A stretch of 40,107 bases of DNA from a virus. Below the pieces are notes generated by a model that was given only the letters and a program-made list of their open reading frames with translations, was not told the DNA's origin and searched no databases. Shown piece after piece: positions 1 to 40,107 of this stretch (position 1 is its first letter; every line of letters begins with the position of its first letter). A program made the position numbers and the translations under genes. The stretch covers positions 1 to 40,107 of the IMG/VR virus record IMGVR_UViG_3300046517_001329; one strand, 5' to 3'.

Positions 1-420
1 GTTGACGAAGATCAGGCCCAGCTTTGGCGCGATGGCGGCAACGGTGGACGATCGGCGGACGAATGCCCGCGGCAGGAAGGCTTGAATGATCTCGTCTTTG
101 ATCTGGTCGCGTTCTTTCTTGTAGACCTTGCGCATTTGCTCGGCCTCGATCTCTTCGACCTTCTCTTTGACGGCATCACGTACAACGCTGCCCGGCAAAA
201 TGCGCTCTTCCTTGCGGGCGCTGATCAGCAGGAAGTCGCCGCTGACGTGCACCAATGGAGCGTCTTCGCCCTTACCGATCGGAGCCATAAAGCCGTAGGT
301 GCTCAGTTCCTGGTTGGCGCAGGCCCGCGCCTGTTTGGTGGTCAGTGCGGTTTCCAACGCCTCGGCATCAAAAGGCAGATCTTGGGTCAGGCGATAGGGC
401 AAGAGGTTTTTGAAAAACAT
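1..420 (-). CDS. rdgC: Recombination-associated protein RdgC, N-terminal 140 residues (runs off the left edge)
   Basis: Reading the - strand from an ATG at 420 gives an open frame of 140 codons to the window edge, starting [20 protein letters not shown]. The later stretch around residues 85-125 ([20 protein letters not shown], then [20 protein letters not shown]) is the conserved RdgC core known from Pseudomonas. RdgC is a toroidal, sequence-independent dsDNA-binding protein that limits RecA filament formation. Full-length RdgC is about 300 residues, so roughly half is missing only because the window stops. AAGGA lies about 6 bases before the ATG. It diverges from the + strand gene at 657. 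Pseudomonas prophages often carry an rdgC copy near the lysogeny module; whether this one is phage or flanking chromosomal DNA cannot be settled from one end. Confidence 0.9.
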
Positions 421-505
421 GCTGTTTCCTTACTGATGGGGCTGCATGGCGTTGATTGCGCACGAGCTGGAACAGGAAACAGTCGCCTATCGGTGGGGTC
501 TGCTT

Positions 506-538
506 CTGTCCGTCCGGTCCGTAATGATCCCCGGACAG
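506..538. promoter_or_regulatory. Inverted repeat in the rdgC upstream region
   Basis: CTGTCCG (506-512) and CGGACAG (532-538) are perfect 7-base inverted arms about 20 bases apart, in the non-coding stretch between divergent rdgC and the gene at 657. It would lie in the rdgC leader or operator region. No function is assigned; a chance dyad is possible. Confidence 0.3.
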
Positions 539-594
539 CTCTGTGTGCGGCTCGCTTTTCCAGGCCGGGAAGAGTAAACAGGTTTGGCAAAGTT

Positions 595-611
595 TAATAG
601 CGTTTTTATGG
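595..611 (-). repeat. 17-base element identical to one at 17784-17800
   Basis: TAATAGCGTTTTTATGG here is the exact reverse complement of 17784-17800. Its core (AACGCTATT on the - strand) also sits just upstream of the repeated early promoters near 3153 and 15865. It lies between divergent rdgC and the regulator-like gene at 657, where an operator would be expected. A TTGGCA hexamer at 584-589 could be the -35 of a weak rightward promoter overlapping it. Confidence 0.4.
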
Positions 612-656
612 GGTTGCGCGTAAATTACCCGTGGATTTACCAATGGAATCTTGAGC

Positions 657-1133
657 ATGAACCTAGAAGTGTTTGAAGGCGCCAGCACCGCGAGGGAAGC
701 GGTTGACGCCGGTAAGCGGGCACGACAGCAGCGATTTAGTTTGTATGCAGACCTGCACAGCCCAAGGGGGATGCGCGCGTTGCTGGCGCATTTGCCCGAG
801 GCGGAATGCCATGCCGTCGCCAACCAGATCACCCAGGCGATGCAAGCCAAGGGTGGGTTCCCTGAGTACTTGGCTCGCAAGGTCGAAGAGGCTACTGGCC
901 TGCCTTTCGGCTACTTGGACCAGCCTTATCCATACCCGGAATTGCGCGCATCGCTGTATCGCGCAAAGCGGCTGAAACGCATGGCAGATGCGCGCGGTGA
1001 GGGGGTGCCGGGCGTTGTGGGAAAGCGCAATTTTGAACAGCTTGAACAGGCCTGTTTAGGCCTTAGAGGTGTTTCAGAAGCCTTCTACCAAAAGACGATG
1101 GGGAAGCTGAAAAAGCTCCCTCGGGAAGACTGA
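657..1133 (+). CDS. Small regulator-like protein (degenerate XRE-type C-terminal signature)
   Basis: 158-residue soluble protein. Residues about 70-85 read LARKVEEATGLPFGYLDQP, which resembles the end of phage XRE repressor HTH domains (pattern aRKIE..lGLP.GWLD). The first helices of a normal HTH are not obvious, so DNA binding is an inference. The C-terminus is basic (GKLKKLPRED). ATG 657 is preferred: GGA at 644-646 is about 10 bases upstream, and a TTG at 651 in the same frame is the alternative. It is divergent from rdgC and followed by a strong terminator, the position of a Cro-like or immunity-region gene. An unrelated conserved phage protein is equally possible. Confidence 0.6.
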   Translation: MNLEVFEGASTAREAVDAGKRARQQRFSLYADLHSPRGMRALLAHLPEAECHAVANQITQAMQAKGGFPEYLARKVEEATGLPFGYLDQPYPYPELRASLYRAKRLKRMADARGEGVPGVVGKRNFEQLEQACLGLRGVSEAFYQKTMGKLKKLPRED

Positions 1134-1145
1134 GTGGAGGGGGGA

Positions 1146-1161
1146 CTGTTCAAACGAACAG
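1146..1161. promoter_or_regulatory. LexA-like box CTGTTCAAACGAACAG
   Basis: CTG-N10-CAG with perfect 6-base arms (CTGTTC/GAACAG), the geometry of gammaproteobacterial LexA sites. The inner bases differ from the usual TATATATATA, so a phage repressor operator is an alternative. A good -10 hexamer (TACAAT, 1166-1171) follows immediately, so occupancy would block that promoter. Confidence 0.5.
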
Positions 1162-1177
1162 TATTTACAATGTCCGG

Positions 1178-1303
1178 GGATACGGGATTAATTGGCTGGC
1201 ACTGAGCCTGTATGGTATACAGCGCCCAGCTTATCCCGTGAATCACCGAATTAGAGGCAAAAAAAAAGAACCCGGTCCGCCTGCAAGCGAAGGTTCTTTT
1301 TTT
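1178..1303 (+). ncRNA. Candidate small structured RNA ending at the 1261 terminator
   Basis: No gene covers 1134-1607. From a possible start 7 bases after TACAAT (1166-1171), the stretch 1180-1236 can fold on itself: GGGAT...ATCCC outer arms, GCTGG (1195-1199) with CCAGC (1226-1230), and CTGTAT/ATACAG (1208-1213/1217-1222) inside. It then ends in the terminator at 1261-1303. That would give an RNA of about 125 bases controlled by the LexA-like box. The -35 is poor, so this is a proposal; the inner dyad CTGTATGGTATACAG could instead be a DNA operator. Confidence 0.25.
1261..1303. terminator. Strong bidirectional rho-independent terminator
   Basis: AAAAAAAGAACC (1261-1272) pairs with GGTTCTTTTTTT (1292-1303) around a 19-base loop. 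The A-tract on one side and T-tract on the other make it usable in both directions. It closes the unit containing the gene at 657. Confidence 0.85.
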
Positions 1304-1413
1304 CACACTACCGATGCTTAAGCCCTTTGCACCACTAAGCCTTCCATGCTTTAGGCCTGCTTTTTGTCAAAGCTTTCAGCCGTGGATTATCGACACACTC
1401 CCTAGAAACGTCT

Positions 1414-1459
1414 GGAGATGTGACGCATCGCCTCAAAAAACAGGAGATGTGAAGCATCG
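1414..1459. promoter_or_regulatory. Tandem 17-base operator-like repeats upstream of the replication-type gene
   Basis: GGAGATGTGACGCATCG (1414-1430) and GGAGATGTGAAGCATCG (1443-1459) differ at one base and are 29 bases apart. Each contains a short dyad GATG-N5-CATC. A CATAAT -10 hexamer at 1474-1479 lies just downstream with no recognisable -35, so the repeats could bind an activator or repressor of the gene at 1608, or act as initiator iterons. Confidence 0.5.
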
Positions 1460-1489
1460 TGCCCCGACTTTACCATAATTGCCCCCATA

Positions 1490-1511
1490 GCAAAGCCTCC
1501 CATGGCTTTGC
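1490..1511. other. 8-bp hairpin in the leader of the gene at 1608
   Basis: GCAAAGCC (1490-1497) and GGCTTTGC (1504-1511) form a perfect stem with a 6-base loop, followed by AATCATTCTTTTT. It could be a weak terminator/attenuator or a leader structure. Apart from this, the repeats and the terminator, 1304-1607 shows no gene. Confidence 0.4.
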
Positions 1512-1607
1512 AATCATTCTTTTTGCGAGCTTTTCAGGGCATTCACGCCTTTTCCGCGCAATCAGTCCGTATTTTGCTCATGCAGCCTGCCTAACAGGGG
1601 GGTGCTG

Positions 1608-2702
1608 ATGAGCATCATTCGCGCCGCACGTAAAAACCAGTTCTACATCCTGCCCACGCCCACGATCGAAGATGACCGCTTGAGCTGGGAAGCTCGCGGC
1701 ATGCTCGTGTACCTGCTGAGCAAGCAAGACAACTGGACGGTGCAGATCAAAGACCTGATTAACCGCACCAAAAATGCGATCGGGAAGTCGTCCGGTCGGG
1801 ACAAGGTGTACAGCGTCCTCAAAGAACTGCAAATGGCCGGTTACATTGTCCGTCGGTACGATCGACAGGGCGGCGTGTTCCAGGGGATGACCTACGAAGT
1901 ATCGGAAATCCCGGATCTAGACGCTGGCGCCGCGTTCATCGCCAGTCAGAAAAAGGGCAAGGATCAACCGTTTACGGATTTGCCGGAAATGGTGCCTCCG
2001 GGTGCGGATTCACCGAATACGGCTCAGCCGGATCCGGTTAAGCCCGACGCATTAGTTAATAATAAACAAGCAGTTAACATTGAAAAAGCAGTCAAAAATC
2101 TCACAGCCGACCCTGTAGGAGCGAAATCAGCGCCATCAGCCGCCACGCCCCTGAATCCACTGGGTTCTGCTGTAGGAGCGAACGACGACAGTTCGCTGAG
2201 TGCCGATGATCGCAAGGCGCTGTCGCTGGCGCCGGACAACTACCCGCAGAGCCCAGCCAGCAAAACCTTTTCCGCCTGGCTAGCGTATGCCATCGCCTTC
2301 AATGCCAAGTACCGCCAGTGGCCGATCTACAACGCCACCATCGGCGGGCAGATGGCCAAGCTGGTCGCCCGCATTGGTCAGGACATAGCGCCCCTCACGG
2401 CCCGGTTTTACGTCGAAGCCGTCAAGACGCCCGCCATTGCAGACAACTGCCACCCGATCGCCTCCCTGCTGCGCCACTGCGAATCCTACGTGGTGAAAGC
2501 CCAAGCACACGAGAAGCAGCGCGTTCGCCGCGCTGATGCCGAAAAGGCTGTGGCAGCCGCTGCCAACACAGCACCTATTCAAGTCGCGCCGCCCGCAGCA
2601 AAGGCTGGCGCTAAGTCCGAAATTACCGACGTTGCCAAACAGGCCCGAGAACAACTCGGGAAGCTGGTGGGCGGCGATTTTAAAAACCGACTGACCGCGT
2701 AG
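1608..2702 (+). CDS. Phage replication-type helix-turn-helix protein
   Basis: 364 residues. Residues 1-100 form a winged-helix-like domain beginning MSIIRAARKNQFYILPTPTI, with LSWEARGMLVYLLSKQDNWT and a wing near GGVFQGMTYEV. This is the N-terminal pattern of phage replication O-like or helix-turn-helix DNA-binding proteins. Residues about 110-205 are a low-complexity Ala/Pro/Asp linker that contains two REP-like DNA fragments (2111-2201). Residues about 215-300 form a second folded region (SKTFSAWLAYAIAFNAKYRQ onward), and the tail is Ala-rich. ATG 1608 is chosen because AGGGGGG lies just upstream; a GTG at 1602 is in frame. An origin-binding initiator is inferred from position and domain type. 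No helicase or loader gene is recognised beside it. Confidence 0.7.
   Translation: MSIIRAARKNQFYILPTPTIEDDRLSWEARGMLVYLLSKQDNWTVQIKDLINRTKNAIGKSSGRDKVYSVLKELQMAGYIVRRYDRQGGVFQGMTYEVSEIPDLDAGAAFIASQKKGKDQPFTDLPEMVPPGADSPNTAQPDPVKPDALVNNKQAVNIEKAVKNLTADPVGAKSAPSAATPLNPLGSAVGANDDSSLSADDRKALSLAPDNYPQSPASKTFSAWLAYAIAFNAKYRQWPIYNATIGGQMAKLVARIGQDIAPLTARFYVEAVKTPAIADNCHPIASLLRHCESYVVKAQAHEKQRVRRADAEKAVAAAANTAPIQVAPPAAKAGAKSEITDVAKQAREQLGKLVGGDFKNRLTA
2111..2201 (+). repeat. Two REP-like fragments inside the linker of the replication-type gene
   Basis: CTGTAGGAGCGAA occurs near 2112 and again near 2170. The second is followed by a dyad GAGCGAAC...GTTCGCT. Pseudomonas fluorescens-group REP elements have the form TGTAGGAGCGAGC with a GCTCGCG arm. 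Both copies lie in the disordered linker and keep the reading frame. This suggests host REP sequence became coding DNA; two chance matches cannot be excluded. Confidence 0.4.
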
Positions 2703-2713
2703 GGGTGGTGAGC

Positions 2714-3130
2714 ATGGCAATGGACGGAAGAAGCAAGACCAAGGGCGAACAGCGTTGGCATGACACGGTGGCTGACGTGTGTGGGTGCATCTGCTGCATC
2801 TTGGATGGCAGGCCGCGCAATTACGAGGAAGAGCCGTATGTGTCGATCCACCACTGTGACGGGCGCACCAAGAAGCACGCTCACTGGTACGTGCTACCGC
2901 TGTGCGGAGGGCATCACCAGGAAGGGCGTGGCGCTCCTGGGCTACTGGCGGTGCACGGGAACAAGGCCCGGTTCATCGCCGAGTATGCACGGGAGATCGA
3001 GCTGGTTGAGATATGCACGCAGATGGTTGAAACCGCGGGCCGTGAGGTGCCTGTAGAGGTTCGGGCGCTTCTGGCCAAGTGGCACGCCAGCCAGCAGTAC
3101 CGGGATCATCAGAACGAAGCGGCAGCCTAA
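2714..3130 (+). CDS. Ref-like RecA-dependent nuclease (P1 Ref / HNH type)
   Basis: 138 residues. The block HHCDGRTKKHAHWYVLPLCG followed by GHH, around residues 40-65, is the conserved metal-binding/HNH-like core of the phage P1 Ref family (recombination enhancement function, a RecA-dependent endonuclease). CGCICC near residue 21 adds a cysteine cluster. Known Ref cuts DNA at RecA-coated displacement loops; the same role is inferred here. ATG 2714 follows AGGGG at 2701-2705; GTG codons at 2705 and 2708 are alternatives. It is 11 bases after the replication-type gene and probably co-transcribed. With RdgC nearby, the phage encodes both a RecA antagonist and a RecA-dependent nuclease. Confidence 0.8.
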   Translation: MAMDGRSKTKGEQRWHDTVADVCGCICCILDGRPRNYEEEPYVSIHHCDGRTKKHAHWYVLPLCGGHHQEGRGAPGLLAVHGNKARFIAEYAREIELVEICTQMVETAGREVPVEVRALLAKWHASQQYRDHQNEAAA

Positions 3131-3142
3131 AAGCGGCGTATC

Positions 3143-3194
3143 ACAAAAACATACAAACGCTATTGTGATATTGTGATGTTGTGTCATTATGTCG
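3143..3194 (+). promoter_or_regulatory. Repeated early promoter, copy 1
   Basis: TTGTGA (3163-3168), 16 bases, CATTAT (3185-3190), then GTCG. Near-identical sequences occur at 12585-12635 and 15847-15902. The upstream flank carries AAACGCTATT and a TCACAA/TTGTGA dyad (3141-3168). The expected start of transcription is near 3197. The ATG inside CATTATGTCG is part of the promoter, so translation should begin at 3225, 35 bases after the -10. Confidence 0.75.
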
Positions 3195-3224
3195 TGGACG
3201 GTTAACCAGTCCAGGGCTCAGACG

Positions 3225-3584
3225 ATGAATTCTCCGCAGTTTTTGGTGATAAGCCGGTTCGCAGCAGGTGTCTTGCTCGACCGGCTTCGATTCCTGTCCT
3301 CCCCGCAAGTGATGCTTGAAACCTTCGAAGCGGCTGAAGAGCCGTTTTTCAGCGCCGACGTTTGGGCGCTGGCTGCTACCGATCTGGTGCAGCGTTTGGA
3401 GGCCGGGCAGGCGGTGGAGGTGGGGCGCACTAACGCGGTGATTCTGGTCGAGGCCCTTGAAGGCAGCAGTTTGGGATCAGCAGGCAAGACCGGGCGGCAG
3501 GAAGTTGCCGCGCTGCTGGCGCAACGGCTGAAACCGTTCATAGGGCGTCGGGTGAGTTTGGATATCCCCCACGCCAACGACTGA
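3225..3584 (+). CDS. Small phage protein of unknown function, first gene of early operon 1
   Basis: 119 residues with no recognised domain. The N-terminal half is hydrophobic/amphipathic without a signal peptide; there is a Gly/Ser/Arg-rich segment near residues 82-95 (GSSLGSAGKTGRQEV) and a positively charged helix after it. An in-frame ATG at 3189 lies inside the promoter repeat and would precede the transcription start, so 3225 is used although its ribosome site is weak. It is immediately downstream of promoter copy 1. Confidence 0.65.
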   Translation: MNSPQFLVISRFAAGVLLDRLRFLSSPQVMLETFEAAEEPFFSADVWALAATDLVQRLEAGQAVEVGRTNAVILVEALEGSSLGSAGKTGRQEVAALLAQRLKPFIGRRVSLDIPHAND

Positions 3585-3615
3585 TTTTCACGAGTGTGAA
3601 GTAGGGAGTAACACT

Positions 3616-4386
3616 ATGTGTGCAGCGAGAAGTAAGACGCTTGAAGAGGTGCTGACAGAGCATGTCAAAGCCTTTTCCAGCAGCGACCGGCCCGGCGAGA
3701 TCATCAAGACCTGCTTGGATCGGTTGTTTACCGATGCGATCCGGGATGTGTTCAGCCCTCACGGCACGTTCAGCAGTACGGTGCGCGATGAGATTGCCAA
3801 GGCCTTGCCTTCGAACATTTCGAAGTTGATGGACCTGCCGCGCTACAACGATCTAATCGGCAAGGCGCTCAAAGACCGCTGGATGGATGCGGGCGTGACC
3901 GGCGACATGCTCCGTCGCGCCGAAAAGGCGATCGATGAAGTCCTGCACGACGACGTGCTCCCGGAGTTCATCAGCCTGAATCAGCTGCTTGAGGCGTTCG
4001 TCGAGGTCCATGAGGAAAAGGCGAGCGAAAAGGGCTGGCATGTACCGCACATCACCATCAACGAAGCCGGTGGTGATCGTGCGCGCTATGTCCACGTTCT
4101 CTTCGACCCTGAGCCAGAAATCAATTACCGCGACCGCAACAAGCTGCGCGAGCGCACTCGATCTGAAACGGATTACGCCAACCGCCTGAGCGTGCGAATC
4201 ACGGGCCACAACGACCGCGGGCACGAGTACGGAGAGGTCTACAGCGCGCTGCTGGACGGCCAGCCGATCGGGCGGAATTTTGGCATGACGTCGAAGTGGC
4301 AACGGCAGATTGCTGCCCTGTATTTCGGCGGCGCCAAGCTGATCATCGACTGCCGCGAAGAAGACTTCACCTACCACCTCGGCTAA
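3616..4386 (+). CDS. Hypothetical phage protein adjacent to NdpA
   Basis: 256 residues, acidic and charged, no family recognised. The N-terminal ~110 residues are predicted helical, and the C-terminal half has alternating beta-type strands (YVHVLFDPEPEINYRDRNKL, and YGEVYSALLDGQ). A strong ribosome site, GGGAG, precedes ATG 3616. It follows the 3225 gene by 31 bases and is separated from ndpA by a GC-rich hairpin. Co-expression with NdpA is the only functional hint. Confidence 0.7.
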   Translation: MCAARSKTLEEVLTEHVKAFSSSDRPGEIIKTCLDRLFTDAIRDVFSPHGTFSSTVRDEIAKALPSNISKLMDLPRYNDLIGKALKDRWMDAGVTGDMLRRAEKAIDEVLHDDVLPEFISLNQLLEAFVEVHEEKASEKGWHVPHITINEAGGDRARYVHVLFDPEPEINYRDRNKLRERTRSETDYANRLSVRITGHNDRGHEYGEVYSALLDGQPIGRNFGMTSKWQRQIAALYFGGAKLIIDCREEDFTYHLG

Positions 4387-4392
4387 CCGCCT

Positions 4393-4420
4393 GCCGGCGT
4401 GCCGTTGGAGGTGCGCCGGC
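4393..4420. other. GC-rich hairpin upstream of ndpA/yejK
   Basis: GCCGGCG (4393-4399) and CGCCGGC (4414-4420) form a perfect 7-bp stem. No T-run follows, so it is not a classical terminator. A comparable hairpin lies just after the gene (5453-5482), so the nucleoid-protein gene is bracketed by structured DNA. Confidence 0.45.
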
Positions 4421-4437
4421 CTCTCAAGGAAAAGAAA

Positions 4438-5445
4438 ATGCCAATCCGTCACGCCACTGTGCACCTGATCGACAAAAAGCCCGATGGCACGCCTGCGGTG
4501 CTGCATGCCCGGGACACCGAACTGGCCGAGTCTGCCGCCATCGACAACATGCTGGGCGACCTCAACGAGAGCTACAACGCCAAACAGGGCAAGGCTTGGG
4601 GCTTTTTCCATGCCGAGTCTGGCGCGCATCCGTTCAGCGGCTGGCTGACGCAGTATCTGGCCGGCACCACCGGGTTTATTGAGTTCACCCGGGAAGCGGT
4701 CGAGCACCTTCAAAAGCTGATGGAAGAGTCGAACCTTTCGGTCGGTGGCCACGTCCTGTTTGTGCACTACGTGCAGGGCATGACCGACTACTTGGCGATC
4801 GCCTTGCTGCATCACAGCGACGGCGTGACCGTCACCGACCAGTTGGACGTTTCCCCGGCCCGTCATCTGGACCTGAGCCAGCTGCATCTCGCCGCGCGTA
4901 TCAATCTGTCTGAGTGGCAGGGCAACCTGAAGTCGAAGCAGTACATTTCGTTCATCAAGGGCAAGGGTGGGCGCCGCGCAACGGAGTACTTCCGCGACTT
5001 CATTGGCTGCCAGGAAGGTGTCGACGCACCGGGCGAAACCCGGACCCTGCTCAAAGCCTTCAGTGATTTTGTGGAAAGCGAGGATCTGCCGGAAGAGTCC
5101 GCCCGTGAGAAAACCCGCACGCTGGTGGACTACGCCACGAGCCAGGCCAAGCTGGGCGAACCCATGGGGCTGGAAGAGCTGTCGGAGCTGATCGACGAAG
5201 AGCGCCCGAAAGCCTTTTACGACCATATCCGCAACAAGGACTACGGCCTGTCGCCTGAGATCCCCGCCGACAAACGCACCCTCAACCAATTCCGCCGGTT
5301 CACCGCCCGCACCGAAGGCCTGTCGATCAGCTTCGAATCGCACCTGCTGGGCAACAAGGTCGAGTTTGACGAAGAGGGCGGCACCCTGACCCTGCGCGGT
5401 CTGCCGGTGGCGCTGATGGATCAACTGAAGCGCCGCAAGGCCTGA
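4438..5445 (+). CDS. yejK: Nucleoid-associated protein NdpA/YejK, phage copy
   Basis: 335 residues, the usual length of the family. The protein is collinear with Pseudomonas NdpA throughout: start [17 protein letters not shown], middle [18 protein letters not shown] and [20 protein letters not shown], and end [20 protein letters not shown]. NdpA/YejK is a cytoplasmic nucleoid-associated protein. The phage role (protecting or organising phage DNA, or displacing the host copy) is an inference. ATG 4438 follows AAGGAAAAG. The complete, host-like sequence between two hairpins and among unrelated phage genes suggests acquisition from a Pseudomonas chromosome. The alternative, that this is the chromosomal copy, is unlikely because phage genes flank it on both sides. 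Confidence 0.93.
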
Positions 5446-5452
5446 TCACTGC

Positions 5453-5482
5453 GGCGCCGTCGTCCTGCTCGATGGCGGCGCC
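5453..5482. other. GC-rich hairpin downstream of ndpA/yejK
   Basis: GGCGCCG (5453-5459) pairs with CGGCGCC (5476-5482). It lacks a T-run. It lies 8 bases after the NdpA stop codon and mirrors the hairpin at 4393-4420. Confidence 0.45.
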
Positions 5483-5500
5483 TGAATGGAGAATTACCCC

Positions 5501-6118
5501 ATGGATAAGAACACCAAGATCCTGATCCCGGAAATCTCCGGCGAATGGACAGAGCGCCTGCGTTCGGGAAACACCAACATCTGGAACGCCTGCGAACACG
5601 GCAGACCGCACCGCAATGGCCTACCCGAAGTGCGTATGGACCCGCCCGAGGTTGGGCTTTACGCCGAACTGATCGATGGAGCCTGGTACTGGGTTTCTGG
5701 CTGTGGCAAGTGCAACGGTACTGGCGAGAGCTACAGCTATGTGGTGTGTGACAAACACAACGTTTGCTCACTGTGTGGCACTCATCGTTCGAAGCTAACC
5801 GGAACGGTATGGGGGCGTAGGGACGGATTCGCCTGTTCGCCTTGCCAGACCCGAGAAGATGCGGCAGCCAAAGCTGAGGCGTTGGCCAAGGTTGCGGAGA
5901 ATGAATATGACCCTTGGGACTATCGCTCGCAGGACGAATGTAAGTGCCCGCATTGCGCCACGGTTATCCACATTGAGGCCGAGGACTACGGTGATAAGAA
6001 AATGGACTGCGAAACATGCGGCGGTTTGTTCGATCTCGTTACCGAGTATTCAGTCACCTTCACCACAACAGTGATCGGCGAGCGAGTCACCGCTGAATTG
6101 GAGAGCTGCGATGTGTGA
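5501..6118 (+). CDS. Multi-cysteine zinc-ribbon phage protein
   Basis: 205 residues. Cysteine pairs suggest at least two zinc sites: CGKC near residue 69, a C...CSLC group near residues 83-91, CSPC near 113, and CPHC plus CETC near 147-170, the last two forming a classical zinc ribbon. CGKCNGTGES resembles a DnaJ-type CxxCxGxG half-site. DNA, RNA or protein binding cannot be distinguished. ATG 5501 has GGAG nine bases upstream; an in-frame ATG at 5486 has no ribosome site. Its 3' end overlaps the GntR-type gene by 8 bases. Confidence 0.7.
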   Translation: MDKNTKILIPEISGEWTERLRSGNTNIWNACEHGRPHRNGLPEVRMDPPEVGLYAELIDGAWYWVSGCGKCNGTGESYSYVVCDKHNVCSLCGTHRSKLTGTVWGRRDGFACSPCQTREDAAAKAEALAKVAENEYDPWDYRSQDECKCPHCATVIHIEAEDYGDKKMDCETCGGLFDLVTEYSVTFTTTVIGERVTAELESCDV

Positions 6119-6545
6119 AGTTTTGTCCAAAGCCCTGGGCCCGCGCCCTATTCGTCCTGATGGCCTGTTCATCGCACACCAGATCACCCAAGCCATCACC
6201 AGCGGCCTGTTACCGATCGGCACGAAGCTGAGCCAGCAATCCATCGCTGACCACTACGGCATCAGTCGCATGCCAGTGCGTGAAGCGTTGCGCTGTGTCC
6301 AGGCCAAGGGGCTTATCAACCACGTCCCAAACCATACTTCGGTAGTGATCGCCAGTAACGCTAGTGATGAATCGGAGTTGGCCAAGTCTCTGGCCCGCGA
6401 GGCGGTGCTACAGGCCCAGCTGAGCAGGGCTGTGCGGCTGCTGGAGAAATGCCGCCCACGCCTTGACCGCCCGAACGATTCATTGGAACCCACCGTCGCC
6501 GCTTTTTTGGCCGCGAATCAAGCGCATCAGTGTGGTGACCATTGA
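6111..6545 (+). CDS. Short GntR-type winged-helix regulator without effector domain
   Basis: 144 residues. Residues about 20-80 carry the GntR HTH signature: LPIGTKLSQQSIADHYGISR, then MPVREALRCVQAKGLI. Full GntR regulators have a C-terminal FCD or UTRA ligand domain; here only a ~65-residue tail (helical, Arg- and Leu-rich) follows. It may therefore act as a constitutive DNA-binding protein in the early operon. It overlaps both neighbours (ATG inside the previous gene's end, stop inside the next start), so it is translationally coupled. No target site was identified. Confidence 0.8.
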   Translation: MCEVLSKALGPRPIRPDGLFIAHQITQAITSGLLPIGTKLSQQSIADHYGISRMPVREALRCVQAKGLINHVPNHTSVVIASNASDESELAKSLAREAVLQAQLSRAVRLLEKCRPRLDRPNDSLEPTVAAFLAANQAHQCGDH

Positions 6546-6748
6546 ACCCGAGCAAGCCTAAGCGCACCTACCTGATCAGCTACAGCTTTGGGGGCGGCTT
6601 CGGCCGCTTCCATCACACGCGGGATACCGACGACGCTCCTACGTGGGAGCAAATCAAGTCGATGGAAAATCAACTCTCCGAACAACACAGCACGCCGTCC
6701 ATAGCCATCTTGACGGTCAGCCTCATAGGGAACAGCACTGATGAATAA
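6542..6748 (+). CDS. Small phage protein, TTG start
   Basis: 68 residues, no recognised family. It contains YLISYSFGGGFGRFHHTRDT, a strand plus Gly-rich turn, then an acidic helix. The frame has no ATG; TTG 6542 overlaps the preceding stop, with GGTGACC just upstream. Its own stop overlaps ATG 6741 of the next gene. The tight coupling on both sides is the main reason to call it real. Confidence 0.55.
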   Translation: MNPSKPKRTYLISYSFGGGFGRFHHTRDTDDAPTWEQIKSMENQLSEQHSTPSIAILTVSLIGNSTDE

Positions 6749-7889
6749 CCAAACGATTGACGCTCCTTTGCGTAAATTGCTGGAGCGTGTCGCAGTTGAA
6801 GGTTTGACCCGAGAGACAGCGCCTGAACTACGCGCCTTCCTTGCCAAACCTGTCGAAGTTCAGCAGGACGCGCCTGAGTGGTCAGACGTGCTGTTGCAGC
6901 TGGAAGTCGTGCGTGAAGCGCATACCAGCCGTGACAGCGCCGAGCGCCTGAAGAACATGGACGCCGGCAAGGCCCTGCGCGAAGCCATCGACAAGCTGAA
7001 GGCATTGCGAGCCAGCCAGCACCAGGGCGCCCCGGCGGAGTTTGCTTTCCAAAGCATGCTGAACCTGGGGTGGTCTGCTGACGCTGTGGTTCGATCCATG
7101 ATTGATCAAGGCCCGCTGTACCGTAAGCCACCAGTGAGTCATGGCGACGCCGCCGCGCTGAGGCGTGTGTACGACGTGTTTGGGCTTGGCTACAACCACC
7201 ATGTTTCGGTGCTGCTGGCGAATATCGAGAACACCAAGCGGTTTTCCGACCTCCTGCACGCCGTGGAGCGTGAGTTCTTCATGGTGCCAGGCGAGCCAAG
7301 CGACGAACCCGAGGACGAAGGCTGTGAGCCCGCCGACGATTGCCTGGTGAATTGCTGGGGATCGAGCCAAGAGCAGTACATTGAGCAGTTCCGCGCTGCG
7401 CTGCCGAAGGCCTTGGCAAATTCAGTGATAGACGCTCCTACACCCGCCACTGGCGAAAGGTGGTCGCTCAATGGCGAGAACGGCGCGTGGGACTACAACA
7501 CGCTTGCCGAGCTGATCAAGGACAACTATGGCCATAGCCGCGACAGTGCCGGCCCGATGGGGGCTTGTGACGATCTGGTGATAGGCAGCACCGTTTATCG
7601 CGGCGCCGAGTGCAAGGACGATCCGGCGGTGTTCCTACCTGACGCTTCAGACATCACCGAAACCATGTACGACAACGCCGCATCGAGCGACGCGGGCGAA
7701 TGGGTCGATAACTACCCTGACATTGACGATGCGACCAAGGCCGGCCTGGAGGAAGCGCTGCTACCGCTGAAGCATTGGGCTCGCACGCACTGCCAGCCGG
7801 ACTTTTTCACGGTCAAGGACATCATCCCGTACACCATCACCGCCGAGGACGTCAGCCTGACGCTGCGCGAGGTGAAACGCCATGGATGA
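6741..7889 (+). CDS. Mosaic early phage protein (Ea22-like N-terminus), unknown function
   Basis: 382 residues. The start (MNNQTIDAPLRKLLERV, then PELRAFLAKP) belongs to a family of Pseudomonas phage early proteins whose N-termini recur in front of different C-termini; the gene at 9302 starts the same way (MNNETIDGVPLILL). The middle has an acidic Asp/Glu/Cys segment near residues 190-205, and the C-terminal part ends KDIIPYTITAEDVSLTLREV. No catalytic motif is visible. It overlaps the genes on both sides by 8 bases. Confidence 0.7.
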   Translation: MNNQTIDAPLRKLLERVAVEGLTRETAPELRAFLAKPVEVQQDAPEWSDVLLQLEVVREAHTSRDSAERLKNMDAGKALREAIDKLKALRASQHQGAPAEFAFQSMLNLGWSADAVVRSMIDQGPLYRKPPVSHGDAAALRRVYDVFGLGYNHHVSVLLANIENTKRFSDLLHAVEREFFMVPGEPSDEPEDEGCEPADDCLVNCWGSSQEQYIEQFRAALPKALANSVIDAPTPATGERWSLNGENGAWDYNTLAELIKDNYGHSRDSAGPMGACDDLVIGSTVYRGAECKDDPAVFLPDASDITETMYDNAASSDAGEWVDNYPDIDDATKAGLEEALLPLKHWARTHCQPDFFTVKDIIPYTITAEDVSLTLREVKRHG

Positions 7890-8427
7890 ACCACAGTTCT
7901 ACGCAATCGACCCTCTCGACGCCTACCCCGAAGCCGTTGGAACCCTCGACAAGATCGAGCACAGCGACGGGGCTCTGTGGGTACACCTGAACGGCAAGCG
8001 TTCCAAGCTGGTCGGCCTGCAATCGCTGACCTTCTTGATAGGCCAGTTGGAGCAGATCCGCGCCCAGGTGTTTGGTGGCGGTGTGGAGGTCAAGCGCTAT
8101 TTTCAGCATTGGAACATGCAGGAGTCTTACGAGCGCTCTGACGGCGAATGGGTGAAGGCAGCCGACCACTTTGCCGCTGGGGCTGCGTTGCGGGAAGAGC
8201 TGGCGACGGCGAATCAGGTTATCGAGATTCAGCGCGAGGGTCTGCTTAAAAATGGCGGCGTATTGCGTCAGCTCCTGACCGCCGCCGAGCAGCGGAATGC
8301 GGAGCTGGTTGCCGAAGTCGCAAGGAGAGACGCCCTCCTTGAAGAGCTCGGCTGCCCCTTCAACCCTGTAAGCGACCTCTACCCAAAACCCGCCGAAGAG
8401 ACCACCGATGGCCAGAACCATGAGTAG
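7882..8427 (+). CDS. Early phage protein with C-terminal coiled coil
   Basis: 181 residues. The N-terminal ~75 residues look beta-rich (DGALWVHLNGKRSKLVGLQS). Residues about 95-155 form a likely coiled coil (ALREELATANQVIEIQREGL, then AEQRNAELVAEVARRDALLE). Such ending coils are common in small Pseudomonas phage early proteins. Function unknown. ATG 7882 overlaps the preceding stop. Confidence 0.65.
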   Translation: MDEPQFYAIDPLDAYPEAVGTLDKIEHSDGALWVHLNGKRSKLVGLQSLTFLIGQLEQIRAQVFGGGVEVKRYFQHWNMQESYERSDGEWVKAADHFAAGAALREELATANQVIEIQREGLLKNGGVLRQLLTAAEQRNAELVAEVARRDALLEELGCPFNPVSDLYPKPAEETTDGQNHE

Positions 8428-8938
8428 CGCAGTGCTCAGCGAGTGCGGCCTGTATCGCTACCGCCTGGACCGTGATGTGTGTGAACCCTATGAGGGAAGC
8501 AAAGTGTTTGCGTTCTTCGGCGTCAACCCTTCGACGGCTGATGCCACGCTCGATGACGCCACCGTTCGCAAGTGGCGCGGCTTCACCCTGCGCAATGGTG
8601 GGCACCGCTTCATCGTAGGCAACGTGTTCGCCTATCGCGCCACCGACGTGCGGGAGTTGAAAGCGTTGTCGTTGGAGGTGGCGCGCGGCCCCGAGCTGAC
8701 CAAGCACTGGATTCAGATTTGCGCGGACGCTGACGTGCTGGTCCCGTGCTGGGGCCGGTTGGACAAGGTGTCGCTCCCGCATCGCTTCGGCGTTGACGGC
8801 CTAGGGCACTTCATCATGGGTTTCGCCAGCAGCACGGGTAAGCCCGTCCTGCACTTCGGCACGACCAAATGCGGCCAGCCACGACACCCACTGATGCTGG
8901 GCTACAACACGCCACTGATCCCATGGAGCAAGTCATGA
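8408..8938 (+). CDS. DUF1643 family protein
   Basis: 176 residues. FFGVNPSTADATLDDATVRK near residues 36-55, then GNVFAYRATD and later HFGTTKCGQPRHPLML, match the DUF1643 family seen in bacteria and phages. Biochemical activity is not established; the conserved Asn/Ser/Thr/Asp residues suggest a small enzyme or nucleotide-related fold. ATG 8408 has GAAGAGA upstream; ATG 8420, overlapping the previous stop region, is the alternative. It ends in an ATGA overlap with the next gene. Confidence 0.8.
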   Translation: MARTMSSAVLSECGLYRYRLDRDVCEPYEGSKVFAFFGVNPSTADATLDDATVRKWRGFTLRNGGHRFIVGNVFAYRATDVRELKALSLEVARGPELTKHWIQICADADVLVPCWGRLDKVSLPHRFGVDGLGHFIMGFASSTGKPVLHFGTTKCGQPRHPLMLGYNTPLIPWSKS

Positions 8939-9309
8939 GTAACGTAATAACGAATGTCGGCGCCCTGGCCGCACTGAAAGCTGCTCGACAGTTCATTGTC
9001 AACGGCACGGCGCTTGGCTTTATCCGTCTGCCCGATGCAGACACGCCAGACCCTGCGCACGACACGCTGCCTATGATTGAGCGGGCGATTGCCGAGCTGG
9101 AAGCGCAGTCGTTGAATACGTTGGAGCCGCGCACCTATGCCGATGAGTCCTTGAGTCGTATCAAGGCCATGGGCGAGCTGGTGCAGGACGCCAGGGGGAT
9201 CAACATAAGTGGCGATACTCGCAAGGTGTCCGCCTTTCTGCTTTGTAGCGCAGCCGTACCGGAGCTGGTGGCGCGTATTGAAGAACTGGAGGCCGTAGGC
9301 AATGAATAA
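8935..9309 (+). CDS. Small early phage protein
   Basis: 124 residues, mainly helical. The opening (GALAALKAARQFIVNG, then LGFIRLPDADTPDPAHDTLP) is a pattern I associate with Pseudomonas phage early genes of no known role. The C-terminus (LVARIEELEAVGNE) is a short amphipathic helix. ATG 8935 forms an ATGA overlap with the DUF1643 stop, and GGAG lies upstream. An 8-base overlap joins it to the next gene. Confidence 0.65.
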   Translation: MSNVITNVGALAALKAARQFIVNGTALGFIRLPDADTPDPAHDTLPMIERAIAELEAQSLNTLEPRTYADESLSRIKAMGELVQDARGINISGDTRKVSAFLLCSAAVPELVARIEELEAVGNE

Positions 9310-10072
9310 CGAAACGATTGATGGCGTTCCGCTCATTCTGTTGAAGAATATCGAAATGACTTGGCGCCAGGCTTCCGGATTATCCAAAAAGGCCAATGAC
9401 ATCATTGCGGAGGGGCTTGGCCCGCTGCGCGCCCTTCTCGCCAAACAGCCACCTTGCGCAAAATCGCAAGTTGAGTCAGTAGTCGAGCGCCAACGCGAGC
9501 CGGTAGTGCCGACTGGCTGGAAGCTGGTTCCGATCCAGCCAACCCCGGAAATGCTCAAGGCAGTCGACAACGAGGCGGATGATAAGCACCTGGCCCGCGG
9601 GCGTGCTGTTAGTGCTTGGTCACTGATGCTTGATGCCGTCCCTGAGCCGTCCGTGGCCGACATTGAGCCATTCGCCTTGATTGGCGACTATGCGGCGTGC
9701 GGTGGTGGCCGGACTGTGTTCACCCCCGAATACGCCGCCCTCATTACTGATCGCATGTGTTCGAAAACGGCGGTGTACACGTTAGGCGCTGCCGGCGCAG
9801 CTGTGGCCGCAATCGAAACCCTGAACGCCAAAGGCTACACCTACCACGGCGCCGCACAGTGGAAGCCTCCATTGGGCAACAAGCCAGACTTCGACCTCAT
9901 TGACAGCTTACGCGCCGATCGGGATCGCTTGCGTGAGGGGCTGACCGACGCACGGGGAATGCTGTCGACGGTGGCTGGGTGCAGCACGAGCGAGTGCGAA
10001 GATTGCAAAGAGCATGCGCAGCTACATTGCGATGCCATTAGCGGCCTGTTGGCGCTGGATGCGACGCAATGA
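9302..10072 (+). CDS. Mosaic early phage protein (Ea22-like)
   Basis: 256 residues. The N-terminus (MNNETIDGVPLILLKNIEMT, then LGPLRALLAKQPP) is related to that of the 6741 gene. The central PTGWKLVPIQPTPEMLKAV is a module widespread in phage early proteins. The C-terminus has a Cys/His cluster (CSTSECEDCKEHAQLHCD) that could bind zinc. The modular build suggests assembly by exchange of shared segments. Function unknown. Confidence 0.7.
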   Translation: MNNETIDGVPLILLKNIEMTWRQASGLSKKANDIIAEGLGPLRALLAKQPPCAKSQVESVVERQREPVVPTGWKLVPIQPTPEMLKAVDNEADDKHLARGRAVSAWSLMLDAVPEPSVADIEPFALIGDYAACGGGRTVFTPEYAALITDRMCSKTAVYTLGAAGAAVAAIETLNAKGYTYHGAAQWKPPLGNKPDFDLIDSLRADRDRLREGLTDARGMLSTVAGCSTSECEDCKEHAQLHCDAISGLLALDATQ

Positions 10073-10488
10073 ACATGGTCGAGGTCAAGCTTGCCGACTT
10101 GGAAGGGCGCGCATTGGACTGGATGGTGGCGCAGGTGGCGGGCGTAGAGGTGAAATTGTGCCCTCCACATAACGGCACCTACTGGCGCGTGTTTATGACG
10201 GTTAGAGGCTACGCCTACCGTCCTTCTACGGACTGGACTCAGGGCGGCCCGTTGATGGACAAGTATGCAAAAAGCTTCGGCATGGTGGACAGTTCTGAGC
10301 CGCCGCGGTTTCGCGCCTTTGCCCGCGATAACGGTCCTGAAGGCTTTTGCCGGATTGCCGGTGGCGCAACCATCCTTCAGGCATTTTGCCGGGCTCTCGT
10401 GAGATTGCACCGTGGTGACGTGGTGATGGTGCCCGAAGTGCTGGTGGTGGGAGCGGAGGTTGCTACCAATGCAGTCGGATCTATTTGA
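10069..10488 (+). CDS. NinX-like phage protein (DUF2591)
   Basis: 139 residues. LADLEGRALDWMVAQVAGVE near the start and YRPSTDWTQGGPLMDKY near residues 45-60 are hallmarks of the DUF2591/NinX family of lambdoid phages. NinX lies in the nin region, and its function is not established. It begins in an ATGA overlap with the upstream gene, and the next gene starts inside its 3' end. Confidence 0.85.
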   Translation: MNMVEVKLADLEGRALDWMVAQVAGVEVKLCPPHNGTYWRVFMTVRGYAYRPSTDWTQGGPLMDKYAKSFGMVDSSEPPRFRAFARDNGPEGFCRIAGGATILQAFCRALVRLHRGDVVMVPEVLVVGAEVATNAVGSI

Positions 10489-10840
10489 CGCCCCGGCCCC
10501 AGCGCCGAATCCCCGCGATGACCGCACCACCCACCTGCACAACCAACTGGTCAAGCTGGGCGACATGCTTGGCGACGGTATGGGTGATGAGCCGGATGGC
10601 GCTTGGATCAAGAAGGAATACCGACGCGTGTGCAAGGCGCTGGGGTATGGCCCGCCCAGGCGCAACAACAGTGAGGCGATCAACAAGCGGATGGCTGAGC
10701 GTGTCGCTGAACAAGCGTGTTCGAACTGCGGCGGCACACTCAAGCAAACCCGATCCGGTTCAATGAAAGGACGCTGCACGTCCTGCGGGGAGGGTTTCAC
10801 CCTTCTGAAGATCGCGAAACGCAAGAAATCAAACGGCTAA
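10469..10840 (+). CDS. C-terminal zinc-ribbon protein
   Basis: 123 residues. CSNCGGTLKQTRSGSMKGRC followed by TSC, about residues 84-106, is a four-cysteine zinc ribbon. The tail is strongly basic (KIAKRKKSNG). The N-terminal part (HLHNQLVKLGDMLGDGMGDE) occurs in Pseudomonas phage proteins of this size. A nucleic-acid-binding role is an inference. GGAGG at 10455-10459 sets ATG 10469 as the start. Last gene of early operon 1. Confidence 0.7.
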   Translation: MQSDLFDAPAPAPNPRDDRTTHLHNQLVKLGDMLGDGMGDEPDGAWIKKEYRRVCKALGYGPPRRNNSEAINKRMAERVAEQACSNCGGTLKQTRSGSMKGRCTSCGEGFTLLKIAKRKKSNG

Positions 10841-10874
10841 CGGCCTCGCGCACTTGCGTCCGTGACAGCTGCAC

Positions 10875-10903
10875 TTGACGCGATATCAAAACAGATATAA
10901 ATT
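10875..10903 (+). promoter_or_regulatory. Sigma-70-type promoter for the toxin-antitoxin cassette
   Basis: TTGACG (10875-10880) and an AT-rich -10 (TATAAA at 10896 with 15 bases, or TAAATT at 10898 with 17 bases). It lies in the 210-base gap after the early operon and before the leader ORF and toxin gene, so the cassette probably has its own transcription. Confidence 0.55.
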
Positions 10904-10993
10904 ATGCGTGTTGGGTTAGAAAAAGCTCTGTGACCACGCCAAAGATAAGGCGGACAGGCTACCCAGCATCATCACATGACAGGAGAGGCAATC

Positions 10994-11092
10994 ATGAGCC
11001 CACAACATAAATTCAAATTTAATCGTCGACGAAGTCGGCTAAGGAACCTTAATGAGCAATCAGGCATTGAAGCCAATCGAATGGGTTGGTAG
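10994..11092 (+). CDS. Possible 32-residue basic leader peptide overlapping the toxin start
   Basis: ATG 10994 is preceded by AGGAGAGG with good spacing, better than the site of the toxin gene. The frame runs 32 codons to TAG at 11090-11092, overlapping the toxin gene (ATG 11052) by 41 bases. The product is very basic (HKFKFNRRRSRLRN). It could couple or interfere with toxin translation. The evidence is only the ribosome site and position. Confidence 0.35.
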   Translation: MSPQHKFKFNRRRSRLRNLNEQSGIEANRMGW

Positions 11093-11381
11093 TAGCAAGG
11101 AAGATCTGCGGGACTTCCCAAGTGAAGGAAAGCAGCGAGCAGGGTATCAGCTGGAACTCCTGCAAGAAGGCGATGAGCCGGATGATGCGAAGTGGATGAC
11201 AACCGTTGGGCCGGGTGTGCAAGAGATCCGGATTAAATGTGCAGATGGGGCTTTTCGCGTGTTTTATGTGGCCAATCGGCCGGAAGCAATCTACGTGTTG
11301 CACGCGTTCCGAAAGACCACTCAAAAGACGGAAAAGCGCGATATTGATTTGGGCAAAGCTCGATTGAAATCGCTGGACTGA
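11052..11381 (+). CDS. RelE/HigB-type toxin (phage-derived Gp49-like family)
   Basis: 109 residues, typical for the family. The core is VQEIRIKCADGAFRVFYVAN followed by AIYVLHAFRKTTQKTEKRDI and a final Ala/Arg helix, matching the Gp49/HigB-like fold whose members are mRNA interferases. The Arg/Phe-rich strand and HAFRKTTQKT are the diagnostic parts. It is toxin-first, as in higBA-type loci, with AAGGA just before ATG 11052. The antitoxin follows after 104 bases containing a hairpin. Likely a plasmid-type maintenance or phage-exclusion module. Confidence 0.88.
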   Translation: MSNQALKPIEWVGSSKEDLRDFPSEGKQRAGYQLELLQEGDEPDDAKWMTTVGPGVQEIRIKCADGAFRVFYVANRPEAIYVLHAFRKTTQKTEKRDIDLGKARLKSLD

Positions 11382-11391
11382 AGCTCGTGCG

Positions 11392-11413
11392 CCCCCTCAC
11401 CAACTGGTGGGGG
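11392..11413 (+). other. Hairpin between toxin and antitoxin genes
   Basis: CCCCC (11392-11396) plus ACC (11399-11401) can pair with GGT plus GGGGG (11406-11413), with a two-base bulge and a four-base loop. It has no T-run. It may protect or attenuate the message so that toxin and antitoxin yields differ. Confidence 0.45.
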
Positions 11414-11485
11414 AAAGGCGCTTCTACCTTCGACGCTACTCAACGATCTACATTATTGATAAGCAAAATTAGAGGAATAAACCTA

Positions 11486-11770
11486 ATGGCAAACGAACGC
11501 TCTACCTCTGTGTGGGACGCGTTGGTTGATTCGCCAGAAGAGGCTGAAAACCTGCGCCTGCGATCCAAGCTGATGCGGGCAATCACCCGGACAGTAAAGG
11601 GCTGGGAGGTCTCGCAGAAGGAAGCGGCTAAGCGGCTGCATGTGACACAGCCGCGCCTGAATGATTTGCTGAAGGGGAAAATCGACAAATTCTCCCTGGA
11701 TGCACTGGTGAACATGTTGGCCAGCGCCAATCTGGAAATTGATGTAACTGTGAAGATGAAAGCCGCGTAA
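11486..11770 (+). CDS. XRE-type antitoxin of the RelE/HigB-like pair
   Basis: 94 residues. A Cro/C1-type HTH spans about residues 40-85: WEVSQKEAAKRLHVTQPRLN, then DLLKGKIDKFSLDALVNMLA. This matches small XRE antitoxins (HigA/YgiT-like C-terminal or HTH_37 type) that neutralise Gp49-like toxins and repress their operon. ATG 11486 follows AGAGGAATAA. It is followed by a clear terminator, so the cassette ends here. Confidence 0.87.
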   Translation: MANERSTSVWDALVDSPEEAENLRLRSKLMRAITRTVKGWEVSQKEAAKRLHVTQPRLNDLLKGKIDKFSLDALVNMLASANLEIDVTVKMKAA

Positions 11771-11795
11771 TTTGCGGTGGGTACAATGAAAGAAG

Positions 11796-11819
11796 GCGGC
11801 CAATGTGCCGCTTTTTTTT
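11796..11819 (+). terminator. Rho-independent terminator after the antitoxin
   Basis: GCGGC (11796-11800) and GCCGC (11807-11811) around a 6-base loop, followed by eight Ts. Confidence 0.85.
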
Positions 11820-11927
11820 GCTTGGCAGAAAGTCGCTGCGCTGCGTCGGCAGAGGCCGCGGAATCTCTTTCATAGTATTGTTTGGTGGCATAACGCCAAC
11901 AAACAACACTGAAAGGGATTTTCCTGG

Positions 11928-12575
11928 ATGTCTAAAAAGCTTGTCGCACTCGCTCTAACCACCGGCCTTGGCCTACTTGCCGGCATGCCCAGCGCATCCG
12001 CTGGCGTGAGTCTTTTCAAGGACTACACCTACGGCACTCCCATCGACAAATACACGCGCTCCGCTGGTTATTACGATTGTTCGAATAGCGAGCAGAAGGG
12101 GCGCTGTACCGACAATTTCAATTTTGTCGGGGAAAAATTCACGGTGGTGCTGTTCTTCCGGGAAGACAAGCTAGACATGGTGGCGCTGATGGCCCCCTAC
12201 AAGCAAAGCCTGTACCCGAAAGTCTCCGAAGCGCTGGCCAAGTCCTTCAACATCATTTCAATGGAGAACGAGAAGTCGTTTATTGACATGGTGACGCTGA
12301 GAAACACGGTGACCCAAGACGAGTATGTGAAAAAGTTCGTGGCCTTTGAGGGGGCGGCGCTCGCCACTGGCGACCTGACCTATACCTATCTTGAAGTGCC
12401 GGCCACCGAAGGGTACGCGGATGTCGCCGCTATCATGCAGGCCTCACAGGAAGACGTGAGGCGTGCAGCGGTGAGGCTCGTAAGTGACAAGGATTCGTCC
12501 AGCCTGATCGTCCGGTTTGAGCTTCCAAATGTGAGTTACAAGCATGCTGGCGGGCAATCAGAAGAGTCGTTCTAA
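11928..12575 (+). CDS. Secreted/periplasmic accessory protein (moron)
   Basis: 215 residues. MSKKLVALALTTGLGLLAGM followed by PSASAGVS is a classical Sec signal peptide with cleavage expected after ASA (residue 25). The mature part (about 190 residues) has two cysteines near the start (DCSNSEQKGRC), which could form a disulfide, and no recognised domain or lipobox. It sits between a terminator (11819) and early promoter copy 2, so it is probably expressed on its own. That is typical of lysogenic-conversion genes. Export is supported by sequence; the role (surface change, exclusion, fitness) is unknown. Confidence 0.75.
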   Translation: MSKKLVALALTTGLGLLAGMPSASAGVSLFKDYTYGTPIDKYTRSAGYYDCSNSEQKGRCTDNFNFVGEKFTVVLFFREDKLDMVALMAPYKQSLYPKVSEALAKSFNIISMENEKSFIDMVTLRNTVTQDEYVKKFVAFEGAALATGDLTYTYLEVPATEGYADVAAIMQASQEDVRRAAVRLVSDKDSSSLIVRFELPNVSYKHAGGQSEESF

Positions 12576-12584
12576 TCAACCACA

Positions 12585-12635
12585 GAGAAACACAAAAGCG
12601 CTATTATGATGTGGTGCTTTTGTGTCATTATGTCG
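12585..12635 (+). promoter_or_regulatory. Repeated early promoter, copy 2
   Basis: TTATGA (12604-12609), 16 bases, CATTAT (12626-12631), then GTCG. Same layout as the copies at 3143 and 15847, with GCGCTATT at the -35 edge. A CACAAAAGC/GCTTTTGTG inverted repeat (12591-12599/12616-12624) frames the core and could be an operator. ATG 12664 lies 33 bases after the -10. Confidence 0.75.
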
Positions 12636-12663
12636 CCATTGAAACCCCACAGGGAACGATTCA

Positions 12664-13092
12664 ATGCGCACATTTCAGGGCACCATCAAGACGGGCGTAG
12701 CCTTCGGCATCCAGCTTGATCTGTTTTCTGTTGCTCCTGCCCAGTCTGTAGATGCCGACCTGACGTTTGAACTGTTACGCCCGCACAAGTGGGCGTGTCA
12801 GCGAGCTATGGGCGAATTGCCTCTGGTGCGGATTGAGGTCGTACCCTTCGAAAGCCGCTGGATGTGGTCGGCCTGTTTGAATTCTCGCAACGGATCGTCG
12901 CAGGGCTACAAGGCCTTGCCGAAGTGGGGACGCTTTGCTTCGTCGAGAGGTGAGGCTGTCGAGAGGGCTGCGGATGAGGTTCGTGCCTTCATGCACCGGG
13001 CCGCCGCTGACGAACAGAAGCGCATGGCCAAGTGGTTGGGCGACGTGCTATCGACGCCCCCGGCTGACTTCCAAATAAGTGGTAAATCATGA
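12664..13092 (+). CDS. First gene of early operon 2, unknown function
   Basis: 142 residues with no recognised domain. Aromatic and basic residues are frequent (VPFESRWMWSACLNSRNGSS), and the C-terminus is helical (ADEVRAFMHRAAADEQKRMA). The start at 12664 agrees with promoter copy 2 and with AGGGAACG upstream. ATGA overlap with the next gene. Confidence 0.65.
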   Translation: MRTFQGTIKTGVAFGIQLDLFSVAPAQSVDADLTFELLRPHKWACQRAMGELPLVRIEVVPFESRWMWSACLNSRNGSSQGYKALPKWGRFASSRGEAVERAADEVRAFMHRAAADEQKRMAKWLGDVLSTPPADFQISGKS

Positions 13093-13334
13093 AAAAGAAT
13101 CAGATGGAAGCCATCAAGCAGCTTGAGGCAGCGCTACTGCGCATCAAGCGCGCGGGGCTGGTGCTGGTCGGTATCGACGACGGGTTGATTGCTTCCGTGT
13201 ACGACGACGAACTCAAAGAAGAAATCCTGCGCCGGTCAAGTTGCGAGGCGATTCTGACTCGCGACGTTACCGGTCAAGCAAACACGAATTCTGTAAATCA
13301 TTACGGTGCCTACCTCGACAGCGGGGGCGCATAA
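13089..13334 (+). CDS. Small early phage protein
   Basis: 81 residues. One amphipathic helix (MEAIKQLEAALLRIKRAG) is followed by a strand-rich segment (LVLVGIDDGLIASVYDDEL). Unknown function. Overlaps the preceding gene by 4 bases; the next gene starts 2 bases after its stop. Confidence 0.6.
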   Translation: MKKNQMEAIKQLEAALLRIKRAGLVLVGIDDGLIASVYDDELKEEILRRSSCEAILTRDVTGQANTNSVNHYGAYLDSGGA

Positions 13335-13336
13335 CC

Positions 13337-13609
13337 ATGGCCTTGCCGATAACCATGCTGACCGCCGAAGTCAAAACCCAGTGGGGCAGCAATCAGCTGT
13401 GCATTGAGGTGGCCAACTGCGTCGACCTGGCGTTTACCCTCGACTGCAACACCGACCACAAGGGCAATCGGTCCTTTATGGAGCTGCCGCGCCGCTATCA
13501 GACGTTGAGGGGCGCCAAGCAAGCCGCTGCCCGGTTGATAGGTGAGCGGTTGGACTGGAAGGAAACGGCCGAGTGGGCGGCCAGTACAGCGGAAAAACTT
13601 TGCACCTAA
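13337..13609 (+). CDS. Small early phage protein
   Basis: 90 residues, unknown. The centre is strand-like (QLCIEVANCVDLAFTLDCNT) and the end helical (RGAKQAAARLIGERLDWKET). ATG 13337 is chosen over a longer in-frame start at 13241, which would overlap most of the previous gene. Confidence 0.6.
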   Translation: MALPITMLTAEVKTQWGSNQLCIEVANCVDLAFTLDCNTDHKGNRSFMELPRRYQTLRGAKQAAARLIGERLDWKETAEWAASTAEKLCT

Positions 13610-13673
13610 CTGGAAAGACTTTTCCGGTACTCAATTCAATCGATGTAGGTGGACGCAGTGTCAGGGCGATGCA

Positions 13674-13892
13674 ATGACTGATAAATACTTGATCGAAGCG
13701 CGGCAGAAGGTGGCAGAAATGCGCGCGAGCGTGGAAACCGCTAGGTTCGCGGTAGAGCTATTCCCTGACAAAGACGATCCGGCCTATGCGCAAGCAAAGG
13801 TGAGGGCGCTAAAGGAACTGGAAAAAACCGCCGAAAGCGTGGAGTTGTTGGCCGCCAAATTGGGCGATATTCCAGCGCCGGTACGTCACTAA
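13674..13892 (+). CDS. Small helical early phage protein
   Basis: 72 residues, almost entirely helical and charged (EARQKVAEMRASVETARFAV and AQAKVRALKELEKTAESVEL), so a coiled coil is likely. Unknown role. ATG 13674 is preferred to an upstream in-frame start at 13542 that overlaps the previous gene. It converges on the - strand gene that ends at 13905. Confidence 0.6.
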   Translation: MTDKYLIEARQKVAEMRASVETARFAVELFPDKDDPAYAQAKVRALKELEKTAESVELLAAKLGDIPAPVRH

Positions 13893-13904
13893 CGCTGGTA
13901 CCGC

Positions 13905-14153
13905 TCAGGCCAAGCGTTCCCGTTCTGCGTAAAGGAGTTGCTGTAGTAAGTGCAATGCGACGAGATTGCCGCCATGAGTGTCGCGCCAAGCCTGGTGCGT
14001 GGTTTTGTACAGGTGATCGACTTCAGCGATAACGTCGCGGTACCGCACGACCTCAAGCACCAGTCGTTGAATGTCGGGGTCGGGATGTTGGGACCAGATT
14101 GAACGTAACTCGTGATGGGCCGGAATGGCGGTAATTCGCGGGCCATGATTGAT
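13905..14153 (-). CDS. LexA-box-controlled - strand gene without a standard start codon
   Basis: The - strand frame ending at TGA 13907-13905 encodes a convincing protein: HHELRSIWSQHPDPDIQRLV, then LEVVRYRDVIAEVDHLYKTT, then WRDTHGGNLVALHLLQQLLY and AERERLA. The frame stays open upstream to about 14240 but contains no ATG, GTG or TTG at a sensible place. ATC at 14153 (AGG six bases before it) would give 82 residues; ATT codons further in are other options. The ATG at 14145 belongs to a different frame with shadow-like composition. It resembles small conserved Pseudomonas proteins of unknown role. It is the only - strand gene within the early operons, and a LexA box lies 10-25 bases upstream. 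It could be a decayed gene, a rare-start gene, or one broken by a sequencing error. Confidence 0.55.
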   Translation of the reverse strand: MNHGPRITAIPAHHELRSIWSQHPDPDIQRLVLEVVRYRDVIAEVDHLYKTTHQAWRDTHGGNLVALHLLQQLLYAERERLA

Positions 14154-14162
14154 ACCTGATAG

Positions 14163-14178
14163 CTGTATGTATAAACAG
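14163..14178. promoter_or_regulatory. LexA (SOS) box CTGTATGTATAAACAG
   Basis: CTG-N10-CAG with an AT-rich TATGTATAAA core, a close match to gammaproteobacterial LexA sites. It overlaps a possible -10 (TATACA on the - strand) for the - strand gene at 13905-14153 and could also affect rightward transcription towards 14270. DNA damage would relieve LexA repression here. Confidence 0.75.
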
Positions 14179-14227
14179 TATCTTGGTATGCGCCTAAACT
14201 TGCTACTACCAGCACTCTCTGACCCAA

Positions 14228-14244
14228 TTTACACCTGGTGTAAA
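14228..14244. promoter_or_regulatory. Perfect 17-base palindrome, probable operator
   Basis: TTTACACCTGGTGTAAA has two perfect 8-base arms around one central base, and lies 26 bases before ATG 14270. The form is typical of a dimeric repressor operator. The binding protein is not known; XRE (18108) or GntR-type (6111) phage regulators are candidates. Confidence 0.6.
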
Positions 14245-14269
14245 GACGGACATTTGAAGGAATTCCCGT

Positions 14270-14542
14270 ATGAGCACTGAAGACGTGGAAAAGTGCGACC
14301 TGAGCCAGCTTCTTGAGCAGGCTGTTTCGGAATTGGATCTGGACGCGATGGGGCTGGGCCACAACATGTTCGACGCGACCACCGAGCAGCTGCATGAAAT
14401 CGTCGCCTTTGCCGAACGTTTGAAGCAGGGCGCGCTAATCGAAATGTGGCTGCGCGAACGCCAGGCCAAGGGTATGGATGATCAGTACCTGGAAGAACCA
14501 CCAGAGGGTTACACCGGTTGGCAGCCAGCGGAACAAGCCTAA
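14270..14542 (+). CDS. Small acidic early phage protein
   Basis: 90 residues, acidic, mostly helical (EKCDLSQLLEQAVSELDLDA, then TEQLHEIVAFAERLKQGALI). Unknown. AAGGA lies nine bases before ATG 14270. It is the first + strand gene after the palindrome and LexA box. Confidence 0.65.
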   Translation: MSTEDVEKCDLSQLLEQAVSELDLDAMGLGHNMFDATTEQLHEIVAFAERLKQGALIEMWLRERQAKGMDDQYLEEPPEGYTGWQPAEQA

Positions 14543-14565
14543 ACGAATCGAAAGGAACCACGGCG

Positions 14566-14751
14566 ATGGCTCAAGTAGTGTTGTTACCCCTGAGCGATAC
14601 AACGAATGATCATGTCATGCGCCTGACTTGCGACGAGGCCAAGGCGTTGCACTTGCTGCTATCCAAGCTGACCGTAGACGAAATGGTTGAAAAAGGTCTG
14701 AGTCGTGAGCAGGCCTGTCTGATCTGCGACGTGATTCACGTCTGCTACTGA
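14566..14751 (+). CDS. Small early phage protein
   Basis: 61 residues. RLTCDEAKALHLLLSKLTVD followed by a Glu/Cys-rich helix. It loosely resembles the next gene in layout (strand, then an LT-x-x-A helix pair), so the two may be diverged duplicates. GAAAGGA precedes ATG 14566. Confidence 0.6.
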   Translation: MAQVVLLPLSDTTNDHVMRLTCDEAKALHLLLSKLTVDEMVEKGLSREQACLICDVIHVCY

Positions 14752-14776
14752 ACATAACGAGAACGGAGCCATCACC

Positions 14777-14998
14777 ATGAGCCAATCCCCCAACCTGATT
14801 TCTGTGACAGCCGGTGAGAAGACCGGCTATGACGAATTGACCGATGCGCAGACCTTGGCCCTGGCCCAGTTCGTCAAGCGCCTGACCTGGGCGGACATGC
14901 GCGGATGTGCGGTGGATGACGCCGAAGCCTACGAAATCCGCGCGGCCGTGGGTAAGCTGCAAAACGCCTTGGCCTTGGCCGGCTACGCGCCGCGCTGA
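14777..14998 (+). CDS. Small early phage protein (DUF7706-like)
   Basis: 73 residues. YDELTDAQTLALAQFVKRLT followed by WADMRGCAVDDAEAYEIRAA is a pattern seen in many small Pseudomonas phage proteins of the DUF7706 type. Function unknown. A good ribosome site (ACGGAG) precedes ATG 14777. Confidence 0.65.
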   Translation: MSQSPNLISVTAGEKTGYDELTDAQTLALAQFVKRLTWADMRGCAVDDAEAYEIRAAVGKLQNALALAGYAPR

Positions 14999-15028
14999 AT
15001 TCGCACCCATAGGAAAGGAACCCCCGCC

Positions 15029-15256
15029 ATGAGTACGCCATCGGAATACCCGGCCCTGTTGACCCACGCCGTGACCATCACCTTTGACGGTGAAGCCCTG
15101 GAATCGCTGAACCGCTATCGGCAGACCTGCCATGCGGCGCGCCAGGCCGTCGTCGGCAGCGCCGACGAGCGTGAAACCATGCGCGTGCATGCCGCTTCGG
15201 ATCTGGCCGGGTGGGTATCGGCCTTGGTCAATGTGGCCGACTTGCCGCGTTACTGA
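15029..15256 (+). CDS. Small early phage protein
   Basis: 75 residues. A strand (HAVTITFDGEALESLNRY) is followed by helices. Unknown. AGGAAAGGAA precedes ATG 15029. It is spaced like the two genes before it, each with its own ribosome site rather than overlapping. Confidence 0.6.
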   Translation: MSTPSEYPALLTHAVTITFDGEALESLNRYRQTCHAARQAVVGSADERETMRVHAASDLAGWVSALVNVADLPRY

Positions 15257-15313
15257 TAACGCCCATAAGTTCAATCACTCGCGACTGAGTGCGATCGGAT
15301 GAGGTAGAGAAAC

Positions 15314-15544
15314 ATGGCCAAGCAATTGCCTCTTGCGGAAAAGGTCTATTACCCGGCCCGCGATCAAACACACTACATCGGCAGTCCCCGACACATGACT
15401 CTCTGCGGCTGCGTGAAGGACGACATCGATCAGACCCTGCCAACGGACGCGATCGTTGATTGTCCTACCTGCATTGCGCTCATCCAATACGTACAGACAC
15501 ACAAGTTCGACGAACCAGGACAGTCCCGTTATGGCAAAAATTGA
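15314..15544 (+). CDS. Small Cys-containing early phage protein
   Basis: 76 residues. LCGCVKDDIDQTLPTDAIVD followed by CPTC gives a C-x-C plus C-x2-C arrangement that could bind zinc. Preceded by H residues (HYIGSPRHMTLC). Function unknown. Overlaps the next gene by 14 bases. Confidence 0.6.
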   Translation: MAKQLPLAEKVYYPARDQTHYIGSPRHMTLCGCVKDDIDQTLPTDAIVDCPTCIALIQYVQTHKFDEPGQSRYGKN

Positions 15545-15776
15545 AACCGCGTACCTGCGCCGCTTCCTTGACCCGGTGAATGAGGCCAGTGCTGAGCACC
15601 GCAATGCGATCAAGGCGCTTGATGGTGTGACTCAGCTGTCGTCCAGCCGCCGCAACAAGGTGATTCGGGAGTGCGCCAAGGCAGAGGAAGCCTACACGAG
15701 CGCTGTCGGCGAACTGATTGGCGGGCTCAACAAGCTGGTGCTGGACGCAGAGACTGAAGACGCTCCACCAGGTTGA
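15531..15776 (+). CDS. Small helical phage protein, last gene of early operon 2
   Basis: 81 residues, helical (SSRRNKVIRECAKAEEAYTS, then AVGELIGGLNKLVLDAETED). Unknown. ATG 15531 has AGGA upstream; a longer start at 15456 would overlap the previous gene extensively. Followed by a terminator. Confidence 0.6.
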   Translation: MAKIETAYLRRFLDPVNEASAEHRNAIKALDGVTQLSSSRRNKVIRECAKAEEAYTSAVGELIGGLNKLVLDAETEDAPPG

Positions 15777-15797
15777 GATAGATCGATTCACTGAATG

Positions 15798-15820
15798 GCC
15801 CGCCGAGTGCGGGCTTTTTT
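15798..15820 (+). terminator. Rho-independent terminator ending early operon 2
   Basis: GCCCGC (15798-15803), loop CGAGT, GCGGGC (15809-15814), then six Ts. It separates operon 2 from promoter copy 3. Confidence 0.9.
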
Positions 15821-15846
15821 GTGGCTGGCGATCGGGGGACGGTAAA

Positions 15847-15902
15847 TAGCGTAAAAACATACTTACGCTATTGTGATATGTTGATGTTGTGTCATTATGT
15901 CG
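15847..15902 (+). promoter_or_regulatory. Repeated early promoter, copy 3, with an 8-bp inverted repeat
   Basis: TTGTGA (15871-15876), 16 bases, CATTAT (15893-15898), then GTCG, as at 3143 and 12585. TAGCGTAA (15847-15854) and TTACGCTA (15863-15870) form a perfect inverted repeat ending at the -35, a likely operator or activator site. ATG 15933 lies 35 bases after the -10. Confidence 0.8.
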
Positions 15903-15932
15903 TTTATCAGATCAACAGGCTCAGAGGTACCC

Positions 15933-16727
15933 ATGACCAGCCAGGCACTACAGCGGCAAGAAATCGTTTTCTCTATGGCTCCAGAAAGCATGGAGCGCGT
16001 TCAGGGGCTGCTGAAGCGTTGCGGCCACCAGAACCTGAACCTGCTACTGGCGCGCGGGCTGGCGATGGTGGAGTTCGTTATGGATCAGATCGACATGGGG
16101 CGCGCGGTGGGTAGTGTGATCCTCGGGGAAGATGGTTTCTTGCCGCTACGTGAGCGGCCTGAGCTGCTGGGTAAGGTCAATCGTGCACCATTGGCGGTGG
16201 CTGGCGATCAGGCACAGGGCGGCTCTGGCGCTCAGGTGGACGCGATCAACCCAAAACTGATACCAAGGCCAAAGATTCCAGTCGAAGCTGCTACAGAGGA
16301 TCACAGGCCGCGGGCGCGACGATTGTTCAAGCATGCCGCCTTCGCGGTAAACGATGACGCCGGGCCGGTTCGATCGCTGGCGTTTCATCAGGAGCGCTGT
16401 GACTCCATGGGGCTGGAGCCGCCTATCTCGGTCAATGGGCACGCTTTGCCCGGCGAGCTGCGCCCGTATCACTTGGATGACATCCAGCGGCTCATGGATG
16501 AAGAGTCAATGGCCACACACTTCCTGCTGTGCCCGGCCACTGACGAACTGGCGTTTTTCGGGTACTTCCCGAACTCGGGCTGGCACCGCCTGAACTTGGA
16601 CACACGGCAGTGGGCGCTCGATGCCACTGTGCAGGCTGGCGAACTTTCCCTGTTCCCGATGGAAATGGCCGCGTTCTACCTGCGCCGCCAAGTCGATCAG
16701 CCGCCCGAGCAGCTGATGGAAGCCTAA
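15933..16727 (+). CDS. Phage protein of unknown function, first gene of early operon 3
   Basis: 264 residues. The N-terminal ~60 residues look like a small alpha-helical DNA- or protein-binding module (ESMERVQGLLKRCGHQNLNL). Residues about 75-140 are a Pro/Arg-rich linker, and the C-terminal ~125 residues form a folded domain (CPATDELAFFGYFPNSGWHR). No family recognised. ATG 15897 in the same frame lies inside the promoter repeat, so ATG 15933 is used. Confidence 0.65.
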   Translation: MTSQALQRQEIVFSMAPESMERVQGLLKRCGHQNLNLLLARGLAMVEFVMDQIDMGRAVGSVILGEDGFLPLRERPELLGKVNRAPLAVAGDQAQGGSGAQVDAINPKLIPRPKIPVEAATEDHRPRARRLFKHAAFAVNDDAGPVRSLAFHQERCDSMGLEPPISVNGHALPGELRPYHLDDIQRLMDEESMATHFLLCPATDELAFFGYFPNSGWHRLNLDTRQWALDATVQAGELSLFPMEMAAFYLRRQVDQPPEQLMEA

Positions 16728-16857
16728 CCCCTTACACCGATTCCCTGATTACGCGGCAAACACCTGCAAACCCTGTGGGTGGTGCTGTCGTGCGCGTCGG
16801 TAAATTGGCTGGTGCTGGTCAGGGACTGTTTCCGTCCGATCGTCTGGAGGTAGTGAA

Positions 16858-17061
16858 GTGAGCGCGTTTGATGTGATTGATGAAGCCCGCAGCGATTTTG
16901 AATGTGACCACGAAGGCCCGTTTGACCGCTTGAAGGGTGCCATGGGGCGCAATCGTGATGAGTACAAAGACCCGCAGGTGCAGCGCGAATACATGCTTTG
17001 GCTGCGTGCTCGAGCTTCTGTCCGTGCCTGCCATTGCTGTGGCGGCGTGGTGGCGCAATGA
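16858..17061 (+). CDS. Small phage protein, GTG start
   Basis: 67 residues. An acidic N-terminal half (FDVIDEARSDFECDHEGPFD) and a C-terminal CHCCGG motif that may bind metal. GGAGG at about 16845 sets GTG 16858. The 130 bases before it hold no confident gene; a short frame ending at 16861 has no clear start. ATGA overlap with the next gene. Unknown function; its position before a nuclease-like gene is typical of phage recombination/replication clusters. Confidence 0.6.
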   Translation: MSAFDVIDEARSDFECDHEGPFDRLKGAMGRNRDEYKDPQVQREYMLWLRARASVRACHCCGGVVAQ

Positions 17062-17570
17062 GTAAGCGCATCTTTAGCGAAGAGGATCTGGCTCGCCTGC
17101 CGGCGGACATGACCCGCCGTGCATTGGGCGACAAGCCTGCCGGAAAGAAAGCTGGTGCTGAGCCGGAGCACATGCGCATGCCTGGGGTGCCGGTTAAGAA
17201 GGCTAAGGCGTCGGGTGGAATGCAGGCCATGCAGGCGCTGGGACGCCTGAAGACGGGCGAGCTTAACAAGACCGAGGAAGCTTACCGGGCGCATCTTGAG
17301 AAGCGGCGGATGGCCGGGGAGGTGGTGTGGTACCAGTTTGAACCGTTCCGGCTCGTGCTGGCGCCGAAAACGACCTATGCGCCGGACTTCCTTGTGCAGC
17401 TGGCCAGCGGGCACCTGGAGGTGCATGAGGTGAAAGGGTTTTGGATGGAGGACGCCAGGATCAAGATCAAGTTTGCCGCCGAAAAATTCCCTATTTTCAA
17501 GTTCATAGCTGTGATGAAAGTGAGTGAAGGTAAAGGCAAAGACCCTTCTTGGACGCTGGAAGAATTCTGA
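17058..17570 (+). CDS. DUF1064 family PD-(D/E)XK nuclease-like protein
   Basis: 170 residues. FRLVLAPKTTYAPDFLVQLA (about 114-133), then LEVHEVKGFWMEDARIKIKF (137-156). The D of APDF and the E-x-K of HEVKG form the PD-(D/E)XK arrangement of the DUF1064 phage family, and the basic helix after it is typical. Such proteins are thought to act as Holliday-junction or VRR-like endonucleases; the substrate is not shown here. The N-terminal ~70 residues are Lys/Ala/Pro-rich and probably disordered. Overlaps both neighbours. Confidence 0.85.
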   Translation: MSKRIFSEEDLARLPADMTRRALGDKPAGKKAGAEPEHMRMPGVPVKKAKASGGMQAMQALGRLKTGELNKTEEAYRAHLEKRRMAGEVVWYQFEPFRLVLAPKTTYAPDFLVQLASGHLEVHEVKGFWMEDARIKIKFAAEKFPIFKFIAVMKVSEGKGKDPSWTLEEF

Positions 17571-17839
17571 TGCAGCTGGATGAAGCAACGCACGGAGCGC
17601 ATGAGGCTTACATCAGTCACGCCCTACGTTGCAGCTCGTGCCATCCACCAACAAAACGCTATTGTTTAGACGGTAATAGCTTGCATGACCGCTACGAAGC
17701 ACAATTTCTAATGAGTCTGGATCTGTATGCACGCCGGGCCTTCCTGGCTCAGTTGGAGCCAATCAACCCAGCGCGCTGCGAAGCCATAAAAACGCTATTA
17801 CTTGAGATTCACGAGCACAATCAAGCGAATCTGTGCTGA
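17570..17839 (+). CDS. Small Cys-containing phage protein with embedded operator-like elements
   Basis: 89 residues; CSSCHPPTKRYC near residues 21-32 could bind zinc. Function unknown. It begins in a TGATG overlap with the DUF1064 gene. Two copies of the AACGCTATT motif lie inside it (about 17653-17664 and 17784-17800), upstream of the XRE regulator gene. The gene may therefore double as a regulatory region. Confidence 0.6.
   Translation: MQLDEATHGAHEAYISHALRCSSCHPPTKRYCLDGNSLHDRYEAQFLMSLDLYARRAFLAQLEPINPARCEAIKTLLLEIHEHNQANLC
17784..17800 (+). repeat. 17-base element matching 595-611 (inverted)
   Basis: CCATAAAAACGCTATTA is the exact reverse complement of 595-611. A shorter copy, AAAACGCTATTG, lies at 17653-17664. 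The 268 bases from 17840 to 18107 show no gene, only an AT-rich stretch and a TACAAT hexamer (18069-18074) that may be the -10 for the regulator. Confidence 0.4.
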
Positions 17840-18107
17840 AGCCGGATCAGATGCGCGACCCTTTATTTCTGCGGGTTTGTTGCAATGCACCGAGATCCGT
17901 CTGACAGGCGGTAGCTTTGGGCCTAATAGATTGGATCCGCCCAGCAATACCGCTAAAAAAGCGCCGAATTACAGAATTTGGCTCTGCTGAATAATAGGAA
18001 GTTGGCAAAAAGTGCACGGGTCAATGGGAACTTTTTAGGCGTTCCGGGGTTGCGATTGGTCCGGGGATACAATTAAATGGCGCCACTGACCAAAAGGTGA
18101 CGTCAAA

Positions 18108-18860
18108 TTGTCTGCGAACGGTGATAACAGAGAAGGGATCGCGTTGGTGGAAGGCGAGCAGTTAGATGCGGCGCCTGGAAGCCTGGCCATGTTCGAACCG
18201 GATGAGTGTGGGGAGGGCATGAGCCCGTCGAGTCTCGCGAGGGCGGAAGAGCAGGCCCTGCGCGATATCATCGCGCCGCGTCTTGTAAGAGCCCGCCGGG
18301 CCGCAGGCCTCAAGGATCTTGAAGTGGCTCAGCGTCTCGGGCATGCAAACCTGACCATGATTAGTCTCTTTGAGAATGGTCGCCGGTCAATCAGCGTGAA
18401 AAACCTTCAGGTTCTGGCAGACCTCTATAACGTCACCACCGACTACCTGCTGGGCCGTACCGACGACCTTGGGCTGTCACCCGAAGAGGGTAATCAGGCG
18501 CTGATCACGGGCGTGCTGACGGCAGTAGTTGGCAAATATAACCAGCGCTATCTGGAAGGCTTGGCCCAAGTAATGGCGATCGGCGTCGAAGGCGCGAGCA
18601 TGGATCGGGTGTTGTTGGGCCGGGTGGCAGACATTTCCGTCGAGCTGAGCGATTCGCTGGGCGTCATCCGCAAGCATCATGGTGCGGCCTTCGAAAGCCT
18701 GCGTGGCGGTGGGAAGCTGGAGCGTCTTATCTCCGAACTGTCGGTGTCAGTGAAAGACCGAATTTCAAGCAAACAGCGCGAATCTGCGCTTATCGAATTC
18801 GATCATCCTGTTTGCACGGTGCAGCAGGTGACTGAAGCTGTTCAACAGGCCCTGTTCTAA
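18108..18860 (+). CDS. XRE-family transcriptional regulator preceding the packaging genes
   Basis: 250 residues. A Cro/C1 HTH spans roughly residues 48-110: LVRARRAAGLKDLEVAQRLG, then ANLTMISLFENGRRSISVKN, then LQVLADLYNVTTDYLLGRTD, a textbook XRE domain. It is followed by a ~140-residue helical domain with no protease motif, so it is not a CI/LexA-type self-cleaving repressor. The only start near the domain boundary is TTG 18108, with AAGGTGA eight bases before it. It stands alone between early and late genes. A role as early-to-late switch or repressor is inferred from position; AACGCTATT or the palindrome at 14228 could be its targets. Confidence 0.83.
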   Translation: MSANGDNREGIALVEGEQLDAAPGSLAMFEPDECGEGMSPSSLARAEEQALRDIIAPRLVRARRAAGLKDLEVAQRLGHANLTMISLFENGRRSISVKNLQVLADLYNVTTDYLLGRTDDLGLSPEEGNQALITGVLTAVVGKYNQRYLEGLAQVMAIGVEGASMDRVLLGRVADISVELSDSLGVIRKHHGAAFESLRGGGKLERLISELSVSVKDRISSKQRESALIEFDHPVCTVQQVTEAVQQALF

Positions 18861-18877
18861 CACCGGTTTGTAAGCCA

Positions 18878-18906
18878 GCCACCCGGCATAGGGTGGCCAT
18901 GCCGGG
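18878..18906 (+). promoter_or_regulatory. Two mutually exclusive hairpins just after the XRE regulator
   Basis: GCCACCC (18878-18884) pairs with GGGTGGC (18891-18897). Alternatively CCCGGCAT (18882-18889) pairs perfectly with ATGCCGGG (18899-18906). The two stems share bases and cannot coexist, the arrangement of an attenuator or riboregulator. No T-run follows. Confidence 0.45.
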
Positions 18907-19079
18907 CTGTCGTGCGCTAGGTGCTGGGTTTGGGATTGTTCACACGGTCCTTGGCTTTTGAGGTCTTTCGACAGGGAGGCATCATCAGGCATTCGATGTT
19001 CGGATAACGGTCAAAATTGGGGAAGTGGTTTCGACACCATTGCAGCGCCCGCCGTGGCGTCCTCTATACGGCATTGGGG

Positions 19080-19137
19080 AGCCCGTTTCGGCGGGCTGAT
19101 CCTTCAAGGATTCTGGCCCGCGGCAGCGGGTTTTTTT
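19080..19137 (+). terminator. Hairpins and terminator upstream of terS
   Basis: AGCCCG/CGGGCT (19080-19085/19092-19097), then the dyad ATCCTTCAAGGAT (19099-19111), then CCCGC/GCGGG (19117-19121/19126-19130) followed by seven Ts (19131-19137). The last is a clear terminator. The whole 351-base stretch 18861-19211 contains no gene; being directly before terS it is also a candidate for the packaging (pac or cos) site. Confidence 0.75.
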
Positions 19138-19211
19138 GCGCCAAGCGCGCAGAAAGTTGCGGTTTTTACGTGGTCGATAGCCAAGAAACTTTGCATTAAG
19201 GTTGCTGACGA

Positions 19212-20348
19212 GTGGCACGGAAGAAGATCGAAGGTACTGAGAAGTTGAACGGGCTTGCCGAGGATAAACAATCCCCGGACAAGCCCGCTCGCCGTGTGAT
19301 TACACCCCCTAAAACCGCGGTAGAAAAGCCAGTTGTTAAGGTGGCCGGCGGGCGAGTGGTGAAACCAGTACCTGCAAAGGATCAAAAAAAGCCAGTAAAA
19401 AAGGCGAAAAAGCCCGCGGCGACCACCCGAGCAACATCCGCAAAGGCCAAGCCAAAGCAGCCATTAGTCACCGGTGGGGCGGCTGGAAAAGTCAAGGTAG
19501 GCAAAGCAGTTGCGCTCAACAAGAAAGAGGTCGAAGCCTTACAGGCCGGGAATCTCCACGGTTTGGATGAGCGTCAGGCGAAGTTCATCGATCTCTGGCT
19601 GGTCACACAGAACGGCACTCAGGCGTACCAGGATGCGGGCTTTGAGTGCAAATCCGATGCGGTGGCGGCAGCAGGTGCCAGTCGACTGTTAAGAAAGGTT
19701 AAGGAGCACCCGTATACGCTGGCTAAGCGTGCCGAGCTGTTCGCCAAGACCGAAGAAATAACCAATCGAGTCATTGAACGCGTCTACGGCGCGGCTATGG
19801 CGGACCCTCGAGAATTGGCCGAGGTGGTTTATCGGTGCTGCCGCTACTGCCATGGGGATGGTCACCGGTACCAGATGACCCCGCGCCAGATGGAAGAGCG
19901 CCAGGAGCGGCACAAACAGGCCGTGGCTGAAGCGAAAGAAGCCAAGCGCCGGCCACCGGTTTATGACCCGCTGGGCGGGCTGGGCTTTGACATGACGTTA
20001 GACCCACACCCGGAGTGCCCGGAGTGTAACGGCGTCGGCGTGCGGAACGAGATCATCAATGACACCCGCTACCTGTCCCCTGGCGCTCTGTCGCTGTACG
20101 GCGGCTGGAAGACGACCAAAGACGGCGGCGCAGAAGTAAAAATCGCCGATCAGCGCCCGTACCTGGAACTGTTGGGCCGGATCTTCAACATGAACATCGA
20201 GCCGGCGCCGCCGGTAGTGCTCCCTGTGAGCAATGAGCAGCTGCAAGACATCTATGCGCGAGGCCTGGAGAAAACCAATTTACAGCGCCAGGCAATGGCC
20301 GATCGCGCGGCACAGATCGCTGATTTGGATAACGGTGGTGACGCATGA
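19212..20348 (+). CDS. terS: Terminase small subunit with histone-like tail and DnaJ-type zinc motifs
   Basis: 378 residues, about twice a typical small terminase. Residues 1-100 are a Lys/Ala/Pro-rich disordered tail like histone H1 or AlgP (KKPVKKAKKPAATTRATSAK). Residues about 117-190 are a terminase_2-type DNA-recognition domain (LDERQAKFIDLWLVTQNGTQ, then AYQDAGFECKSDAVAAAGAS, and an RVYGAAMADPRELAEV helix). Two CxxCxGxG motifs follow (CRYCHGDGH near 215 and CPECNGVGV near 270), a DnaJ-like zinc centre. GTG 19212 has AAGG about 10 bases upstream. TerS selects phage DNA for TerL; the tail probably adds non-specific DNA binding. Confidence 0.85.
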   Translation: MARKKIEGTEKLNGLAEDKQSPDKPARRVITPPKTAVEKPVVKVAGGRVVKPVPAKDQKKPVKKAKKPAATTRATSAKAKPKQPLVTGGAAGKVKVGKAVALNKKEVEALQAGNLHGLDERQAKFIDLWLVTQNGTQAYQDAGFECKSDAVAAAGASRLLRKVKEHPYTLAKRAELFAKTEEITNRVIERVYGAAMADPRELAEVVYRCCRYCHGDGHRYQMTPRQMEERQERHKQAVAEAKEAKRRPPVYDPLGGLGFDMTLDPHPECPECNGVGVRNEIINDTRYLSPGALSLYGGWKTTKDGGAEVKIADQRPYLELLGRIFNMNIEPAPPVVLPVSNEQLQDIYARGLEKTNLQRQAMADRAAQIADLDNGGDA

Positions 20349-20635
20349 CGCTTAGCGCCGAACGGCAACCAACCCCGCAGAACATCCGCAAGGCCCGGAA
20401 AAACAGGAGTCTGAGCGAGAGCGCTGCCGGGGAACTGATCTACGTGAGCCGTGAGTCGTGGCGCCTGTATGAGAAGGGCACGACCAAGATGAAGTTGGGG
20501 CTGTGGGAGCTGTTTCTATTCAAAACCGGGCAGCTCTGGCTCAAGCCCATTGTTGAAGAGCGTCCCAAGGCCAACCGGCCAGGACGAATCGCAAATCTGA
20601 GGCCGTTCGCGGCCAACACGCTAGGAGCTGACTGA
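20345..20635 (+). CDS. Small HTH protein between terS and the TerL-like nuclease half
   Basis: 96 residues. PTPQNIRKARKNRSLSESAA, then GELIYVSRESWRLYEKGTTK, has the spacing of a Cro/XRE HTH followed by WELFLFKTGQ. The tail is basic. ATGA overlap with terS and a TGATG overlap with the next gene place it firmly in the packaging operon. It may be a DNA-binding accessory or a local repressor. Confidence 0.7.
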   Translation: MTLSAERQPTPQNIRKARKNRSLSESAAGELIYVSRESWRLYEKGTTKMKLGLWELFLFKTGQLWLKPIVEERPKANRPGRIANLRPFAANTLGAD

Positions 20636-21927
20636 TGGGCAATACCGCCAAAGCAAAAAAACAAACACACGACACCGATCTGCTGCTGGCCAGCAACGTG
20701 TCAGTGTTCAAGCAGTGGCTGATCACTCAGGGCATCGCGATAACGGCGCCAGACCATGCCAATATCGCGCGTGGTGTGCATTACTGGGTCGAAGTGCCAG
20801 GCTGCAAGCCCGTATCGGTCCAGGAAGCCTTTGGCCGTAAAACGCGCTACGCACAGACCCATTACCGCCTGCGTCCGCTGCTGAATGGATTCCTTACCTC
20901 CCCTATGGCCAGCGCCATCAAGGAAATCGTGCGGCACAAGCCAGCCGGCCCGCTGCAAGTCGTGGTTAGTGGCAAGGTTCAGCCCCCCGCCAAGGCCGCG
21001 AACAGCGAGGTTCCAGCGATCCTTCAGGCCCAAACGAAGAACAGCGGCGAATTCCTGCTCAGTGGTGCGGATATTGGCCGCGCGTTGAACATCGATAGCC
21101 CTATTCCTGAAGGTGCACTGGTCAAGCACGTATTTGGTGCGCGCGTTGCCGGTGGCGTTGGGCGCGGGCTTACCGTTGTCGCTCACATGAAGGTATATGA
21201 GCGCGCGGCCCCTAATGGTCGGACGTGCCGCGTTGCGGAGGTTGTCGACTACCCCATCCACACCGATCGCACCGACATCGAGCAGCAAGCGGCGGAACTG
21301 TTCGGGCGGGCTTCAGCGCTTCCAAACGCCACAATCCTTGTCGATGTGATGGGTTTGGGCATTCAGTTCCTCAAGCACCTGGAGGCCATGCAAAGCCCGA
21401 CAGTCAAGCGATACGGTCTGATGATGGGCCAACCATTGCCGAAGCGCGGAGACGCTGCTCGCTTTTACAACCGTCGCGCCGAATGCAGTGTGCTGGCCGC
21501 GCAGGCGATCAAGTCAGGCGACTTGAAGCTGGCCCGCCCCTTGAGCCTGCATGCGAGCAATTACGACGTAGCTCTTGAGCTGCTGGGGTCGAAGATGCCG
21601 TACTCATTCGACGAGCTGGGGCGCTACCGGCTGCCCAAGGCAGCCGATCGAGAGGAATTACCATCACCTGACCTGTTCGAAGCCATATCCCTGGCGTACC
21701 TGAGCACAGAGCTGCCAATTGCAGCTGAAAAGCCGGCCAAGGCTCAGCCCTCGTTCGCCGTTGTGCTAGGTGCACCAGCCAAGCCCCTGGACAAGTTCCT
21801 CATCGAGCTGCGTGACGACTTCGCGCTCACTTGCCCGTTGGTGAAGGATGCAGAAGAAAGCATGGGCGCCTTTGCTAATCGCCGATGGGTGTACGCGCAG
21901 GCGATGATTGAAGCACGGCCCGTGTAG
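20635..21927 (+). CDS. TerL-paralogous pseudo-nuclease (TerL C-terminal half on a different N-terminus)
   Basis: 430 residues. Residues about 142-362 align along their length with the nuclease half of TerL (24266): FLLSGADIGRAL with YLLSGAMLERAI, ILVDVMGLGIQFL with IVIDVSAMGVQFM, and MPYSFDELGRYRLP with LPYSFDELGRYKIA. Two of the RNase H-like catalytic aspartates are kept (D237, D346, matching TerL D367 and D471). The first is lost: TerL D299 is R170 here, and D307 is G178. There is no ATPase domain; residues 1-140 are an unrelated domain, and the last ~65 residues are extra. Catalysis is therefore doubtful; a structural or regulatory packaging role, or a decaying duplicate, is inferred. Confidence 0.8.
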   Translation: MGNTAKAKKQTHDTDLLLASNVSVFKQWLITQGIAITAPDHANIARGVHYWVEVPGCKPVSVQEAFGRKTRYAQTHYRLRPLLNGFLTSPMASAIKEIVRHKPAGPLQVVVSGKVQPPAKAANSEVPAILQAQTKNSGEFLLSGADIGRALNIDSPIPEGALVKHVFGARVAGGVGRGLTVVAHMKVYERAAPNGRTCRVAEVVDYPIHTDRTDIEQQAAELFGRASALPNATILVDVMGLGIQFLKHLEAMQSPTVKRYGLMMGQPLPKRGDAARFYNRRAECSVLAAQAIKSGDLKLARPLSLHASNYDVALELLGSKMPYSFDELGRYRLPKAADREELPSPDLFEAISLAYLSTELPIAAEKPAKAQPSFAVVLGAPAKPLDKFLIELRDDFALTCPLVKDAEESMGAFANRRWVYAQAMIEARPV

Positions 21928-21955
21928 TCCGGGGATAGACCTGGAGCGTACAAAC

Positions 21956-22126
21956 ATGGATTGCCGATTTTGCAAAGGCGATCGCGTCACCTGGCGGCGG
22001 CCTCGTAACAGCCCCGCCTACACCTACTGCCGTGACTGCAAACGCCGGAACTGTGAGGCCCTGGCCCACAAGCTCCCGCACGGCGAAAACGAATGCGACC
22101 GCGCACAACTGCGGCTCAAAATTTAG
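21956..22126 (+). CDS. Small zinc-finger protein
   Basis: 56 residues. CRFC at residues 3-6 and CRDC near 26-29 form a four-cysteine zinc finger with Arg-rich surroundings (DRVTWRRPRNSPAYTYCRDC), suggesting nucleic-acid binding. ATG 21956 has GGAG nine bases upstream. It is transcribed with the packaging genes. Confidence 0.65.
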   Translation: MDCRFCKGDRVTWRRPRNSPAYTYCRDCKRRNCEALAHKLPHGENECDRAQLRLKI

Positions 22127-22129
22127 GGG

Positions 22130-22624
22130 ATGTACATGCAGGCTTTATCTATCGCGCCACCCGCTGCGCCTGCTGGGGTCACGCTGAGCGAGCGCCAGCG
22201 CTACCGACTGGCCACCGTGAACTTGATCATCAAGTCGTTGGCAGCGTGCGGGCTGAAAATCTTCGGGCGGGATGATGCAGTAGCAAGTCTGGAGCCAAAG
22301 CGCTTGGGTGGCTTCTTTTTTACCCCGCCAGTCGATGGCGCTCGCCCGGTGGATCTGGAAGCCCGTGTGATTGGCCGCGCGCGTCTGCTGCCCGGCTTCA
22401 ATGGCACCTATGCCGAGCAGCGGCTGGTGCGTTGCCTAGCTACCTACGTGCTTGAAGGTCGCAGTGTGCCGGCGGCCATGCTGGCGCAGGCCCTGATGGC
22501 AGACAACAACCAGTATTTCGACCAGGTAGAGGTCAATTTCGCCCGGGTGATGGATGAGTTCCGTTTCACCCGAGCGTTTGCCAAGCCGGTCGCGATCAAC
22601 CGCAAGACCGGGCCGATGTTATGA
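22130..22624 (+). CDS. Packaging-operon protein of unknown function
   Basis: 164 residues, mostly helical, no family recognised. LSERQRYRLATVNLIIKSLA near residues 19-38 and a C-terminal basic stretch (FAKPVAINRKTGPML). AGGGG precedes ATG 22130. ATGA overlap with the next gene. Confidence 0.6.
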   Translation: MYMQALSIAPPAAPAGVTLSERQRYRLATVNLIIKSLAACGLKIFGRDDAVASLEPKRLGGFFFTPPVDGARPVDLEARVIGRARLLPGFNGTYAEQRLVRCLATYVLEGRSVPAAMLAQALMADNNQYFDQVEVNFARVMDEFRFTRAFAKPVAINRKTGPML

Positions 22625-22884
22625 GCCAGACCATCACCAACCGCATCACTGGCGAGACGCTGACCGTGTACCTGGAACTGGGCGACGATTTGTGGCTGCG
22701 CGATGAAGGGGGCGAGATCGAGCACGTTGAGCGCGCCCACCTGCCTGCCGAACGCTGGTGCTTCGACGGCACCCGTAACGCTGGCGATGACGTTCCGCGC
22801 ACCACCCTACGACTCGACTTCCCGTCGCTGCCCGCCCGGATGTTTGACCTGTCTCCCCACGCACCTGCGAGCCCTGCACCATGA
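22621..22884 (+). CDS. Small beta-rich phage protein
   Basis: 87 residues: TITNRITGETLTVYLELGDD, then a strand with RDEGGEIEHVERAHLPAERW. Looks like a small beta-barrel or decoration fold, but no family is recognised. ATGA overlaps at both ends show translational coupling with 22130 and 22881. Confidence 0.6.
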   Translation: MSQTITNRITGETLTVYLELGDDLWLRDEGGEIEHVERAHLPAERWCFDGTRNAGDDVPRTTLRLDFPSLPARMFDLSPHAPASPAP

Positions 22885-23480
22885 CCCTGTTCTTCAGCCG
22901 TGAACATTTCGAGCGGTCCTGTCGTCACTCCGGCATCAGCGATCTGACCTACAACACCGACACAGGCGAGTACGTGAACGCCCACACACAAAAGACGTTC
23001 CAAGTGTGGGAATCGCTGGCGCAATCCAAGCAGGGCACCAAAACGCCCACGGCCTGGCTGACTCGCCGCCGTGGCAAGGATCAGGGTATTTCTGTACCGC
23101 GCCCACACGCCAACATGAGCCATGAGCAGTTGGCACAGCGCGCCGCCAATGGTTGGGAGCCGCCGCTGGCGCTGTGGCCGGCCATGCCTGTGACCAGCGC
23201 CAGCGAGGACGCAATCCTCAGCGAGCGCCAGCGTCAGAAGTCGGTGAAGGGTTACCACCCGGAGCTTGACCTGCGCTATCGCAACGATGAGCTGCTGCGC
23301 GCGGCGACAGGGTACTTACTCCAAATGCTGGTGCCGGACTACGCCAGCACCCTCTGGCCATGGCCGCACGTCCCCATGAAAGCCGAAACACGTCTGCGGG
23401 CGATCGAGAAGGCCGGCGCGCTGTTGGTTGCCGAGCATGAGCGTCTGCGCACACTGCAAACCAACGAGAAGAGTGAGTAG
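22881..23480 (+). CDS. Packaging-operon protein of unknown function
   Basis: 199 residues. The N-terminal ~75 residues (GISDLTYNTDTGEYVNAHTQ) form a small domain; the rest is helical. LRYRNDELLRAATGYLLQML lies near residues 133-152. Function not recognised. ATGA overlap with the previous gene; stops 4 bases before the ATPase-like paralogue. Confidence 0.6.
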   Translation: MTLFFSREHFERSCRHSGISDLTYNTDTGEYVNAHTQKTFQVWESLAQSKQGTKTPTAWLTRRRGKDQGISVPRPHANMSHEQLAQRAANGWEPPLALWPAMPVTSASEDAILSERQRQKSVKGYHPELDLRYRNDELLRAATGYLLQMLVPDYASTLWPWPHVPMKAETRLRAIEKAGALLVAEHERLRTLQTNEKSE

Positions 23481-23484
23481 CCCC

Positions 23485-24207
23485 ATGAAGAGCCAGCCTA
23501 AGCTTTACAAGGATTGGCGGTGGCCAGCATTTGTGGAGCGCTATTCCAGCGACTTGCAAGCCTTCGCGACCGAGGTGTGCGGCCTTGAGTTGGCGCCAGC
23601 ACTTACGAGCGCCTACACCATCGCCATCCAGCCAGGCAGCCGAGTAACCATATCGTCCGACCTGCGCCCGCAAAACATGGCCGCTATCAGCCCCCTAGCG
23701 CCCATCGCTATTTGGCGCCTTCTATTCCGCCCGGAATCGGTGACGATTGTCGCTGTTCCCTACGGCCTGATGAATTCCCGCCGCAATGAGTATCAGGACG
23801 TGCTGCGCGCTATCAGCTCAAGCGCCTTTAACTGGCTCTCCGATTACATAAAGGGTAATCGGGAAGCCATACACCTGGGCGACCGCTACTCGGGGGCGGT
23901 GATCCGATTCCGCAGTGCACTGGCCAACTGTCCGGAAGCGCTAGCCGGCGCGCACAGTCATGACCTCTTTTGGCTGATGGAGGACGCCCACGACATCCCT
24001 GATGCTTGTTTTGGCGTGGCTTGTGGCTCGCTTACTGAGCCCAGCAGCTGCATGGCGCTCTCAGCTCATGCCGGCGCCCGTAACGATGCCGACAGATGGT
24101 TTCTATCTGCTACCCGAAATGACCTGAACAAAGAGCACGGCGGTCATTGGGATGTCATCGATATTGACGGCCCAGCAGTGGTGCAAAGCCACGCCAAAAG
24201 CGTCTAG
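23485..24207 (+). CDS. TerL-paralogous pseudo-ATPase (TerL N-terminal half)
   Basis: 240 residues that align with the ATPase half of TerL: RWPAFVERYSSDLQAFATEV with RWPAFIERYAFNLYAFAVEA, PEALAGAHSHDLFWL with PENLAGTHGDNLLWL, and IPDACFGVACGSLT with IPDENFGVIGGALT. The Walker A loop of TerL (SGHGTGKT, residues 62-69) is replaced by SDLRPQN (58-64) with no Lys. The Walker B DE (169-170) is ED (166-167). It ends where the TerL nuclease half would start. It should not hydrolyse ATP but could still assemble with TerL. ATG 23485 is chosen; an upstream in-frame ATG at 23428 overlaps the previous gene. Confidence 0.8.
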   Translation: MKSQPKLYKDWRWPAFVERYSSDLQAFATEVCGLELAPALTSAYTIAIQPGSRVTISSDLRPQNMAAISPLAPIAIWRLLFRPESVTIVAVPYGLMNSRRNEYQDVLRAISSSAFNWLSDYIKGNREAIHLGDRYSGAVIRFRSALANCPEALAGAHSHDLFWLMEDAHDIPDACFGVACGSLTEPSSCMALSAHAGARNDADRWFLSATRNDLNKEHGGHWDVIDIDGPAVVQSHAKSV

Positions 24208-24265
24208 CTGGCGCTTGTAGAGTGATAGGGGCCGGGGAACTGGTCCCTTTGTGTTTAAGGATCAT

Positions 24266-25816
24266 ATGGCCAAGCAAAAGCCCAAGAGTCTGCGTTTAGA
24301 GGCAGATCCAAGGTGGCCCGCGTTCATCGAGCGTTACGCATTCAACCTGTACGCATTCGCGGTTGAAGCGTGCTTGATGGACGTCACTCCGCAACAGCAA
24401 GAGCTTTTTGATGAGTCCTCAGTCTTTGGCTGCCGGGTATCGGTATCGTCTGGCCACGGTACCGGTAAAACCCGCAGCTTCGGCGTTATCTGCCTCTGGC
24501 ACCTGCTGTGCTACATGAATTCCAACACCTACGTGACCGCGCCGAAGCTCAAGACGGTGCGAGAGGGCGTGTGGAAGGAAATCACCACCATGCTGGCCGA
24601 GATCCGCAAAGGCCCGCATGCGTGGATCGCTGACTATGTGGTGATCCAGGCCGAGAAGGTCTACGTCGTCGGCAACAGCGCCACCTGGTACGTCACCACC
24701 CGTACCGCACCGCGCGGCGCTCCTGAGAACTTGGCCGGTACCCACGGCGACAATCTGCTGTGGCTGGCGGATGAGGCCTCAGGTATTCCGGATGAGAACT
24801 TCGGCGTGATCGGTGGTGCTCTGACCCATGATAACAACCGGTTCATCATGGCCAGCCAGCCCACGCGATCGACCGGGTTCTTTTGGGAAACCCACCATGG
24901 CCAGTCGATCTACCGCGGCGGCCCGTGGGTGCCACTGGTATTCAACTCCGAAGAGAGCCCGATTGTTTCCCTCAAGTTCATCAGGGAGAAGCGCCAGCAG
25001 TACGGCGGCACCGACGAAGCTGAATACCAGATCAAGGTTAGGGGGATGTTCCCGACCAACCTCAGCAAGTACCTGCTGAGCGGCGCCATGCTTGAGCGCG
25101 CCATCGCGGCGGCGAGCCCGATTCTGCCAGGTGAAGAGTGGGGCCATTTGATCATCGTCGACGTTGCTGCTGGCGTGGGTCGAGACAAGACCGTGGCCAC
25201 GCACCTACGCGTCAGTGGCAAGGGCGACCGGATGGCCAACGAGCGGCGCCGCAAAGTGGAAGTGGTGGATATCCCGATCTACAGCGCTACCGAGGACTGG
25301 ACGCCGCTGGCGGTCAAGCTGCGCGACTACGCCATGCGCCTGCCGAACGTAACGATCGTGATCGACGTGAGCGCCATGGGTGTGCAGTTCATGCGGCGTC
25401 TACAGGAACTGCAAGAGGGCAGCATGATCATCCAGGGCGTGCAGTGGGGCACCCGTCCGCACTCCAACGAGAACCGCAAGCGATTCATCAACCAGCGCGC
25501 CCAGTGCACCGTCCACGCCACCGAGGCGATCAAGGACAACGTGGTCAAGCTGGTGCCTAAGCACAAGCGCGACCTGATAGACCAAGGCTCCCGCCTGCCT
25601 TACTCGTTCGACGAGCTGGGGCGCTACAAGATCGCCACCAAAGAAAGTATGGCAGCAGACGGACTGTCATCGCCTGACCTCTTCGACACCATCTGTATGG
25701 CCTTCCTGGAGGACGTGAACTACGTGGCGTGCACCGAAGAAACAGCGGTGGCCAAGTCTTCGCGCGCAGAAGCGTCCCTGAACAAAGCTAACGACATGTT
25801 TGCCGACGTCGCATAA
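24266..25816 (+). CDS. terL: Terminase large subunit TerL
   Basis: 516 residues, normal for TerL. N-terminal ATPase: Walker A SGHGTGKT (62-69), Walker B LLWLADEAS with D169-E170, and a coupling-motif-like ASQPTRSTGFFW. C-terminal RNase H-like nuclease: D299 in LIIVDVAAGVGRD, D367 in IVIDVSAMG, D471 in SSPDLFD. All catalytic elements are present. It is the motor and headful/cos cutting enzyme that drives DNA into proheads with TerS. AAGGA five bases before ATG 24266; a GTG at 24251 is less likely. Followed by two unusual hairpins before a LytTR-type gene. Confidence 0.95.
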   Translation: MAKQKPKSLRLEADPRWPAFIERYAFNLYAFAVEACLMDVTPQQQELFDESSVFGCRVSVSSGHGTGKTRSFGVICLWHLLCYMNSNTYVTAPKLKTVREGVWKEITTMLAEIRKGPHAWIADYVVIQAEKVYVVGNSATWYVTTRTAPRGAPENLAGTHGDNLLWLADEASGIPDENFGVIGGALTHDNNRFIMASQPTRSTGFFWETHHGQSIYRGGPWVPLVFNSEESPIVSLKFIREKRQQYGGTDEAEYQIKVRGMFPTNLSKYLLSGAMLERAIAAASPILPGEEWGHLIIVDVAAGVGRDKTVATHLRVSGKGDRMANERRRKVEVVDIPIYSATEDWTPLAVKLRDYAMRLPNVTIVIDVSAMGVQFMRRLQELQEGSMIIQGVQWGTRPHSNENRKRFINQRAQCTVHATEAIKDNVVKLVPKHKRDLIDQGSRLPYSFDELGRYKIATKESMAADGLSSPDLFDTICMAFLEDVNYVACTEETAVAKSSRAEASLNKANDMFADVA

Positions 25817-25836
25817 ACATAGATTTTTATGTTTAT
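25813..25836. repeat. Perfect 9-bp inverted repeat over the terL stop codon
   Basis: ATAAACATA (25813-25821) and TATGTTTAT (25828-25836), loop GATTTT. It contains the TAA stop of terL. It is too AT-rich for a strong terminator; an operator is at least as likely. It lies 106 bases before the LytTR-type gene. Confidence 0.55.
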
Positions 25837-25869
25837 TGGTGTATATTTTGACGTGACCACGAAATAAAC

Positions 25870-25921
25870 CCCCGTGTTTCTGGTCTTTATCGCCGTATAA
25901 GGCGATAGAAACGGTACGGGG
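25870..25921 (+). promoter_or_regulatory. Long bulged hairpin between terL and the LytTR-type gene
   Basis: CCCCGT (25870-25875) pairs with ACGGGG (25916-25921), GTTTC (25876-25880) with GAAAC (25908-25912), TATCGCC (25888-25894) with GGCGATA (25901-25907); 18 pairs in total with bulges of 7 and 3 bases and a 6-base loop. The only T-run after it is TTTT at 25925-25928. A leader/attenuator, processing or packaging-related structure is possible. Confidence 0.55.
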
Positions 25922-25941
25922 ATAGTTTTGAGGAAATAGAC

Positions 25942-26328
25942 ATGGAGTTGCGCCGCTACAGGAAGAACCACCGGCTGCGGGCCGAGAAAGTCGATTCAGC
26001 CATATTCGTGGCCTTCTGGTCGGATGATAAATTTGTGTGGGCGCTGGACGCTCAAGGTGTCGAGTGGATGTTGTTTCATAAGCACTCACTCAAAGAGATC
26101 GAGGTAGGCGATACCAGCCTTACCCGAGCCCATCGGGGCAGTCTGATACGCGTGAGCGCGATCGATCGGGTCATGTCGCGCAACGAGCAACACAAATGCA
26201 AGCCTGATTACTTCTGTGTGGTGGGTGGGCGTGAATTCACGGTGTCCCGTACCTGCCGGCCTTCGCTCTATGCGCTATATCGCGCCCACGTTGCAGAGCA
26301 CGGGTTTGTGCCGGCGGTGGCAGCATGA
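25942..26328 (+). CDS. Phage LytTR-type DNA-binding protein
   Basis: 128 residues. From about residue 55 the sequence follows the LytTR pattern: SLTRAHRGSLIRVSAIDRVM, then DYFCVVGGREFTVSRTCRPS, with the characteristic HR-x-x-L-I/V, I-x-x-V and VSR elements and a final Leu-rich segment. LytTR domains are beta-rich DNA-binding modules usually linked to response-regulator receivers. No receiver is present; the first ~50 residues are a small basic/strand segment. GAGGAAATAG precedes ATG 25942. Located between packaging and structural genes, it is a candidate late-gene regulator. Other beta-rich folds could mimic the pattern. Confidence 0.6.
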   Translation: MELRRYRKNHRLRAEKVDSAIFVAFWSDDKFVWALDAQGVEWMLFHKHSLKEIEVGDTSLTRAHRGSLIRVSAIDRVMSRNEQHKCKPDYFCVVGGREFTVSRTCRPSLYALYRAHVAEHGFVPAVAA

Positions 26329-27122
26329 AGCGCAGCCGGCACGAGGACGACAACCGGGCCTATCTCGCCGCGACAGGTCAACTGAGCAAAACCGAAAGGA
26401 CTGGGCAGACCCGCAACTTTGACTACTTCGGCTCCAACAAGGTGCGCCCGGCGGGCGTATCCCTGAAGCCGAGCGACGTGCCGGCACTGGTGACCGCTGC
26501 GCTCGCTGGCGCCGGTCCGATCAAGCAGGGCGAGGCCTTTGAGCACTTTCTGGCGGTGGTGTGCGACAACTACCGGTTCCACGCCTTTCACTTCATCATC
26601 GCCGGGCCGCGCAGTGCTGGCGGGCGCCGTCGTGCAGTCATGCTGAGCAAGCGCACGGTGAACGGTAACGTCGAAATGCCTCAAGCCTACGCCGCCCAAC
26701 TGGTGGGCTACGCCGCCGCACTGGGTAACCCTCGGGTGATGATCAGCGTGTTGTCGTTCTGCTGCGATCTAGTGCGCTGCCTTGTTCGTAGTGTGCCGAA
26801 CAGCATGGAATGGGAAGACGCCAAGGTGCAGTGGCCGCCGGAGTGCGAGTCATTGCGCGGGCAGTATCAGGACAATTACGCGCTGGGGTTCGATCGCTAC
26901 AAGCAGGCGTCCACCACCAAGGCCGTCAAGTGCCCGGCCATTGACGTGCTGGCTGAGCAAGTGTCGGCGATGGCGCCGAGCATAGACGCACAGGGGCGTA
27001 TCGGCCTCAACCGCCCGGGCGACAGGATGGAGAGGGAACTGGAGGCCCTGTGCATGCTGTATCTGGACGAAGAGCGCGCCCGCCTTGAAGGTGGCCACGC
27101 CGACACGTTGCTGGCCAGCTGA
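26325..27122 (+). CDS. Phage protein of unknown function after the LytTR gene
   Basis: 265 residues, no recognised family. The N-terminus is basic/polar; the centre is helical with two cysteines in a hydrophobic helix (ISVLSFCCDLVRCLVRSVPN, about 147-166); the C-terminus is an acidic helix (ELEALCMLYLDEERARLEGG). ATGA overlap with the LytTR-type gene and a terminator straight after show it ends the packaging transcript. Confidence 0.65.
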   Translation: MKRSRHEDDNRAYLAATGQLSKTERTGQTRNFDYFGSNKVRPAGVSLKPSDVPALVTAALAGAGPIKQGEAFEHFLAVVCDNYRFHAFHFIIAGPRSAGGRRRAVMLSKRTVNGNVEMPQAYAAQLVGYAAALGNPRVMISVLSFCCDLVRCLVRSVPNSMEWEDAKVQWPPECESLRGQYQDNYALGFDRYKQASTTKAVKCPAIDVLAEQVSAMAPSIDAQGRIGLNRPGDRMERELEALCMLYLDEERARLEGGHADTLLAS

Positions 27123-27144
27123 CCGGCGCCGACCTCATCAAATA

Positions 27145-27169
27145 CCCCGCCCCGAGCGGGGTTTGTTTT
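27145..27169 (+). terminator. Rho-independent terminator ending the packaging operon
   Basis: CCCCGC (27145-27150), loop CCCGA, GCGGGG (27156-27161), then TTTGTTTTG. The structural genes must therefore have their own promoter in 27170-27250 or rely on read-through. Confidence 0.85.
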
Positions 27170-27250
27170 GTCTGAAGCATGCAAAGTACCCCAATGGAGT
27201 GGGTGCAGGCGCCGGGACAATGGCCGCTCTACTTTGCGGAGTGTCTTGTG

Positions 27251-27640
27251 ATGACAACAGCGACCAATACTCGCTTGCCCAAGCTTGCAGGGCAGGATCA
27301 AGTAATCATTTTTGAAGGCTTTGAGGACGTCCGCCTATTGTGCTTCAGGTTCCCGATTCCCTTTCCGGGCAGTCGCAACGGTTTGATCTCCATGTACGAA
27401 ACGGAGGGGGGGCACGCCTGGAAGTTCCTTGATGCCGTCCAAGGCAAAACGCTGTCCGCTAAGATTGTTTCGCCTACCGGACTTGAGCGGTACACCCTTG
27501 AGGGTGTGACCATCCATGCACCAGAAGCGGCGTGCAATTGGGAGTCACAGGGCGAGGGTTCGTTGCTTACAGTGCTTACGGTGAATGCGCGGATGTACTG
27601 GGCCGGCGCGAAGCGCACTGAGCCGAAAGTGCTCGTATGA
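27251..27640 (+). CDS. Beta-rich structural-region protein
   Basis: 129 residues, beta-rich (GQDQVIIFEGFEDVRLLCFR, then RYTLEGVTIHAPEA). No family recognised, but size, fold type and position suggest a small virion or baseplate component. ATG 27251 (or GTG 27248) has GGAG nine bases upstream; an ATG at 27179 lies too near the terminator. ATGA overlap with the next gene. Confidence 0.6.
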   Translation: MTTATNTRLPKLAGQDQVIIFEGFEDVRLLCFRFPIPFPGSRNGLISMYETEGGHAWKFLDAVQGKTLSAKIVSPTGLERYTLEGVTIHAPEAACNWESQGEGSLLTVLTVNARMYWAGAKRTEPKVLV

Positions 27641-27933
27641 TCCCTGAAGCCCGGTTTTACTTGGAGGTGCGCAAGTTCGCGCTGACTGAGCCGTCGTACT
27701 CCACCCGCCGGCAAGTGGTGCGCAGTTTCCCCAGTGAGCGCTACCACCTGCCCATGATGGCGCTGAGGGTGTACGGCGATCCTACTGAGGTGCTGGCCAT
27801 CCAAGCCGCTGCCGGGCTGTCGACGGTCGACTCTGAGCTGGTAGAGCAGGATGTGATTCTGCCCACCAAAGAGCATCTGGCGTACCTCAAGCAGAAGTCG
27901 GGCCTTGTCTCCGCCGTGAGGTCCGTTCGCTGA
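27637..27933 (+). CDS. Small LysM/gpX-like tail or baseplate protein
   Basis: 98 residues. The segment ALRVYGDPTEVLAIQAAAGL, then STVDSELVEQDVILPTKEHL (about 42-80), follows the LysM-like pattern of tail protein X and T4 gp53-type baseplate wedge proteins (YGD..., one or two helices, a hydrophobic strand ending in LP). The assignment is by pattern only. It is coupled to the genes on both sides by overlaps. Confidence 0.5.
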   Translation: MIPEARFYLEVRKFALTEPSYSTRRQVVRSFPSERYHLPMMALRVYGDPTEVLAIQAAAGLSTVDSELVEQDVILPTKEHLAYLKQKSGLVSAVRSVR

Positions 27934-29060
27934 TGGCTGCCAAGAAGGGAGTGCGTGACGCGGTAGTGATGCCGGCAAGCAGGGCCAGTGCCGAAGCGCG
28001 TAAGAGTTTCGAAGCCGATCGGGCGCAGCGTATTGGCGATCAGAGCGCGATTCTGTCCGCCGATGACATGGCAGGCCTGTATGACCCGAAACGGGGTTTA
28101 TTCACGACGTTAGGCGGCGCCTTCAGACCGGTCACCATGGATGACCTGATCGCGTTCCGGGGGGCGGTGCACGACATCCAGCGCCTGCATGGTCAGCGCA
28201 AGGGCAATGTGCCGGTCACTGGGGCTGGTGGCGGGATCTTGGCCAAGCAAGTGGTTAACATGTCGGCGCCGGACGATCGTGCCCGTGCTAGCCGGGAGAT
28301 TCACAGAATCATCCCGGTCAGCAATCAAGGCGGCGTGGTGCATATCACGACCAACGCCAGCGCTAAGTCAGACGTATCTCGACACCACGTTATGGTGCAG
28401 TTCCTGGACTATGACGCGGTACTGGCTGATGGCAACAGCTCACTTGAAGCTGCCCGGCGCATGTTGGCGGGCAAATTGAAGTTTGACTGTGACTGCGGAC
28501 GGCACACGTACTGGTACCGCTATATCGCCAGCATCGGCAACTTCAACTATGGCCGCCCCGAGGACGGTTTCCCGCGCGTTCGAAACCCCAAGCTGATGGG
28601 AATCGCCTGCAAGCACATCATCCGTGTAATGGCCACCATCACCGCGGGCGCGACGTTCAATCTGTTCGCCAAGGGCATGATCGAAACCGGGCGGCGCACG
28701 TTGAGCAACAAGCGCACGGCGGTAACCGTGAAGGAACAGCAGGCGTTCATCGATCAGATGGAAAAGGCGCGCAAGCAAGCCAAGCGCGGAACCGTGATCA
28801 AGACGTCGGAAGAGCAGCGGGCGCAGCGCCAGGCCCAGCCGTCGTACCAGCGCCAGCAGGAAGCCCGCAAGGCCGACGCCCCCGCTCGTGCCGCGGTGCG
28901 CGCAGCCAACGAGAAACTGCGCCACAGCAAGGCAGCTCAAGTGAACAGGAAAGCGTCCAGTGGCCAGCACCAGGCGCTGACAGCCGCGATGAAAGCTCAA
29001 GGCTTCAGTACGAAACAGATTGCCGCCGCGCTCAGCGCCGTGGACAAGGTAAAGGGGTAA
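27933..29060 (+). CDS. SWIM zinc-finger-containing phage protein
   Basis: 375 residues. Residues about 182-230 contain CDCGRHTYWYRYIASIG followed ~30 residues later by ACKHIIRVM, the C-x-C...C-x-H signature of a SWIM zinc domain. After that comes a long basic helical C-terminus with Lys/Arg/Ala/Gln repeats (KARKQAKRGTVIKTSEEQRA), probably a coiled coil or nucleic-acid-binding tail. SWIM domains mediate DNA or protein binding; its role in virion assembly is unknown. Starts in a TGATG overlap. Confidence 0.7.
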   Translation: MAAKKGVRDAVVMPASRASAEARKSFEADRAQRIGDQSAILSADDMAGLYDPKRGLFTTLGGAFRPVTMDDLIAFRGAVHDIQRLHGQRKGNVPVTGAGGGILAKQVVNMSAPDDRARASREIHRIIPVSNQGGVVHITTNASAKSDVSRHHVMVQFLDYDAVLADGNSSLEAARRMLAGKLKFDCDCGRHTYWYRYIASIGNFNYGRPEDGFPRVRNPKLMGIACKHIIRVMATITAGATFNLFAKGMIETGRRTLSNKRTAVTVKEQQAFIDQMEKARKQAKRGTVIKTSEEQRAQRQAQPSYQRQQEARKADAPARAAVRAANEKLRHSKAAQVNRKASSGQHQALTAAMKAQGFSTKQIAAALSAVDKVKG

Positions 29061-29063
29061 TAC

Positions 29064-29573
29064 ATGCTCAATAACGTGGCCATTGCAGTCAACAGAGCTA
29101 ATCGGCAGCGCACTTTGCGCGAGCCCAACGCCATCCCGTGCGTGCTCTTTAACAAGAAGGTAACCCGCACCAGCGATGACGAATCAGCCGACGGCTATCC
29201 AACCATTGGCCCGCTGGGCGTGATGAGCGATGAGGACGAAGCGGCCTATGAGTGGGTTGAAGTCGGCGATGCGAGAATTCACTTCTCTCAGGGCTACGCC
29301 GCGTCGTTGGGCAACACCTCCGACGACAGCAGCCGTCTGGACTACGCGGACGGCGTGCTGGAGGCGTCCATTGAGCCCCTGGCTGAACCGGGTACTGCCG
29401 AATACGTGCAACCAGGTAAGCGCATGCTGGTCGCTGTGCTGATGGGGGAAGGGGTGATCGTCAACTTTGAGATTGTCGACGTCACGGGCACGGTGAACAT
29501 TCCGCCATACACGCGCAAGTACCTGCTCAACCCTCGACCTGATGAGGAAGCGAGCGAGGATCTAAACGGGTAG
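29064..29573 (+). CDS. Small head/tail-region protein
   Basis: 169 residues, acidic, beta-rich in the C-terminal half (KRMLVAVLMGEGVIVNFEIV, then DVTGTVNIPPYTRKYLLNPR). Unknown family. Location directly before the portal-like gene suggests a virion or assembly protein. The next gene begins 83 bases later after an isolated GGAGG (about 29624). Confidence 0.6.
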   Translation: MLNNVAIAVNRANRQRTLREPNAIPCVLFNKKVTRTSDDESADGYPTIGPLGVMSDEDEAAYEWVEVGDARIHFSQGYAASLGNTSDDSSRLDYADGVLEASIEPLAEPGTAEYVQPGKRMLVAVLMGEGVIVNFEIVDVTGTVNIPPYTRKYLLNPRPDEEASEDLNG

Positions 29574-29656
29574 TCAGAACGGTGCAAACCATCCCCAAGT
29601 AGCCACTGTTGGCGCCTGTACGCTGGAGGTTAATTCAAGCCTCTGTGTGTACGCGA

Positions 29657-31294
29657 ATGGCCAACCAATCCGAACCGAGAAAGAGCGTGCTGGCGCGCAT
29701 TGCCGGCGGCGCCCGCAAGGCCACCGACCTGATCATGGGTGGCCAGCTCGCAGACATGACGCCTGCCCAAGCAGCCACGCAGGCCGAAAGCCGTATGGCC
29801 CAAGTGTCTACGTTCGACGCTGATTATGTCGGCATGGAAATGCTGCTGGGCAACTCCAACAAGCCAGTCCGCTCCAGGGCGCAGCTGTACCAGAAATATC
29901 ACTTCATGATGCAGGAAGGGATGATCAGCACCGCCTTGCGCAATAACGTGCAGATGGCGCTGGGCGGGCACGAGACGACTGGAGAAACGATCTTTCTTGA
30001 GCCAAAGCCCAACATCAGCAGCGCCGATAAAAAGATGCTCAATGACTTGGCGCCCATCGTCAAACTGCTCAATGACAGTTGCCACTCCATGGGGGTTAGC
30101 GCCACCGGCTTCGGCGACTCCTACGCCAAGCTTTACATCGAGCCCAAGGAAGGCATCGTGGCTTTTGACCACGAAAGCATTATTTCGCCCTTGGTGCAGC
30201 CCTATGTAGAGCTGGGGCGCACGGTTGGTTACGTGGTTAGCCTGGGTGAGAAAATGCAGAGCCGTGTGTCTCCCTTGGAAATGGTCCGCTGGAAGATGCC
30301 GCGTATGGGGTTTGTGCCCCAGTTCCGGGCGCTGGAAAACGCGCAAAAGATCAACCTTGAAGCTAAGTCGCTACGCGACGTCATGCCGTTACCGGATCTG
30401 GTGGGCGGCTCCCTGCTGGAAGCGGCTGAGCTGGATTTCGACAACCTGTATGCCGCCGTTCGCGGGCTGGTGGGGCAGCGCATTGCCAGTTCGATCGAAG
30501 AAGTGCTGCTGACCATGAACTTGGCCGACACCACCAAAGAGCAACGGGCACGCATCGCCACCAACACTTCCAAGATGTTCACTGAAATGAAGGTGCGGGC
30601 TGAAAAGCAGGTGAGCGAGGGCATTTACTCGACGGCGCGCAACTTCAACATCATGCCGGTGTGGAACGACAAGCAGTTGACGCAGGTGAGCACCATTGCT
30701 TCCGGTGCCAGCGGCCAGAACCTGGGCGTTGAAGACGTGATGTTTCACGCCAAGAAGCTGGCGGGCACCCTCGGTACCGATATTTCGCAGATGGGCTTCG
30801 CCGACCTGTTATCCGGTGGCCTTGGCGATGGCGGCTCCAACCGCACCAGCGCCATGGGTGCAGAACGCGCGCGGATGCTGCGCACCAGTTACACCAACAT
30901 GGCCAACGACACCATCGACCGCCACATGCTGGCCAAGTACGGCAAGTGCTGGCCGAACGCCGAACGTCCCTACACGATCAATTTCTACGGCGCCATCGCC
31001 GCACTGGAGGCTGAAAAGCAGATCAGTTCTGAGCGCGCCATGAACAAGGCCGCCATCTTGGTGCAGATCATGGCGCAGTTGCGCGAATTGGGGCTGCCAC
31101 AGGACACCGTTGCCTACCTGTTGGCCAAGGTGGCGGAAATGGATACCGAAGCGGCGGAAACGTTCGCCAAAGGCCTGGCCAACGCCAAGCCACCAGTGCA
31201 GCCCGGCTTCGGCGGTGGCGGTGAAAACGACATGGATCTGCCGCTTGGTGGCGGTGGCGGCAACAACGATGATGAGGGCAGCAACAATGGGTAA
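29657..31294 (+). CDS. Portal-like protein
   Basis: 545 residues, in the size range of portals. ATGFGDSYAKLYIEPKEGIV (about 149-168) and SPLEMVRWKMPRMGFVPQFR (about 208-227) match the wing-and-clip pattern seen in myovirus portals, followed by long helices (EEVLLTMNLADTTKEQRARI). A Gly/Asn/Asp-rich tail ends it. The portal forms the dodecameric DNA entry ring and docks TerL. ATG 29657 has no close ribosome site, and the GGAGG at about 29624 is 28 bases away, so an in-frame GTG (29645) is possible. The next gene overlaps its end by 8 bases. Confidence 0.7.
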   Translation: MANQSEPRKSVLARIAGGARKATDLIMGGQLADMTPAQAATQAESRMAQVSTFDADYVGMEMLLGNSNKPVRSRAQLYQKYHFMMQEGMISTALRNNVQMALGGHETTGETIFLEPKPNISSADKKMLNDLAPIVKLLNDSCHSMGVSATGFGDSYAKLYIEPKEGIVAFDHESIISPLVQPYVELGRTVGYVVSLGEKMQSRVSPLEMVRWKMPRMGFVPQFRALENAQKINLEAKSLRDVMPLPDLVGGSLLEAAELDFDNLYAAVRGLVGQRIASSIEEVLLTMNLADTTKEQRARIATNTSKMFTEMKVRAEKQVSEGIYSTARNFNIMPVWNDKQLTQVSTIASGASGQNLGVEDVMFHAKKLAGTLGTDISQMGFADLLSGGLGDGGSNRTSAMGAERARMLRTSYTNMANDTIDRHMLAKYGKCWPNAERPYTINFYGAIAALEAEKQISSERAMNKAAILVQIMAQLRELGLPQDTVAYLLAKVAEMDTEAAETFAKGLANAKPPVQPGFGGGGENDMDLPLGGGGGNNDDEGSNNG

Positions 31295-32195
31295 GCGCAC
31301 GGGCGTGATCCGCTACAACCTGAACGACAACGGGCGCACCTTCACCGGGCAGTCGCGCAAGATCGACATTGATGCCGCCATGCGCCTGTTCAATGGCGCT
31401 GCGCTTCAGGAGTCCGTCCAGAAGGGCGACATTGTTGGCTACGTCGGCCACCAGTACCGGGAGAAATACAAGCTGGACGTGCCGGAAACGGTGATCGAAG
31501 ACGGAAAGACGGTGGTGCTTGAGCCCGCTGTACGCACGATATACATCAAATGTTCGCCAACCGGCGACATCGAGCACGAGCAGGAGTTTTTGAACACTGC
31601 GCCGGGCCGGGTGGCGCAACGCTTGTGGGACAGCAAGGCCTACGGCTTCAGTTCGGCAATTTACGCGCCTGAAGAGGGCGGCCTGCGAGTGCCGAGGGGC
31701 TATTTCGGCATGGACCTGGTGCGCGCGCCCAATTACGACAGCAACCGCGGCTATGCGGTGATGCTCGACAGCGCTGATGCTGGCGCCTTCTCGGGCGTGG
31801 ATACCTTCGCCTCAGACAACGCTGCACTGCTGGACGCGGTAGACACCATGATTAAGGATTCTGACGCCGGAGCCTTATCTATCAGCAGCGCCTACCTTGA
31901 GCAGTGCCAGATGAATGACGATCTGGTGGAGCAAAACGCACGGCTTCTGGAAATGTTGAGCAAGGCCAAGATCGCGGCGCCGATGCTCGACAACGCTCCG
32001 TCGGTGATGGAGCGGGGGATTCCAATGGATCCCGGTACCGCGATGCTCGACAGCGCCAAACGCTTCATGAGCAACGACGCGCTGCCCGGGTACCAGCCTG
32101 AACCGGAGAAGGAAGACAAAGGCGCCGTGGCGGCGGTGGCCAGTGGCGTGAAGAAAGCAATGTCGATGGTCAACTCTGTTATCAGCGGACACTAA
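31287..32195 (+). CDS. Putative prohead assembly (scaffold/protease-type) protein
   Basis: 302 residues. Position directly after the portal-like gene is where myoviruses encode prohead core or protease. The N-terminal half is beta-rich with VGYVGHQYREKYKLDVPE (His about 52) and AYGFSSAIYAPE (Ser about 117), weakly reminiscent of a His/Ser assemblin protease. The C-terminal ~110 residues are helical and charged, like a scaffold (DLVEQNARLLEMLSKAKIAA). Protease activity is a guess; a head-assembly role is inferred from context. Confidence 0.45.
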   Translation: MGKRTGVIRYNLNDNGRTFTGQSRKIDIDAAMRLFNGAALQESVQKGDIVGYVGHQYREKYKLDVPETVIEDGKTVVLEPAVRTIYIKCSPTGDIEHEQEFLNTAPGRVAQRLWDSKAYGFSSAIYAPEEGGLRVPRGYFGMDLVRAPNYDSNRGYAVMLDSADAGAFSGVDTFASDNAALLDAVDTMIKDSDAGALSISSAYLEQCQMNDDLVEQNARLLEMLSKAKIAAPMLDNAPSVMERGIPMDPGTAMLDSAKRFMSNDALPGYQPEPEKEDKGAVAAVASGVKKAMSMVNSVISGH

Positions 32196-32198
32196 GCC

Positions 32199-34799
32199 AT
32201 GGCCCAACTTGATCATGATTCGGCGACCGGCTTCCTGCGTGGCGAGAGCATTGCCGACGAGGTTGAACAGATCGCCCAGGAACTGAAGCTGCTACGCAGT
32301 ATCGACGCCAACACCAGCGATATCGCGCGCCGGCTTGGCCAGCTGAGTCAGGGCCGGCCAGCAGTGCAGCCTGGACCTGCTGGCGCCCGCCGATCGCCGA
32401 TCATTGTCAATAACGCGGCCAACGATCCCGCCGCGGCTCGATCCTCTTCGCGATCCTCTTCGCGATCGTCCGGTAGCGTCAGCAGTTCGCGGCGCAACCG
32501 TGCGGGCATGGCGGGTGAGCGGATGGCAGCAACGCCACGCCAGGCCGGTGCGCGAGATGCTTCCGGGAAGTTCACGGGGGGAGGTTCGGCCAAGGGCGGC
32601 GGCGAAGGCGCGGCTTCAGAAAGCTCCGCGCGGGGGATTAGCAGCTCGATCGCTGATGCCGCGCGTGATATCGGCAACAGCCTGAAGGCTGACGTCGACA
32701 ACGTGGACCCGACCATTCAGGCGGCCAAAGAACTGAGTGGGATTCTGTCGCCCGCCATGGCGTTGTTCAAACCCCTCGGGCGCCTCTTTGGTCGGAACAA
32801 GGACGCTCAGCAGACCAAGCAGCACCGGGAGAGCGTCACTTGGCTACGCCGCATCTGGCGCGGCCAGGAAGACGCCGGCAAGGAGAAAGGCCGCGGTGGT
32901 ATGGGCGGCATGCTGGGGATGCTGCTGGCGCTGGTTGGCGCGGTGCTGGCGCCGTTTAAAGCTCTCGGTCGACTGCTTGGCGTGGGTCGGATGATGAAAG
33001 CCGCTAGCAGCCTTATGCCGGGCCGTTCCCGTGGGGCGCGTGGTGGTGTCGGCGCGCGTGCTGGCCGGAACAGCTCTCGCAACTCGCTGGCGGCTGACGG
33101 GTTGCCAGGTGCCGATATCGGCGGCAAGGGAAAGGCCGGCGAGGCTGGTGGTCGTGCGGGGCGTGCATCTGCGGCTGGAGCCAAGAGCGGGGGCCTCAAG
33201 GGGCTTGCGAAAGGCGCGGGTGGCGGCCTGCTCAAGATGGGCAAAGGCCTGCTGCGAAAGCTGCCGCTGATTGGTGCGCTCTTCGGCGGCGCCATGATCG
33301 CATCGGACGCCATGGCCAGTGATGACCCTGAGCTTTCGAAGGATGAGAACAAGAAAAACAAGTGGGGTAACGTCGGCAGCGGCGTCGGCGGGCTCGTGGG
33401 CGGGGCGCTTGGGATGTTCGGCGGCCCGGCAGGGGCTATTGTCGGCGGCATGATCGGCGATCAGCTCGGCGGGATGGTGGGCAAATGGCTGTCTACGGTC
33501 GATTTAGGCTCTGTTGTTTCGAGCATTAGCACTACGTTCTCCACGTTGGCCGATACCGCATCAAAGGCGGCCAGCGCCGCGTTCGAATTTGTAAAAACAG
33601 GCTGGGATGGCCTGGTCACGTCGGGTACCAAGGCTATCAGCGGCATGGCCGACTGGGCGCGTGAAACATGGAAGAACGTCACGGACAAGGTGGCAGAGTG
33701 GAAGGACACCGCCGCCGATAAGGTACAAAGCGCCAAGGACTACGTGGGAGACAAAGCGGCCAGCGTAAAGGATGCCGGCTCCAACGTGCTCTACAAGGCT
33801 TCGGGTGGCAGCCTGGGCACGGGCGGTTCGGACGCACGAAAGGCTGAGCTGGTCAAAGCCATGGATGCAGGTGGCATCACCGACCAGAATTCAAAAGCCG
33901 CGCTGATGGCCAACATGGACCACGAGTCGGGCGGGTTCACGAAGAAAGAAGAGAACCTGAACTACTCGGCCAAGCGCCTGCGCGAAGTGTTCCCCAAGTA
34001 CTACAAGAGCGACGAGGATGCGCGCGCTGATGCCGGTAACCCCGAGGCGATCGGCAACAAGGTCTACGGCGGGCGAATGGGGAACGTCGACCCGGGCGAC
34101 GGGTACAAGTTTCGGGGGCGTGGTGATACGCAACTGACGGGGCGCGCGCAATACGAAGCGATGGGCAAAAAGCTGGGCGTCGACCTGGTGAACAACCCAG
34201 AGCTGGCCGCTGATCCGAAGTACTCCGCTCAGATCGCGGTGCAGAACTGGAAGAGTTCCGGCGCCGATAAGCTGGCGCAGGCGGGCGACATGGTTGGGGC
34301 TCGCAAGCGCATCAACGGCGGTACCAACGGCCTGGAAGATGTAAACAGCAAGTTCGACGGCTACCTGGCGCAAGCCAAAGCGGGCGACCTGACGCCGACC
34401 CGGCGCGCGGATGAACTGAAGGTAGCCGCTCCCACAGGGGTTAATGCGGCAGTAGCCAGCACCATGGCTTCGGTGGCATCGCCGAAGAGCTTGGCCGGTG
34501 CTCAGGCGGCTACCCCGATCGGCATTATGGCGCCGACTCAGGCGCGAGCGGCGGCGGTTGCAAGCGCATCGATCCCCGCGACACTGGCAGCTCCCAAAAT
34601 GGGCACCTACGCGCCCGCCGCGGCAGACGCTAGCCAAATGAAGATCCCGGCGGTACCTGAGATCAAGACGCCTACCGGCAGCGGTGGCGGCAAAGAAGGG
34701 CCGACGTCGGTGAACGTGGAATTGCCTCTTTCCCAGAACGTGGGCGATCGGGGCATTGCCCACGCCTCTGCGGGCGGCCTGGGCATGTACCCGCTTTGA
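32199..34799 (+). CDS. Tail tape-measure-like protein with embedded GH19-type lysin
   Basis: 866 residues. Residues 1-370 are low complexity (Ser/Arg and Gly/Ala/Lys runs). Two hydrophobic segments follow the tape-measure pattern: GGMLGMLLALVGAVLAPFKA (about 239-258) and a Gly-rich stretch near 395-425 (GGLVGGALGMFGGPAGAIVG). Residues about 550-735 are a GH19 chitinase/lysozyme-type domain with catalytic Glu576 in MDHESGGF and GRGDTQLTGRAQYE downstream. It would cut peptidoglycan during DNA entry. The end (NVELPLSQNVGDRGIAHASA) resembles the end of tail proteins. It is short for a contractile-tail tape measure, so a baseplate-hub lysin is an alternative. Confidence 0.75.
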   Translation: MAQLDHDSATGFLRGESIADEVEQIAQELKLLRSIDANTSDIARRLGQLSQGRPAVQPGPAGARRSPIIVNNAANDPAAARSSSRSSSRSSGSVSSSRRNRAGMAGERMAATPRQAGARDASGKFTGGGSAKGGGEGAASESSARGISSSIADAARDIGNSLKADVDNVDPTIQAAKELSGILSPAMALFKPLGRLFGRNKDAQQTKQHRESVTWLRRIWRGQEDAGKEKGRGGMGGMLGMLLALVGAVLAPFKALGRLLGVGRMMKAASSLMPGRSRGARGGVGARAGRNSSRNSLAADGLPGADIGGKGKAGEAGGRAGRASAAGAKSGGLKGLAKGAGGGLLKMGKGLLRKLPLIGALFGGAMIASDAMASDDPELSKDENKKNKWGNVGSGVGGLVGGALGMFGGPAGAIVGGMIGDQLGGMVGKWLSTVDLGSVVSSISTTFSTLADTASKAASAAFEFVKTGWDGLVTSGTKAISGMADWARETWKNVTDKVAEWKDTAADKVQSAKDYVGDKAASVKDAGSNVLYKASGGSLGTGGSDARKAELVKAMDAGGITDQNSKAALMANMDHESGGFTKKEENLNYSAKRLREVFPKYYKSDEDARADAGNPEAIGNKVYGGRMGNVDPGDGYKFRGRGDTQLTGRAQYEAMGKKLGVDLVNNPELAADPKYSAQIAVQNWKSSGADKLAQAGDMVGARKRINGGTNGLEDVNSKFDGYLAQAKAGDLTPTRRADELKVAAPTGVNAAVASTMASVASPKSLAGAQAATPIGIMAPTQARAAAVASASIPATLAAPKMGTYAPAAADASQMKIPAVPEIKTPTGSGGGKEGPTSVNVELPLSQNVGDRGIAHASAGGLGMYPL

Positions 34800-34807
34800 C
34801 CAGCAAA

Positions 34808-34831
34808 CCGTCGCCAAAGGGCGGCGGTTTT
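34808..34831 (+). terminator. Rho-independent terminator after the tail-lysin gene
   Basis: CCGTCGCC (34808-34815), loop AAAG, GGCGGCGG (34820-34827), one T-G pair, then TTTTCTTT. Confidence 0.8.
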
Positions 34832-34872
34832 CTTTGCCAAGATGGCCGCAAAGCATTCTGAGCGCGTCCGTC

Positions 34873-35190
34873 ATGGCCGAAACGTTAAACACAGACCTGA
34901 TTTTCCGCATGATCGCGCATTGGTGGAGCACCAAGCCGAACACCTACTACGGCAGCACCTACGGCAACCCCGTGGAAGACATGCTGCAAAAGCCGCTCAG
35001 CTCACCGGTCGCCGACTGGTTTCTGGCCAAGATGCTCAAAGACATCCCCGTCCTGGGCGCGCTTCCCGCCGGCACCATCAACCTGTACGCAACGCCTGAA
35101 GGCATCGACATCACGAATGTTCATATCGAGGTGGCCGGGCAAACCCTGAGCCTTTCAGATCTGTCCGAGGTATCCCGTGGCAATTACTAA
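34873..35190 (+). CDS. Small baseplate-associated protein
   Basis: 105 residues. FRMIAHWWSTKPNTYYGSTY, then a hydrophobic helix region (PVADWFLAKMLKDIPVLGAL) and a strand-rich end. It occupies the slot before the J-like gene that P2-type phages give to W/gp25, but the gp25 motif is not visible. Its 3' end overlaps the J-like start by 14 bases, supporting a baseplate role. Confidence 0.6.
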   Translation: MAETLNTDLIFRMIAHWWSTKPNTYYGSTYGNPVEDMLQKPLSSPVADWFLAKMLKDIPVLGALPAGTINLYATPEGIDITNVHIEVAGQTLSLSDLSEVSRGNY

Positions 35191-36562
35191 AAACGATTAC
35201 ATACAGGCCGCGGCCAACGAGATCGCCAACTACCCAACGCTGGCCAAGCGCTTTCAGATTGGTGACCCGCTGATCACGCAGGGCCTTGCGTCCATGGCGG
35301 CAATGCTGGCGGACCTGAGCACTCAGGTGGAGGTTACTACCGGCGAGGTGTACCTGAAGGCTCGCGATGTGACGGTAAAGGCCGATGCGGCGGTGAAGGG
35401 CGTTCTGCCGTTCGGAAAACCCTGTATTGCAGTGATCAGTGTCTTGAACGGCGGCGCTGGAACCCTGAGCATTCTGGCCGGGCGCGTTCTGCGCGATCAA
35501 AACGGGCGGATGTGGCTGGTGTCTACCGGTGGCCAGATCGCCGCAGGCACCACCGGGAGCATCGTCGCGCGCCAGGTTGAGCTGCGAACCCTCACGCACA
35601 CGGTCGCGCAGAATACGCCGTTCTACACCATTGAGCTGGCGGCGCCAGATATCGGGTACATGGCGGAAGTCTCTGTGATCGGGTGGGAGTACGCCCCTGA
35701 GTTCTGCAACGTGTTGGATGGCGATCTGGTCTATCACATTCAGACCGATGAAAATCAGGTGGTCGGCCTGGTGTTTGGCGTCAACGGGCTATCCGGTATG
35801 CAGCCTGCCACCGGTTTGAACATCGGCATTTCGATCTACGACACAGAGGGCGATATCAGCCCGAACAGCGGCATGGCGTTCTATTTCGAATACACCGATG
35901 CGATCGAGAAGGCGGCCATGACGCTTTCTGAAGTGCTCCAGGCGGGTGAAGCGCCAATGAGCATCAACACCATGCGCGAGACGTGCTCGTTTCCCGGAAT
36001 CTACAGCGAGAATGCGGTTTACCTGTCCAACTTCGACTTCCTGGTGCGCAAAAAGCTGGGGGCGGTGACGTTCCTCAACGTCTGGAACGAACTGAAAGAA
36101 GAGAAGGCGCGCGGGGCAAACATCGACAACATGAACAAACTGTTTGTTGCCGTGGTCAAGGAGGGCGTGACCCAGCAGGCGCTACAGGACGAAATTGCCG
36201 CCATTATCAGCGCCGCAGATAACAGCTACCGCCTCAAGCATGTGACGGTGATCGAAAAACCCGTACCGCTGAAGCTAACCCTCTACGTGCCTTCTACCTA
36301 CGACTCGGCGGCGATCAAGCAGGCGGTGCGATCGTTGATCCTGGCCAACTACGGGCGACTTTCGGCTTGGGCCACGCGTGGCGAAGCGAAAATGCTCAAG
36401 AAAGACCTGTACGAGCTTCTGCGCCAAAACGTGCCGGCACTCACTCAGCGCATTGCAGATATCTCTGTCGACATGATTGGGGACGACACGGCGGACCTGC
36501 CTGAGCACTTCCGTTATGTGACCGAAGAGAGCCTTGAGGTAAACACGGAGACGGCCAACTGA
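35177..36562 (+). CDS. Baseplate wedge protein, J/gp6-like
   Basis: 461 residues. Features of baseplate J-like proteins: an N-terminal helical part with ADLSTQVEVTTGEVYLKARD, a beta-domain (AVISVLNGGAGTLSILAGRV), and a C-terminal region VPLKLTLYVPSTYDSAAIKQ followed by AVRSLILANYGRLSAW, resembling the end of J-like wedges that tie the baseplate to the sheath. GTG 35177. TGATG overlap with the next gene. Confidence 0.7.
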   Translation: MAITKNDYIQAAANEIANYPTLAKRFQIGDPLITQGLASMAAMLADLSTQVEVTTGEVYLKARDVTVKADAAVKGVLPFGKPCIAVISVLNGGAGTLSILAGRVLRDQNGRMWLVSTGGQIAAGTTGSIVARQVELRTLTHTVAQNTPFYTIELAAPDIGYMAEVSVIGWEYAPEFCNVLDGDLVYHIQTDENQVVGLVFGVNGLSGMQPATGLNIGISIYDTEGDISPNSGMAFYFEYTDAIEKAAMTLSEVLQAGEAPMSINTMRETCSFPGIYSENAVYLSNFDFLVRKKLGAVTFLNVWNELKEEKARGANIDNMNKLFVAVVKEGVTQQALQDEIAAIISAADNSYRLKHVTVIEKPVPLKLTLYVPSTYDSAAIKQAVRSLILANYGRLSAWATRGEAKMLKKDLYELLRQNVPALTQRIADISVDMIGDDTADLPEHFRYVTEESLEVNTETAN

Positions 36563-37278
36563 TGGAACTCATACCGTTACAGCGCAGTGCCGAGTACGAC
36601 GCCATTGAAGCCGAGTTCAAGGCGTTGTTCCTCAGCCTTTACCACAAGGATCTGAGCGGGCGCGTGATCGACGCCAACACGCTGGGCATGCCTCACCTTG
36701 GCCCTGACGCGTTTATCAGCCGAGGGCTCAACAACGACGGGCTGGCGCTGCTCAATGACACGACCAGCGACAAGACCCGCATGTTGTTCATGGCGTGGCG
36801 CTACCTGAACCCTCAGCGCGGGACGAAGTTTCTGGCGTTCTACCTGCGCTCACTGTTCGGCGACGTCTTCACGATTGATCAGCTGTGGTGCAAGAAGGAG
36901 GGCATGTACCCGGTTGACGTGATGACCGAGAAAGAAATTAACCTGGCGGGCCAGCAACTGACCGACTACTTCCTCACGAGCCGCCTACGCGTGGATATCG
37001 AGACGGAAATCGTCCCTGAGCGAATCCTGACCGCTGCCCGTACAGCGGTTGCAGCCCGGTTTGTGCTGGATCTGCGCGCTGCGCGCCGGGCGGGCCTCAA
37101 GATCCCCCTTGCCTGCGTGGCCTATGGCTTCAACGTTTCACGCGTCACCGGTACCGCACTTTTCCAGCAGCCAGCCATTGAAAGCTACATGACCATAGGT
37201 CCCGGAATAAAAGTCGGCGGCGCGAACCTGGTGTTCAGTTCAATCGCTCGTTTAGACATGCAAACCTTCAGAAAATAG
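36562..37278 (+). CDS. Baseplate/tail protein (I-like position)
   Basis: 238 residues. MLFMAWRYLNPQRGTKFLAF, then YLRSLFGDVFTIDQLWCKKE, lies near residues 74-113. It follows the J-like gene directly, as gpI follows gpJ in P2-type tails, and may connect wedge and fibre. No specific family recognised. The fibre gene starts 50 bases later behind GGGGGC. Confidence 0.6.
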   Translation: MELIPLQRSAEYDAIEAEFKALFLSLYHKDLSGRVIDANTLGMPHLGPDAFISRGLNNDGLALLNDTTSDKTRMLFMAWRYLNPQRGTKFLAFYLRSLFGDVFTIDQLWCKKEGMYPVDVMTEKEINLAGQQLTDYFLTSRLRVDIETEIVPERILTAARTAVAARFVLDLRAARRAGLKIPLACVAYGFNVSRVTGTALFQQPAIESYMTIGPGIKVGGANLVFSSIARLDMQTFRK

Positions 37279-37327
37279 AGGGGGTTTTCGGCCTTACGCT
37301 TTGCCATAAATAACCGCCGGGGGCTTT

Positions 37328-39673
37328 ATGGCAGATCCTTTAATTCTCAATCCCACGCTGACGCTCGCCGGTCAGGCCGCGGCGTTCAACGCCAGCAGCA
37401 CCGGGATTGAACTCATCATTGATGGCGTAACGTTCGGGCGGGCTCACTACGATCCGACGGGCAATGAAGTGGCGCTGGTCAACCCCGTAGGCAGCCGTAT
37501 CCCGTTCGCGGGCGGCAGTCGGCCCACGCCTTATCAGCTACGCATTAGCAGCGCCTGGAAAGAGAACGTTGGCGACGTGCCGATCGGCGAGATTGGTTTT
37601 TGGGCTGGCGACGTGTTGGTGTTTGTCTGGTCAAAGGCTAACGGCCAAACCGCCTCCTACAAGACCGACGGCGTGGCCTATGTGATGTTCGCTGACCTCG
37701 CCTTTGGACAGGTGCCAGCGAATAGCATCACCATCGTCATTGATCCTGATGAAAGCGCCGCATTGGCGGCGCTGACAGCGCATGAGGGCGCAGCCAATGC
37801 TCACCCTCAGTACCTGTTGCGTGAGGACGTAGCAAAGGATGTCGGGCCGCTGATGGGGCTCGCTCATGCAGCCGGTAGCACTGCCAACGCCCTGGTGCTG
37901 GTGCTCGATGCGCCGGAATCGACACTGCCCGCCTACGCGAAGTTTCAGCGCTTTCAATTCATCGCCCAAGCCACCAATACCACCGCAGTGACAGCGACGA
38001 TTGAAGGGCTTGGGATCATCCACGTAAAGCGCGGCGGCGATACTGGCTTGGTCGAGCTAGACCCTGGTGATATCAAGGCCAATTCGCTTTACGACCTCAA
38101 CTACGACGGCGCCGTCTTACAGTTGGGCGGCGGCGTGGGCAGCGGCAAGGCCTTTGAGCGCTTTTCGTTCGTGGCGGGTGTTGCTCAGTCTGAGTTCGCC
38201 TTTCCGCACATCCCTGGCAGCATCATTGCTCTGCGCAACGGTCGTGAGTTTTACGACTTCGCCTCGGCAATTGATGGTTCGAAGGTCACCACCTTCCCAA
38301 TGAACGTGGACGACCGCCTTGAATTCCTCGCGTTCAGGTCGCTCAAGGTCGCAGACACCTACACCAAGGCCGAACTCACCGCGCTGCTGGCGACCGCTGG
38401 CGCCTTGCCTGTCGGTTCCATGCTTCCCATGGCTATGGGGATCTGCCCGCCTGGGTACCTGGAAGTAGACGGCGACCTGTTCCAAGACGCTCTTTATCCC
38501 GATCTGGCGGCCTTTCTCGCCAAGCGCTACAACTTGGGCGGCGATCCGGTTGGATATACCCGTAAGCCTGAGTCGCGCGCCGAGTTTTTCCGTGGCTGGG
38601 ACCATGGGCGCGGTGTGGATGCTGGGCGGGCGATGGGCTCGTATCAGGCTGATGCCTTCCAAGGGCACTGGCATGCACTCTACGGCGAAATGACTTCTTT
38701 CTCGACAGGGGCGGTCAAGTCCGGTCCCGGCTCGCAGCCAGCCACGACACCCCTAACCTCCGATGCGGTGAGGGCAGCGGTTACTGATGGCGCCAACGGG
38801 GCACCGCGAACGGCGGCCGAAACCCGTCCACGTAGCTTGGCGGTGATGTGGTGCATCAAGGCCTGGAACGCACCGGTTAACCAGGGAAATATCGATATCG
38901 CCGCACTAGCGGCTGACCTGGCAGTGGTGGCGGCCAATGGGCCAGTTGTAGGTTCTGCGCGCGGCGCTCGTATGAGTGTTCCGGTGGCGTCTGCTACAGC
39001 GACATTTATCGCGGATGGGGTGATTTTAGAGGACGCAGCAGGAAGAAGTTACCGCCTCAAAAACTTCAACGAGCTGATCAACCTAGCAGCCGCTGTAAAG
39101 GGCTTGGGTGCAATGGACGTCGGTGCCGTGCCAGTCAACGGATATGTGGCGTTTTATGCCCTGTACAACCCTGTGACGAAGCTCAGGGGGATCATGGCGG
39201 TTAACGCGACGGCGTCCGCCGCGCCTAACTTGTGCGCTGGCGTTATTCCAGCGGGGTACTCCGCTTCGGCCCGCCTTACTGTGGTTCCTACGGACGCAAG
39301 CGGCTTGATTAAGCCGCTGTGGGTGGAAGGAAGCAAAGTCACAATCGGCACGATATCGGCTTACAACGGCCCTGGGCCGCTAAGCGCAACGCCCCTTTCG
39401 CTAGCCGGGGCAGTGCCACTTAATGCGATTAATGCAGATGGCTTTTTCTCTATAGGAAGCACCGCAAACGGGACTATCTCGTTTGATATGTATGGTTCGA
39501 CCTCTGGGCTTGGGCTTAAACGTAATACCGCCTCGGTACTGGCCGCAGGGACGTGTACGCAGAACTTCGAAAACTTCCAGCTCATGACGCCACAACTTGC
39601 TTACTTGTCGGCAAGTAACTCCACGGGTGGCACGCCCACTTATGGCTTGAACATCACCGGATACTCGATATGA
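37328..39673 (+). CDS. Tail fibre protein with collar domain
   Basis: 781 residues. The N-terminus (MADPLILNPTLTLAGQAAAF, then IIDGVTFGRAHYDPTGNE) is of the phage tail-fibre N-terminal type that docks to the baseplate. A collar-type domain lies near 365-455 (LPVGSMLPMAMGICPPGYLE, then GVDAGRAMGSYQADAFQGHW HALY). Residues 520 onward are Gly/Ser/Thr-rich and beta-structured (receptor-binding end). The ending NITGYSI is typical of fibres that use a chaperone, which follows. Probable host-range determinant. Confidence 0.88.
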   Translation: MADPLILNPTLTLAGQAAAFNASSTGIELIIDGVTFGRAHYDPTGNEVALVNPVGSRIPFAGGSRPTPYQLRISSAWKENVGDVPIGEIGFWAGDVLVFVWSKANGQTASYKTDGVAYVMFADLAFGQVPANSITIVIDPDESAALAALTAHEGAANAHPQYLLREDVAKDVGPLMGLAHAAGSTANALVLVLDAPESTLPAYAKFQRFQFIAQATNTTAVTATIEGLGIIHVKRGGDTGLVELDPGDIKANSLYDLNYDGAVLQLGGGVGSGKAFERFSFVAGVAQSEFAFPHIPGSIIALRNGREFYDFASAIDGSKVTTFPMNVDDRLEFLAFRSLKVADTYTKAELTALLATAGALPVGSMLPMAMGICPPGYLEVDGDLFQDALYPDLAAFLAKRYNLGGDPVGYTRKPESRAEFFRGWDHGRGVDAGRAMGSYQADAFQGHWHALYGEMTSFSTGAVKSGPGSQPATTPLTSDAVRAAVTDGANGAPRTAAETRPRSLAVMWCIKAWNAPVNQGNIDIAALAADLAVVAANGPVVGSARGARMSVPVASATATFIADGVILEDAAGRSYRLKNFNELINLAAAVKGLGAMDVGAVPVNGYVAFYALYNPVTKLRGIMAVNATASAAPNLCAGVIPAGYSASARLTVVPTDASGLIKPLWVEGSKVTIGTISAYNGPGPLSATPLSLAGAVPLNAINADGFFSIGSTANGTISFDMYGSTSGLGLKRNTASVLAAGTCTQNFENFQLMTPQLAYLSASNSTGGTPTYGLNITGYSI

Positions 39674-40107
39674 AAAAGTACATTCAGATTGTAGACGGAG
39701 TTGCGCGCGCAGAATTTAGCTGCCTTCAAGATGAGGGGGCTTTTCCTGGGGTTATTGAGGTGAATGCCGACGATCCTCGCTATCTAGCGCTCCTGGAAAA
39801 ACAGAACCCCACCGCCGCCCCCGTGTCGGATATCGCCGCTGTATGGGCGCAAATCAAAGCAGAGCGTGAACTTCGGACGCTGACCGGCGGGTTCCAGGCC
39901 GGCGGTTACTGGTTTCACTCCGACCAGCTTTCACGCGACCAGCAAATCAAGCTGTTTCTGGCGGGTGCAGCACTCCCACAAACGCCATGGAAAACCATGT
40001 CGGGCGAATTTGTCGTTATGTCACAGGAGCTGGCTACCGCGATCATCACCGCCAGCGGCGCCAGCGATATCGCTATTTTTGGCGCGGCGGAAGTTCACCG
40101 CGCGGCG
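39670..40107 (+). CDS. Tail fibre assembly chaperone (DUF4376), cut by the window end
   Basis: Open for 146 codons from ATG 39670 to the right edge with no stop. Residues about 58-130 (AAVWAQIKAERELRTLTGGF, then QAGGYWFHSDQLSRDQQIKL) are the DUF4376 domain of fibre assembly proteins. The start overlaps the fibre stop (ATATGA). Such chaperones fold or trimerise the fibre tip. Confidence 0.85.
   Translation, partial: MKKYIQIVDGVARAEFSCLQDEGAFPGVIEVNADDPRYLALLEKQNPTAAPVSDIAAVWAQIKAERELRTLTGGFQAGGYWFHSDQLSRDQQIKLFLAGAALPQTPWKTMSGEFVVMSQELATAIITASGASDIAIFGAAEVHRAA

Follow-up and report, generated by a model that had tools for sequence, protein, structure and literature searches.

Why would a phage element that encodes an apparently complete terminase large subunit (TerL) also carry separate genes resembling single TerL domains whose active sites are lost? 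Few phage proteins are as conserved as TerL, which triggers bacterial immunity and is used as a phage marker gene. The question is raised by a 40-kb virus record (40,107 nucleotides, the whole stretch analysed, referred to here as the window), in which an earlier note described an intact TerL accompanied by two complementary, catalytically degraded halves, and proposed either pseudoenzyme subunits that assemble with or regulate the packaging motor, or a duplication in decay. The coordinates, frames and residues given there for the three genes (including R170, G178 and the Walker A and B changes) were all reproduced.

Gene order in the TerS-TerL interval

Seven genes lie between TerS and TerL in the window, two of them TerL-derived: U, and a gene encoding a pseudo-ATPase (Table 1). 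Both belong to the same operon as the intact TerL. To these halves, the only two recognized earlier, is added a third TerL-derived gene (the 26325 gene), which had been missed and is separated from TerL by one small gene. The claim that all frames overlap their neighbours holds at the TerS end of the interval, where the 96-aa HTH-like gene overlaps TerS by 4 bases and U by 1 base, but not at the other end, where the pseudo-ATPase gene starts 4 bases after the preceding gene and TerL begins 58 bases after the pseudo-ATPase gene. A consensus scan, the only method applied, found no promoter-like sites within the interval. Between the pseudo-ATPase gene and TerL lies a hairpin resembling a terminator (9 pairs, 24227-24248; a consensus match only), which may separate the expression of the two genes.

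Two other genes have unusual features of their own. TerS is long (378 aa), with a basic N-terminal tail, a Terminase_2 match spanning residues 118-327, and weak zinc-finger-like matches (CxxCxGxG type) within that domain at residues ~208-277; its sequence differs strongly among relatives. The C-terminal ~90 residues of the 199-aa gene product match nine PHROGs of unassigned function and very different lengths, and this stretch is apparently a shuffled phage domain.

Table 1. Features of the TerS-TerL region of the window
Feature	Coordinates	Strand	Basis or remark
TerS (Terminase_2 family)	19212..20348	+	family match
96-aa HTH-like gene, conserved next to U	20345..20635	+	
U, framework protein with inserted TerL nuclease-like domain (residues ~136-375)	20635..21927	+	sequence and profile matches
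Inserted TerL nuclease-like segment (TerL 265-501)	21040..21759	+	tblastn; absent from L008, L015 and L033 orthologues
Conserved 56-aa gene, TerS-TerL interval	21956..22126	+	
Small gene, function unassigned, TerS-TerL interval	22130..22624	+	
Small gene, function unassigned, TerS-TerL interval	22621..22884	+	
199-aa gene directly before pseudo-ATPase	22881..23480	+	C-terminal domain common to several PHROGs
Pseudo-ATPase (TerL residues ~3-231)	23485..24207	+	Walker A lost, Walker B DE->ED
Intact TerL, P1 PacB type	24266..25816	+	all ATPase and nuclease motifs present
26325 gene, a heavily eroded TerL nuclease half (TerL 272-481)	26325..27122	+	hhalign, tblastn; catalytic Asp positions lost

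Homology of the copies to TerL

Over 96% of its length, the window TerL shares 34% identity with P1 PacB, which places it in the PacB family, and it is intact, as the earlier note had said. Residues 136-375 of U (430 aa) align with TerL 265-501 (38% identity, E=4e-39), and residues 2-195 of the pseudo-ATPase (240 aa) with TerL 3-198 (31% identity, E=1e-27); the latter protein also gives a profile-profile match to TerL 9-231 (E=2.3e-35) and matches phrog_5902 (6e-12), the same PHROG family as TerL. The 26325 protein matches TerL 272-481 by hhalign (E=4.5e-10, and 2.6e-9 in a second run with controls), its orthologue in one relative matches TerL by tblastn (E ~9e-6), and in the alignments the two proteins have similar starts (SPILPGEEWGH against GPIKQGEAFEH) and a common YA-x-x-L-x-N pattern. 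When the TerL profile was compared with neighbouring families, only TerL, U, the pseudo-ATPase and the 26325 protein matched, all others giving E-values of 0.27 or worse and reversed-profile controls 0.5; the homology of the copies to TerL is therefore beyond chance, and U and the pseudo-ATPase do not belong to unrelated families.

None of the three copies matched a PADLOC model, and thus a known anti-phage defence protein, at E<=0.1. Structure models of U and the 26325 protein, built from alignments of 5-6 sequences, had mean pLDDT values of 48 and 53, and these low-confidence queries gave no significant Foldseek matches; RNase H-like folds (RNase H, RuvC, RNase T, Ago, the G20c terminase nuclease) were common among the non-significant matches of U, and are treated here as weak indications only. 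A search of viral contigs with the single pseudo-ATPase sequence returned nothing, while an alignment-based search gave matches.

Loss of active-site residues

The G20c terminase requires D294, D347 and D429, of which D294 is indispensable, and in T4 D409 is important (PMC5389553). These residues correspond to D299, D367, D474 and D307, respectively, of the window TerL, with D299 and D367 assigned by motif and position and D474 by alignment with Sf6 gp2. The third catalytic aspartate of Sf6 gp2 aligns with D474, not with D471.

In U, D299 is R170, D307 is G178 and D474 has become E, while the D367 equivalent is retained. Five U proteins have the same pattern (D299->R, D307->G and D367 retained in all), D474 being E in four and D in the fifth. 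D299, the first metal-binding aspartate, is missing from every nuclease copy found, often with D367 and/or D474 retained: arginine replaces it in the five U proteins, valine in L029, G407 and CP018759, and lysine in Acinetobacter, and it is eroded in the 26325 family, most members of which have lost the catalytic aspartate positions. In the pseudo-ATPase, Walker A SGHGTGKT is replaced by SDLRPQNMAA and the Walker B DE by ED; the Walker A loop, including its lysine, is lost in 8/8 Pseudomonas ATPase halves, where the Walker B DE reads ED or EG. D299 and D367 are present in all TerLs compared, and D474 in the ten of alignment A4. The window TerL has all that marks an active enzyme (Walker A and B, D299/D367/D474), and the halves fall short of it in Walker A/B, in the set of three catalytic aspartates and in the ATPase-first single chain. 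Judged by these residues, the half copies look catalytically dead.

A nuclease domain within a framework protein

The earlier description of U as a nuclease half applies to its nuclease part, which is TerL-derived but embedded in a framework (the N-terminal ~120 and C-terminal ~50 residues) unrelated to TerL. In every relative of the group, U sits in the same slot, preceded by the 96-aa HTH-like gene and followed by the 56-aa gene. Its middle is a TerL nuclease domain in the window, L006, L007, L010 and L011, and a different stretch in L014 and L029; in L008, L015 and L033, U has 196-200 aa and the nuclease insert is absent. The insert-free forms, together with the variable middle, indicate that U either received the nuclease domain by insertion or exists as insert-bearing and insert-free alleles that replace each other.

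Relatives, retention and exchange

By TerL, the relatives of the window, itself from a Pseudomonas phage-plasmid, are P1-type phage-plasmids. The close ones are elements of 64-83 kb: CP048608 is a circular plasmid from P. fluorescens DR133, another is a P. azerbaijanoccidentalis contig, and the rest are IMG/VR contigs; P. putida pKF715C, P. atacamensis SM1, P. psychrotolerans and Burkholderia plasmids are more distant. A scan of 399 Pseudomonas genomes added one full-length-type TerL match (in G132, with a break near residue 66) and weak partial matches in two more genomes; none of the three has extra TerL half copies.

The same gene order, for which a search had been proposed, was found in five related genomes. 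TerS and TerL are also present in genomes from which copies are missing, namely the nuclease insert in L008, L015 and L033 and the ATPase half in L015 and L033. Absence from close relatives, which the earlier note would have counted against its proposal if accompanied by random stop codons, is thus real, but no stops were seen where copies are present: the frames are open in five to eight genomes across large synonymous distances. Values of dN/dS are 0.11-0.36 for the pseudo-ATPase, 0.09-0.30 for the 26325 gene and 0.17-0.35 for U, with dS near saturation in several comparisons, several of them involving U, so that the U ratios are rough. In the closest pair (L006-L011), dN/dS is 0.04 for TerL, 0.11 for the pseudo-ATPase and 0.09 for the 26325 gene. 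These ratios indicate that the TerL-derived copies are retained under purifying selection, in line with the retention suspected earlier; open frames, conserved slot and purifying dN/dS make decay unlikely, and the proposal of a decaying duplication finds no support.

In phylogenetic trees, the ATPase halves form a single group apart from all TerLs (support 99/98), and the U nuclease copies and the 26325 copies each form one group. AU tests did not reject a single clade for the nuclease copies (p 0.17-0.47), and the trees fit one or several origins.

The copies are also exchanged. In a 200-base scan of L006 against L011, identity is 93-98% across most of the region but drops sharply to 58-66% in the nuclease insert; dS for U in this pair is 1.16, against 0.09-0.33 in adjoining genes, so the U gene was exchanged. 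Between the window and L006, the pseudo-ATPase is 51-60% identical and flanked by neighbours at 82-94%. TerS of the window has diverged too, to 68-83% in most blocks, and exchange is thus not confined to the TerL copies. Within the region, however, TerL varies least, and the two TerL-like genes rank with those that vary most. By these comparisons, the TerL-derived genes behave as exchangeable alleles, and their divergence could reflect ordinary phage mosaicism.

Dead TerL pieces in other elements

Searches of related records with the TerL profile identified further copies in other positions. A nuclease half lies directly 3' of TerL in L029 (3300025735_000009; D299->V, D307->Y), within a 482-aa open frame ~30 kb from TerL in G407 (3300046458_000091; D299->V), and in a 340-aa gene far from TerL in CP018759 (D299->V, D367->N); G407 and CP018759 are Pseudomonas-type elements. 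In Acinetobacter defluvii (CP029389), a 567-aa fusion directly after TerL contains a nuclease half (residues 75-309) followed by an ATPase half (361-562), the motifs of both being lost. This reversed order is the same as in the window, where it had been taken to mean that the halves are not simply one broken gene; that conclusion stands as regards the insertion into a framework protein, but the order itself may reflect tandem duplication.

In E. coli P1-like elements, a 364-aa protein corresponds to an ATPase half with Walker A GHGTGKS changed to PHGIGET (K->E) and the Walker B DE to NS or NA. It occurs in 100 of 5,426 complete E. coli genomes, each match covering at least 80% of the query (pacB matches 599 of the same genomes), and the five copies examined are all open, with dN/dS of 0.21-0.51. 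The gene follows isaA (ssb-isaA), between ssb and hxr-ddrB. In reference P1, IS1 and isaB occupy the corresponding slot (P1 22626-24132 vs L048:1880-3755); isaA is common to both and 95% identical.

A single TerL only was found in P1, Rb1, Pantoea, Ideonella, Burkholderia, Nevskia and several viral contigs, some of which are fragments. TerS adjoins TerL in P1 and Xanthomonas phage Rb1, and several genes separate them in the Pseudomonas group. Two candidates were set aside: a second full TerL in CP018759, with scores identical to the first, was treated as an assembly overlap, and a split second TerL in Vibrio campbellii (NZ_CP050473, i.e. CP050473; L040, L047), 99-100% identical to the intact TerL and located within a repeated stretch, was not counted, this frame-broken copy being probably an assembly artefact or a recent duplication. 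The TerLs of P. atacamensis SM1 and A. defluvii carry an intein exactly within Walker A (SGHG/TGKT; L015:9992-12268, L039:2977-4959), and the L019 TerL has an interruption close to that position, which makes this a recurrent site in the TerL family.

Possible functions

The best reading of these sequences is that P1-type phage-plasmids repeatedly turn single TerL domains into separate proteins that appear catalytically dead. Such copies would work through binding, without catalysis and in trans: presumably keeping a TerL surface without its activity, they could sequester or mislead something that recognizes TerL, the most likely target being an Avs-type host immune sensor that detects TerL. 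The sensors Avs1-4 respond to TerL or portal (PMC12931631), and in Pseudomonas phages genes for interference and counter-interference, tab and anti-tab, are known from the TerS-TerL interval (PMC10884400). Dispensability, allele swapping and, in other elements, distance from the packaging genes argue for a trans-acting mimic rather than a core motor subunit. The P1 annotation gives ssb sigma-70 promoters and a C1 operator and places pacA-pacB after the late promoter LPpac, which suggests that the E. coli ATPase half, located after ssb-isaA, is expressed before TerL. Against decoys stands the position of the window copies in the packaging interval, which would also fit a packaging role. We tentatively favour the view that the copies are binding-only TerL mimics, most likely decoys against TerL-sensing immunity. 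Somewhat more doubtful is the broader proposal that dead single-domain mimics arose several times independently, also among the common P1 relatives of E. coli, and are directed at proteins that read TerL, either as decoys against immunity or as poisons for competitors.

It is unlikely, though the earlier note offered it as one of two possibilities, that the dead halves are accessory motor subunits or regulators. In that role they would become part of the TerL ring or cap it, bind to pac DNA or to TerS, and adjust initiation or the headful cut. In its favour are their position, two between TerS and TerL and the third just beyond TerL, their complementarity, their conserved order in five relatives and the phi29 ATPase as a precedent, whose vestigial nuclease has kept DNA binding (PMC7672431); the copies are indeed TerL-derived, dead-looking and retained. 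However, they come and go while TerS and TerL stay intact, they are strongly exchanged whereas TerL is the most conserved gene, other elements carry them far from packaging genes, and P1 has none, all of which weakens the case for assembly with, or regulation of, the motor.

Less probable again is a use against competitors, in which the mimics would interfere with packaging in related phages or satellites that superinfect, as dominant-negative poisons of their TerL or TerS, with alleles that spare the element's own motor. Allele exchange and patchy presence are consistent with such weapons, as are the tab and anti-tab genes in the same interval of other Pseudomonas phages and the blocking of small terminase by satellites (PMC10884400); yet the window copies, lying in the packaging interval where the consensus scan found no promoter-like sites of their own, would be co-produced with the element's own TerL.

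That the copies are neutral, slowly decaying leftovers of TerL tandem duplications is very improbable: partial copies with lost active sites, in a nuclease-ATPase-TerL-nuclease order like a broken tandem array and with a reversed Acinetobacter fusion compatible with the same origin, might suggest it, but the frames have stayed open over large synonymous distances, dN/dS is well below 1, the pseudo-ATPases group apart from all TerLs, and the insert is in frame within a conserved framework gene.

Comparison with known systems

No description of TerL half-paralogues was found in the open-access literature, so the earlier statement that no described phage has this arrangement holds there, but public records with the same arrangement exist, annotated as hypothetical proteins. 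A family of phage-plasmids that time and again retains dead TerL domains as separate, fast-exchanging genes would offer a test case for TerL-sensing immunity, and one of its candidates occurs in P1 relatives of E. coli and is thus near a laboratory workhorse. For annotators, 'terminase large subunit' matches can be pseudoenzymes, which matters because TerL serves as a marker gene.

Homologous fold segments are common to the P1 PacB family and the window copies; in P1, pacA and pacB are adjacent and there is one TerL, in contrast to the seven intervening genes, two of them TerL-derived, of the window. In the phi29 packaging ATPase, a vestigial nuclease domain has retained DNA binding (PMC7672431), and in both systems a TerL-type nuclease domain is retained after catalysis was lost (in the window, as judged from residues); in phi29, however, the dead domain is part of the sole motor protein, whereas the window encodes separate proteins beside a full, apparently active TerL. 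The Tab/anti-Tab system of Pseudomonas phages such as JBD26 similarly places accessory genes of phage-phage competition in the TerS-TerL interval, but TerL homology is not reported for it, and Tab acts on tail assembly (PMC10884400). Avs (AVAST) sensors, which read TerL or portal (PMC12931631), are the proposed opponent, for which the phage genes would be decoys. A further parallel is the E. coli ATPase half (MH422554 AXF39147, annotated 'terminase large subunit'), likewise a lone half with ruined Walker A and B motifs; it differs in its slot after isaA and in C-terminal ~90 residues of its own, and with 35% identity to E. coli PacB and 21-26% to the Pseudomonas halves, it is probably of separate origin from them.
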